From IMG/VR virus record IMGVR_UViG_3300022910_000010, positions 1 through 40,876 of that record: a stretch of DNA of 40,876 bases, one strand, 5' to 3'. The DNA is from a virus. Of the stretch, positions 1 to 40,876 are shown one piece after another. The notes under the pieces were generated by a model. That model had not been told where the DNA came from and searched no databases. It worked only from the letters and a program-made list of their open reading frames with translations. The first letter of the stretch is position 1. Every line of letters begins with the position of its first letter. The translations under genes and the position numbers were made by a program.

Positions 1-127
1 AGAAGGACTTCCTGGACGTCTTCCCCACGCCGGCCGCGCTGGAGGAGGCGTTCGCCAAGAACGCCAAGATGGTCCCGAACAACTCCTACACCTGGACCGT
101 CGAGACGCTGAACGACGAGGACCGTGA
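1..127. repeat. Terminal overlap, left copy (circular contig joint)
   Basis: These 127 bases are identical to 40750-40876. A gene frame runs without a break across the joint when the two ends are superimposed. An exact 127-base overlap is what an assembler with k=127 leaves on a circular or circularly permuted molecule, so this is most likely an assembly overlap rather than a biological terminal repeat. The unique genome length would be 40,749 bp. Confidence 0.9.
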
Positions 128-200
128 GTTGGTCCTGTCCTACTACACCTCGGGTCGGGAACTGCCCGAGACCGAGGACGAGGACCCGTACGCGGACTGA
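1..200 (+). CDS. C-terminal part of a 207-aa unknown protein (starts at 40326)
   Basis: The frame is open from the first base and ends with TGA at 198-200. It is the 3' end of the gene that starts at 40326: superimposing the terminal overlap gives a 624-nt gene of 207 codons plus stop, an exact multiple of three. The last residues are strongly acidic (many Glu and Asp), like the acidic tails of phage single-stranded-DNA-binding proteins. No family is firmly recognised. A strong terminator hairpin follows 14 bases after the stop. Confidence 0.85.
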   Translation, partial: KDFLDVFPTPAALEEAFAKNAKMVPNNSYTWTVETLNDEDRELVLSYYTSGRELPETEDEDPYAD

Positions 201-213
201 TCCGCCACTGAAC

Positions 214-244
214 GGCCCGGCCCCGACTCAACCGGGGCCGGGCC
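214..244 (+). terminator. Hairpin terminator after the 207-aa gene
   Basis: A perfect 11-bp G+C-only stem (214-224 with 234-244) encloses a 9-base loop and lies 14 bases after the stop codon at 200. There is no clear T-run, as is common in high-G+C genomes. It separates the replication-type genes upstream from the HNH/glycosylation group downstream. Confidence 0.7.
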
Positions 245-266
245 TCCCTCGTCCGAGGAGCCCATC

Positions 267-407
267 GTGGACGACCTGGAAGACCTGATCGACGCCGCCG
301 AGGTGCGCGGCCACAGCCACTACTTCGTTCACCGGGGCCGCTGGTGGGCCTGTATCGTCCCCAGTTGCACCGTTCGCAGAATCCACCCATCGAGGGGCAT
401 AGCATGA
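267..407 (+). CDS. Small 46-aa hypothetical protein
   Basis: A GTG start at 267, preceded by GAGGAG about 9 bases upstream, opens a 46-codon frame ending in TGA at 405-407. Its stop overlaps the ATG of the HNH gene at 404 (ATGA), the same coupling seen between most genes in this phage. The peptide starts acidic and then carries a basic, Trp-rich stretch (RGRWWACIVPSC) with two cysteines four apart. No family is recognised. The HNH leader motif lies inside this frame, so the region could instead be only untranslated leader. Confidence 0.4.
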   Translation: MDDLEDLIDAAEVRGHSHYFVHRGRWWACIVPSCTVRRIHPSRGIA

Positions 408-841
408 AGATCGTCTGCCCGTGTGGCACGTCGGTCTCAGTGCCGCCCAGCAGGGTCGGTCGAACCAAGTACTGCTCCAAGGTGTGCAAGTACCGCTACC
501 GCGTGCGACCTACCGGCCTGTCGTACAACTGCACCGCCGAGAACCCGGGACAGTTCCAGCACCGGGAGGTTCTGACCGGGGAAAGGCACCCGTCTTGGCT
601 CGGTGACGACGTCGGATACCGGCAGTTGCACCGTTGGGTGGCCTCGGTGAAGATCAAAACTGGACGCTGCGAGCACTGCCTGGATAACGCGCCTACTCAG
701 TGGGCGAACAAGAGCCACGAATACCGCAGAGATCCCATCGATTGGCTGGAGCTTTGCCGCAAGTGCCACGGAAAGCATGACTCCGGGGACAACTGGGGCA
801 GGGCAACGGCCCGCTACGGAGAGGCAGTGCAGAGATCATGA
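404..841 (+). CDS. HNH endonuclease
   Basis: This 145-aa protein has an N-terminal zinc-binding segment (CPC then CSKVC, about residues 5-28). It also has a C-terminal HNH-type core: CEHC, then a central ANKSH segment, then CRKCHGKHD. The paired CxxC knuckles and the His-Asn-His pattern are typical of phage HNH nucleases, which nick or cut DNA and are often free-standing homing enzymes. The frame is open farther upstream, but ATG 404 is preferred because it sits 9 bases after a copy of the recurring leader motif (385-394) and overlaps the previous stop. Its TGA overlaps the next ATG at 838. Target and cleavage activity are unknown. Confidence 0.8.
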   Translation: MKIVCPCGTSVSVPPSRVGRTKYCSKVCKYRYRVRPTGLSYNCTAENPGQFQHREVLTGERHPSWLGDDVGYRQLHRWVASVKIKTGRCEHCLDNAPTQWANKSHEYRRDPIDWLELCRKCHGKHDSGDNWGRATARYGEAVQRS

Positions 842-1869
842 AGATTGGTGTAACTGGGGGAGCCGGTTTCATCGGCAAGTACGTTGCTGAGGTTGCGCTG
901 GAGCGCGGCCACGACGTCGTGGTGTTCGACACCAGGGGCCGCATCCCGCTGGTCTCGCGTGAAAACGCCATCAAGATCAGCACCGTGATGGGCGACGTCC
1001 GTGACGCCACGGCCATGACCGAGCTGGCCGCGCACGTGGACGGCATCATCCACTTGGCCGCGTGCCTGGGCACCCAGGAGACCATCCAGAATCCCCGGCC
1101 GGCGGCCGAGACGAACATCGTCGGCGGCCTGAACTTCCTGGAGGCGTGCACCCAGTACGGCATCCCGGGCGTCTACATCGGGGTGGGCAACCACTGGATG
1201 GAGAACACCTACTCGATCTCCAAGACGACGGTGGAGCGGTTCGTCCGGATGTTCAACGCCGAGCGCGGCGGCAAGTTCAACGTCGTTCGCCTGGTGAACG
1301 CCTACGGTCCGGGCCAGTCGGTGGCTCCGCCGTTCGGCCCGGCCAAGGTCCGCAAGATCACCCCGTCTTTCATCTGCCGGGCCCTCACCGGCAACCCGAT
1401 CGAGGTGTACGGGGACGGCTCGCAGGTCTCGGACATGGTCTACGTCCGGGACGGCGCCGATGCCCTGGTCCGCGCGCTGGAGTCCGCCGCCGAGGGCATC
1501 GTGTTCGACCGGGCGGTCGAGGTCGGCTCGGCCTACCCCGTCACCGTGGGTGCCGTGGCCGAGATGGTCCGGGCCATCGTGGCGAACAAGAAGGCGTCCG
1601 CCGGGTTGCCGCACGACGCCGTGGACATCACCTACCTGCCGATGCGCCCGGGCGAGACGCCCGGCACGCCGGTGGTGGCCGACGTCAACACCCTGGACAT
1701 GGTCGGGATGAACCCCGCCGACCTGGTCCACCTCGGCCCGGGCCTGGAGGCCACCATCGACTGGTACGCCGCCCACTGGCTCCCGGGGTACCTCACGGCC
1801 CAGGTCGCCCGGCGGGAGCCGACCATCGACATCTTCAGCCGGAAGACCGGCTCGGCCGAGGGCGTCTGA
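838..1869 (+). CDS. NAD-dependent epimerase/dehydratase (extended SDR)
   Basis: This 343-aa protein starts with a Rossmann dinucleotide-binding motif (TGGAGFIG, residues 6-13). Next come the acidic residue after strand 2 (VVFD) and the YxxxK catalytic pair (YSISK, near residue 125). These place it in the extended short-chain dehydrogenase family that interconverts or dehydrates nucleotide sugars such as UDP- or dTDP-hexoses in the cytoplasm. The usual active-site Ser/Thr shortly before YxxxK is not evident, because the segment reads GVGNHW on a shortened loop. The gene overlaps both neighbours by 1-4 bases. Two glycosyltransferase genes follow, so it probably supplies their sugar donor. The exact substrate cannot be told. 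Confidence 0.85.
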   Translation: MKIGVTGGAGFIGKYVAEVALERGHDVVVFDTRGRIPLVSRENAIKISTVMGDVRDATAMTELAAHVDGIIHLAACLGTQETIQNPRPAAETNIVGGLNFLEACTQYGIPGVYIGVGNHWMENTYSISKTTVERFVRMFNAERGGKFNVVRLVNAYGPGQSVAPPFGPAKVRKITPSFICRALTGNPIEVYGDGSQVSDMVYVRDGADALVRALESAAEGIVFDRAVEVGSAYPVTVGAVAEMVRAIVANKKASAGLPHDAVDITYLPMRPGETPGTPVVADVNTLDMVGMNPADLVHLGPGLEATIDWYAAHWLPGYLTAQVARREPTIDIFSRKTGSAEGV

Positions 1870-1931
1870 TGATTGACGTCCTGATCTGTTTCCTGTTCGG
1901 CATCTTCCTGGGGTACGTGATGAGCCGATGA
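1869..1931 (+). CDS. 20-aa single-TM micropeptide
   Basis: A 20-codon frame sits exactly between the epimerase and the first glycosyltransferase. Its ATG shares one base with the epimerase stop (TGATG) and its stop overlaps the next ATG at 1928. The product is almost entirely hydrophobic (Leu, Ile, Phe, Val, one Cys) and ends in Ser-Arg, as expected of a single membrane helix. The overlaps on both sides argue for translation. It may anchor a partner enzyme to the membrane, or may only couple translation between its neighbours. Confidence 0.55.
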   Translation: MIDVLICFLFGIFLGYVMSR

Positions 1932-2938
1932 GCTACGCCGCATTCTGGACGGCGTCCACGGACGGCTCCTCCTGGTACCGGGCGGACCAACCGGCCGCGG
2001 CCCTCGGCTGGCGGGGGCACCAGACCTGGGTGGCCGAGGTACTCCCCGCCAGCGTGGTGGCCAAGGCGTCCGTCATCGTCGGCTCCCGGATCGCCCGGCC
2101 GGAGGCCCTGGAGTCCTGGCGTCAGTTCAAGGAGCAGGGCAAGCGGATCGTCCTGGACCTTGATGACGACTACTTCGGGGTGGAGGAGCGCAACGCCGGG
2201 GCCTACGGGTACTGGTCGCAGCCCGACGTCCAGGCCAACCTCCGGGAGGCGTGCCGCCTGGCCGATGAGGTCACGGTGGCCTCGGACCGGATCGGTGAGG
2301 CCGTCTGGCAGACAACACGCCGGTCTGGCACCCGGACCATCGAGAACGGCCTCCACGCCGGTCACCTGTCGGTGCCGCGCGATTACGAGGCCGATAACAG
2401 GCCGCTGGTGATCGGCTGGGCCGGGACGTCGGCCACCGCCCACGACCTGGACCTGGTGATCCCGGCCCTGGTGAAGATCATGGCCTACGCCCCGACCGCC
2501 GAGCTGCACCTGGTCGGCATCCCCCGGGCGCACCCCGCCCTCCAGAAGCTCCTCCCGTTCGGTGACCGCATTGTGGCGTTCGAGTGGCTGGCTCCGACCG
2601 AGCTCTACCACCAGGCCGTCCGGCAGTTCGACATCTGGGTGGCGCCGTACCGGGCGAACAGCTTCACCGAGGCCAAGTTCCCCACCAAGGCGCTGGAGGC
2701 CGGGATGATGGGGATTCCGCTCATCGCCTCTGACATCGCCCCCTATCGGGAGTGGATCGAGCAGTTCTCGAACGGCTTCAAGGTGGTGGAGTCCGCACCG
2801 TGGACGTGGTCACGGTTCCTGAAGTTGTTGGTGGACGATCCAGCTCTCCGACGTCGGCTGGGTGAGGCCGGCCGGGCCCGGGCCAGCCGGAACATCCTCC
2901 AGTCCATCGGCGGCCAGTGGGAGCAGGTGCTGTTCTGA
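1928..2938 (+). CDS. Glycosyltransferase, GT-B fold (group 1/GT4-like)
   Basis: This 336-aa protein has the two-lobed pattern of GT-B enzymes. The N-terminal lobe ends near residue 150. The C-terminal lobe opens with VIGWAGTSA, a nucleotide-sugar-binding loop. The conserved acidic E-x7-E region follows around residues 246-258 (TEAKFPTKALEAG, then GIPLIAS). Such enzymes move a sugar from a nucleotide donor to an acceptor and usually act at the cytoplasmic face of the membrane. The gene overlaps a TM micropeptide gene upstream and a membrane-protein gene downstream. With the epimerase it suggests glycosylation of a phage protein, phage DNA or host envelope; the acceptor is not known. Confidence 0.85.
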   Translation: MSYAAFWTASTDGSSWYRADQPAAALGWRGHQTWVAEVLPASVVAKASVIVGSRIARPEALESWRQFKEQGKRIVLDLDDDYFGVEERNAGAYGYWSQPDVQANLREACRLADEVTVASDRIGEAVWQTTRRSGTRTIENGLHAGHLSVPRDYEADNRPLVIGWAGTSATAHDLDLVIPALVKIMAYAPTAELHLVGIPRAHPALQKLLPFGDRIVAFEWLAPTELYHQAVRQFDIWVAPYRANSFTEAKFPTKALEAGMMGIPLIASDIAPYREWIEQFSNGFKVVESAPWTWSRFLKLLVDDPALRRRLGEAGRARASRNILQSIGGQWEQVLF

Positions 2939-3210
2939 TGAAGCGAGATCTGATCTTCCGGGTCGGGTGCGGTCTCCTGCTCCTGGGCCTCGGCGCGCTC
3001 GCGCTCCTGGCCCTGTCGCTGGCGTTCCCGGACATCCAGGGCGCGCCGGAGCACCGCCGCCGGCCGCCGGCCGCCGGGCCCACCACCGTGCCCAAACCGC
3101 CCGTCCACCTGGACAAGACGAAACTGATCATCATGCAGGACGTCGACTGCTGGCGGAACGGCGTGCCTGGGGCGACCTGCGGCATGATCGAGAGAACGTA
3201 CGGCCGGTGA
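2938..3210 (+). CDS. 90-aa membrane-anchored protein
   Basis: The ATG at 2938 shares a base with the glycosyltransferase stop. The product has two positive residues (KRD) and then a Leu/Ala/Gly-rich hydrophobic stretch at about residues 7-32, which acts as a membrane anchor or signal peptide. A Pro/Arg-rich linker and a C-terminal domain with two cysteines (DVDCWRNGVPGATC) follow. With an N-in orientation the Cys-containing part would lie outside the membrane, where a disulfide could form. No family is recognised. Its place between two glycosyltransferases suggests a membrane partner for them. Confidence 0.7.
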   Translation: MKRDLIFRVGCGLLLLGLGALALLALSLAFPDIQGAPEHRRRPPAAGPTTVPKPPVHLDKTKLIIMQDVDCWRNGVPGATCGMIERTYGR

Positions 3211-3518
3211 TCATCCGGTGGGCCCAGCGGTCGGCCCGGGCCGCCTACTGGTTCTGGGGGTTCGTGCTCACCGTCTGGGTGCTCACCCTGCTCGGCGTGC
3301 CCGGACCGCTAGCCATCGGCATGTTCATCGGGGCGGTAGTGTGTACGAAGATCCGCACCCATCGACAGAGGACAGAAAATGATCAAGGGCAAGCGCGCCA
3401 TCGCCTGGACACCATACGGCCGACGAGAGACCGTCTCGATCCTGGCCCAGTACCTGGGACGCGAGTACGGGCGGGGGCTCATCGACGAGTGGTGGCTCTG
3501 CCTCAATACCGACCCTGA
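3207..3518 (+). CDS. Small two-TM membrane protein, long overlap with next gene
   Basis: A GTG at 3207 overlaps the previous stop (GTGA). The frame encodes a hairpin of two hydrophobic segments (about residues 13-31 and 33-48), followed by a basic tail. The frame does not stop until 3518, so its last 140 bases overlap the glycosyltransferase gene starting at 3379. That tail is Arg-rich and looks like out-of-frame sequence. The membrane part is probably real because it fills the whole gap between two genes with the usual coupled start. The long overlap lowers confidence in the C-terminus. Confidence 0.5.
   Translation: MIIRWAQRSARAAYWFWGFVLTVWVLTLLGVPGPLAIGMFIGAVVCTKIRTHRQRTENDQGQARHRLDTIRPTRDRLDPGPVPGTRVRAGAHRRVVALPQYRP
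3357..3372 (+). promoter_or_regulatory. Leader motif copy with ribosome-binding site
   Basis: ACCCATCGACAGAGGA lies 6 bases before the ATG at 3379 and contains the Shine-Dalgarno AGAGGA. It matches 15 of 16 bases of the sequence at 37737-37752, before an unrelated gene. Related copies precede other starts (see the leader-motif finding). Confidence 0.6.
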
Positions 3519-4317
3519 CCAGGCCGATGACCTGGCCTACGCCTACCAGCTGGCCAGGTCGTTCGACTGGATCAAGCTCAAGGAGCGGAAGCCGCACCAG
3601 GCCCGCCGCCACCCGAAGCAGCGGAACACCGGCTACTTCTACGAGCAGATGACCGATCGTGACACGGTGTTCCTGCGGATCGACGACGACATCGTCTACC
3701 TGCACCCGGACGCCCTGGAGCGGCTGGCCGTGCACCGGCTGGAAGCCCCCGGCGGGGTGGCCAGCTTCCCGGTGATGTGGAACAACTCCATCATCTCCTG
3801 GTATGCCCAGCAGGCCGGCGTCATCCCGGCGGCCGGTACCGAGATGGTCTACCGGGGTCCGATCGACTACTCAGCTGGCGGTTCATCCTCCATCAAGACC
3901 GAGGCCTACACCTGGCCTCAGGTCGGCGGCCCGTACTGCATGGACGCGGTCGGCTGGGCAGACGGCCGGTTCGCCGTGGCGCTGCACCGGCTCCTCCTGG
4001 CCAAGGTGGAGGCCGGGGCGGCCGAGGACCTGTTCCTCTACCAGGACTACCAGCTCCCGCTGAACATGCAGTTCTCGGTGTCGGTGTTCGCCAGCCTCGG
4101 CTCGATGTACGCCGACCTGCCGGAGCCGGGCGTCCTCGTCCCCTACGAGGAGGAGCACTGGCACACGGTGGCCCAGCCGGCCGCCATCGGCCAGCCGAAC
4201 TCCATCGTGGGTGACGCCCTCGTCTCGCACTACACGTTCTTCCCGCAAGGTCCCATCGTCCGGCAGACCGACATCCTGGAGCGCTACCGTGCGCTCGCGA
4301 CCAAGGAGACCACCTGA
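3379..4317 (+). CDS. Glycosyltransferase, GT-A-like with DDD motif
   Basis: This 312-aa protein carries RIDDDIVY near residues 100-107. That is an acidic DxD motif of the type that binds the metal and nucleotide-sugar donor in GT-A enzymes, at the end of a hydrophobic strand (VFLRIDDD). The N-terminus (AWTPYGRRET, then WWLCLNTD) looks like the first strands of a family 2-like Rossmann core. The start at 3379 follows a good AGAGGA site. The gene is coupled to the next one by a one-base overlap (TGATG). It is the second transferase of the cluster and may extend a sugar placed by the first. The acceptor is not determined. Confidence 0.75.
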   Translation: MIKGKRAIAWTPYGRRETVSILAQYLGREYGRGLIDEWWLCLNTDPDQADDLAYAYQLARSFDWIKLKERKPHQARRHPKQRNTGYFYEQMTDRDTVFLRIDDDIVYLHPDALERLAVHRLEAPGGVASFPVMWNNSIISWYAQQAGVIPAAGTEMVYRGPIDYSAGGSSSIKTEAYTWPQVGGPYCMDAVGWADGRFAVALHRLLLAKVEAGAAEDLFLYQDYQLPLNMQFSVSVFASLGSMYADLPEPGVLVPYEEEHWHTVAQPAAIGQPNSIVGDALVSHYTFFPQGPIVRQTDILERYRALATKETT

Positions 4318-4634
4318 TGGCTGAACAGCAGATCCAGATCAACCTGGCAGACGTGATGAACCAGGTGCACACCAAGTACGGCAACCTGGTCCGCCAGCTC
4401 CTGATGGAGAACGCCGAGCTTCAGGCCGGGGTGGAGGCCATGGGCCCCCGGCTGGAGGAGCTCACCGCCGAGAACGCCGTCCTGCGGGAGCAGTTCAACC
4501 AGCTCTCCCAGCCCCGGCCGACGCCGGTGGCCGAGGACCGGCCGGGCGGCGTCGGCCTGCTCCAGGCGAACGGCCAGGCGTTCACCGGAAACCTGTCAAT
4601 GGCGAGCTTGGAGGACCCGGTTTACCCGGACTAA
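4317..4634 (+). CDS. 105-aa coiled-coil protein
   Basis: Residues about 10-65 form amphipathic heptads (LLMENAELQ, LEELTAENAVLREQFNQL) typical of a parallel coiled coil. A Pro-rich linker and a short Gly/Ser/Thr tail follow. It has no signal peptide or TM segment and no recognised catalytic motif. It is the last gene of the rightward arm, translationally coupled to the second glycosyltransferase and followed by a strong terminator. It could be an oligomerising partner or substrate of the transferases, or a minor virion component. It was named from its structure only. Confidence 0.75.
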   Translation: MAEQQIQINLADVMNQVHTKYGNLVRQLLMENAELQAGVEAMGPRLEELTAENAVLREQFNQLSQPRPTPVAEDRPGGVGLLQANGQAFTGNLSMASLEDPVYPD

Positions 4635-4658
4635 CCTGCCCCGATCCACTGAACGACC

Positions 4659-4689
4659 GAGGCCCCGACCGGAATCCGGTCGGGGCCTC
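4659..4689. terminator. Bidirectional terminator where the two arms converge
   Basis: A perfect 14-bp stem (4659-4672 with 4676-4689) has a three-base loop. It lies in the 89-bp gap between the last plus-strand gene (stop 4634) and the last minus-strand gene (stop 4724). The symmetric hairpin can act on both strands. Confidence 0.8.
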
Positions 4690-4723
4690 TGCTGTCGAAC
4701 CGGCCTCGTGTGGGACGAGGGCT

Positions 4724-5083
4724 CTACCCTACGACGTCCGAGGCCGGGCGTGGGTCGGACACGGGGGTGACGCTCATCCGGGTCACCAGGGCCAGCAGGG
4801 CGACCACGGCCACCTGGACCGAGCCCACCTGCTCCTGGGTGAAGTTCAGCCCGTAGGACGTCAGTAGGGCGGCACCGGCCGCGATGAACCCGGTGAAGGC
4901 CGCCGGCGGCACCGGACGGACGGCGACCGCGTTCACCAGCCCGATCACGGCGGACAGAACGGCGACGATCAGCCCGGCCTGCTCGGCCGACAGGGCATCG
5001 AATCCGAACGAGACCACGATGGCCAGCAGGCCGGAGACGGCCGACAAGATCAGGGTCGGCTCGCGGCGGATGAGGTTGAGCAC
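4724..5083 (-). CDS. Holin-like small membrane protein
   Basis: This 119-aa protein has three to four hydrophobic segments (about residues 10-30, 36-55, 62-80 and 85-100). A short basic N-terminus (NLIRREPT) precedes them and a polar tail follows. It lies 9 bases downstream of the endolysin gene and is the last gene of the late operon. Size, topology and position fit a phage holin, which opens the cytoplasmic membrane so the endolysin can reach the wall. Other membrane proteins lie just upstream, so which one is the real holin is open. Confidence 0.65.
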   Translation of the reverse strand: MLNLIRREPTLILSAVSGLLAIVVSFGFDALSAEQAGLIVAVLSAVIGLVNAVAVRPVPPAAFTGFIAAGAALLTSYGLNFTQEQVGSVQVAVVALLALVTRMSVTPVSDPRPASDVVG

Positions 5084-5092
5084 AGGTGCCTC

Positions 5093-5914
5093 CTAGGCGG
5101 TAGGTGAAGCCTTCTCGGTGTTGTTCACCAAGCGGTTCAGGTAGGACCGGATCTGCCAGGTCGGGTTCTTCTTCTTGTCCGGTTCGGCGTCCGGAGCCTC
5201 GACCACGTCGGCCGTGAACAGGTCCTCGGCCAGCCGATTGACGACGGCCTCCTCCTTGAGCACCTCACGCAGAGCGGCCTTGACCTCGTCCTTGCTCGCC
5301 ATCACGAACTCCTCGGGCTTGGGGGCGAGCGCGGCGCGCACACCCGGAATGATCTCGTTGCGGATCTGGGCAATGCGCCGGTCCCCCGGGCACTCCTTGC
5401 CCCTGCTGTTCGACCAGACCTCGCCGCCGGCCACGCGCCAGGGGTCGATGCCCTGCCGGTGGTAGGCGATCCCCCGGCGGCCAGACTTGGAGTCCGGCAC
5501 CAGTTCGGCCGGGATGTCGTACCGGCGGCACAGCGCGGCCACCAGGCGGATGATCGCCCGGACCTGGTTCGGCGTCCAAGCCTGGATGTCGGCCGCGCGC
5601 TGGGGCGCGTTATCGGCGGTCTCGATCGAGATCAGCCGGTGGTTGCCGGCCAGGTTCGCATCCGCGCGGTACTCGGTATCCACCCACTGGTAGATGATGC
5701 CGTCCAGGCCGGCCGCCTTGTCCGAGCCCCAGATGCCGCCGACGCCGAAGTGGGATTCGACGCCGGTATACCCCTGGTCGTCGAACATGTCGTCGGTCGA
5801 CTTCAGGTACCCGACCATGGTGTGCAGACAGATGATGTCGTGGCGGTCCATCCGGCTCGGCGGATTGCCGGGGCCGAGTGGGCGCCAGTGAGCGATGTCA
5901 GTGAAACGGGTCAT
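5093..5914 (-). CDS. Endolysin, N-acetylmuramoyl-L-alanine amidase (amidase_2)
   Basis: This 273-aa protein has an N-terminal amidase_2-type domain (about residues 10-180). Visible are the zinc-ligand His in IICLHTMVG (His31), the GVESHFGVG core with a further His, the AYHRQGID segment and the C-terminal CPGDRR motif. The enzyme cleaves the amide bond between N-acetylmuramic acid and the stem peptide, lysing the host. The C-terminal ~90 residues (KDEVKAALREVLKEE onward) are helical and charged, without a recognised wall-binding repeat. The frame is open far upstream, but ATG 5914 overlaps the preceding stop (ATGA) and starts the recognisable protein. Membrane proteins flank it on both sides. 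Confidence 0.9.
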   Translation of the reverse strand: MTRFTDIAHWRPLGPGNPPSRMDRHDIICLHTMVGYLKSTDDMFDDQGYTGVESHFGVGGIWGSDKAAGLDGIIYQWVDTEYRADANLAGNHRLISIETADNAPQRAADIQAWTPNQVRAIIRLVAALCRRYDIPAELVPDSKSGRRGIAYHRQGIDPWRVAGGEVWSNSRGKECPGDRRIAQIRNEIIPGVRAALAPKPEEFVMASKDEVKAALREVLKEEAVVNRLAEDLFTADVVEAPDAEPDKKKNPTWQIRSYLNRLVNNTEKASPTA

Positions 5915-6231
5915 GATGCCTCCTCGGCGTCCACGGTACTCCTGGCCCGGCCGCGCCGCTGGTCGCGCACCAGCAGGGCCACGCTGGACCACAGCAAGAC
6001 GTTGATGAAGACATAGACGCCGAGCCGGATGCCGGGCCGGCCGGGGAACTCCGGGCCGAACACGGTGGTGGCCAGGGCCAGGCTCAGGATGCCGAACGCC
6101 GAGCCGAGAAACGCCACGGTGAGCACACCGGCAGTCCGGATGAACCAGGTGGTGACGAGGAACCGGACGAGGAAGATCAGGGCGGCCAGCCATCCGGTGC
6201 CGATCAGCCAGCCGGTGAGTAAGTCGATCAT
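5911..6231 (-). CDS. 106-aa three-TM membrane protein (holin candidate)
   Basis: Hydrophobic stretches lie at about residues 10-28, 33-58 and 70-88. A basic C-terminal tail follows (RDQRRGRARS). The gene is coupled to the endolysin by a four-base ATGA overlap, and to the gene upstream in the same way. A small multi-TM protein encoded directly before the lysin is a natural holin or antiholin candidate. It competes for that role with the 119-aa protein after the lysin. Confidence 0.65.
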   Translation of the reverse strand: MIDLLTGWLIGTGWLAALIFLVRFLVTTWFIRTAGVLTVAFLGSAFGILSLALATTVFGPEFPGRPGIRLGVYVFINVLLWSSVALLVRDQRRGRARSTVDAEEAS

Positions 6232-6425
6232 CTCCGATCGTCCTCCAGTCCGAGGGCCCGGGCCAACCGGACCGAGAAGTGGTTCTCCTGAAGCATCCGC
6301 TCCATCGATTCGGTGATGCGCCGGACCTCAGGTCTGGACGCCACCGCCTGGGCCAGCCGCTCCTCGGCCGCCTTGCGGTCCGCCCGGGCGTCCTGCCCAC
6401 TGGTCGGCTCGGTCACCATCGTCAT
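6228..6425 (-). CDS. 65-aa charged helical protein
   Basis: A 65-codon gene is coupled by ATGA overlaps on both sides (stop at 6228, start at 6425). The product is highly charged and helical (ADRKAAEERLAQAV, then ESMERMLQE). It has no membrane segment and no recognised domain. Its place between two membrane-protein genes in the lysis region suggests a cytoplasmic regulator of lysis, but this is inference from position only. Confidence 0.65.
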   Translation of the reverse strand: MTMVTEPTSGQDARADRKAAEERLAQAVASRPEVRRITESMERMLQENHFSVRLARALGLEDDRR

Positions 6426-6727
6426 GTGTCCCGTCCACTAGGTAGCGCGCGGATCAGGGCCTCGGTGGTCCGAGCAGAGATCAGGAGTTGCCCGAACTGC
6501 TCGGCATATTCATCCAGGATGCTGTCTTTCGCCTGGCTGGAGGCCATCCAGTCCCGTTCACGCGTGTGCGACTCGTTCAACCGAGCCTCCCAGCTCCGGG
6601 TGAGCGCGTCTACCTGTGATCTTGGAACCAGCGCTCCGGACACGATGGCCCGGATCGTCCCGACGACGAGACCGAGCACGGTGAGCCACGCCGTGCCGGC
6701 GACGCCGAGAACCTGGGCAGTTGTCAC
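6422..6727 (-). CDS. 101-aa membrane-anchored coiled-coil protein
   Basis: One N-terminal membrane helix (about residues 7-30, Leu/Val/Gly-rich) is followed by a soluble helical region (VDALTRSWEARLNESHTRERDW). A single TM plus coiled coil is a layout seen in accessory lysis proteins and in membrane-bound phage factors. ATGA overlaps join it to both neighbours (6228-6425 and 6724-7302). No family is recognised. It is probably part of the lysis module. Confidence 0.65.
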   Translation of the reverse strand: MTTAQVLGVAGTAWLTVLGLVVGTIRAIVSGALVPRSQVDALTRSWEARLNESHTRERDWMASSQAKDSILDEYAEQFGQLLISARTTEALIRALPSGRDT

Positions 6728-7302
6728 TTACTCAGTGTAGTGGGCGGGCGCGGTACCGTCCGCTTCAGGTGCCGGAGGAACCGTTCGGCCGGGCCCACCT
6801 GACGCTCGTTCTTCAGGCGCTCCCGTAGAGCGTCCCGGTGGTCCTGAACGGGGTTGATCAGCCGCTTGTCGGTGGCCTTCAGGAGGTGGTCACGCGTCCG
6901 GACCAAGCCCTTGGACGCCACCTTGTTGGCCACGGCCCCGGCCAGCATCCGGTTACCGGTCTCCTCCGGCGGCGCCAGCCGGTCCACCCGGACCTCCTCG
7001 ATCCGCTCGCGCATGAACTCCACGGCGTCCGTCACCGATGGCAGGTAGAACAACGGGTGCACGCCGTTCACCTCGTAGCTGGGGTGGTCGGTCCAGGGGT
7101 AGAGGTGCTCACGCATCACCAGGTCCAGGGCGAACGGATCCTCCGGATCCAGGCCGTACTCGGCCGCCCGGATACCGAGCGCCAGTTTCGGCATCTTGTG
7201 AGGGTAGGTGAGCCCTTCCGTACCGACCGAGGAAATGATGACGATATGCGCGTCGTCCAATTCTTCGGCACTGAGAATGGTGGTGTGCTTGAGGTGGCTC
7301 AT
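6724..7302 (-). CDS. 192-aa protein of unknown function, tail/lysis junction
   Basis: ATG 7302 is chosen because it overlaps the stop of the tail-tip gene (ATGA) and follows AGAGG. A longer frame starting at 7335 would extend into that gene. The product is soluble, with mixed secondary structure at the N-terminus (ILSAEELDDAHIVIISS) and a basic helical C-terminus (RERLKNERQVGPAERFLRHLKR). No motif is recognised. Genes at this position, after the last tail protein, are often tail-fibre assembly or minor virion proteins, but nothing in the sequence proves it. Confidence 0.7.
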   Translation of the reverse strand: MSHLKHTTILSAEELDDAHIVIISSVGTEGLTYPHKMPKLALGIRAAEYGLDPEDPFALDLVMREHLYPWTDHPSYEVNGVHPLFYLPSVTDAVEFMRERIEEVRVDRLAPPEETGNRMLAGAVANKVASKGLVRTRDHLLKATDKRLINPVQDHRDALRERLKNERQVGPAERFLRHLKRTVPRPPTTLSK

Positions 7303-10106
7303 ATCAGCCTCTGGTGGAGGTAGGTGTATTCGCAAGACAGGTTAGGGCCCCAGAAACTGAAGCCCGTGGTGGTTGCCGTCTTCATATGGTAATCGCGAGC
7401 CGTGGTGGAGTTCTCGGTCAAGGTCAATTGTGGCCAGAGCGTAGTGCCCATGGTGCTGGCGTAGGTGACTACTGCCGTCCCGGAGGCATTGACATTCCAG
7501 GAGCCAGAGTAGATGGCGGCATCTCCGCCGATGGGGTTGTCCTTGGACATCCGGCCGGTGAGCCAGACTCCGCCGTTGTCGAACAAGGCCAGCTCGGAGG
7601 CGACTGTCCCGGTATTGGCTGTCGCCATTTTCGCGGCAATGTCGTCGATGTAAACCGTTCCGCCGTTGTCGACACCGTTGACATTCTTCACGCCGATAAA
7701 CCCGGATGTCGGTCCAAGGAAAAGGTTCCCACCGACCGCCAATCCTGCTCCGCCTTGACGCGGGGTATCAAGGAAGATGCCCGACGAATTGGACATGAAG
7801 AATCGGTGCCGAGCAGTTACTCCGGAGTAGGTGAAGAATCCGGTGGCCATGCCGATCATCGACGAGTTACCGGCGTCCTGCGGGGAGTTGATGAACGCCG
7901 ACAGGTTGGCACTGGCCGTGGAGTTGACTAGGTCAATGGTGGTCCGGTCACCAGAGTCCGTCATCTGGAGGTAGGCCGTGCCGCCGCCGGAGAATCCCGT
8001 CTTGAACACGCCGGTGATGGTGGCCGAGCCGTCCGAGCCCTTCACCTCCACCGTCTTGACGCCGCTGGAGTTGTAGGCGTTCAGCCCGGCCCCGACCAGC
8101 TCCACCCGGGCCCCGGCCGATGCCGTGGTGATGGTGCCGGCGTTGATCCAGGTGGCGCCGATCGTCCCGGCCGTCACCTTGGACACCGTCAGGGTGCTGA
8201 TGTGCGCGTCGTCGATCAGCAGGGCGGTGGCGCTCGCGGCCGGGCTGGCCGTGCTCTTGTTGCCGGACCGGTCCACGGCGATGATCTTGAACCAGGTGGC
8301 CGCCGTGCTCTCCACGTTCAGCGTGCCGACCGCCGGGATCGCCGCCAGCATCAGACCGATGTTGGCCGTGAGGTTGCCCAGCAGGGTGGAGGCGGATGGG
8401 GTGAAGGTGGACGACGCCCCGTTGTGCACCTCCAGGTGGTCCAGGTCGGTCTCCAGGTTGTAGGTGCCGCCGGAGGACTTGCCCAGGGTGTGGGTGATCT
8501 GGACGGCGATCCGGGACCCGGCCACCGCCGGGGCCGCCGGCTGGGACGGCGCCACGCCGTCGAACGCCGTCACCACGTCGGTGCTGGAGGACCAGGCCGA
8601 GACGTTGGCCGGGGTGGCCACGTCCTCCGCCCTGATCTGCAGACTGTAGGTGGTGCCCGGGGTGAGCTCGGTGAGCACCGTCTGGTTGGTGCCCCAGGTG
8701 GTTACCGTCTCGGTCCAGTCCGAGCCAGAGGCGAACTTGGCCCGGTAGCGCAGCCGGTAGTAGCCGCCGTCCACGATGGTGGTGCCGTCCGTGTTCAGCG
8801 GCAGGGCCCAGGTGGCGTTGATCTGAGCCCGGGTGTCGCCGGTCTTGGCGGTATCGGACTGGTAGGCCGATGTCGTGATGGTGCCAAACACCGGGGCGGC
8901 CGGGACCGAGGTGTCCCCGTTCGGCCGGGAGCCGAGCGGTTCAGCGTAGGAGCCGCCCACCGACTCCAGGAACTCCCCGATGGTGATGGAGCTGGAGCCG
9001 GACTCCGGGGCGTAGTAGTCCGACAGGTCGAACCAGACGCCGTCCGGGTCCCGGTAGGCCACCGTCCACCACGCCGGTACCGGCCAGGTGATCTCGGTGA
9101 CCCGGAGCTTGTACGGGTTCAGCGGTACCCCGTGGTACATCACCTGGTTGGCCGGATCGACGAAACCGGCGTCCACGTCGTGCACGTAGATGGTGTCACC
9201 CACGGTGAACGTGCCGGTGACGTCGTACTCATCGGTGGAGAGCTGGCTGGCGTACCGCAGGTTCTTGTACTTGCTCAGACCCACCTCGGCCCGAGTGCGA
9301 GCGATCAGTGCGTTGGCGTCGGACTCTGACACCAACCTGGTGAGCACGACGGCGTTACCCAGCAGATCCTTGTACGGGGTGGCCGCGCTGGCGCTGGAGT
9401 ACATCGTGGCGCCACCGGTGCCCTCGGCCGCCAGGATGAGGTTGGTGGTGTAGTCGGTGGCGTCGATGTCCAAGGACATCGACCCCTCCACCGTGGACAG
9501 GCCGATCTCCTTGCCGCCGTCCTTGCGGACCAGCAGGGCGTTGGGCGCCGTCGTGCTGGGGTAGAGGCTGGCGATCTGGCCAACGTCCACCGAGGCGTCC
9601 CCGTTCACCCTCCACTCCAGCGGCGTCACGTCGGTGCCGTAGGTGGTGCAGACGTAGTCGAGGAGCTCCCGGGGCGTCTTCAGCCGGCGGTTGAACGTGG
9701 TGGCGGCGATGTCCGGTGACGGCGGGTAGACGTTGCCGATGGTGAACGACCGGCCGGGCCCGGCCGGCGGTACCGTCTGGGCCACCATGTTGGCGAACGA
9801 CAGGGTGAGCACGCCGGTGGTGGTCGGGGGAAAGATATAGGCCTTGTTGTCCTCGTCACCGAGCCAGGCCGCCATCCCGGCACCCTTGATCTCGTAGTCT
9901 TCCGGCTGGGAGAACAGGGACCGAAAGATGCCGACGTACCGTGCTGCGGTGAGCAGGCCGTCACCGGCCGCCTTGACGTCCAGCCGCCCCGGCATCACGG
10001 CGATGTGACCGAACGGCTTCAGCGCGTTCATGACCTCTTTCGGCGTGTTCGCTCTGAGCCGAAGTGACCAGGAGCCGATCGCCATCGTCGTTTCGGTAAT
10101 GGCCAT
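7299..10106 (-). CDS. Minor tail protein / tail-tip hub with FN3 domain
   Basis: This is the largest protein, 935 aa. The first ~390 residues resemble the hub of a siphophage tail tip (Tal/gpJ-like). A fibronectin type III domain follows at about residues 400-515 (TPGTTYSLQIRAED), then a second FN3-like segment to about 625. At about 632 comes IDDAHISTLTVSKVTAGTI, a pattern typical where tip proteins pass into the fibre. The last 300 residues are Gly/Ser/Thr-rich beta sequence and probably contact the host receptor. The start shares one base with the stop of the upstream tail gene (TAATG). An in-frame ATG seven codons later is an alternative start. Confidence 0.85.
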   Translation of the reverse strand: MAITETTMAIGSWSLRLRANTPKEVMNALKPFGHIAVMPGRLDVKAAGDGLLTAARYVGIFRSLFSQPEDYEIKGAGMAAWLGDEDNKAYIFPPTTTGVLTLSFANMVAQTVPPAGPGRSFTIGNVYPPSPDIAATTFNRRLKTPRELLDYVCTTYGTDVTPLEWRVNGDASVDVGQIASLYPSTTAPNALLVRKDGGKEIGLSTVEGSMSLDIDATDYTTNLILAAEGTGGATMYSSASAATPYKDLLGNAVVLTRLVSESDANALIARTRAEVGLSKYKNLRYASQLSTDEYDVTGTFTVGDTIYVHDVDAGFVDPANQVMYHGVPLNPYKLRVTEITWPVPAWWTVAYRDPDGVWFDLSDYYAPESGSSSITIGEFLESVGGSYAEPLGSRPNGDTSVPAAPVFGTITTSAYQSDTAKTGDTRAQINATWALPLNTDGTTIVDGGYYRLRYRAKFASGSDWTETVTTWGTNQTVLTELTPGTTYSLQIRAEDVATPANVSAWSSSTDVVTAFDGVAPSQPAAPAVAGSRIAVQITHTLGKSSGGTYNLETDLDHLEVHNGASSTFTPSASTLLGNLTANIGLMLAAIPAVGTLNVESTAATWFKIIAVDRSGNKSTASPAASATALLIDDAHISTLTVSKVTAGTIGATWINAGTITTASAGARVELVGAGLNAYNSSGVKTVEVKGSDGSATITGVFKTGFSGGGTAYLQMTDSGDRTTIDLVNSTASANLSAFINSPQDAGNSSMIGMATGFFTYSGVTARHRFFMSNSSGIFLDTPRQGGAGLAVGGNLFLGPTSGFIGVKNVNGVDNGGTVYIDDIAAKMATANTGTVASELALFDNGGVWLTGRMSKDNPIGGDAAIYSGSWNVNASGTAVVTYASTMGTTLWPQLTLTENSTTARDYHMKTATTTGFSFWGPNLSCEYTYLHQRLI

Positions 10107-11338
10107 TAGCGACGTACCCCCGTGCTGGTCTCGGAGTTGGTCGCCATGTAGTGATCTCTGATCACCGTGGCCAGGTCACCGGCCGCCGCGCTGGCCCCGT
10201 TCACCTGGGCCCCGATGAAGGCGTCCAGTGCGGCCACCGCGCTCTTGGTGATCCCGCCCTGGGCCGCCTGGTAGGTGACCGAGCTGGCCGCCGTGCCGAT
10301 CACGTACCGGTTACCGGCGGCGTCGTTGGCCGTGGCCGCCTGGTAGCTGGCACTGGCCGGTGCCGTCCCGGCCTCGGCCGTGGCCCGGTAGAACGACTTG
10401 GTGGTACCGATGTCGGTGGCCAGGTAGAGCTCGGCCGCCCGGGCGCCGCGCCGGAGCGAGATGTCCAGGGTGGTCCGGCCCGGGGCGTTGCCCTTCAGGA
10501 GCCGGAGCGTCACCAGCTCATAGTCGTTGCGGATGATGGCCACGGAGTCCCAGGAGGTGATCGGCCCGGACGCGCTGGCCGTCACCGAGGCGTTCCAGTC
10601 GATCCGGTCCCAGACCGCGCCGTCCCAGGCCGACACCTGGAGGGTGGCCGACGTGCCGGGCTGGACCCTGACGAGGGCATTCTCCACCGACCAGTTGGCG
10701 GCCGAGGCCGAGACGATGACCCGGGTGGCCGCCCGCTCCACCCCGCCGATCAGCACCCGGGCCCGGCCGTTCTGATAGACCGCCGGGGAGCTTCCCCAGC
10801 GCGGGCTCACACCGGTGGGCAGACCCCGGTAGACCGTGATGGCCGTGCCGTCCGCGCTGGCCCGGGCGATCGAACCGGACGGCTGGCTAGTACCGGTGTA
10901 GTAGCCGTAGGCGCCACCAGCGGGAGCGTGCCACTTCTCACCGGCCAGCCCGAACGCGTTGAGCCGGTTGATCTGCGTCAGCCGAGAGTCGATGTCGACC
11001 GAGCCCTCCGGGCCGTAGAACTCCGCCTGGATGGTCCAGGTGAACTTGGTGATCTCGTTCGTCCAGTTGGTCAGCTCGGTGTTGACGTCGGTGATGTTGT
11101 AGAAGCCGTCCTGGTCGCTCTTGTAGGTGAACGAGATCGGGACGAATCGGTCCAGCAGGCCCAGGATGTCTTCCTGACGCTGGATTACCTGGGCCAGCGT
11201 GAGCGGAGGCGACGACTCCTCGCCCCGCAGGCCGAGCGTGCGCTTGTTGGTCGCCGTGTTGAGGTTTAGCGTCGCCTCGAACGTCTCCCGCAGGGTGATG
11301 CGGCCGACGGTGACCGTGCCCCAATCCGCTACCGGCAT
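10106..11338 (-). CDS. Minor tail protein (distal-tail-like)
   Basis: This 410-aa protein is encoded directly after the tape measure and before the tail-tip hub, where siphophages keep the distal tail protein. The N-terminal ~140 residues are beta-rich (FTYKSDQDGFYNITDV, TWTIQAEFYG) and could form the ring that caps the tube. A central beta domain with a carbohydrate-binding look follows (about 150-300). The C-terminal part is Ala-rich. The start shares one base with the tape-measure stop (TAATG). The function is assigned from position and beta-rich composition. Confidence 0.75.
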   Translation of the reverse strand: MPVADWGTVTVGRITLRETFEATLNLNTATNKRTLGLRGEESSPPLTLAQVIQRQEDILGLLDRFVPISFTYKSDQDGFYNITDVNTELTNWTNEITKFTWTIQAEFYGPEGSVDIDSRLTQINRLNAFGLAGEKWHAPAGGAYGYYTGTSQPSGSIARASADGTAITVYRGLPTGVSPRWGSSPAVYQNGRARVLIGGVERAATRVIVSASAANWSVENALVRVQPGTSATLQVSAWDGAVWDRIDWNASVTASASGPITSWDSVAIIRNDYELVTLRLLKGNAPGRTTLDISLRRGARAAELYLATDIGTTKSFYRATAEAGTAPASASYQAATANDAAGNRYVIGTAASSVTYQAAQGGITKSAVAALDAFIGAQVNGASAAAGDLATVIRDHYMATNSETSTGVRR

Positions 11339-13290
11339 TACCTGCTCCTCGATCGGGACCTGGTGACCTCATCCAGCATGGTCTGGAGCTGCACCACCAT
11401 AGCCCGGCGGGCCACCGGATCCGTCTCGGACAGGGTGCCCTTCAGAATGATGTTCAGCGTGCCGATGGTGAGCCCGCCGCCGGCGTTCGCCGTGCTGTAG
11501 GTGGAGGCCTGGCTACCGGTCACCATGCCCGGCATCCCGGCCGTGATCGAGCCAAGCTGGTTCTTCAGCCCACCAATGCGCGACTCCACGCCGGCCATGA
11601 AGCCGTCCATCACGGACTCACCGGCGGGCTTCAGCAGGACGGCGTCGCGCTGGGCCGGGCCTTTCCAGTCCGGGATCATGTTGGTGATCCCGGAGAGCTG
11701 GTTGCGGAGAGAGCCGATCATCCCACGAATACCGGAGATCAGGCCGGAGATGATCCGGGTGCCGGCGTTGTAGAGCCAGCTCCCGGCACCGCTGAACATC
11801 CCGACGATGGCCGACTTGACCCGGCCGGCCTGGGTCCGGGCTCGGCCGGGAAGGGTGGAGAGCACCGAGATGGCACCGTTCACCAGGGCGACGATCCGGG
11901 CCCGGGCCCCGGAGGCGGCCGAGCTGAACGCCCCGGCCATCGCACCCCAGAGCCTGCTCACCGCTCCAGCCGCGCGGCCGGGGAGCCGGGACAACCAGGA
12001 CGCCACACCACTCACCGTCCGGCTGGCCCAACTGATCGCCTGGCTGGCCATCCGTCCAAACCAGGCGATCACCCTCGGCACCATGCTAGCTACGTAGCCG
12101 ATCAACCGGCCGGGGAGCCGGGCGAACCAGCCGATGATGGCGTTGATCAGGTCCGGGACAATGGAGTGCCCCACCAGGACGTCGTAGAGCCAGACGAACG
12201 CGTCGTAGATCGCCTTGACCACGGTGATGACCGGCTTGGCCAGAACCATCGTCCAGCCCAGAATCGTCTTCATCTTCTCGTAGTTGGCACCCAGCCAGAA
12301 CAGGGCACCGGCGATCCAGCCAATCACCTTGGTCACGTCGGTGAAGAACTCACCGAACGATTTCTTGATGGCGGGCCAGTTCTGCTGGATCTTGATAAAG
12401 AAGTCGGACAGGATCGTCCCCAGCTTGGGCAGATAATCCCCGACACTGATCAGGCCGTCCGTCGACATCCCGGTGAGCACCAGCAGACCGGGCGCCAAGT
12501 TGGCCATGAATCCCTTGAAGCCATTGGCCAGCGGTACCAGGGCACGGCCCAGGATAGTGAACATCGCCGTGAACGTCGGGGTCATCATCACGAGGGTGTC
12601 GGCGATGATGCCGAGCACGGTGAGCCACGGCTTGATCAACGGCTTGGTGATCTTGTCCATCATCGTCCACCAGGACTTGCCCAGCTTCTTGAGCTTGGCC
12701 TTGACCGCGTCGTCCTTGGTCAGGTAGCTGAGGCCAAGCGTCAGGAAGCCGCCGCCGAAGATCACCGGAATGCCGGCCAGCAGGGTGGCGGCCAGACCGG
12801 ACACGAGGACAGCACCCAGGGCGGCGGCACCGGCCACGATGGTGGCGATCACCGGCGGGCTCATCACCACGGCCAGCAGGCCACTGACGAACTTCATCGT
12901 GGTGGCCGGGCTGAAGAACGCTTTCATCGACTGCATACCGAGCTTGCGGAACCGGCTCAGCAGGCTGGGGCCCTCGTCATTGTGCCGAGGCCCGTCGCCC
13001 TTTTTCTTCTTCTTGCGCGGTCCGACCAGAGCCTTCTCGAACTCGGCGGCCCAGGAGTCACCGGAGGACTTGCCCGCCTTCTTGGACTCCTTGGTCGTGC
13101 CCTTGCCGAACTCCTTGGTGTGCTCCTCACCGGAGCGTTCGGCATTCTCGTTGGCCGCCCGGTCGAACTTGTCGCCGAACGATTCCCCGGCATCCTGGCC
13201 GGCCTGCTCGGCGTCCTTGGCGATCTGGTCCCGATCGACCCGGGAAGTGATCTCCACGTAACCCTCACCGATCTTGAATGCCTCGGCCAC
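11338..13290 (-). CDS. Tape measure protein
   Basis: This 650-aa protein has the composition of a tape measure. The N-terminus is charged and helical (IAKDAEQAGQDAGESF, then a KKKKK cluster near residue 95). Strongly hydrophobic segments follow at about 123-190, then long amphipathic helices, then a Gly/Ser-rich C-terminus. It sets tail length, occupies the tube lumen and leaves it during DNA ejection. By the usual relation of about 0.15 nm per residue, the tail would be near 100 nm. The start is GTG 13290 with GGGAGG 7 bases upstream. It follows the frameshifted chaperone genes as expected. Confidence 0.9.
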   Translation of the reverse strand: MAEAFKIGEGYVEITSRVDRDQIAKDAEQAGQDAGESFGDKFDRAANENAERSGEEHTKEFGKGTTKESKKAGKSSGDSWAAEFEKALVGPRKKKKKGDGPRHNDEGPSLLSRFRKLGMQSMKAFFSPATTMKFVSGLLAVVMSPPVIATIVAGAAALGAVLVSGLAATLLAGIPVIFGGGFLTLGLSYLTKDDAVKAKLKKLGKSWWTMMDKITKPLIKPWLTVLGIIADTLVMMTPTFTAMFTILGRALVPLANGFKGFMANLAPGLLVLTGMSTDGLISVGDYLPKLGTILSDFFIKIQQNWPAIKKSFGEFFTDVTKVIGWIAGALFWLGANYEKMKTILGWTMVLAKPVITVVKAIYDAFVWLYDVLVGHSIVPDLINAIIGWFARLPGRLIGYVASMVPRVIAWFGRMASQAISWASRTVSGVASWLSRLPGRAAGAVSRLWGAMAGAFSSAASGARARIVALVNGAISVLSTLPGRARTQAGRVKSAIVGMFSGAGSWLYNAGTRIISGLISGIRGMIGSLRNQLSGITNMIPDWKGPAQRDAVLLKPAGESVMDGFMAGVESRIGGLKNQLGSITAGMPGMVTGSQASTYSTANAGGGLTIGTLNIILKGTLSETDPVARRAMVVQLQTMLDEVTRSRSRSR

Positions 13291-13302
13291 CGGGCCACCT
13301 CC

Positions 13303-13979
13303 CTATCCGTAGTCGATCACATCAGCCAGGGCCGGATCGGACCTGATCGCTTGCGGAGTCGCCTCCACCGAACCACCCTGCTCACCGCGAGCCGGGGCCG
13401 TGCCGTCGTTCTGCCCTTCCGAGGCCCGGGCGGCCACCACGCCCTGGTAGGCCGAGAGCCTCCAGGCCAGGGCCAGGAAGTGCGGGCCGCTCATCCCGAC
13501 CACGTCGGCCGGGGTGAGGCGGTAGAAGGACCGGAAGTCCGCCTCTACATCGTCCAGGTGGTAGGTCACCCAGGCGACTTGCCCGAGGCGGGCCCTCAGC
13601 CTTTTCCCGCGTCCTCCATGGCTCCGATCGTGAGCACCTGGAGCCGGTCCAGGATCGCCTTCAGGTGCTCGGTGGTGACATCCGGGTGGTTGGCCAGCGC
13701 CTCGAACGCGGCCTTTCCGATGAGCTCCTTGAGGAGCCACATCATGGCCGCCGCTTCGCTCTCCTTGGCCATCATCTCCAAGGCCCGGAGGGTGAAGCCC
13801 GCCGGGACCGGGGTGGAGATGGTGTAGTGGTGGCCGTCGATCGCGAACAGGGTGGTCTCGGAATGATCGATCGAGCCGGTCTTGATCTCGACGAACGACT
13901 CCGGGTCGGCCACCTCGTACTCGGGCTGGTACATCGTCCTGGCCAGGTGATCGGCCGGTGCCTTGCGGGGTGGTGCCAC
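13303..13979 (-). CDS. Tail assembly chaperone, long frameshift product (G-T type)
   Basis: Most ribosomes read 13979 to 13596 and stop. A -1 slip on the heptamer GGGAAAA (13602-13608) lets some continue in the overlapping frame to TAG at 13303. The fusion has 126 residues from frame 0 (13979-13602) and 99 from the -1 frame (13602-13303), 225 aa in all. The added part (QVAWVTYHLDDVEADFRSF onward) has the character of a second-frame chaperone domain. These paired products guide tape-measure and tail-tube assembly in siphophages and are absent from the virion. The -1 frame has no convincing start of its own. Confidence 0.85.
13596..13979 (-). CDS. Tail assembly chaperone, short product (G type)
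   Basis: This 127-aa protein starts at GTG 13979 with GAGGAGG about 8 bases upstream and stops at TGA 13596-13598. It lies between the tail tube gene and the tape measure, the fixed place of the G chaperone. It is helical in its second half (LRALEMMAKESEAAAMMWLLKE). The stop comes only two codons after the slippery heptamer, so the short and long forms differ only beyond residue 126. Confidence 0.85.
   Translation of the reverse strand: MAPPRKAPADHLARTMYQPEYEVADPESFVEIKTGSIDHSETTLFAIDGHHYTISTPVPAGFTLRALEMMAKESEAAAMMWLLKELIGKAAFEALANHPDVTTEHLKAILDRLQVLTIGAMEDAGKG
13602..13608 (-). promoter_or_regulatory. Programmed -1 ribosomal frameshift site GGGAAAA
   Basis: On the minus strand the frame-0 codons read GCG GGA AAA GGC TGA. 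The heptamer G GGA AAA fits the X XXY YYZ rule, so both tRNAs can re-pair one base back (GGG AAA). It lies six bases before the frame-0 stop. The lambda G/GT site differs only in its last base. Confidence 0.85.
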
Positions 13980-14016
13980 GGGGTGCCTCCTCGTGAGTGA
14001 CGGACAGGGCGGTGGA

Positions 14017-14592
14017 TCAGGTGAGCTGGTCGATGATCCGGAACGGCTTGATCGACGCGCTCACGTAGTGGCTGGCGAACGTGACCGGGAACAAGGTCAT
14101 GTCGTCCTTCTTGTAGGACGTCTCTACGTCCTCGATCGACAGGACCTTGCGGCAGACCAGCCGCCGCCGCATGGTGGCCGCCGCGCTGGTCTGTGGAGCG
14201 TACCCGTCCAGCAGGAGCGCCTTGTAGGGCGGCTGGGTGGCGGCCACCGTGTCGTCCGGGTCGTAGGTCTGGAACGCCGCCGACGCCGTGATGGTGCCGC
14301 CGTTCAGCACCACCGACAGGTTGGCCAGGGTCGGCTCGGCCATGTTCGTCTTGACCTGGGTGTCCCGCTTGGTGAGACGGCGTCCGGGCATGTCCACGAT
14401 CTGGTCAACGTCCATCTCCAGGAACTCGCGGGAGATGGTGATCTCCACGCCGTCCTGGGTGCCACCGGCGTCGGTCCAAGTGGACGCCACCGGCGTGGTG
14501 TTGATCTGAGCATCGGTCGGCTCGGCGGCGCCGAACGCGGCGGTGTAGAGCAGGGCCGGGCCCGCAATCAGGTTGGTCGTCGTCACGGGCAT
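14017..14592 (-). CDS. Major tail (tube) protein
   Basis: This 191-aa protein has the beta-rich, Thr-rich pattern of siphophage tube subunits. An N-terminal acceptor-like segment (LLYTAAFGAAEPTDAQ) leads into strands such as GVEITISREFLEMDVDQIVDMPG and a C-terminal SHYVSASIKPFRIID. It polymerises into the tail tube around the tape measure. The position, one gene before the frameshifted chaperones and after the terminator, fits this exactly. ATG 14592 lies 1 base after the upstream stop. Confidence 0.85.
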   Translation of the reverse strand: MPVTTTNLIAGPALLYTAAFGAAEPTDAQINTTPVASTWTDAGGTQDGVEITISREFLEMDVDQIVDMPGRRLTKRDTQVKTNMAEPTLANLSVVLNGGTITASAAFQTYDPDDTVAATQPPYKALLLDGYAPQTSAAATMRRRLVCRKVLSIEDVETSYKKDDMTLFPVTFASHYVSASIKPFRIIDQLT

Positions 14593-14593
14593 G

Positions 14594-14731
14594 TCATTCG
14601 CCCTTTCCGCTGGTCACAAGGAGGCCCTGGCGGGAAAGGTCGATGTACTCGGCCTCGTCCACCTCGATCTCCACGGTCGGCTGCATGGTGGTCCGGACCT
14701 TGGCCGGCCACGCAGTAGGGGTTTTGCTCAC
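14594..14731 (-). CDS. 45-aa hypothetical protein before the tube gene
   Basis: The GTG start at 14731 overlaps the previous stop (GTGA) and the stop lies 1 base before the tube ATG, so the gene fits perfectly between its neighbours. The peptide has a basic N-terminus and a regular beta-like stretch with alternating residues (TVEIEVDEAEYIDLSRQ). No TM segment or known domain is seen. Its place suggests a small head-tail or tail-tube accessory protein. Confidence 0.65.
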   Translation of the reverse strand: MSKTPTAWPAKVRTTMQPTVEIEVDEAEYIDLSRQGLLVTSGKGE

Positions 14732-14937
14732 CTGAAGTCCTCTCGGCGTAGCGGCCAGCGGACGCCGGCCATCTCTGGGTGATCTTTCCATGGCCGGACC
14801 GGGCACCGGGTGCCCGAGACGTCCTTGGCCTTGCGCCCGGGGAACAGGAACTCCAGCTCCGCCGGGTTGTCATGGACCAGGATCGCACCTCCAAGGGTGA
14901 AGACGTCACCGGTGGTGGTCTCCAGGGCGAACATCAT
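14728..14937 (-). CDS. 69-aa hypothetical protein, head-tail region
   Basis: ATG 14937 is selected because it overlaps the stop of the 650-aa gene (ATGA). A GTG at 14949 is a weaker alternative. The peptide begins with strand-like sequence (FALETTTGDVFTLGG) and ends in a basic, Trp-containing stretch (VRPWKDHPEMAGVRWPL). No family is recognised. It lies between the tail terminator domain and the tube gene. Confidence 0.65.
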   Translation of the reverse strand: MMFALETTTGDVFTLGGAILVHDNPAELEFLFPGRKAKDVSGTRCPVRPWKDHPEMAGVRWPLRREDFR

Positions 14938-15377
14938 GCGCTCACCCACCGGAGGTGGAGGTCCTGCTGGTAGTGGGCGTAGCCCGCGCCGTCACCAGGG
15001 ATCCGCCGGGGTTCGGTCCGGGGCGTCACGCTGAAGACGCGCACCCGGTTGAATCCCGCTGGCATGTCAAGAACCTTGGGGATGAGCCCGTGGGCCACGG
15101 CGGCGGCCTTGATGGCCTCGGCCGGCTGGGCCGCGAGGTTCCACGGCGGCCGTCCGGAGTTGAGGGCGACGCCCCAGGAGTCGATGCTCATCACCGGCTC
15201 GTTCACCGGGACCTCGGTGTTCGGTGTGCCGCCGGTGGTGGCCACGGTGGTGAAGCCGGACGCGGACCAGCTGGAGTTGTCAGCCGGGAGCTCAGTAGCC
15301 ACCCGGTTGCCCAGGTACGGCACGGCGGCCTTCAGCCAGGCGACGGTGACCATCTCATTGCTCGGTGTGAATCCCAC
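14934..15377 (-). CDS. Possible internally initiated tail terminator (147 aa)
   Basis: Inside the 650-aa frame, GGAGG at 15385-15389 lies 7 bases before an in-frame GTG at 15377. Translation from it would give a 147-aa protein, the usual size of a stand-alone siphophage tail terminator, with none of the LamG or repeat parts. An ATG at 15353 is another possible start. Two products from one gene would let most terminator rings be unmodified while some subunits carry the arm. Internal starts are not proven by sequence alone. Confidence 0.4.
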   Translation of the reverse strand: MGFTPSNEMVTVAWLKAAVPYLGNRVATELPADNSSWSASGFTTVATTGGTPNTEVPVNEPVMSIDSWGVALNSGRPPWNLAAQPAEAIKAAAVAHGLIPKVLDMPAGFNRVRVFSVTPRTEPRRIPGDGAGYAHYQQDLHLRWVSA

Positions 15378-16886
15378 GCGGGAGCCTCCGGTGTCGCGTA
15401 GGTAACCGATCGATCCGAGCTGGACCGATCCGGTGAGGCTGACGAGGACGGCAACGGCCGACAGGGTACCGGCCCCGGACAGGGCCGCGCTGGCCGTGAT
15501 CGGCCCGACCACCTGGCCGAACGCCGAGAGAGCACCGACGCCGGACAACCCGGCGGCTCCGGCCACCGACAGGGCAGCGGCGGCCGTGAGCGTCCCGGCC
15601 CCGGCCAGCGTGCCGGTGCCGAACGAGGTGCCCTGGGCAGCGGCCTGGAGCGTGCCGGTGCCGGACAGGCCGAGCGCGGCGGCGATGTTCGGCACCACGA
15701 CGGTGGCCAGCGTCCCGCTACCGGACAGCCCGACGGCGGCCGACGGGGAAGGGGTGCCGCCGGAACCCAGCGTGCCCACCCCACCAAGCGCGGCCACGCC
15801 AGGGACGGACGGCACCCCTGTGGCCGTGAGCGTACCGGAGCCGGTGAAGGTGGCCGTTCCGAACCCGGCTCCGGAGGCCGCCGCCGTGAGCGTGCCGGCC
15901 CCGGAGAGTGCGGCCGAGCCGCCCACGGACAGCCCGGCGGACGAGGTGAGGGTGCCGGCCCCGGCCAGCGCGGCCGAGCCGGTGACGCGCGGGGATCCTG
16001 CGGCGGCCAGCGTGCCAGCGCCGGACAGAGCGGCCGAGACGGTGACGGCCGGGGCACCCGAGGGGGAGAGCGAACCAGAGCCCGAGGTACTTGCGGACCC
16101 GGCCGCACTGGGTGCCCCGGCCGCGCTCATCGTGCCAGCACCGGACAGGCTGGCGCTACCGGCCGCGCCGATGGTGGCATTGCTGGTCAGGGTTCCGGCC
16201 CCGGTGAAGCTGGCCGAGCCGGAGAACGCCGAGATCGTCGGACCTATCTCCGAGCTGGCCCCGATGTTCTGCCGGAGATCATCCAGGTAATAGGTGATTG
16301 CCGTGTTCCCACCGGACTTGGTCCAGCGAATCAGGTCAATCTGGTTGGCCGTGCTGGCCGTGACGTTCGGGACGCTGAAGGCGGCCGAGGTGGAATTGCC
16401 GACGTAGACGTTGGTGTCCATCGACGTGCTAGCCGTTCCGGCCCCGGTGATTACCGACTCGACCCGGTACCAGGTGTTCAGTGACATCGTGCCAGTGCTG
16501 GCCGTACCCGTGGTGGGGTTGACGAAGTTCTTGAGCTGGCCCGTGGGGGTGATCTGGACTCTGGTCCCGGCCGCCCCTGCTCCACGGTGCGCTACAGGGC
16601 CCTGAGCATCAACTGAGGGGTAGGCGGTCAGGTAGATGTAAAAGTGGGTGGCCGCGCTTGCGGATGCGGTATCCGACTTGTCCATCGTACTGGTGGACGC
16701 CGAGGCCGCCGCCGAGAAGTTGACCAGCACTGAAACGGTGCCGATGAACGCCTGAGCCGTGGAGTAGCTGAGCTGGGCCGTGCCTGAGACGTTGCTCCAG
16801 GCGGGATCGCCGAAATCGTCCGAGTTGACGACCGACGGCGCAACGCCGTTGGTCTGCCCCTCAAAATCCCAGGCGAACAGGGTCAT
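14934..16886 (-). CDS. LamG-like / 20-residue-repeat / tail terminator fusion protein
   Basis: This 650-aa protein has three parts. Residues 1-215 look like a LamG/concanavalin-type beta-sandwich (FAWDFEGQTNG start; YLDDLRQN near the end). Residues 223-484 are 13 tandem copies of a 20-residue Gly/Ala/Ser/Thr unit with core SGAGTL. Residues about 504-650 (VTVAWLKAAVPYLGNRV, SIDSWGVALN, HLRWVSA) look like a siphophage tail terminator, the ring that ends the tube and binds the head. No other terminator candidate lies between neck and tube genes, which supports the last assignment. The fusion could hang a beta-rich arm on the neck. The domain match is from pattern, not search. Confidence 0.75.
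   Translation of the reverse strand: MTLFAWDFEGQTNGVAPSVVNSDDFGDPAWSNVSGTAQLSYSTAQAFIGTVSVLVNFSAAASASTSTMDKSDTASASAATHFYIYLTAYPSVDAQGPVAHRGAGAAGTRVQITPTGQLKNFVNPTTGTASTGTMSLNTWYRVESVITGAGTASTSMDTNVYVGNSTSAAFSVPNVTASTANQIDLIRWTKSGGNTAITYYLDDLRQNIGASSEIGPTISAFSGSASFTGAGTLTSNATIGAAGSASLSGAGTMSAAGAPSAAGSASTSGSGSLSPSGAPAVTVSAALSGAGTLAAAGSPRVTGSAALAGAGTLTSSAGLSVGGSAALSGAGTLTAAASGAGFGTATFTGSGTLTATGVPSVPGVAALGGVGTLGSGGTPSPSAAVGLSGSGTLATVVVPNIAAALGLSGTGTLQAAAQGTSFGTGTLAGAGTLTAAAALSVAGAAGLSGVGALSAFGQVVGPITASAALSGAGTLSAVAVLVSLTGSVQLGSIGYLRDTGGSRVGFTPSNEMVTVAWLKAAVPYLGNRVATELPADNSSWSASGFTTVATTGGTPNTEVPVNEPVMSIDSWGVALNSGRPPWNLAAQPAEAIKAAAVAHGLIPKVLDMPAGFNRVRVFSVTPRTEPRRIPGDGAGYAHYQQDLHLRWVSA
15435..16220 (-). 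repeat. 13 tandem 60-bp (20-residue) imperfect repeats
   Basis: The frame splits into consecutive 20-residue units (one of 22) with consensus GSAALSGAGTLTAAGxPSxx, encoding residues 223-484 of the 650-aa protein. The Gly-x-Gly-x-Leu core is the most constant part. Copies differ enough at DNA level to be old or selected for protein sequence. The sequence suggests a repetitive beta-structured shaft, rich in Ser and Thr that could be glycosylated. Confidence 0.85.
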
Positions 16887-16887
16887 C

Positions 16888-18006
16888 TCAGAACTGCACC
16901 CCCGTCATGGTGGCGCCATCCGCGTAGGTGTTGGCGTCGGTTCCGAGGGTGGGGAAGGTGATGTGACCGGCCCAGTTACCGGAGAACCGAGCGGTATTCG
17001 TGTCGTTCGGACCGGAGCCCTGGTTGGCCTGGGACCGGTCGAACTTGTTCCGGAGCCAGGTGCCCAGGCCGGCCACGCCGGTGGACCAGGGATTGCCGCC
17101 GCCGTTGATGGCGTTCTCGCCGCCCCGGAACTCGCAGTCCCGGACGTCGAACATCGTGGACGGGCCCTGGCTGGACAGGATCATCATGCAGGAGAAGTCC
17201 GGGCCCGACATCTCCCCGGTGCTCCACTTGCCGGTGCCGTTCGACGTCCACGGAGCGACGAACGGCCAGCCGCCGGCCTGGGAGCCGATCGCCACACTCG
17301 TGCGCGGCGCGGTGTCCGCGAGCGCGTAGGCCTGGGCCTCGGTGTAGATCGTCCCGGACGCCGAGACCAGGGCCACGTGGGCGTACTGGAGGGCGGGCCG
17401 GGCGTCGATGAGCACCCGGTCCAGCACGGTGCCGCTCCCGCCGGCCTGGACGAACCCGTCGTTGTGGGTGACGGTGTCGGTGGGGTGGACGTCGCCCGGC
17501 GCCGCCCCGGTCCACCGGGCCAGCCTGCGGATGACGACCCGGTGCAGTTCGACCCCGGTGGCCCAGTTGGCCGCGCTCGCGGTGTAGCCGGACTTGGCCA
17601 CCGAGACGCCGTCCGTGGTCTTCTCGATCAGGCAGTCGTTCAGGATGAAGTTCTGCCCCTGGATGGCGTTGCGATTGGCCGGCGTCTTGGGCCGCAGGAT
17701 GCACCGGTTCAGCGTGATCCGGCGGGCGGCGGCGTTCGTCACCGATACCAGCGGGGAACCGGAGGTGTCGCCGGTAATCAGGCAGTCGTTCAGCGTGATG
17801 TCCGTGCCGGTGAAGCTCACCCGGGCGCCGTCGAAGTGCACGCCGTTGACCACCGTGCCGGAGCCGGAGTAAGTGGTGTTCGACGTGATGGTGCTGCTGG
17901 TCTGGCCCCAGGTCGCCATCTCCGCATCGGTCGGGATTCCGGGCACGCCAACGGTCAGTGTGCCGGTGCGCCCATCCTGGTCGGTGGCGGTGAAGGTGAC
18001 GGCCAC
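16888..18006 (-). CDS. Right-handed beta-helix virion protein (pectate-lyase-like fold)
   Basis: GTG 18006 lies 4 bases after the stop of the preceding gene, giving 372 aa; the frame is open farther upstream. Residues 1-20 (FTATDQDGRTGTLTVG) repeat a segment of the preceding protein. From about residue 45 the sequence shows successive short rungs (GVHFDGARVSFTG, ITLNDCLITGDTSGS, ITLNRCILRP, FILNDCLIEKTTDGV) typical of parallel beta-helices found in phage tailspikes and polysaccharide lyases. Its place among neck and decoration genes suggests a virion appendage that binds or cuts surface polysaccharide. Catalytic residues cannot be named. Start choice is uncertain. Confidence 0.7.
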   Translation of the reverse strand: MAVTFTATDQDGRTGTLTVGVPGIPTDAEMATWGQTSSTITSNTTYSGSGTVVNGVHFDGARVSFTGTDITLNDCLITGDTSGSPLVSVTNAAARRITLNRCILRPKTPANRNAIQGQNFILNDCLIEKTTDGVSVAKSGYTASAANWATGVELHRVVIRRLARWTGAAPGDVHPTDTVTHNDGFVQAGGSGTVLDRVLIDARPALQYAHVALVSASGTIYTEAQAYALADTAPRTSVAIGSQAGGWPFVAPWTSNGTGKWSTGEMSGPDFSCMMILSSQGPSTMFDVRDCEFRGGENAINGGGNPWSTGVAGLGTWLRNKFDRSQANQGSGPNDTNTARFSGNWAGHITFPTLGTDANTYADGATMTGVQF

Positions 18007-18010
18007 GGGG

Positions 18011-18232
18011 TCAGTACGTGGTGGTAAAGACGGCGGTTGAGCCGTTGTCGGAGACCTTGGTGATCGTCTTGCCAGGCGCTGCCAGACCGACCGAGCCCAA
18101 CTGGAAAGTGCCGACCAGGCCGTCCTGATCGGTTGCGGTGAAGACGACACGGGGCGAGTACACCACCGTGAGCGTGATGGCCTGGCCAACGGTCGGGTTC
18201 GACGGTGAGCAGGTGATGACGGGATTGGCCAT
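18011..18232 (-). CDS. 73-aa Ig-like beta-sandwich fragment protein
   Basis: The product has the repeat-like strands of a bacterial Ig-type domain (CSPSNPTVGQAITLTVVY, then VVFTATDQDGLVGTFQLG). The FTATDQDG segment recurs at the start of the next protein in another frame. The stop lies 4 bases before the next GTG. It could be a separate decoration subunit, or the N-terminal part of a once-continuous Ig plus beta-helix protein split by a frameshift. A +1 shift, not the common -1, would be needed to join them, so separate translation is preferred. Confidence 0.65.
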   Translation of the reverse strand: MANPVITCSPSNPTVGQAITLTVVYSPRVVFTATDQDGLVGTFQLGSVGLAAPGKTITKVSDNGSTAVFTTTY

Positions 18233-18239
18233 GGGTGCC

Positions 18240-18581
18240 TCAGGTCTGGGTGTAGGTGAAGGTCACCACGTAGGTGCCCTGGGACGCGAACGCCTGGGAG
18301 GTGACCGAGGCACCGTCCAGGTAGGTGCCGGCCGCCGACGCCGAGTGCACGCCGACGCCGACGACGGTGGTGCCGGCCGGGATGTCGAACGTGGCCGAGG
18401 CCGTGACGACGCCGTTCGAGCCGCCCCAGCTCAGGGCCTTCCGGGCGTAGGCCGGGCTACCACCGGTGACCTCGGTACCGGCGGCGGAGCCGGGCGCGGT
18501 GGTGTAGGCGGCGCCCCAGAGGGCGGCGGCCCCGTAGGCAACGGCCAGCGTCTGACGCTGGGTGGTGGTCTGGATGGCCAT
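18240..18581 (-). CDS. 113-aa fibre/decoration-type virion protein
   Basis: The sequence (TTTQRQTLAVAYGAAA, then GTEVTGGSPAYARKALSWG, then a beta-rich ATFDIPAGTTVVGVGVHSAS) matches a small family often annotated as phage tail-fibre or minor structural proteins in actinophages, recalled from memory. It has no catalytic motif. It starts the cassette of beta-rich proteins between the neck protein and the tail terminator and is likely on the virion surface. The stop-to-start gap to the neck gene is 3 bases. Confidence 0.65.
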   Translation of the reverse strand: MAIQTTTQRQTLAVAYGAAALWGAAYTTAPGSAAGTEVTGGSPAYARKALSWGGSNGVVTASATFDIPAGTTVVGVGVHSASAAGTYLDGASVTSQAFASQGTYVVTFTYTQT

Positions 18582-18584
18582 GGG

Positions 18585-18962
18585 CTATCTCCCTGCTCGG
18601 ATGTGACGACGCTGGTAGAGAGCAGGACGCATGAACGCCTGCTCCGGGGTGCCAGGATGGTGGACGACGCCGGAGCGCGCGTAGAAGCCGGTCTCCCGGT
18701 TGGCCAGGGCGTAGTCGCCGTGAGCCCGGATGATGTGGGGGCGGGAGCCGTACTCGGTGGGGGCCCAGTGGTCGGTGCCGACGAAGATCTTCGCGGTACC
18801 GGCGAAATGGAACTGGTGGATGGACGCACGCAGTTCGCCAGTGTCGATCGGCACGTACCGCTTGGCGTCCTTCTCGACGTCGTCGGTCACGTTCTCCACG
18901 CACCGGTCCGCGAGATTCTGGATCTTCAGGAATGCGTCAGGGTCCAGCACAACGACTGTCAC
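18585..18962 (-). CDS. HK97 gp10-like neck/tail completion protein
   Basis: This 125-aa protein shows the hallmark sequence of the HK97 gp10 family: DAKRYVPIDTGELRASI at about residues 33-49, then IFVGTDHWAPTEYGSRPHII at about 59-78, and a Pro-containing C-terminus. Members help join the head to the tail. It starts at GTG 18962 with AAGGGA upstream and follows the stopper gene by 80 bases, in which no other feature is evident. Confidence 0.85.
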   Translation of the reverse strand: MTVVVLDPDAFLKIQNLADRCVENVTDDVEKDAKRYVPIDTGELRASIHQFHFAGTAKIFVGTDHWAPTEYGSRPHIIRAHGDYALANRETGFYARSGVVHHPGTPEQAFMRPALYQRRHIRAGR

Positions 18963-19042
18963 AGGATCACATCCCTTGGCTTCTCGCCGTAGGTACCGGT
19001 GCCGACGTGAGCCCGTTCTCCAGGCCGCCGACGAGTTTCAGT

Positions 19043-19381
19043 CTAGCTGGTAGTGGGCACCCGGGAGAGGTCCAGGCGCCGGTCGTTCCCCGTGATCGGA
19101 TTGGAGACCGTGGTGGCCGCATCCACCTGGTAGTAGGTGACGCCGTCCCGGTCCAGGAGCCGGTCACCCTGGCGGATGTCGACGTTCGGATTGCACCGGC
19201 CGGTGTAGGTGAGCACCGTCTTCTGCCGATCGTCGGCGTGGTCCGTGGTGGACCTGGCCGTCTCGATGATGGAGATCGGCACCCCGACCGTGACCACCGT
19301 GCCGGCGTCGGTCGGGTCGTCGAACAGACTGGTGCCGGTGCCGCGCAAGACGCTCACCCGCGTGGTGGCCAGGGCCCTCAC
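19043..19381 (-). CDS. Head-tail stopper / head closure protein
   Basis: GTG 19381 overlaps the upstream stop (GTGA) and gives a 112-aa, beta-rich protein. The DxxQGDRLLDRDGVTYYQV region resembles the small beta-barrel head closure proteins (SPP1 gp16 type) that seal the portal after packaging. The order capsid, adaptor, stopper, gp10-like neck, terminator, tube is standard for HK97-like siphophages and supports the call. The frame is open upstream, but the longer reading is out of place inside the adaptor gene. Confidence 0.75.
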   Translation of the reverse strand: MRALATTRVSVLRGTGTSLFDDPTDAGTVVTVGVPISIIETARSTTDHADDRQKTVLTYTGRCNPNVDIRQGDRLLDRDGVTYYQVDAATTVSNPITGNDRRLDLSRVPTTS

Positions 19382-19809
19382 GGCGCAGACCACTCGGTGT
19401 ACTGGTCGGACTCCTCGTTTTCGAAATCGAGGATGAGGCCCCGGCCCTGGCGCACCGGCGGCGTCCGCTGGGTGCGCGTGCCTTTCCAGGTCAGGTTCTT
19501 CAGCGACCGGGCGGCGATCGGCGCCAGCACCTTGGCCCACTCGGCCGTCGTCTGCACGGACAGGCCGTCCGAGGACAGGGAGTCGTACTGGCTGGAGCCG
19601 GTGAGGTTCGGCTGGGACGACACCCAGGCCGCCTGCCACTGGATGGCCGCCCGGATCCAGGAGAGGTCCCGGCCGGAGATGCCACCGGAGGCGTCCGGGG
19701 TCCGGTTGATGTAGATGGTGATGATGGAGTCCGCCTGGGCCAGATCACTGGCCGAGGGCGTGACGCCGGTGGTGTTGGTGACGTCGGAGATCGTTACGCC
19801 CCAGGTCAT
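19378..19809 (-). CDS. Head-tail adaptor protein
   Basis: ATG 19809, preceded by GAAAGG, begins a 143-aa mostly helical protein. It contains SASDLAQADSIITIYINRTP, DLSWIRAAIQWQAAWVSS and a C-terminal extension. Helical adaptors (SPP1 gp15 / HK97 gp6 type) bind beneath the portal and receive the stopper. A longer upstream frame exists, but it lacks a ribosome site and its added residues are Pro/Arg-rich shadow sequence. The call rests on helical character and gene order. Confidence 0.75.
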   Translation of the reverse strand: MTWGVTISDVTNTTGVTPSASDLAQADSIITIYINRTPDASGGISGRDLSWIRAAIQWQAAWVSSQPNLTGSSQYDSLSSDGLSVQTTAEWAKVLAPIAARSLKNLTWKGTRTQRTPPVRQGRGLILDFENEESDQYTEWSAP

Positions 19810-19859
19810 CGCACGATCCTTTCGTCGGTAGGTCCGGCCGGCGGAGTAGGAGGCACCCC

Positions 19860-19880
19860 AAAAACCCCCGCCGGCCGGGG
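19860..19880 (-). terminator. Hairpin with T-run between capsid-distal gene and adaptor gene
   Basis: On the minus strand a 5-bp CCCCG/CGGGG stem with a 5-base loop is followed by GTTTTT, two bases after the stop at 19883. The short stem suggests partial termination, which would step down expression between head and connector genes. Confidence 0.45.
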
Positions 19881-19882
19881 CT

Positions 19883-20392
19883 CTACTTGGCCTCGTCCGG
19901 CAGGGTAGATCCGCCCTGCTCGGCCAGCGCCTTGGACGGGGTGAACGCCGTGGCCGCCTCGGCCGGCTCCTCCGAGCTGGCCGGGACCACCTCCACCGAG
20001 TAGGTGAGGGCCACCGTCCCGGTGAGCTGGTTCTTGGGCCCAGCACCGTCGAACACGGCCTCCGCCCGGGGGTGCAGACCGAGGTTCAGCGCCTCCTGGA
20101 GCACGGCGACCTTGTTGGCCTCGTGCATGGCGTCGTGATCGGATGACCGCCAGTCCGAGGTGGCGTCGTTCTCCAGTCCCAGGCCGGACACCCGGGGCGT
20201 CTCCACGTTGAACGACCGGTGGAACCGGCCATCGGCCGGCCAGAGCGGCTTGCCGTCCACGTCCGGGGTGCGCCGCTGGACGATCTCGCGGTCAGTGAGT
20301 TCGTTCTCGTCCTTGAACCGGGCCACGCCCTTGACCGTGACGCTCTGGTCGTCGGCCTTGGGCTCCGGCTTGGTGCTCTCGTTCTTGGCCAT
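19883..20392 (-). CDS. 169-aa capsid-adjacent protein of unknown function
   Basis: ATG 20392 is chosen because GAGGAGGAG lies just upstream; the frame opens at GTG 20416. The N-terminus is charged and disordered-looking (KNESTKPEPKADDQ). A compact domain follows (VARFKDENELTDREIVQRR, then NLGLHPRAEAVFDGAG) and a Glu/Ala/Thr-rich tail ends it. It lies directly after the capsid gene behind a strong hairpin. That is a common place for a decoration or head-stabilising protein, but no family is recognised with certainty. Confidence 0.7.
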   Translation of the reverse strand: MAKNESTKPEPKADDQSVTVKGVARFKDENELTDREIVQRRTPDVDGKPLWPADGRFHRSFNVETPRVSGLGLENDATSDWRSSDHDAMHEANKVAVLQEALNLGLHPRAEAVFDGAGPKNQLTGTVALTYSVEVVPASSEEPAEAATAFTPSKALAEQGGSTLPDEAK

Positions 20393-20425
20393 GCTCTCCT
20401 CCTCGGAGTCGGACACCGGAACCGG

Positions 20426-20456
20426 TGGGCCCCGGGAGATTGGCTCCCGGGGCCCA
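20426..20456 (-). terminator. Strong hairpin directly after the capsid gene
   Basis: A perfect 13-bp stem (20426-20438 with 20444-20456) with a 5-base loop begins 9 bases after the capsid stop. There is no T-run. It could act as a partial terminator or as a 3' mRNA stabiliser that lets capsid mRNA accumulate. Confidence 0.65.
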
Positions 20457-20464
20457 GTCGAATC

Positions 20465-21454
20465 TTAGGTGCGCTCCAGGATGGCGAACGCGTTCTCGGT
20501 GCCGAGGACGAAACCGCGCCGCATGGCCGCCTTCATCAGGGCCTCGTCGGTCAGGTAGCCGACGCCGTTACGCGCGCGCTGGAGGGCGAAACCGGGGTTC
20601 GGGCTGGCGATCTCCGGCGACAGCCGGGCCATGCCCTTGATGAACATCTCCCGGTTGCCGATGACGATCAGCGGGTTGCCGGTCGGCGCCGAGGTGTTGA
20701 CGGCCGACACCCGGGCGCCGAGGCTCCAGGTGATGGGGTAGTCGAACAGCACCGAGCGCTGGATACCATCGATGATCGCCGTCTCGTTGAAGATCGGGCG
20801 GCCGTTCAGGTCAACCAGGCCACGGAACAGGGCCTTGAACGAGGGGTGAGCGATGATGAAGCCCTGGGCCTCGTCGAAGAAGTTCGACTGCTCGTACTTG
20901 CCGACGAACGTGTTCAGCGCGCCGTACGCACCGGAGGCGCCGAGCGCGGCGAACGTGGCCGCCGAGACCGCCTGGTAGTTGGTGTCGGCGGTGTACTGGT
21001 AGACGCCCGAAGCGGAGTTGGTGGTACGCAGCGCCTTGTAGACCGAGGTCCAGTTGACGGTGGTGCCGTTCTCCGCCGCCGAGGTGCCGATGGTCCCGTT
21101 GTCGTAGAACAGGGCCATGTTCCGTGCCGCACCGACGCGCTTGGTGGCCAGGATGTCCGGGCCGGCGTCGGTCAGGTCCTCCTCGGCCACCCGCAGCACA
21201 CCGCCGGCCTTGCGGGCGATGAGCGAGACGTAGTCGTTGACGCCCGAGGTCTCGGTGTACGCGGAGCCCTTGGCCACGGACCCGATGGCGAAGTCGCCGG
21301 ACCGGGGGATCTGCTTGGTGTCGGTGGCCATCGGCTCCGGACGGGCCAGGGCCTCGGTGGCCGAGTACTGGAGGAGCGCCTGAATGGCGACGTCTCCCGA
21401 CTCGACGGCGATCCAGCCGGCGGTACCGCCGGTACCGAACGATTCGCGTGCCAT
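20465..21454 (-). CDS. Major capsid protein (HK97 fold)
   Basis: This 329-aa protein carries features of HK97-type capsids from actinophages. The N-arm contains ALLQYSATEALARPEPM. An E-loop/P-domain region has IPRSGDFAIGSVAKG and LIARKAGGVLRVAEEDLTDAG. A helical A-domain follows, and a C-terminal VIGNREMFIKGMARLSPEI segment. It forms the icosahedral shell. ATG 21454 follows AAGGGA; a longer frame from 21502 lacks a ribosome site and covers a hairpin. Strong hairpins stand on both sides of the gene, and an acidic scaffold gene precedes it. Confidence 0.9.
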   Translation of the reverse strand: MARESFGTGGTAGWIAVESGDVAIQALLQYSATEALARPEPMATDTKQIPRSGDFAIGSVAKGSAYTETSGVNDYVSLIARKAGGVLRVAEEDLTDAGPDILATKRVGAARNMALFYDNGTIGTSAAENGTTVNWTSVYKALRTTNSASGVYQYTADTNYQAVSAATFAALGASGAYGALNTFVGKYEQSNFFDEAQGFIIAHPSFKALFRGLVDLNGRPIFNETAIIDGIQRSVLFDYPITWSLGARVSAVNTSAPTGNPLIVIGNREMFIKGMARLSPEIASPNPGFALQRARNGVGYLTDEALMKAAMRRGFVLGTENAFAILERT

Positions 21455-21470
21455 TGCGGCAACTCCCTTG

Positions 21471-21505
21471 CGGATGGGGTGAGTGGTTGGCGCCCACCCC
21501 ATCCG
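21471..21505 (-). other. Hairpin upstream of the capsid gene
   Basis: A perfect 11-bp stem (21471-21481 with 21495-21505) lies 17 bases before the capsid ATG, between scaffold and capsid genes. The surrounding 118-bp gap (21455-21572) is the longest in the structural operon. The hairpin may be an mRNA processing or stability element at the 5' end of a capsid-specific transcript. Confidence 0.55.
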
Positions 21506-21572
21506 GGGAAAGCTACTTCGTGGTAACCCTCAACCGTCCGGTGAGAGTTTCCTAGTCCGGGCCAGGATACAC

Positions 21573-22154
21573 CTAGCGGTAACCCGCCTGCCGCATCATC
21601 TTGGCCGTGGTCGTCGCGGTCGGATCCTTGGCCGGCGTCTTGTCGCCGGACGGCGCCGTCCGCACCCGGGGGTTCCGGGGCCGATCCCCGGCCGAGGTGA
21701 ACAGCTGGGGATACTCCTCCTTGAGCTCCTCGATCTCGTCCTCCAGATCGAACGCCCCGTGGCTGTCCGGCTCGATCCCGGCCCGGTCAATCAGGTTGGC
21801 CAACCGGGCGGCTTGCTTGGCCGTACCGGTGAAGCCGGCGGCCGAGATCTGAGCGGCGGCGGCGTTGGTGATGGCGATGTCCCGCCACCGGGAGTCGACC
21901 GGGTCCTCGTCCTCGTCCGCCTTGCCACCGGAGATCTGCTCCCGGAGCTTCTTGTCGACGTCGGCCGGAGCCTTGCCCTTGGCCTCGGTTAGCTTCTTGA
22001 TCCGCCGCTGGAGCCGGTCCCATTCGCCCTTGGTCGGCGGCTTGTAGGGCTTCTCCTCCTGGCCGTCGTCCTCGGCGTCGTCGTGCTCCTCGTCCCGGGC
22101 CTCGTCCTCCAGGTCGTCCGGTTCGATCTCGTTCTCGGGTGCGTTCTCGCTCAC
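21573..22154 (-). CDS. Scaffolding protein
   Basis: This 193-aa, strongly acidic protein starts at GTG 22154. The N-terminal 35 residues are nearly all Glu/Asp and amide residues. A coiled-coil segment (WDRLQRRIKKLTEAKGKA, about 44-61) and a helix (LEDEIEELKEEY) follow, with a basic C-terminus (TAKMMRQAGYR). That layout and the position immediately before the capsid gene are those of siphophage scaffolds, which guide shell assembly through a basic C-terminal helix and then leave. No protease gene is seen beside it. Confidence 0.85.
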   Translation of the reverse strand: MSENAPENEIEPDDLEDEARDEEHDDAEDDGQEEKPYKPPTKGEWDRLQRRIKKLTEAKGKAPADVDKKLREQISGGKADEDEDPVDSRWRDIAITNAAAAQISAAGFTGTAKQAARLANLIDRAGIEPDSHGAFDLEDEIEELKEEYPQLFTSAGDRPRNPRVRTAPSGDKTPAKDPTATTTAKMMRQAGYR

Positions 22155-22172
22155 GGATGCCTCCTGCTCGTG

Positions 22173-22188
22173 CGTCCCGTCCGGGACG
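22173..22188 (-). other. Short palindrome between MuF and scaffold genes
   Basis: CGTCCCGTCCGGGACG forms a 6-bp stem with a 4-base loop in the 45-bp gap between the MuF stop (22200) and the scaffold GTG (22154). It may influence processing or termination; evidence is weak. Confidence 0.35.
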
Positions 22189-22199
22189 TCGTGACCATG

Positions 22200-23870
22200 C
22201 TACGTGCGCTTCAGCGCAATCAATGCGTCCAGGACGTTCAGGGAGTAGGTCAGCCAGGAGTCCCGACCCCGGGCCCGGAACGCCGGCCGGAGCTTGCGCA
22301 TCCGGGCCCTGATCTCCTCCAGCTCCTCCAGCGGTAGATCGACCTTCCGCCAGACATTGCCGGGGCCGATCACGTTCCGGCTCGGCGCCTGACCGTTCTC
22401 ACCCAGGAACGGGTCGGGGGTGACGCCGTTGAGCTCCACCTGGAGCCAGGATCCACCGGAGTCGAACGCCACCAGCCGGCCATCCACGTTGCGGAGGCCG
22501 GACAGCCGGTCGATGTAGGCCGTCATGGCGTCCACCAGGCCGATCCGGACGCCGTCCGGTCCGTCGATCAGGCCCTCTACGTCGGTAGATCCGTCGACGA
22601 ACTCCACCCAGGCCGTGCCGCTGTTCTCCCGGTAGACGGTGGCGATCGGAGCACGAACCGCATCGCCCAACAGGCTGACCAGCTCCTCGCCGTCCAGAAA
22701 GAACCGGTTGTCCTCCTCGTCCAGGCCAGGTCGGATCGTCTTGCGCACGGCCTTGCGGCCATCGGGCAAGGTGACGAGGTCGGTCCGATTGGACTCACCA
22801 CCGAGCAGAGGCGTCACCGTCTGGTTCTTGGCCTTGGCGATCGCCTTCAGCTGCGCCCGGGTGTCCAGCACCGGGGCAGGGGCTGGCGGTGCGGATCGCT
22901 TCACGGGGCCCCGGTCGGCCCGGGCCTGGTTCCGCCGGGCGATCTCCGCCTTGGCACCGGTGGAGTCCGGACGGTCCTTGAACACTCCGTCCCGGATGTT
23001 CCGCCGGGCCTGGTCCAGCACCGACTTGGGCAACAGACTGGTGGCCGACTTGACCAGCCGGTCCGCCGCTCGGAACCGGGCCGGCTCCGAAGCGTGGTCG
23101 GTGAGGCCCCGGGCCACCGATCGGGCAGCCTCTCGTGCGAGCCCAACGTCCAGCGTCCCGGCCTCCAGATCGGTGAGCTCCAGCTGGCACCGGCAGTGCG
23201 GGTGCAGAGGCGGTCCGAGCAGGAGGCCGAACTGCACCAGGGCCTTGTCGGCGTAGGTGAGGCCCGGTGGGAACGGCACGCCAGGCGCCGTCACCCGGCC
23301 CTGGTAGGCCAGGCAGTGCAGACAGGCGTCGCGCTCGGCCACCCAGACGACGTTCCGGCCGCGCTCGCGCGCCACCTCGGCCACACCGAGGGCGATGGAC
23401 CGGTGCGTCACCCAGGCGGCGTCGGCTTTCTGGGTGTTGAGCGCGGATCGGGCCTTGCCGAGCACGGCCATCACGTCGGCCCGGTCCGTCATCGGCAGCT
23501 GGGTGGAGAGCACGATGGCGTTGTCCAGGTGGGCGCCGGCCCGGGAGTCCGAGGTGTCGATGACGCGCTGGAGCGCCTCATCCTCCAGCGGCGGCCGGTC
23601 CAGCCCGGTCTCCCCTGCCAGCTGGCGGCCCAGGGTGACGCCCCGGGACCGGGCCACCTCCAGGGCACTGGCCGCCGCCGGGGTGAGCTCGGTGAGAAGT
23701 CGGCGGATCAGCGTGCGCAGCACGTCAGGCGTGGCGTTGCGCAGGCCGGCGGCGATCAGCACGGCGGCCACGGCGGCCAGCTCGGCGGCCAGCCGCTGGG
23801 ACGCCTGTTGCTGGGCCAGCTCCTCCGCCTTCAGCGCGGCGGCGGCCTGGGCCTCCTGCTCAGGAGTCAT
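22200..23870 (-). CDS. MuF-like minor capsid protein fused to a kinase-like domain
   Basis: This 556-aa protein has an N-terminal helical region rich in Ala/Gln. A MuF/gp7-type domain follows, with the CLHC motif near residue 185 and HPHCRC near 223. That paired Cys/His signature is typical of SPP1 gp7 and Mu gpF relatives, which are packaged in the head near the portal. Residues ~345-540 resemble a PI3/4-kinase-like or aminoglycoside-phosphotransferase-like fold: GGES loop, Lys in AVRKTIR, VEFVDG hinge, then IDRLSGLRN and FDSGGSW as possible catalytic and metal-binding segments. Enzyme domains fused to MuF are known and may be delivered into the host. Activity here is inferred. Confidence 0.75.
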   Translation of the reverse strand: MTPEQEAQAAAALKAEELAQQQASQRLAAELAAVAAVLIAAGLRNATPDVLRTLIRRLLTELTPAAASALEVARSRGVTLGRQLAGETGLDRPPLEDEALQRVIDTSDSRAGAHLDNAIVLSTQLPMTDRADVMAVLGKARSALNTQKADAAWVTHRSIALGVAEVARERGRNVVWVAERDACLHCLAYQGRVTAPGVPFPPGLTYADKALVQFGLLLGPPLHPHCRCQLELTDLEAGTLDVGLAREAARSVARGLTDHASEPARFRAADRLVKSATSLLPKSVLDQARRNIRDGVFKDRPDSTGAKAEIARRNQARADRGPVKRSAPPAPAPVLDTRAQLKAIAKAKNQTVTPLLGGESNRTDLVTLPDGRKAVRKTIRPGLDEEDNRFFLDGEELVSLLGDAVRAPIATVYRENSGTAWVEFVDGSTDVEGLIDGPDGVRIGLVDAMTAYIDRLSGLRNVDGRLVAFDSGGSWLQVELNGVTPDPFLGENGQAPSRNVIGPGNVWRKVDLPLEELEEIRARMRKLRPAFRARGRDSWLTYSLNVLDALIALKRT

Positions 23871-24057
23871 CGACTTGGTCCCGGTGCACTCGGCTGGTCT
23901 TCAGGAAGTCCAGGGCGGTGAGGGTGATGGCAAACCAGGACAGGCCGAGCACGAACTGCGGTTCGTCCCGGGCCACCGTGAGGGCAGTGATCGGCCATCC
24001 GATGAGCGATCCGACCAGGAGCACCCAGGCCAGCATCACCTCCAGGCGCTGGATCAT
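23860..24057 (-). CDS. 65-aa two-TM protein between portal and MuF
   Basis: ATG 24057 overlaps the portal stop (ATGA) and its stop lies inside the MuF start region. The product has two hydrophobic segments (about residues 8-28 and 35-52) and a charged tail (KTSRVHRDQVDDS). It is unusual for a predicted membrane protein to be encoded between portal and MuF. It might be a virion-packaged membrane protein, a superinfection-exclusion factor or an antiholin. No family is recognised. Confidence 0.65.
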   Translation of the reverse strand: MIQRLEVMLAWVLLVGSLIGWPITALTVARDEPQFVLGLSWFAITLTALDFLKTSRVHRDQVDDS

Positions 24058-25610
24058 GAGGGGTCGGCCCCAGTGCCGGAGGCGTTCACCTGGTTCAGCA
24101 CCAGCTCCACGGCGGCGCCGGCGGACTGCTCGGAGAGCACACCGAGCGCCACTCCACTGGAGATGTCGCGCACGGCCGTGCCAATCTGGCCGAGCAGGGC
24201 CACCCGCTGGGCCAGGGTGGCCGCCTCGGCGTTGGCGTCCAGCCAGCTGGACACCTGCTCCGGCACGTAGCCAGCCTCCATCAGCGTCTGGTCCACCGGC
24301 ACGCCGTTGGCCTGCTTGGCCGTCACCACGGCCCAGTCGTCGATGCCATCGGCCGAGGTGACCGGAGCCCAGCGCACCTCCACCCGGGGGACGGCGACGC
24401 CCACCACCTTGAGGGCGAACCTCCACTGATCCCGTAGCGGGGAGGACTGCAGAACCTGGAGCCACTCTACCGACTTGACCAACGGCGCCTCCTCCCGCTT
24501 CAGGCTCTCGCCCGAGGGCACGTCGCCGGAGGGGTCGAAATCGTGGAGCGGGGTGTTGGTGAGCTGGGCCAGGAGTCGGATGAACATCATCACCGGGTCG
24601 AGGAAGACGGCCGGGTCGGCCGCCTCGAACTGGCCCACCTCCTTGGTCCCGGTGAAGGTCTGCATCGTGCCGGGCCCGGTGCGCTGGCCGGAGCCGACGC
24701 CGCCGGACTTGGTCATCCCACCCGGGGAGACCGCGCTGGCGTCGCCGTCCTCCACCCACTGGGGATCGTCGTTGTTCTCGTCCAGCACGGCGTCCGGCTC
24801 CAGGAGCTGGTACCGCTGGGCATGCCCCTGGGAATCGGTGGTGGTGAGGAGCGTGATCAGCTCCTTGTTGATGGCGTTCTGGGCCCCGTAGCCCTCCTTG
24901 TGCACGGGCACGCCGTAGGGTAGGGCGGTCCGGTGGTGGAACCAGGGGATCTCACCGAACTCGTGCGGGAGCTCCCAGTCCTGTTCGTCGTCGGCGTACG
25001 GCACCCAGCCGGACTCCTCGGTGAGAGCTCCGGAGTCGGTGCTGATCCACCGCTCCACCCGGTCGGCGTAGTAGAGATCGACGCGCCAAATCTCCCGCTG
25101 GCCGGCCAGCTTCTCGCACCAGCGGAAGATCAGGTACTGCTCCCGACGCTGGTTGGTCGGGTCGTACATCATCCGGGCGTTCTTCGGGTTGTGGCAGGTG
25201 ATCTCCACCCCGCAGTCCACCAGCTCCGGCTTCAGCCCGGCGACGTCACCCTTGGGATCGATCTCCCACATCTGGACGTAGGCGTCACCGAACGTGAACG
25301 TGTCCCGGAGCAGGCCGGGGTAGTGGATCGCCATCTCGTTGGCGTCCCAGATCTCCATCAGCCGCTCGGTGGCGGTCTCGTTGTCCGGCACCTTGACCAT
25401 GTCAATCTCGCACCGGTCGAGCCGGGCGGTGATGGCCGTGCGGATGAGGTTGAACCGGTACCCGTCGCCGGTCTCGGCTAACTTGTCCCGGACGGCGGCC
25501 GAGGCGAAGATCTCCTCCACCTCACCCTTGGCGTACTGCTCGGCCTCCAGGTAGTCCGGGAGGGCGTCCTCCAGGGCCGACCAGCCCGTGAGCAGATCCT
25601 TGACGCTCAT
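24054..25610 (-). CDS. Portal protein
   Basis: This 518-aa protein is encoded directly after the large terminase with an ATGA overlap. It shows portal features: an N-terminal helical stem region, a central beta/alpha wing (YPGLLRDTFTFGDAYVQMWEID, near residues 98-119), GYGAQNAINKELITLLTTTDSQGHAQRYQL, and a C-terminal helical crown. The dodecameric portal forms the DNA entry vertex and binds terminase, MuF and adaptor. Size and position agree with actinophage portals. Confidence 0.9.
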   Translation of the reverse strand: MSVKDLLTGWSALEDALPDYLEAEQYAKGEVEEIFASAAVRDKLAETGDGYRFNLIRTAITARLDRCEIDMVKVPDNETATERLMEIWDANEMAIHYPGLLRDTFTFGDAYVQMWEIDPKGDVAGLKPELVDCGVEITCHNPKNARMMYDPTNQRREQYLIFRWCEKLAGQREIWRVDLYYADRVERWISTDSGALTEESGWVPYADDEQDWELPHEFGEIPWFHHRTALPYGVPVHKEGYGAQNAINKELITLLTTTDSQGHAQRYQLLEPDAVLDENNDDPQWVEDGDASAVSPGGMTKSGGVGSGQRTGPGTMQTFTGTKEVGQFEAADPAVFLDPVMMFIRLLAQLTNTPLHDFDPSGDVPSGESLKREEAPLVKSVEWLQVLQSSPLRDQWRFALKVVGVAVPRVEVRWAPVTSADGIDDWAVVTAKQANGVPVDQTLMEAGYVPEQVSSWLDANAEAATLAQRVALLGQIGTAVRDISSGVALGVLSEQSAGAAVELVLNQVNASGTGADPS

Positions 25611-27175
25611 GGCGCTCCTACGTAGCTGGTGGTGGCCGTGGCGGCCTTGATCGTCTTGCCCTTGTTCAGGAAGTAGCGCACACCGGTGACGGCGGCGTCC
25701 ACCACGTCATCGTACTGAGCCCGGGGGAATCCCACCGCCTGCTCCTCCAGGGTGGCGAACCGTTCCACGTGGAACACCCTCCCGCGCTGCCAGTGCTCCA
25801 GCTCGGTGGCGAACCGCACCTCTTTCGGCTCGGTGGTGTGCACGGTCCGAACCGCCACGTTGGGGATGCCGCTGAAGACGTCTTTCCAGAGATCCCCGCC
25901 CTGGTTGGTCTCCACCACGATGACCCTGATCTCCGGGAACCGGGCCAGGAGCTTGAGCACATGGTCCTTCAGGTGCTGGCCGGTGAGCTTGACGCCGGCG
26001 GAGTGCTTGATGACGCAACCGGAAGGAGACACGAGTCGAGCAGGGTTGCGAGCAACAGGACGCGCACGTAGCTCGGGGAGTAGGCCAACCACGGCGAGCC
26101 CGGTGTAATCGCTGGTCTTACGGCTGGTAACTGCTGGGTCGACAGCCAGGATCGTACGAGTGCAATGCCGTCCTTCGGGCTCTCCATAGCGGAAGTCCTC
26201 CCTCACCCAGTAGACGCCCTCACGGGCCATCGGGTCGTTGTCGTAGTTCTTGGCGAACGATCGGGTGTGCCGCTGGGCCTGGAGCCACGCGGTCGGCCAC
26301 TTCTGCGGCCAGATGCTGACCTCGGTCCCGTCGTCCAGGGTGACCAGGGGCCGGTGGTGATGCGGCACCACCTTCTCGTCCTTGATCCAGTCAGCGGTCT
26401 CGATGCCGTTGGCCGCCTTCACCAGCTGGTGCATGATCGAGCCGGGCATGGTGACGGTGCCGACGAACACCACCCGGGCGTAGATGTTCAGCGGAAAGAT
26501 GGCGTCCGTGACGGTGCCCAGGCGCTTCTCCGCCTGGTCGGCCGAGTAGTTGGCCTCGTCCGGCTCGATGTCGTCCAGGATGAGCAAGTCGGGCCGCTTG
26601 TCGCCCACCTTCATGCCGAGCACGGCGGAGTCGATCCCGCGCGCGGCGAACACCCAGCCGTTGGCCTGGTGCAGCATCCCGGCCCTGTCTGCCACGGTGG
26701 TGCCGGCACGACGTCGGGCCGGTGCGCAGAGCTTGGGATAGTCGTGCTGGAGCAGGGCGTTGGTCTCCAGCTCCCGCTTCAGCGTGGACAGGTGGCTCTC
26801 GGCCTGGCTGGTGGCGTTGGCGAACGCGGCGGCGAACTTGCTGTGCCCGTTGGCGGCGGCCCAGACCGGCAGGATGAGGAACCACCAGGTGCTCTTGCCG
26901 CACTCGCGGGGAGCGATCTCGGCCGTGCGGTGCTCCATCGGCCCGGTGACCGGCTCGGCCCAGGCCAGGGCCTGGGTGGCCCAATCAAAGTGTGGCTGGG
27001 CCCAGGAGATGTTGCCGTCCCGGTCCTTCAGGTGGTGGCTGAAGTAGATGAGGGCGAACGCCACCGGGTCGGCACCGAGCGCACGACGGATCGCCGCCTG
27101 GCTCTGGGCAGGCTGGAACACCAGATCGACGATCTCGTTGTCCAGCCGCTTGAACCAGGCGGCGTCCCACCTCAC
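25607..27175 (-). CDS. Terminase large subunit
   Basis: This 522-aa protein has an N-terminal ATPase with a Walker A-like PRECGKST near residues 88-95 and a Walker B LLILDDIEPDE near 197-207. A C-terminal RNase H-like nuclease begins with AVDPAVTSRKTSDYTG near 342, where the first Asp is a metal ligand. It cuts concatemeric DNA and pumps it into the head through the portal. The start is GTG 27175. The unusual Cys in the Walker A loop is kept within the general GKS/T pattern. Packaging type (cos or headful) cannot be decided from the protein alone. Confidence 0.95.
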   Translation of the reverse strand: MRWDAAWFKRLDNEIVDLVFQPAQSQAAIRRALGADPVAFALIYFSHHLKDRDGNISWAQPHFDWATQALAWAEPVTGPMEHRTAEIAPRECGKSTWWFLILPVWAAANGHSKFAAAFANATSQAESHLSTLKRELETNALLQHDYPKLCAPARRRAGTTVADRAGMLHQANGWVFAARGIDSAVLGMKVGDKRPDLLILDDIEPDEANYSADQAEKRLGTVTDAIFPLNIYARVVFVGTVTMPGSIMHQLVKAANGIETADWIKDEKVVPHHHRPLVTLDDGTEVSIWPQKWPTAWLQAQRHTRSFAKNYDNDPMAREGVYWVREDFRYGEPEGRHCTRTILAVDPAVTSRKTSDYTGLAVVGLLPELRARPVARNPARLVSPSGCVIKHSAGVKLTGQHLKDHVLKLLARFPEIRVIVVETNQGGDLWKDVFSGIPNVAVRTVHTTEPKEVRFATELEHWQRGRVFHVERFATLEEQAVGFPRAQYDDVVDAAVTGVRYFLNKGKTIKAATATTSYVGAP

Positions 27176-27180
27176 CGGTG

Positions 27181-27291
27181 CTACTTGCCCTTGACGATGT
27201 TGATTGTCTTGGCCGTGCTCACGGCAACAGCTACGCCACCCTTGGTGTCGTCGGCCGCACGGCCGGGCTTGCTGTTCGTGTCGTCGGCCAT
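27181..27291 (-). CDS. 36-aa hypothetical protein before the terminase
   Basis: A 36-codon frame starts at ATG 27291, sharing a base with the upstream stop (TGATG), with GAGAGG as ribosome site. It ends 5 bases before the terminase GTG. The product is Asp/Thr/Lys-rich, with a short Val/Ala-rich stretch. No domain is recognised. The strong start signals argue that it is translated, perhaps mainly to couple translation to the terminase. Confidence 0.55.
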   Translation of the reverse strand: MADDTNSKPGRAADDTKGGVAVAVSTAKTINIVKGK

Positions 27292-27602
27292 CAGTGTCCT
27301 CTCATCTTCCTCTGGAGCTCCGCCACGGCGGCGAAGCATTCCTCGGTGCACGGATCCATGGAGTAGTGCTTGTGGATCTTGCGCATCTCGGCGTCGTAGT
27401 CCAGCTCCGGTTCCGGTACGTACACCGTAGCTGGACCCTTGATCTGACCGGTCTTCATCATGCTGGCGTAGGGGTCGGTACGTGGATCCATGGCGTCCCG
27501 GACGCCGTCCGAGTGGCCGGCCTCCCAGCCCTTGGTGTAGCCGAACACGATGCCGAGGCCGGCACCGGCGCACCCTACGGCCAGCATGATCAGGGCGATC
27601 AC
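27291..27602 (-). CDS. 103-aa membrane-anchored protein
   Basis: GTG 27602 overlaps the previous stop (GTGA). Residues 1-20 are a hydrophobic helix (IALIMLAVGCAGAGLGIVFG), and residue 21 on is soluble. Near the C-terminus are two Cys in DPCTEECFAAVAELQRK. The Cys at residue 11 could be a lipidation-like site, but no true lipobox is present. Function is unknown. It is the second gene before the large terminase, in a run of four small late genes. Confidence 0.65.
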   Translation of the reverse strand: MIALIMLAVGCAGAGLGIVFGYTKGWEAGHSDGVRDAMDPRTDPYASMMKTGQIKGPATVYVPEPELDYDAEMRKIHKHYSMDPCTEECFAAVAELQRKMRGH

Positions 27603-27877
27603 TTGCTCGTCTTCAGGATGAAGGCCTCCAGCGCGTGCTGGAGGGTCTCCACCTGATCACGGTAGGCCCCGGACAGGTCGGATGCCTTGGTGGCCGAGGC
27701 CACCACCACCTCAGCCGCCTGGGCCAGCTCCTGGTAGATGCCGTCCTCCTTCAGGCTGGCCAGGATGTCCTTGGCCCAGCCCGCCACCTGGAGGAGGGCC
27801 TGGTTCTGGGCACCCACCGTCTGGTACATGTGCACCACGGTGGTCAGGGCCTCCTCCACCTTGCGTGGCGCGCTCAC
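27599..27877 (-). CDS. 92-aa helical protein
   Basis: The product is all-helical and about the size of a helical hairpin (VEEALTTVVHMYQTVGAQNQALLQVAGWAKDILAS, then ETLQHALEAFI). It has no TM segment and no Cys. GTG 27877 overlaps the stop of the neighbouring helical protein (GTGA). The two proteins share size and helical character and may be distant relatives or partners. No family is recognised. Confidence 0.65.
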   Translation of the reverse strand: MSAPRKVEEALTTVVHMYQTVGAQNQALLQVAGWAKDILASLKEDGIYQELAQAAEVVVASATKASDLSGAYRDQVETLQHALEAFILKTSK

Positions 27878-28131
27878 TCCAGGCCCTCCAGGGCCTCCTT
27901 GAAGGCCTCCAGCGCCACGCCGGCGGCGGCCACGGCACCGATGGCTTCCTCGGCCAGCTCCTTGGCCGCCTGGAGCCGACCGACGATTTCGGCGTCCCCA
28001 CCCAGGTCCACGGCGTTGCGCTCGGCGGCGGCCTCCAGCCAGTCATCGGCGGCCTGGAGGTTGGTGCTGGCGGCGCCGATGTCGTCCACGGCCTGGGCCA
28101 TGGTCTGAAGTGCGCTCTCGCGGTTGCTCAT
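27874..28131 (-). CDS. 85-aa helical protein, first gene of the late operon
   Basis: ATG 28131 has GGGGAG 6 bases upstream and is preceded by the late promoter at 28172-28200. The frame reads further upstream, but that would run through the promoter. The product is Ala/Glu-rich and helical (DDWLEAAAERNAVDLGG, then EEAIGAVAAAGVALEAFKEALEGLE). As the first gene of the structural operon it is probably made in quantity. Function is unknown. Confidence 0.65.
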   Translation of the reverse strand: MSNRESALQTMAQAVDDIGAASTNLQAADDWLEAAAERNAVDLGGDAEIVGRLQAAKELAEEAIGAVAAAGVALEAFKEALEGLE

Positions 28132-28137
28132 GCTGTA

Positions 28138-28157
28138 CTCCCCGTGCTCTCGATGGT
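28138..28157 (-). promoter_or_regulatory. Leader motif copy before the late operon
   Basis: On the minus strand ACCATCGAGAGCACGGGGAG precedes ATG 28131 by 6 bases and includes the Shine-Dalgarno GGGGAG. Its CATCGAGAGCA core is identical to the copy at 35174-35193. Confidence 0.55.
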
Positions 28158-28171
28158 TGCTTGCGTAGCCA

Positions 28172-28200
28172 ACGCTACACCCCTGCACAGGGTCGTACAA
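28172..28200 (-). promoter_or_regulatory. Late-operon promoter with palindromic spacer
   Basis: On the minus strand: -35 TTGTAC (28195-28200), a 17-base spacer, and -10 TAGCGT (28172-28177). The spacer contains CCCTG-TG-CAGGG, a perfect inverted repeat where a repressor or activator could bind. Transcription should start near 28165, giving a leader of about 34 bases to the ATG at 28131. The -35 box lies 5 bases after the stop of the putative small terminase gene. Confidence 0.7.
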
Positions 28201-28204
28201 CTTA

Positions 28205-28702
28205 CTACTGGGTATCGGCGGCCATCCGGGCCAGCGCCTCGGCGGCGGCGGCCTCGGCCACCCGGTCGGCCTGCTCACTCACCGTAACGTCGGCCTTGAC
28301 CGGAGCGTCCAGGCCGAGCACCCTGGACGCGCGCTCGCTGATCTTGACGATGCGGTCCAGCGCGGCCAGGCGAGCTCCGTGATCCAGGATCGGGGTGCCG
28401 TCCTCGTTGAACATCGGCCGGCCATTGCTGTAGGCCTGAGCGGCCGGCGTGTCCATGATCTCGGCGGCCACGGTGGTGAGCCGGCGGAGGACGTCTAGGT
28501 GGTCGGTCCGGGCGGCGGCCAGGTCCTCCTCCGGGATGGAAGCGCGCACCTGAGCGATGATCTCGGAGACCTGCGGCTGGCTGATGCTGTGACGCTCGGC
28601 CAGCTCCTCCTGGGTGGTGCCGAGGATGTACGCCTGGTAGATGGCGCCGTTACGGCCCTCAAGCCGGGGTGTCGGCAAACGGATCACCCACTCCGGTTTC
28701 AT
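28205..28702 (-). CDS. Putative terminase small subunit (HTH protein)
   Basis: This 165-aa protein has an N-terminal helix-turn-helix (LGTTQEELAERHSISQPQVSEIIAQVR, about residues 28-54). A helical region (LRRLTTVAAEIMDT) and an Ala/Glu-rich C-terminus follow. An N-terminal HTH plus helical oligomerisation region is the layout of small terminases, which recognise the packaging site. Lying in the same direction near the large terminase supports this, although four small genes separate the two. A transcription regulator is the alternative. Its start overlaps the previous gene by 44 bases. Confidence 0.6.
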   Translation of the reverse strand: MKPEWVIRLPTPRLEGRNGAIYQAYILGTTQEELAERHSISQPQVSEIIAQVRASIPEEDLAAARTDHLDVLRRLTTVAAEIMDTPAAQAYSNGRPMFNEDGTPILDHGARLAALDRIVKISERASRVLGLDAPVKADVTVSEQADRVAEAAAAEALARMAADTQ

Positions 28703-29042
28703 CGGAAACTATCGGCAGGAGCGAGCGGTTGCGCTCGGCCCAGACGTCCCAGTCTGCCAGGTCCCAGACGGGTGTGGCAGTCAGGGTGACCAGCGGCTCA
28801 GGGGTGAGTACAGCCGGCGTCGGCCGACGTCCGGCGATCACGTGGCCGAGCCACGCCTTGGAGACGCCGAGGCGCTCGCACACCTCGGCCGTGCCGCCGA
28901 GCTCCAGGCGTCCCAGCACGGTGCCGGCGGCCTGGATGGCGTGGTCCCGGTAAGCATGAGCCACCACCAGCGCGCGCTCGGCCAGCTCCCGGGTGCCCCC
29001 GGGGCCCAGGGCCACCAGCATGGCCTTCAGCTCCTCGTCCAT
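28659..29042 (-). CDS. 127-aa HTH DNA-binding protein
   Basis: ATG 29042 follows a -10 hexamer by exactly 7 bases, so it may be read from a leaderless mRNA. No Shine-Dalgarno is present. A helix-turn-helix is seen at about residues 50-75 (GGTAEVCERLGVSKAWLGHVIAGRRPTP), preceded by two helices and followed by a beta-type tail. This could be a phage transcription regulator, for example of the late promoter 840 bases downstream, or part of a terminase complex with the next gene. The 44-base overlap with that gene suggests tight coupling. Confidence 0.65.
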   Translation of the reverse strand: MDEELKAMLVALGPGGTRELAERALVVAHAYRDHAIQAAGTVLGRLELGGTAEVCERLGVSKAWLGHVIAGRRPTPAVLTPEPLVTLTATPVWDLADWDVWAERNRSLLPIVSDETGVGDPFADTPA

Positions 29043-29049
29043 GGGGCCC

Positions 29050-29055
29050 AGCGTA
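29050..29055 (-). promoter_or_regulatory. Candidate -10 box for a leaderless transcript
   Basis: TACGCT ends 7 bases before ATG 29042 (TANNNT-N7-ATG), the spacing typical of leaderless actinobacterial mRNAs. No good -35 is visible 17 bases upstream, where a terminator stem stands instead. Confidence 0.4.
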
Positions 29056-29063
29056 CACACACG

Positions 29064-29086
29064 AAAGGCCCCGCCGAAGCGGGGCC
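29064..29086 (-). terminator. Terminator after the small zinc-ribbon gene
   Basis: On the minus strand an 8-bp GGCCCCGC/GCGGGGCC stem is closed by a TTCG tetraloop and followed by TTTCGTGTG. It begins 13 bases after the stop at 29100. The very stable tetraloop and T-run make it the most classic terminator in the genome. Confidence 0.75.
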
Positions 29087-29099
29087 GTGTTCGCGCTGG

Positions 29100-29249
29100 T
29101 CAGTCGTGAAAACAGACCGCCATAGGGTTGGGCATCCGGGCAACCGTGGCGTAGCAGCACTCGCTCTCCAGGGCCTTCTTGCTCTTGACCCTCGCTCCGC
29201 AGTTGGTGCAGTGGTCCTTGGTCTTGGTGCACTTCTTGGCTTCATCCAT
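29100..29249 (-). CDS. 49-aa zinc-ribbon-like protein, leaderless start
   Basis: Cysteines are arranged as C-x6-C-x2-C and later CC, in a Lys-rich small protein (KKCTKTKDHCTNCG, then ESECCYATVARMP), which suggests a zinc ribbon. The second ATG (29249) lies 7 bases after the -10 box, exactly at the expected transcription start, so it is the likely start; an ATG six bases earlier (29255) gives two more residues. There is no Shine-Dalgarno. Own promoter, own terminator. Function unknown; small zinc-binding proteins of phages often modify host transcription or nucleases. Confidence 0.7.
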   Translation of the reverse strand: MDEAKKCTKTKDHCTNCGARVKSKKALESECCYATVARMPNPMAVCFHD

Positions 29250-29256
29250 GTCCATG

Positions 29257-29285
29257 ACTCTACACCCGTGTACATCCTATGTCAA
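29257..29285 (-). promoter_or_regulatory. Consensus promoter for a leaderless gene
   Basis: On the minus strand: perfect -35 TTGACA (29280-29285), 17-base spacer, -10 TAGAGT (29257-29262). The -35 overlaps the stop codon of the upstream gene. Seven bases after the -10 comes ATG 29249. The spacer end and -10 (ACACGGGTGTAGAGT) are identical to the promoter at 29469-29497. Confidence 0.8.
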
Positions 29286-29461
29286 CGGCGCCGACGCCGT
29301 GCCCCGATACCGTCACAGGCGTTGCACGTGACGCTGGTGCCGTCCACCCGAACCTCCTTGCCCTCGGTGGACCGGCCACACGCGGTGACCTTGGCCGCCA
29401 GGTCCACCCGGTGAAGTACCTGCCCGGTGCCGACGAACGCGATTACCGTGGTCGATGTCAT
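29282..29461 (-). CDS. 59-aa small protein with basic tail, leaderless start
   Basis: The second ATG of the frame (29461) sits 7 bases after the -10 box, as in the next gene; ATG 29467 is the alternative. The product begins with a beta-type Val/Ala/Gly region (VIAFVGTGQVLHRVDLAAKV) and has Cys at ACGRS and a CNAC motif near the end. It finishes in five arginines. The CNAC pair plus the first Cys could bind a metal. Function unknown. Twin promoters indicate this and the next gene are controlled alike. Confidence 0.65.
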   Translation of the reverse strand: MTSTTVIAFVGTGQVLHRVDLAAKVTACGRSTEGKEVRVDGTSVTCNACDGIGARRRRR

Positions 29462-29468
29462 GTCCATG

Positions 29469-29497
29469 ACTCTACACCCGTGTACACCCTGTGGCTA
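29469..29497 (-). promoter_or_regulatory. Second leaderless-gene promoter, near copy of the first
   Basis: On the minus strand: -35 TAGCCA (29492-29497), 17-base spacer, -10 TAGAGT (29469-29474). ATG 29461 is 7 bases downstream. The -35 overlaps the TAG stop of the endonuclease VII gene. The -35 is weaker than in the copy at 29280-29285; the rest is nearly identical. Confidence 0.7.
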
Positions 29498-29917
29498 GTC
29501 CTCCAGCAAATCGAGGAGCTCGGATTCCTGGCTGGCCCAACCCGGGCGCACCCGGCCCTCACCGAGCCAGGCCCGCCGGCTCGGTGGATCGATCAGGGCC
29601 AGGCCGAGCCGGATCAGGCCCTCCGGATCGTCCCGGAAGTGACCCACGATGTTGTTGCACGTGTTGCACAGGAGCATCCGCACCTCACCGGTCCGGTGAT
29701 TGTGATCCACCGAGAGCCGGCGGGCCTTGCCCGTGGCCCGCCGGCATCCCCAGCACCGGCCGAGCTGGAACTCCAGCAGGAGCCGGTACATCCGAATAGT
29801 GATCTTGTACGTGCGCTCCACGTACGCCTCGTGCGCGGCCTCAGACGCCTCTGTGCGGGCCTGGCGTGGCTTCCGGGGCCCAGCGGACGCCGGAAGCCGT
29901 CCTCGGCCGTTCAGCAC
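29495..29917 (-). CDS. Recombination endonuclease VII
   Basis: This 140-aa protein carries the endonuclease VII signature. CWGC (Cys55, Cys58) and CNTC (Cys84, Cys87) bind zinc around the His-Me catalytic segment VDHNHRTGEVR (Asp71, His72, His74). Related to T4 gp49, such enzymes cut branched DNA, including Holliday junctions, before packaging. The N-terminal ~45 residues are basic. GTG 29917 overlaps the stop of the HNH gene by 7 bases. Its stop codon is reused as the -35 box of the next promoter. Confidence 0.85.
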   Translation of the reverse strand: MLNGRGRLPASAGPRKPRQARTEASEAAHEAYVERTYKITIRMYRLLLEFQLGRCWGCRRATGKARRLSVDHNHRTGEVRMLLCNTCNNIVGHFRDDPEGLIRLGLALIDPPSRRAWLGEGRVRPGWASQESELLDLLED

Positions 29918-30378
29918 GGTGACTCGCCCTTGGCGACAGCACGCTTACGCCGCTGGTACTCCCGGTTCTGTGCGTACTTGCACTCTCGGCAAAATCGCTG
30001 AAGCCGACCCTTCGGCCCTCGGTTGACACCGTCGTACGGATGTCCCCGTGGGCACGTCGTCTTGCGTGCGTGCACAGCGGCGGGTGACTCACCACGTCGC
30101 TTGTTCTCCTGAGACGTGACCGCCTCCAGATGCTCCGGGTTGACGCACATCCGGTTCCGACAGAGATGGTCCAACTGAAGACCTTCCGGGATCGGACCGA
30201 CGTACAACACATAGGCGACACGGTGAGCCAGCCGGTTACGACCGTCCAGCCAGAACAGGCCGTAGCCGGTTGTGTGCCGGCTGGACGTCCACTGGTGGCA
30301 ACCGTTGTCCAGCTCTACGCGCTTGCCAGCGAACCTCTGGAGAACGCGATCTCTTTCGCGCGATCCCCGCTCATCCAT
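29911..30378 (-). CDS. HNH homing-type endonuclease overlapping the polymerase gene end
   Basis: This 155-aa protein has the classic phage HNH form: GCHQWTSSRHTTGYGLFW, then HRVAYVLYVGPIPEGLQLDHLCRNRMCVNPEHLEAVTSQEN (about residues 52-92). A zinc-type C-terminus (CPRGHPYDGVNRG, then CRECKYAQN) follows. These match free-standing homing HNH nucleases common beside replication genes. Its ATG at 30378 lies inside the end of the polymerase gene, a 64-base overlap. That suggests it inserted there and replaced or extended the polymerase C-terminus. Confidence 0.85.
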   Translation of the reverse strand: MDERGSRERDRVLQRFAGKRVELDNGCHQWTSSRHTTGYGLFWLDGRNRLAHRVAYVLYVGPIPEGLQLDHLCRNRMCVNPEHLEAVTSQENKRRGESPAAVHARKTTCPRGHPYDGVNRGPKGRLQRFCRECKYAQNREYQRRKRAVAKGESPC

Positions 30379-32201
30379 CGTGAGTTTCCGTCCTGGTCGA
30401 TCAAAATATCGGCGTCCGCCTTGATAGGAACACCGTACAGCATGAACGACATCGCCTCGCTCACGGCGGCGGCGATCTCCAGGGCGATCTCCTCAGGCAC
30501 CTGGAGGATGATCTCGTCGTGCACCCACATCCAGAACATGCGCTCACGTAGCGGGTCGCCACCGGAGAACCGACGGGAGGCGGCCACCAGGAGCTCCCGG
30601 CTGGAGCCCTGGATGAGGTAGTTCATCAGGGCGTAGCCACGGCCCTGGCTGGCCGGCACCAGACGGCCGGAGATGAGCCGGACCGAGCTCTCGTGCTTGA
30701 GGCTCTCGTTCAGGGCGGCGATGGCGGGGTACTTGGCCCAGTAGTCACGGATGATCTGCCGACACTCGGCCACCGTCCGGGTGTAGCCCAGGTTCTTGGC
30801 CAGCACGGTGCCGCCGCCGCCGTAAACGATCAGGAAGTTGATCGTTTTCGCCTCCTGGCGGGTCACGCCGAGTAAGTCGGCGGTGAGCTGGTGGAGGTCA
30901 CCCCCGGCGAGGATGGTGTCGATCATGGCCTGCTCACCGGCCAGGCTGGCCACCACGCGCAGCTCCACCTGGGCAAAGTCGCACGACATCAGAACGTGGC
31001 CGTCCTCGGGCAGGAACAGGCCACGCATGACGTGGTCCTTCTTGCTGAAGTTCTGCATGTTCGGCGCCGAGCAGGCCATCCGGCTGGTGACCGTGCCGAC
31101 CGTGGACAGGCCCGGGTGGACGTAGCCGTCCGGGTCCATCACCAGCAGGAGCTCCTTGGTCCGCCGGTTGCGGTCCAGCACCTTGGAATACCGGGCGTAG
31201 GCGTCGGCGACCAGACGCCCGGCCTCGTCCAACGGCTGGCGGAGCAGAAGCTTGATGTTGTCCTTGGCCAGGCTCGGCCCACCGGTCTCGGTCCGGGCCT
31301 CGTCCGGCCAGGTGGTCCAGTCCACGCCGTGCTCGCCCCACCACGCCTGGAGCTTGACGCCCTGGCTCGGCTTGAGCCCGCACACGTCCATCGTGATCTC
31401 GGTGGCGGCCCGGGCCTCGGCGTCCGAGGAGGCGATCACCTCGGCCAGACGGTCACGGTCCACCCGCATCCCTCTGCGCACCGTCCGGGCGGCCACCTGA
31501 GACAGCCAGCGCTCGGTGGTGAGCACGTGGGCAGGAGCCTCGCTCACGGAGGCCAGGAGGGGCACCAGGCGCCGCGCGGCGATGGCGTCCAGACCGGCGT
31601 AGAGCAGAAAATCGGGGTCGTCCAGCGGGACGTGGGTGAACCCCCACTTTTTGAGCATCTTCTCCTTGATCGCCCGGCGGCCGATCTCCGGGTGCGCCTC
31701 CCGGTAGAGAGCGTCGAACCGAGCCGTGAGCGCCTCCTCGGCGGCCTCCAGCTCCGGCATGTTGAACCGGGTGGCGGCCGGCTTCAGCGAACCCTGTCCG
31801 GCGGCGGCGTCCGGCGCGGCCATGATCGCCATGACGTGGGTGTCGATGAACCGATCGGTGACGTCCACGCCGAGCGCGACCTGGACGGCCTCCGGGTCGA
31901 TCCGCATGTGGGAGGCGAACGTGTTCCCCGGATCGGCCAGGGTGGCCCGGGCGACCTCAACCTGATCGGGGTCGTCCATCCGGAACACCCAGGCGACGTC
32001 GTCGGTCGGGGCGAACTGGGCCGTGCGCATCCGCCAGCCGGGATGGTGGACGCCGGCCGGCTCCAAGCCGGTGCTCTCCACGTCCAGACCGTGAAGCCCG
32101 GTCGGCATCTCCTTGGCGTCCCAGTCGAACGGGTCCAGGGCCCCGACGAACGGGCAGTGGATGGTGACGGGGGTGCCGCCGAGGGTGTGACGAATGATCA
32201 C
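30315..32201 (-). CDS. DNA polymerase I (family A) with 3'-5' exonuclease domain
   Basis: This 628-aa replicative polymerase has an N-terminal proofreading domain with Exo I DVEST near residue 40. The polymerase domain shows motif A DFAQVELR near 405. Motif B is RQEAKTINFLIVYG near 445-460, and motif C is VHDEI near 562. There is no 5' nuclease domain, as usual in phages. It copies phage DNA with the primase-helicase encoded upstream. GTG 32201 overlaps the preceding stop (GTGA). The last ~20 residues overlap the HNH gene and may be a late addition. Confidence 0.95.
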   Translation of the reverse strand: MIIRHTLGGTPVTIHCPFVGALDPFDWDAKEMPTGLHGLDVESTGLEPAGVHHPGWRMRTAQFAPTDDVAWVFRMDDPDQVEVARATLADPGNTFASHMRIDPEAVQVALGVDVTDRFIDTHVMAIMAAPDAAAGQGSLKPAATRFNMPELEAAEEALTARFDALYREAHPEIGRRAIKEKMLKKWGFTHVPLDDPDFLLYAGLDAIAARRLVPLLASVSEAPAHVLTTERWLSQVAARTVRRGMRVDRDRLAEVIASSDAEARAATEITMDVCGLKPSQGVKLQAWWGEHGVDWTTWPDEARTETGGPSLAKDNIKLLLRQPLDEAGRLVADAYARYSKVLDRNRRTKELLLVMDPDGYVHPGLSTVGTVTSRMACSAPNMQNFSKKDHVMRGLFLPEDGHVLMSCDFAQVELRVVASLAGEQAMIDTILAGGDLHQLTADLLGVTRQEAKTINFLIVYGGGGTVLAKNLGYTRTVAECRQIIRDYWAKYPAIAALNESLKHESSVRLISGRLVPASQGRGYALMNYLIQGSSRELLVAASRRFSGGDPLRERMFWMWVHDEIILQVPEEIALEIAAAVSEAMSFMLYGVPIKADADILIDQDGNSRWMSGDRAKEIAFSRGSLASA

Positions 32202-32395
32202 GGCCGGAGTCCTCTCTCGACCAGGTCGTCAAGCCACCACTGCTGGGGCGGCAACGACGGACCGGAGGCCTCGGGCCGGCCGTAGGCGCGGCGCATGGCG
32301 TTGAGGTTGCCTCTGATCTGAGCATCCCGCTTGGCGGCGGCACGTTCGGCTTGACGCTTCTCCAGTTGGTCCAGCAGTAGATCCAGGTCGTCCAT
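32198..32395 (-). CDS. 65-aa charged helical protein between primase and polymerase
   Basis: ATG 32395 (or GTG 32401, which overlaps the primase stop) starts a small helical, charged protein (LLLDQLEKRQAERAAAKRDAQ). A C-terminus with two Trp follows (QQWWLDDLVERGL). The stop overlaps the polymerase GTG. Small proteins at this place may help the polymerase or helicase. No family is recognised. Confidence 0.65.
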   Translation of the reverse strand: MDDLDLLLDQLEKRQAERAAAKRDAQIRGNLNAMRRAYGRPEASGPSLPPQQWWLDDLVERGLRP

Positions 32396-32397
32396 GA

Positions 32398-34860
32398 TCA
32401 CTCGCTCTCGATGGGGGCAGTGCGGGCGGTGACGGGGTGGCAGATCGGGCAGGCGTACCAGAGGCCGTCCACCAGGATCTCCTCGTGGCCGAGCTCGCAC
32501 ATAGATGTGTACGGATGTGCAGACGCTACCAGGTACTGATCGGGGTCTGCACTGGAACTGTCCGTTTTGTCCGGTGGCAAGAGTGGCAGTTTTTCAGCTC
32601 CCTGACCTGTTCCAGGAAATAACGTCACACCATGATCAACTTCACTACTTTCATGTTTTCTCACGACGGGTGAGGGGAGGTTTAAAACTGCCACAGTTGC
32701 CACCACCCCATCCGTTTTGTCCGTTTTGCCCACCCCGACCTGGGGGGTGTCCGTTTTGTCCCCTGGTGGCAAGAACTGCCACCCGGTGGCACTTTCGTGT
32801 TCCCGACCCTGGTCGAACTGGGACTTGTGGAGCATCGAGATGTTCCACCCCCGAACCTTGCTCGGCCCGTTACGGACGTGCTCCACCCCCGGGACGGTCT
32901 CCAGACGGGCGGCCAGCTTGTTACGGCCGAGGGCCGAACGACTCTCGTCGGCCGCCCATTCCTTGAACGCGGTGTGCACCTCGGCCGTCGTCATGAAGCC
33001 CTTGCCGACGACGCACCGGGCGGCGAGGAACTGGCGCACCCGGTCCGAGGCGATCTCGAACGTCTCGCGGACCTGGGGGTCGGTCACCAGCGCCACCCCG
33101 CGCTCACGGCGGGCCCGCCAGGCGGCCACCAGGCGGACGAGGATGCCGGGCAGCTCCTGGAGCATGGCCAGCTCGATCTCGGGCTTCTCGGCACCGGCGA
33201 ACGTCCGGCCGAACTGAAACGGCTTGATCCGCTCGGAGTAGGCCCGGCTCCCTTCGCCGACCGTGGGCAGTTCGTTGGCGCTGAAGGCGAACAGGGCCCG
33301 GTTGGTGAACGAGAACTGGCCGCCGTACTTGCGGTCGGCCATGATCAGGTCCTCGCCGGTCATGAGCTTGAAAATCGACAGGTCCTCCACATGGTTGGCC
33401 GACAGGTCGGCGGCCACGTTGAGCAACTTGCCGTAGACGTTGGCCGCCATGAACCGGTTCTCCACCAGCTGGTGCAGCGTCACCCCAGAGGTGTTCCGGG
33501 AGCCGGCGAGCGCCATCAGGAGCCGCAGGAACGTGCTCTTGCCGGACCGGGACGGCCCGAACAGGAACAGCGCCTTAGTCGGCGTCGTGCTGGGGTCCAG
33601 GATCGCGCTGGCCGCCTCCTCCAGGTCGGCCATCTGGCCGGCCCCGATCGACTCCTTCAGCCACCGCTCGTAGGTCGGGGCCGTGGCGTCCGGCTCCCAC
33701 GGCACGGCGAACTGGGCCGTCGAGAAGTAGTCCGGCGAGTGCGGCAGGAGCTCACCGCTCACCAGGTCCAGCATCCCGTTCGGCACGTTCAGGACCGGCG
33801 CCGTCATCCGGTCCGGCAGGAACCGGCCCTCGTTGGCCAGCTCACCCATCGTGAACTTCTCGGCGTTGGAGTGGTGGCTGGCTACGAACCGTTCACCGAG
33901 CAACTGGGTGATGGCCGAGAGGAAGCTCAGACCGTCGATGCCATAGACGCCGTTGTCGTACATCGCCACCTTGCCCTCGGCCGACAGCGCGGCAGGGTAG
34001 GAGGCCCGGATGAACTCCGACAGCGTCTTGACCAGGAGCCCGCCGGACACCGGGTCGAAGAACATCCCGCCCGGGGCGGCCATCTTGGCCTTGCGCCGGG
34101 CCTCGGCCTCGGCTTTCTTGGCGTCCGGCTTGGTGGCGGCCGGCTTGTCCAGCGCGTCATGGACGAGGAGCTGGATGATGTTGGTCCGGATCGAGACGTC
34201 TCGCATCGCGAGGATGTCGTCCAAGCCGTCCTTGCCGCCGCCGAACGTGGAGAGTTGGGCGAACTTCACCGTGGCCGCCCCGGCTCCCCGCAGGTCGGCC
34301 TTCAGCGCGGCCCCGGCCGCGTAGACCTGGGGATTGGAGCCCGAGTCGGCGTCCAGCACCACCACGGCGTCCTGGCCGGCGATCTCGATCAGATCACGGG
34401 TGATCTTGAGCTTGGACTTCCAGCTCCAGCACCCCGACAGGCCGTAGACGGCGCAGTTGTCCGGGGCGTAGATCGCGGCGGCGATCACCTGATGGGTGCC
34501 CTCCACCAGCAGGGTGTGCAGTGCCCCTGGTACGGCCCGGGCCACGTGGAGCACCGGCTCGAACCCGGTCGCGAACAGGTACTTGTGCTCCTCGCCATCC
34601 GCATCGGTCCAGGGGACGTCCGGCTTGATCTGGTACTGGACCGGCGTGCCGGGCGTCGGGCTCACCATCGGGAACAGCAGGCCCGGGATGACGCCGGCCT
34701 CCTGCGTCCACCAGGCGTCCATCCCGTCCACCCGGTCGGCGTCGGTGAGCACCGGGATCACCCCGGCGGCCCGGGCCTGCTCTGGCGTGATGGCCCGCTT
34801 GGCCAGCTCGGCGACCTGGTGCTCGTTGAAACCGAGGGTCGTCTGGTACGGCTCGGACAT
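32398..34860 (-). CDS. Primase-helicase (Toprim plus D5-like SF3 helicase)
   Basis: This 820-aa protein has an N-terminal Toprim-type region (LLVEGTHQVIAA near 115-126; VVVLDADSGSN near 167-177). A D5_N-type linker (FFDPVSGGLLVKTLSEFI) and an SF3 helicase follow, with Walker A FGPSRSGKS near 435-443 and MADRKYGGQFSFTNRALFAFSANELP after it. It primes and unwinds DNA at the fork. The ~140-residue tail is disordered, with repeated KTD units and a final zinc knuckle (CELGH, then CPICH). The DNA for that tail holds the iteron-like repeats. ATG 34860 follows GGAAGG. Confidence 0.9.
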   Translation of the reverse strand: MSEPYQTTLGFNEHQVAELAKRAITPEQARAAGVIPVLTDADRVDGMDAWWTQEAGVIPGLLFPMVSPTPGTPVQYQIKPDVPWTDADGEEHKYLFATGFEPVLHVARAVPGALHTLLVEGTHQVIAAAIYAPDNCAVYGLSGCWSWKSKLKITRDLIEIAGQDAVVVLDADSGSNPQVYAAGAALKADLRGAGAATVKFAQLSTFGGGKDGLDDILAMRDVSIRTNIIQLLVHDALDKPAATKPDAKKAEAEARRKAKMAAPGGMFFDPVSGGLLVKTLSEFIRASYPAALSAEGKVAMYDNGVYGIDGLSFLSAITQLLGERFVASHHSNAEKFTMGELANEGRFLPDRMTAPVLNVPNGMLDLVSGELLPHSPDYFSTAQFAVPWEPDATAPTYERWLKESIGAGQMADLEEAASAILDPSTTPTKALFLFGPSRSGKSTFLRLLMALAGSRNTSGVTLHQLVENRFMAANVYGKLLNVAADLSANHVEDLSIFKLMTGEDLIMADRKYGGQFSFTNRALFAFSANELPTVGEGSRAYSERIKPFQFGRTFAGAEKPEIELAMLQELPGILVRLVAAWRARRERGVALVTDPQVRETFEIASDRVRQFLAARCVVGKGFMTTAEVHTAFKEWAADESRSALGRNKLAARLETVPGVEHVRNGPSKVRGWNISMLHKSQFDQGREHESATGWQFLPPGDKTDTPQVGVGKTDKTDGVVATVAVLNLPSPVVRKHESSEVDHGVTLFPGTGQGAEKLPLLPPDKTDSSSADPDQYLVASAHPYTSMCELGHEEILVDGLWYACPICHPVTARTAPIESE
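32561..32782. repeat. Iteron-like repeats in an AT-richer patch (candidate origin)
   Basis: The 12-mer TCCGTTTTGTCC occurs at 32561-32572, 32711-32722 and 32750-32761, with a variant (TCCGTTTTGCCC) at 32720-32731. GTGGCAGTT or its complement occurs at 32583-32591, 32686-32694 and 32774-32782. GGTGGCAAGA follows two of the 12-mers. Between them lie AT-rich stretches (about 32615-32660 and TTTAAAAC at 32681) that stand out from the high-G+C surroundings. The region codes for the disordered primase tail, so protein constraint is low. Confidence 0.55.
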
Positions 34861-34904
34861 GTGCTGTAGCCTTCCGATTGCGTCTGGTGTGCCTGCGGTC
34901 CGCC

Positions 34905-34925
34905 GTCGTGCTCTTTCGATGGGAG
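34905..34925 (-). promoter_or_regulatory. Displaced leader motif copy before the primase gene
   Basis: The minus strand carries CCCATCGAAAGAGCACGAC 45 bases before the primase ATG. It matches the core of the leader copy at 35277-35296 but is not next to a start codon. The primase itself uses GGAAGG at its start. Confidence 0.4.
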
Positions 34926-34928
34926 CTA

Positions 34929-34958
34929 GAGGGCGGGTTGCTTCGGCGGCCCGCCCTC
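34929..34958 (-). terminator. Hairpin between the HTH gene and the primase gene
   Basis: A perfect 9-bp GAGGGCGGG/CCCGCCCTC stem (34929-34937 with 34950-34958) begins 3 bases after the stop of the excisionase-like gene. No T-run follows. It may partly end transcripts from the leftward promoter, so that primase is made at a lower level than the HTH protein. Confidence 0.55.
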
Positions 34959-34961
34959 ACC

Positions 34962-35171
34962 CTATTCCGCGAACGGGTCGTCCGGGACGGGCGTCACCAT
35001 CGCCTCGATCTCCGAACGCTTGAACCGCACCCACTGCATCCCGCCGATCTTGTAGCGGGTGATCCGGTGCTCGTTCGCCCACCGGTCGATCGTGCGCACG
35101 TCGACATCGGCCAGCTCGGCCGCCTCCGATCGAGTGATCATGCCCTTGTCCTGCTCGGTGCTCTCGTCCAC
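34962..35171 (-). CDS. Excisionase-like / MerR-type HTH DNA-binding protein
   Basis: GTG 35171 has AGGAG 6 bases upstream, giving 69 aa. The frame is open farther upstream, but those codons cover the promoter. Residues 11-55 form a winged HTH of the excisionase/HTH_17 type (ITRSEAAELADVDVRTIDRWANEHRI, then YKIGGMQWVRFKRSEIEA). There is no integrase in the genome. It is the first gene read from the leftward promoter and faces the rightward promoter, so a regulator of the divergent control region is more likely than an excisionase. Confidence 0.8.
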   Translation of the reverse strand: MDESTEQDKGMITRSEAAELADVDVRTIDRWANEHRITRYKIGGMQWVRFKRSEIEAMVTPVPDDPFAE

Positions 35172-35173
35172 GG

Positions 35174-35193
35174 GGTGCTCCTGCTCTCGATGT
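35174..35193 (-). promoter_or_regulatory. Leader motif copy before the HTH gene
   Basis: On the minus strand ACATCGAGAGCAGGAGCACC precedes GTG 35171 and carries its AGGAG ribosome site. The CATCGAGAGCA core also occurs in the late-operon leader. Confidence 0.55.
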
Positions 35194-35207
35194 CGCTGGT
35201 CAGTGTC

Positions 35208-35236
35208 AAGGTACAGGCCGGAACGAGGATAGACAA
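35208..35236 (-). promoter_or_regulatory. Leftward promoter of the divergent control region
   Basis: On the minus strand: -35 TTGTCT (35231-35236), 17-base spacer, -10 TACCTT (35208-35213). Transcription would begin near 35201 and give a leader of about 30 bases to GTG 35171. It drives the replication arm. Confidence 0.65.
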
Positions 35237-35238
35237 GG

Positions 35239-35267
35239 TTGCACATGTCGGGCCCGCTCGGTAGGCT
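35239..35267 (+). promoter_or_regulatory. Rightward promoter of the divergent control region
   Basis: -35 TTGCAC (35239-35244), 17-base spacer containing CGGGCCCG, -10 TAGGCT (35262-35267). Its -35 begins 2 bp from the leftward -35, so one bound protein could control both. Transcription should start near 35275, just before a leader motif copy. Confidence 0.7.
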
Positions 35268-35276
35268 CCAGCCACT

Positions 35277-35296
35277 ACCCATCGAGATCGGAGCAC
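35277..35296 (+). promoter_or_regulatory. Leader motif copy at the start of the rightward arm
   Basis: ACCCATCGAGATCGGAGCAC lies 3 bases before ATG 35300 and starts at the predicted transcription start. It contains the Shine-Dalgarno GGAG. Confidence 0.55.
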
Positions 35297-35299
35297 GAC

Positions 35300-35479
35300 A
35301 TGGACCTGTTCCTCTACATCATCGGCGCGCTGGCCTGGTTCTCCGTCCTGGGCCACCTCGGCGCCGACCGCAAGGCCGGCACGGGGCCGCGCCACCGGGC
35401 GCCGGGCCTGCCCCGGATGCGCCGCTCGGGCACCGCGCCCCGCCGCCGGGCCACCCCCGACTACTCCCTGGCCGCCTGA
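35300..35479 (+). CDS. 59-aa small membrane protein, first gene of the rightward arm
   Basis: ATG 35300 lies just after the leader motif and its GGAG site. The product has an N-terminal hydrophobic helix (LFLYIIGALAWFSVLGHL, residues 3-20). A very basic, Pro/Arg-rich tail follows (RHRAPGLPRMRRSG, RRRATP) that would lie in the cytoplasm or bind nucleic acid. The stop shares a base with the next ATG (TGATG). No family is recognised. Confidence 0.65.
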   Translation: MDLFLYIIGALAWFSVLGHLGADRKAGTGPRHRAPGLPRMRRSGTAPRRRATPDYSLAA

Positions 35480-35571
35480 TGAAGACGCTGGCCGTCATCG
35501 TCGGTGCCGCGCTCGCGGCCTGGGCCCCGATCGTCCTGATCGGTGTCTGGCTCTACCTGGTGCTGAAGTGA
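35479..35571 (+). CDS. 30-aa single-TM micropeptide
   Basis: The product is almost wholly hydrophobic (TLAVIVGAALAAWAPIVLIGVWLYLVLK) with a Lys at each end, as expected of one membrane helix. The start and the stop each share one base with the neighbouring gene (TGATG). The coupling and the clean TM pattern support expression. Function unknown. Confidence 0.55.
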   Translation: MKTLAVIVGAALAAWAPIVLIGVWLYLVLK

Positions 35572-35774
35572 TGGGCCAGCCTGGTCGGCGTGGCCACCCG
35601 GTCGATCCGCGCAACTTCTTTCCCCTCACGTTCAGTGAGCGGCGTGTCCGCATCCAGCGCTACCACGGTGCGGAGAAGATCGTCTACCGCCGAGTGTCCC
35701 GGAAAATCGCCCTCAACCCGGATCCGATGACGCTGGGTGAGGTCCTGCTCCGAGGCATCAAGGAGGGGGCATGA
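35571..35774 (+). CDS. 67-aa basic hypothetical protein
   Basis: ATG 35571 shares a base with the previous stop; GTG 35568 is an alternative. The product is basic and soluble, with a compact centre (FPLTFSERRVRIQRYHGAEKIVYRRVSR) and helical end. The Arg/Lys spacing would suit DNA or RNA binding, but no motif is recognised. Its stop overlaps the next ATG (ATGA). Confidence 0.65.
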   Translation: MGQPGRRGHPVDPRNFFPLTFSERRVRIQRYHGAEKIVYRRVSRKIALNPDPMTLGEVLLRGIKEGA

Positions 35775-35881
35775 GCACGCGGCAGAGGATGCGGGAGATC
35801 GCCCTGGCCGCCGTGATCGGTCTGCCGATCTGGTGGACCGGCTGGCAGCTACTGGACGGCCTGAAGGGAGCACTGCTGTGA
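35771..35881 (+). CDS. 36-aa single-TM micropeptide
   Basis: ATG 35771 overlaps the upstream stop (ATGA), with GGAGGGGG just before it. A short basic N-terminus (STRQRMRE) is followed by a hydrophobic helix with three Trp (IALAAVIGLPIWWTGWQLL). The TGA overlaps the next GTG (GTGA). The strong ribosome site and coupling support it as a real gene. Function unknown. Confidence 0.55.
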   Translation: MSTRQRMREIALAAVIGLPIWWTGWQLLDGLKGALL

Positions 35882-36033
35882 ACGACAACGGACTGATGGA
35901 CCAGCCGACCGCCTTTCGGCTCGCTCTCCGGGCCTCCAAGATGCACCACCACCGGTACCGGGTATGGGGGTACCGGTCCGGTACCGGCCACTGGCGCTAC
36001 CTGATCTCTCGCCTCCCGGACGTGCCGAGGTGA
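35878..36033 (+). CDS. 51-aa basic hypothetical protein
   Basis: GTG 35878 overlaps the micropeptide stop. The product is rich in Arg, His and aromatic residues (RASKMHHHRYRVWGYRSGTGHWRYLI), suggesting nucleic-acid contact or a small beta fold. Its stop overlaps the helicase GTG at 36030. No family is recognised. Confidence 0.55.
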   Translation: MNDNGLMDQPTAFRLALRASKMHHHRYRVWGYRSGTGHWRYLISRLPDVPR

Positions 36034-37718
36034 GCCCGGTCAACCGGGACGCCGGCCTGTTCACCCTCCGGCCGTACCAGAACCACACCGTGGCGGCCAA
36101 CCGCGCGGCGCACCTGGGCCGTCGGCGCCCGACCGGGACCGGGGTGGCCAACCGGACCGCCAACGTCCTGGCCACCGGCCTGGGCAAGACGGTGATCGGC
36201 TCCACCATGGCGTCCCTGGCGCTGGAGCGGATGGAGCGGACCATCGTCCTCACCCATCGCCAGGAGCTGGCCGACCAGTGGATGCAGAAGCTGCACAGCC
36301 AGCACCCCACCGCGTCCATCGGCCTGGTGAAGGGGGGCCGGAACGAGTGGGACGCCGACATCGTGGTGGCCAGCGTGCCCTCCATCGGGACCGAGCGGCA
36401 GTTGCTCCGCCGCCGGATCCCGGCCGACAGGTTCGGCCTCGGCATCGCGGACGAGTGCCACCACTCGGCGGCCGACACCTGGCAGACGGCCATGTCGTAC
36501 CTCGGGGCGTTCCGGGGGATGCCGTGGTCCGGCTTCACCGCCACCCTGACCCGGGGCGACTCCCGGGCGCTCGGTGACACCTGGCAAGAGATCGTCGCGG
36601 ACTACGACATCGGGTTCGGGGTGCGCAACAAGGACCACAACGGCCACCCGTACCTGGTGAAGCCGCGTGGCATCCGGGTCCGGGTCAAGGACCTGATGCT
36701 TGACGAGGTGAAGCGCTCCCGGGGCGATTTCCAGGACGAGGACCTCGGCGCCGCGATGGTGGACGCTGACGCCGGCAACACGATGGTGAGGGCGTACCAG
36801 GAGCACCTGGCCGGCAAGCGCACGGCGGCGTTCGCCCCGTCCGTCTACTCCGCCAAGCGGTTCGCCGAGACGTTCTCCGAGGCCGGCATCCCGACCGAGG
36901 TGATCACCGGGGCCACCCCGGACGAGGCCCGGAAGGCGATCTACGAGCGGTTCCGGCTCGGCACCACGCTGGTGATCTGGAGCGTCGGCGTGCTCACCGA
37001 GGGCTGGGACGCCCCGTGGTGTGAGGGCATCCTGAACGCCCGGCCAACCGAGTCCTCCGGCCTCTACATCCAGATCGTGGGCCGGGGCCTGCGGCCGTTC
37101 CCCGCCGGCGGCAAGACCGAGTGCATCGTCCTGGACGTCGTCGGCTCCTCGGCCAAACACCGGCTCATCAGCCTGAAGGATCTGGCCGGGCACGAGGGCG
37201 ACCCCCGGGAGACGATCGCCAGCTACACCGACGAGGACGGCACCGAGGAGCTCACGGGCGAGTACATCGACCCGAACGTCAAGGACTGGCTGGAGGGTGA
37301 GCTGGTCGCCGAGGAGGTGGACCTGTTCGCGGACTCCGATTCGTCCTGGCTACAGACGGACGGCGGTGTCTGGTTCATCCCGACCAGGGAGTCCTACTGG
37401 TTCCTGGCGCACCCGCCGAACGAGGACGGGTTCCGGCTCGGCCGCATCCCGGCCAACGGCGGCCGGGCTTACTGGGCCGAGCGGGAGCTCACCCTGGAGG
37501 CCGGGATGGCCTGGGCTGAGCGGTACGCCGGAGACGAGGATCCGTCGATCTCCAGCCGGAGCGCGTCCTGGCGCAAGTCCCGGCCGAGCCTGGCGATGGC
37601 GGCCAAGGCCCAGCGGCTCGGTATCCCCTACGAGGGGATGCGCCAGGGCGAGCTCGGCGACCTGATGACGGTCGGCCACGCGAACATCGTGCTGCGCAAG
37701 TACGCGGCCAGGGTGTAG
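36030..37718 (+). CDS. SF2 DNA helicase (DEAD/DEAH-type)
   Basis: GTG 36030 overlaps the upstream stop and places the protein (562 aa) just before its conserved LRPYQ motif. Superfamily 2 motifs appear in order: Walker A ATGLGKT near residue 50, DECHH box near 141, FTATLTR (motif III) near 171, and QIVGRGLRP (motif VI) near 348. The C-terminal ~170 residues are acidic and then basic helical. Such phage helicases act in DNA repair, recombination or origin remodelling. The frame is open 66 bases upstream, within the previous gene. Confidence 0.9.
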   Translation: MSPVNRDAGLFTLRPYQNHTVAANRAAHLGRRRPTGTGVANRTANVLATGLGKTVIGSTMASLALERMERTIVLTHRQELADQWMQKLHSQHPTASIGLVKGGRNEWDADIVVASVPSIGTERQLLRRRIPADRFGLGIADECHHSAADTWQTAMSYLGAFRGMPWSGFTATLTRGDSRALGDTWQEIVADYDIGFGVRNKDHNGHPYLVKPRGIRVRVKDLMLDEVKRSRGDFQDEDLGAAMVDADAGNTMVRAYQEHLAGKRTAAFAPSVYSAKRFAETFSEAGIPTEVITGATPDEARKAIYERFRLGTTLVIWSVGVLTEGWDAPWCEGILNARPTESSGLYIQIVGRGLRPFPAGGKTECIVLDVVGSSAKHRLISLKDLAGHEGDPRETIASYTDEDGTEELTGEYIDPNVKDWLEGELVAEEVDLFADSDSSWLQTDGGVWFIPTRESYWFLAHPPNEDGFRLGRIPANGGRAYWAERELTLEAGMAWAERYAGDEDPSISSRSASWRKSRPSLAMAAKAQRLGIPYEGMRQGELGDLMTVGHANIVLRKYAARV

Positions 37719-37736
37719 GGTTGTACGTAGATAGAC

Positions 37737-37752
37737 ACCCGTCGACAGAGGA
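37737..37752 (+). promoter_or_regulatory. Leader motif copy before the 77-aa gene
   Basis: ACCCGTCGACAGAGGA lies 7 bases before ATG 37760 and includes AGAGGA. It is a one-mismatch copy of 3357-3372, and the GTACG-AGAT bases upstream are shared too. A weak -10-like TAGGGT (37716-37721) overlaps the helicase stop. Confidence 0.6.
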
Positions 37753-37759
37753 GCACACC

Positions 37760-37993
37760 ATGCATTACGTAGTGTCGATTCAGGTCCAGCGCGTGGACCA
37801 CGCACCGGCCAACATGTCCAGGGCCGTCACGAGCGGAGAGCCCAAGCGCACTATCACCGAGCTGGCCAAGGTCACGGTGCGCTCGGCAGAGTTCCAGCGG
37901 GCCATCATCGGAGCCAAGGCGCACCTGGACCTGGTGGACGACTCGGTCACCGACGATACCCAGGGTGAGGGCAAGGTTTACCGCGACCGTTGA
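37760..37993 (+). CDS. 77-aa hypothetical protein
   Basis: ATG 37760 is set by the leader motif and its AGAGGA site; the frame opens at 37721 but without a ribosome site. The product has an N-terminal strand (HYVVSIQVQRV), a helical centre (ITELAKVTVRSAEFQRAIIGAKAHLDLV) and an acidic end. No family is recognised. It stands alone between helicase and nuclease genes, with its own leader, so it may be made at a different level from them. Confidence 0.7.
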   Translation: MHYVVSIQVQRVDHAPANMSRAVTSGEPKRTITELAKVTVRSAEFQRAIIGAKAHLDLVDDSVTDDTQGEGKVYRDR

Positions 37994-38031
37994 TCAACCG
38001 TCCATAGATCCACCCACAGCAGGAGGCGCAC

Positions 38032-39957
38032 GTGCCCAGTTTCGCCAGTACGGACGGACCCAAGCAGGCCGTCCCGATCAAGAACCACCGCTACCAGATC
38101 CCCCGTTACCCGTTCGACGGCCCGATGAACCCGAACGCTCCGGCCGGCGTGGCCGGCACCGGGATGCTGGTGCCCTGGACCCGCGTCTCCACCATCCTCG
38201 ACACCCACGAGGACAAGGAGGGGGTCTTCAAGTGGACCAAGCGCCTGGTGGTGAAGGGCCTCGGCGCCCGGGAGGACCTCTACGCGCTGGCCGCCGCCAC
38301 CAGGCTGGAGGACAAGGCCGGCCTGCTGAAGATCGCTGACCAGGCGTTCGACTACGCCAAGGGCCAGGCCGCCTCCAACCTCGGCACCGCCCTCCACAGT
38401 TTCCTGGAGCGCTGGGTGGAGGGCGACAAGGACCTCGTCATCCCGGCCCAGTGGAAGGGTGACGTGGCCGCCGTGATGGCGGCGTTCCAGGACGCCAACA
38501 TCCGCCTCCGCCCGGACCTTCAGGAGATGTGTGTCGTCCGGCCCGACCTGAAGGACGGCGACGCCGGCGGCCTGGCCGGACGGCTGGACCTGGTCGTGGA
38601 GATGCTCAATCCCGAGACCGGTGAGTGGGAGCTCATCCTGGCCGACTACAAGACGGGCTCCGACCCGCTCCTGTACGGCTCCTGGAAGATCCAGCAGCAA
38701 CTCGGCCTGTACGGCACCGGCTGGGCGGTCTGGGATGGTACGCACTGGCGGCCCATGCCCAAGATCCGCCGGGACAAGATCCTGATGGTGCACGTCCTCC
38801 CGGGCCAGGCGTCGTGCCAGATTCACATCGGCGACGTCGACCCGGTGGCCCTGGAGGAGGACCTGGCCGCCGCCTACCGCACCCGCCGCCGCCGTAAGGA
38901 GGCCAAGAGGGCGTGGCGTCCGCTGGTGACGGTGGAGGACGGCGTGATCGTCGACGACACGGCCGAGCGCGCCGTAACAATTGATTTCGACTCTCCGGAA
39001 TCGGTGGCAGCAGATCAGCAGGCCGCCGAGCGAAGGGCCGAGCGCGCCGCCGCCACGGTGGCCCGGGTGGCGGCCGAGTCGAACCCGAACACGGACGGGG
39101 ACGACGAGGGCCTGGTGTTCGGAATGAAGCCTGGCACACCGGCGCTGGTCCCCGAGGAGCCTAAGGCCGGCGTCCAGGGTGAGCTCACCAGGCTGGCTCC
39201 GCTGGCCGGCCCGGGTGAGCGCGGGTGCGGCGTCTGCGGCCGGAAGGGCCACCGCCGGGGATCGCCGAAGTGCCTGGGCGAGAACGACCCGCACCTGACC
39301 AAGGTGACTGATCAGCAGGAGTCGTTCCGACGGGAGAACGAGGGGCCGGAGTTGCCCGATGGCGTCCAGGCGCATCCGGATGGCGGGACGATCGAGCACG
39401 CGGACGGGGTTCACCCCCGGCACGGCGGAATGCCGACTCCAGAGCCGGCCCGGTGCCGGTGCACCGCCCGGGCCGGTGGCTGGACTGCTCCGGCGGACGG
39501 CGAGGGCCCGTGGGTGTGCGGTGATTGCGGCCTCCCGTCCAAGCTCGGCGTGCCGCTGGCGGTCCGGACCGGGGAGCAGGCAGCCGAGCGCGATCAGCAG
39601 GCCTACGACTACGCGGCCGACACCATCAGCCCGGAGTTCGCCGCCGCGCTGGCCCCGAATCACCTCCGGGAGGCGGACGCTATCCGAGCCGAACGGTGGT
39701 CCGCCGATCGGCACGAGGGCGACCCTGCCCAGGTGGCCGAGCTGGCCAGTGCCACCGAGGAGCCGGACCCGTTCGACGAGGACGGCTCGGACGCCCTCAC
39801 CCCGGCCCAGCCCACCTGGCGGATGCGCATCCGGGAGGCCAAGGACAAGGCCGAGCTCCGGACCATCCGGGCCGAGGCCATGGCGGCAGACGAGTGGACC
39901 CAGGAGCTCACCCAGGCCGGCCTGGAGCGCATCAAGGTCCTGGCCCAGCAGGGCTAG
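38032..39957 (+). CDS. RecB/Cas4-like PD-(D/E)XK nuclease with zinc knuckles
   Basis: This 641-aa protein starts at GTG 38032 (AGGAGG upstream). The first ~300 residues carry PD-(D/E)XK exonuclease features: GTALHSFLERW near 117-127, GRLDLVVEM near 182, and LADYKTG near 202-208 holding the catalytic D-x-K. A Cys cluster near 398-413 (CGVCGRKGHRRGSPKC), a second zinc-like pair near 480-505 (CRCTARAG, VCGDCG) and a helical C-terminus near 590-641 follow. Phage Cas4/RecB-like exonucleases act in recombination and end processing. Its first residues (MPSFAST) resemble those of the next gene. Its TAG stop forms the next -35. Confidence 0.85.
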   Translation: MPSFASTDGPKQAVPIKNHRYQIPRYPFDGPMNPNAPAGVAGTGMLVPWTRVSTILDTHEDKEGVFKWTKRLVVKGLGAREDLYALAAATRLEDKAGLLKIADQAFDYAKGQAASNLGTALHSFLERWVEGDKDLVIPAQWKGDVAAVMAAFQDANIRLRPDLQEMCVVRPDLKDGDAGGLAGRLDLVVEMLNPETGEWELILADYKTGSDPLLYGSWKIQQQLGLYGTGWAVWDGTHWRPMPKIRRDKILMVHVLPGQASCQIHIGDVDPVALEEDLAAAYRTRRRRKEAKRAWRPLVTVEDGVIVDDTAERAVTIDFDSPESVAADQQAAERRAERAAATVARVAAESNPNTDGDDEGLVFGMKPGTPALVPEEPKAGVQGELTRLAPLAGPGERGCGVCGRKGHRRGSPKCLGENDPHLTKVTDQQESFRRENEGPELPDGVQAHPDGGTIEHADGVHPRHGGMPTPEPARCRCTARAGGWTAPADGEGPWVCGDCGLPSKLGVPLAVRTGEQAAERDQQAYDYAADTISPEFAAALAPNHLREADAIRAERWSADRHEGDPAQVAELASATEEPDPFDEDGSDALTPAQPTWRMRIREAKDKAELRTIRAEAMAADEWTQELTQAGLERIKVLAQQG

Positions 39958-39983
39958 ACAGGGTCGTCAACCCTGTGTAGAGT
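39955..39983 (+). promoter_or_regulatory. Promoter with an operator-like palindrome in its spacer
   Basis: -35 TAGACA (39955-39960, overlapping the stop codon of the nuclease gene), 17-base spacer, -10 TAGAGT (39978-39983). The inverted repeat ACAGGGT-CGTCA-ACCCTGT (39958-39976) fills the spacer and part of the -35. Transcription would start near 39990 and read a long structured leader. Confidence 0.75.
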
Positions 39984-39989
39984 TGCACT

Positions 39990-40270
39990 TAGGCGGTCGC
40001 GGAGATCGCTTAGCGGTCAGGGACTTGAGCCCTGGCGGCGGTGATCGGAGCCTGGCGGACGCGCTGGGCCGGTGTTCAGGTGATGAGCCTGGTACTGGGT
40101 GGTTCGAATCCGCCCCCGATCGCGACGGACGGCACGCCGTGACTGGCACCGGGAGACCGGCGGCCGTCCGCCAGAGTTCCCCGTCACGGGAACGCGAGAC
40201 GGAGCAGGGGTGAGAGCGGGTGAGCCTCCCCTCACGGCGGAGTCCGACCGCCCCTGCTCCGGCACTATGA
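39990..40270 (+). ncRNA. Structured non-coding RNA or leader
   Basis: No gene fits in the 368 bases between 39958 and 40325. Downstream of the promoter at 39955-39983 the transcript can form many stems. A hairpin CAGGG/CCCTG lies at 40018-40034. GTCGCG near 39996 can close with CGCGAC at 40121-40126. GGACGGC near 40127 can pair with GCCGTCC near 40165. A perfect 10-bp GGAGCAGGGG/CCCCTGCTCC pair lies at about 40201-40260 around an inner GTGAG/CTCAC hairpin. It could be a free RNA, a regulatory leader of the gene at 40326, or contain a packaging or replication site. Confidence 0.45.
40043..40122 (+). other. tRNA-like element with canonical T-arm
   Basis: A T-arm of 5 bp with loop TTCGAAT (40098-40114) is preceded by a 5-base variable-type gap. 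Before that is a 5-bp arm with a 7-base loop (40076-40092). An acceptor-like stem GATCGG/CCGATC (40043-40048 with 40116-40121) encloses them. A D-like arm GCCT/GGGC is possible. The anticodon-like loop lacks the required T33, the acceptor has a mismatch, the D region is too long and no CCA is encoded. It is best seen as a tRNA mimic or decayed tRNA, not a working tRNA gene. Confidence 0.3.
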
Positions 40271-40325
40271 TCGACCAGCACGATGATCCCCGATCCGAGA
40301 TCCCCGATCTACGAAAGAGACGCAG

Positions 40326-40876
40326 ATGCCCAGTTTCGGAAGCACCGGCTCAAAGAACACCACCACGGTCCCTAAGCTCGGCTCCACCGGTGGTGGAGCC
40401 TTCATCAAGCCGGCCAACCTGGTCGGATGCCTGGTCATCATCGACCCGGTGCGCATCGACCGGATCGAGCCGTTCGTCCCCAAGGGCCAGGAGAAGGCCA
40501 AGGACGCCGGTCTCAAGGACCGCATGGTGGCCGACGTCGTCTCGCTGGCCGGAGACGTCAAGGGCGAGTACCCCGGCGTCTGGTGGACCCAGTCGCTCCT
40601 GGTCCGTGAGGGCAAGCGCATCCTCAACATCACCGACCAGACGCGCGAGCACTCCGAGGAGGCCCGCAAGACCGGCAACATGGAGGCCTACGTGGCGGAC
40701 GGGCCCAAGCTGGACGAGGTTCTCGCCGGCCGCCTGCTCCGCAAGCCGAAGAAGGACTTCCTGGACGTCTTCCCCACGCCGGCCGCGCTGGAGGAGGCGT
40801 TCGCCAAGAACGCCAAGATGGTCCCGAACAACTCCTACACCTGGACCGTCGAGACGCTGAACGACGAGGACCGTGA
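40326..40876 (+). CDS. 207-aa unknown protein, N-terminal part (ends at base 200)
   Basis: ATG 40326 follows a purine-rich site (GAAAGAGACG). The frame runs off the end and continues at the start of the sequence to TGA 198-200, 207 aa in all. The N-terminus is Gly/Ser/Thr-rich (PSFGSTGSKNTTTV). A central region has strand-rich sequence (GCLVIIDPVRIDRIEPF, then YPGVWWTQSLLVREGKRILNIT), and the end is very acidic. The strand-rich core plus acidic tail, and the position after the nuclease, would suit a single-stranded-DNA-binding protein, but the match is not firm. It has its own promoter and long structured leader. Confidence 0.8.
   Translation, partial: MPSFGSTGSKNTTTVPKLGSTGGGAFIKPANLVGCLVIIDPVRIDRIEPFVPKGQEKAKDAGLKDRMVADVVSLAGDVKGEYPGVWWTQSLLVREGKRILNITDQTREHSEEARKTGNMEAYVADGPKLDEVLAGRLLRKPKKDFLDVFPTPAALEEAFAKNAKMVPNNSYTWTVETLNDEDR
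40750..40876. repeat. Terminal overlap, right copy (circular contig joint)
   Basis: This stretch is identical to bases 1-127. It is the second copy of the assembly overlap that closes the genome. One copy should be removed before any length or gene count is stated. Confidence 0.9.

Follow-up and report, generated by a model that had tools for sequence, protein, structure and literature searches.

A recurrent, probably non-decoding tRNA-like leader before phrog_870 and phrog_1911 genes in phages

The gene-free gap that precedes position 40,326 in a 40,876-nt stretch of viral DNA (IMG/VR record IMGVR_UViG_3300022910_000010, positions 1 to 40,876; hereafter the window) very probably carries, judged by its sequence, a member of a recurrent class of tRNA-like leader elements that do not decode. 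An earlier note on this DNA had proposed a promoter-driven structured RNA, either a small RNA or a leader of the gene at 40,326. That part of the proposal is supported by a promoter that is conserved and recurs in other loci and by the recurring position before one gene family, while the tRNA-like domain itself had been overlooked. Positions 1–127 of the window exactly match 40,750–40,876; with this 127-bp terminal direct repeat, the contig probably represents a phage genome in full, of the circular-assembling type. We infer actinobacterial hosts from homologues in phages of Streptomyces, Mycobacterium and Rhodococcus.

The gene-free gap, its promoter and its neighbours

The gap comprises 368 bp (39,958–40,325), as first described, between the stop of the exonuclease ORF at 39,957 (PHROG 466; 38,032–39,957, + strand) and the ATG at 40,326. 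It is the longest stretch of the window without a frame-plot gene except for 1–343, which carries the 3′ end of the 40,326 gene. A coding explanation for the gap was rejected because 39,958–40,325 contains no credible gene, and cultured phages had no sequence similar to it at the DNA level.

The downstream gene (40,326–40,876, + strand) continues at window base 1 because the contig carries the terminal repeat. Read across that repeat, its product is a phrog_870-like protein of 207 aa with a pI of 5.0, consistent with the acidic protein already suspected there, and matches PHROG 870 (function unknown). Sequence search gave no convincing solved homologue. Identification as a single-stranded DNA-binding protein (SSB) by fold was not adopted: the model of the window protein was too poor (pLDDT 51), and a phrog_1911 model gave weak matches, many of them to OB-fold-containing MCM proteins (best E 0.006, TM about 0.2).

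A sigma-70-like promoter, TAGACA-17-TAGAGT (39,955–39,983, + strand), overlaps the exonuclease stop codon. It has 9 of 12 matches and is the sole such site within 35,000–40,876 (0.4 expected), and its position predicts a transcript start near 39,990. Inside its spacer lies an operator-like palindrome, CAGGGTcgtcaACCCTG (39,959–39,975, + strand), which occurs once in the window, against an expectation of 0.12 when one mismatch is allowed. The proposed promoter and palindrome were thus both recovered, and both extend to a relative with the same neighbouring genes, represented by one IMG/VR contig (L001/L004). The helicase and downstream proteins of this relative are 92% and 95% identical to those of the window, and its neighbouring genes mostly share 87–90% DNA identity. 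Its gap opens with the same promoter, in which the palindrome arms are kept and the palindrome loop is changed, and the −10 element and the bases downstream of it are identical. The relative's gap also ends with the same leader as the window, and the middle cannot be aligned.

A tRNA-like cloverleaf in the window and its relative

A tRNA-like cloverleaf can be drawn at 40,043–40,122 (+ strand) of the window. Its acceptor stem (40,043–40,049/40,115–40,121; GATCGGA/CCCGATC) forms 6 of 7 pairs, and its T-arm (40,098–40,114; GGTGGTTCGAATCCGCC, with GGTGG and CCGCC enclosing TTCGAAT) forms all five T-stem pairs, one of them G-U. The discriminator is G40122. The window thus has, by sequence, the 7-bp acceptor and the 5-bp T-arm with a TTCRANN loop that characterise tRNA, and the two would form an acceptor/T-arm stack. 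The arm at the anticodon position (40,077–40,091; CAGGtgatgagCCTG, CAGG tgatgag CCTG) lacks the 5-bp stem and 7-nt loop with U33 of a tRNA and offers no readable anticodon. Against shuffled sequences, the cloverleaf folds with a z-score of −3.35.

The tRNA model RF00005 gave no match to the window at E ≤ 10, and none at the gathering threshold or at 29 bits and above. In random DNA as long as the window, a loose T-arm/acceptor pattern appears 0.78 times on average, and it occurs in 0.1% of random 342-mers. Because the copy in the window is silent with RF00005 and the loose pattern is common by chance, the call rests on position and on the relative. In the same gap of the relative, at a position homologous to that of the window element, a cloverleaf (L001:4740–4809) scored 41.6 bits, above the RF00005 cut-off, and ARAGORN reported it as a tRNA of unknown type with an unreadable anticodon. 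Upstream of it lies a second, D-arm-poor tRNA-like element, which scored 26.2 bits with mascRNA (RF01684; cut-off 42.5). No Rfam 15 family matched the window at its gathering score; sub-threshold matches to tRNA-Sec (17.1 bits, cut-off 47) and Chloroflexi-1 (21.7 bits, cut-off 80) were dismissed. The ARAGORN tmRNA search of the window found none, and relaxed ARAGORN settings (-ps85) were of no use in GC-rich DNA, where they gave many false calls per contig.

The cloverleaf stands among other stems, all on the + strand. Two hairpins open the leader (39,990–40,040; z −3.6) and end in CTGGCGGCGGT just before the tRNA-like domain. Directly 3′ of it, right after the discriminator, follows a 53-nt block (40,123–40,175) with the hairpin CGGACGGC...GCCGTCCG. 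Every base of this block is identical in the relative, for which the chance is about 0.001 at a background identity of 88%. An exact search for the core of the block elsewhere retrieved just the one relative in IMG/VR and nothing in GTDB genomes. A small hairpin, GTTCCCcgtcacGGGAAC, occupies 40,176–40,193, and a domain closed by the stem GGAGCAGGGG...CCCCTGCTCC spans 40,201–40,260 (z −2.9). The perfect 10-bp stem highlighted by the earlier note among several others is this one, GGAGCAGGGG/CCCCTGCTCC, in which 40,201–40,210 pairs with 40,251–40,260; the stem is real, and the relative matches it only in the outer pairs, GAGCAG/CTGCTC, the interior being different.

Several leader motifs recur outside the cloverleaf. 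The hairpin motif GAGTGAAGTCSGAC is found at L010:11545, L043:11586, L049:10766 and window 40,235–40,251, where the window's GGCGGAGTCCGACCGCC resembles GGCGGAGTGAAGTCCGACCGCC of L010. The motif AAGTAGC...GGCGGCGGCCGTAAAACGYTGG (L059:10841, L085:12001, L090:12878, L094:12334, L096:12870) stands directly 5′ of the tRNA-like element in L085, L094 and L096, a place where the window has just CTGGCGGCGGT. Between the tRNA-like element and the start codon, GAAGTCCATCCCGAACC..AAACGGACAC is conserved at L059:11047, L063:11022, L079:10297 and L083:6162. The motif GGGATAGCAGTTGGGCCG-hairpin-...GTAGCTGCGCGG, with the same 68-nt span, lies before phrog_1911-type genes in three diverse phages (L077:6812, L158:4788, L160:4890). 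An Rfam search of leaders L096 and L158 returned no match at E ≤ 1.

Folding energy alone is not decisive, because the whole region folds merely 2.55 s.d. better than shuffles (z −2.55; sub-domains −2.8 to −3.6). That value, the ease with which GC-rich DNA folds and the location in the replication module agree with a chance fold or a DNA element, in which the GC-rich hairpins would do nothing as RNA or would mark a site for packaging or for the origin of replication. We regard this explanation as barely credible in view of the promoter just upstream and of the one-strand positional enrichment and covariation described below. The packaging site, once put forward for this region, is unlikely because the terminase lies about 14 kb away: its sole matches are near window 26,200–26,930, and the element sits at 40 kb, within the replication module.

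Recurrence of the element and loss of its anticodon arm

Eighty contigs were gathered by helicase homology, blind to RNA, and about 76 diverse loci were searched with a strict pattern (a 5-bp T-stem without mismatch, a GTTCRA loop and a paired acceptor). The pattern gave 40 matches in 28 of the approximately 76 loci, the number of independent cases being smaller than 28 because some loci are near-duplicates (L043/L049/L050; L085/L094/L096), while most sequences cannot be aligned with one another. All matches lay on the + strand within 2.2 kb after the exonuclease (151 kb in total). The remaining 1.41 Mb held none, with zero on the opposite strand, zero in the 6.5 kb upstream and zero further downstream. 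Rfam tRNA matches in the exonuclease-bearing loci behaved alike: all were on the coding strand, 105–2000 bp past the exonuclease stop, except in L082, which had one weak match just after the downstream gene. Many loci besides L001 exceeded the Rfam tRNA cut-off, and an unsupervised 9-mer count found GGTTCGAAT in 23 of 82 leaders and in none of 82 control stretches.

The next gene belonged to phrog_870 or phrog_1911 in the cases tested, and the element typically lay 60–430 nt before the start codon, so that position and strand are fixed before one gene family, as expected of a cis-acting leader. Some leaders contain two to four tandem copies. A promoter-like site stood at the exonuclease stop in 19 of 79 loci; in a control segment, one locus of 79 had such a site. 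Among seven new contigs fetched by the downstream protein alone, three carried the element by pattern (L149, L152, L157) and two by eye (L154, L168); the other two were without it.

The distribution is patchy. The cultured relatives of the downstream gene that we inspected (mycobacteriophage clusters, TM4, ReqiPine5 and the Streptomyces phages Mischief19 and Abt2graduatex2) had no tRNA-like element. With matches in just 28 of the approximately 76 loci and none in these mycobacteriophage and Streptomyces phage relatives, the element is dispensable or replaceable; going by these sequences, other leader structures may take its place or it may have been lost. Mischief19 and Abt2graduatex2 have 11–13 bp GC hairpins in the phrog_870-like leader instead of a tRNA-like element (L104:2339–2488, L105:2324–2491), and in Mischief19 there is also a promoter, TTGACA-17-TATAGT, whose spacer contains a palindrome. 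A helicase scan of bacterial genomes yielded one prophage (Kitasatospora), which lacked both the exonuclease and the downstream gene.

We parsed 28 gap elements against 40 control tRNAs from other parts of these contigs (L108–L147). Under the same strict rule, a canonical anticodon arm (5-bp stem, 7-nt loop, U33) was present in one element (L091) and in 25 of the 40 controls, and U33 was found in the best register in 7/28 and 36/40, respectively (p about 6e-8). The central arm of the elements measured 21–68 nt and contained new hairpins. The search does not predict this loss, since an intact anticodon arm is favoured by tRNA models. T-stem mismatches numbered 1/140 in elements and 1/200 in controls, and acceptor mismatches 11/196 against 4/280; because elements with whole acceptor and T arms are the ones that the search picks up, this intactness is partly expected. 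A covariation analysis in relatives had been recommended; in a homologous subgroup (n = 8), four acceptor/T-stem pairs had changed on both sides with pairing kept. The base after the discriminator was C in 24 of the 28 elements and in all 40 controls, which suggests that the 3′ end of the elements is matured as in tRNA. In the controls this C is encoded in every case and the full CCA rarely. In seven elements (L077, L085, L094, L096, L149, L152, L157), either the outer acceptor pair is a conserved C.A mismatch, resembling that of initiator tRNA, or the acceptor has 6 bp.

Ordinary phage tRNA genes that had inserted where they are tolerated and were degenerating there, losing the anticodon first, could leave similar remains. 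The copy in L091, which retains the canonical arm and could still decode, and those in L031, L040 and L079, with 5+7 arms without U33, would fit such decaying cargo. Simple decay is less likely because the acceptor and T stems are preserved: they are almost as intact as those of the control tRNAs and show compensatory changes. Moreover, the central arm is not merely broken but replaced by long new hairpins (up to 65–68 nt), and such relics occur nowhere else in the loci. We therefore regard decay as highly unlikely.

Possible functions and known counterparts

The acceptor and T-arm parts of tRNA are recognised by RNase P, RNase Z, the CCA enzyme and elongation factor without the anticodon. In the explanation that we prefer, the promoter at 39,955–39,983 would be dedicated to the phrog_870 gene and the gap would be the 5′ leader of its transcript; the element keeps these codon-independent parts without a working anticodon. 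Host tRNA-maturation enzymes would recognise it and cut the transcript, with RNase P acting on the 5′ side and RNase Z or exonucleases together with the CCA enzyme on the 3′ side. Cleavage would free a tRNA-like RNA and would leave the phrog_870/1911 mRNA with a structured 5′ end at a defined position and with a level of its own. Such processing is inferred, the RNase P cut from the shape of the element only, and we give it not quite an even chance.

The same leader might instead act uncut, its tRNA-like and other stems serving to control translation or transcript elongation once the downstream protein, or a host factor that binds tRNA, has attached to them. T4 gp32 exerts such control on its own leader. 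The downstream protein belongs to the replication module and is possibly an ssDNA-binding protein, although the OB-fold-like matches are weak. The recurrence before one gene family, the identical 53-nt block and the other strong stems or motifs in leaders without a tRNA-like element all agree with cis-regulation of this kind. However, the conserved parts are a generic tRNA elbow and acceptor, the acceptor sequences are diverse and do not form one binding sequence, and tandem copies are present in some leaders. We consider this alternative rather unlikely.

An improbable third possibility is that the freed RNA acts in trans, as a decoy or substitute that would draw off host defences directed at tRNA or occupy tRNA-handling enzymes, loss of the anticodon making it immune to anticodon nucleases. 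In many contigs the gap element is the only tRNA-like present, which would suit this role, and precedents have been described: phage tRNAs with anticodon-loop mutations were proposed to evade host tRNases (PMC10264068), and phage tRNAs are reported to counter retron effectors (PMC11555353). In these known cases the tRNAs still decode, whereas the gap elements keep neither identity nor anticodon, and a trans-acting RNA would have no need to stand always before the same gene.

Two known leader or processing RNAs resemble the element in part. mascRNA/menRNA (RF01684) is a tRNA-like RNase P substrate within a longer RNA; it differs in serving 3′ end processing of a eukaryotic lncRNA, and no common descent is implied. 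The T4 gp32 autoregulatory leader is structured, contains a pseudoknot and precedes a phage replication gene, as the window leader does. It is not tRNA-like, the protein family is a different one, and an SSB role is here only putative. With canonical tRNA (RF00005), the gap elements share the acceptor stem, the T-arm TTCRANN, usually a D-arm with GG, and the C after the discriminator; they differ in that 27 of 28 have no usable anticodon arm and the central arm is 21–68 nt long. Unlike phage-encoded tRNAs, they are fixed before phrog_870/1911, and the window copy is below all tRNA thresholds. The evading phage tRNAs (PMC10264068) likewise are RNAs of tRNA type from phages and carry changes in the anticodon loop, but those are decoding, clustered and changed at single points, whereas in the gap elements the arm is lost or replaced and the copies stand singly or in small number within a leader. 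The pseudo-tRNA tRNAOther of Bacillus cereus (PMC3399842) is also a tRNA-shaped domain outside translation within a longer transcript; it differs in having a Trp anticodon, in lying on a chromosomal island and in showing no link to a phage replication gene.

In the open-licence literature we came across no account of a class of leaders like this one. The presence of tRNAs in phages is commonly attributed to codon supply or to the replacement of tRNAs cut by host defences. A non-decoding tRNA shape at one site before one gene family in diverse phages points to an RNA-processing or regulatory signal. We tentatively propose, with slightly less confidence than for processing itself, that anticodon-free tRNA mimics are widespread in DNA phages, that they stand in the phrog_870/1911 leader and borrow the host tRNA-maturation machinery to process or regulate the phage's own mRNA, and that the window RNA is one divergent member. 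The class could account for some phage 'tRNA-undetermined' calls, and the recurrence of comparable tRNA mimics at this site in many unrelated phages suggests that the tRNA shape is used beyond codon reading.
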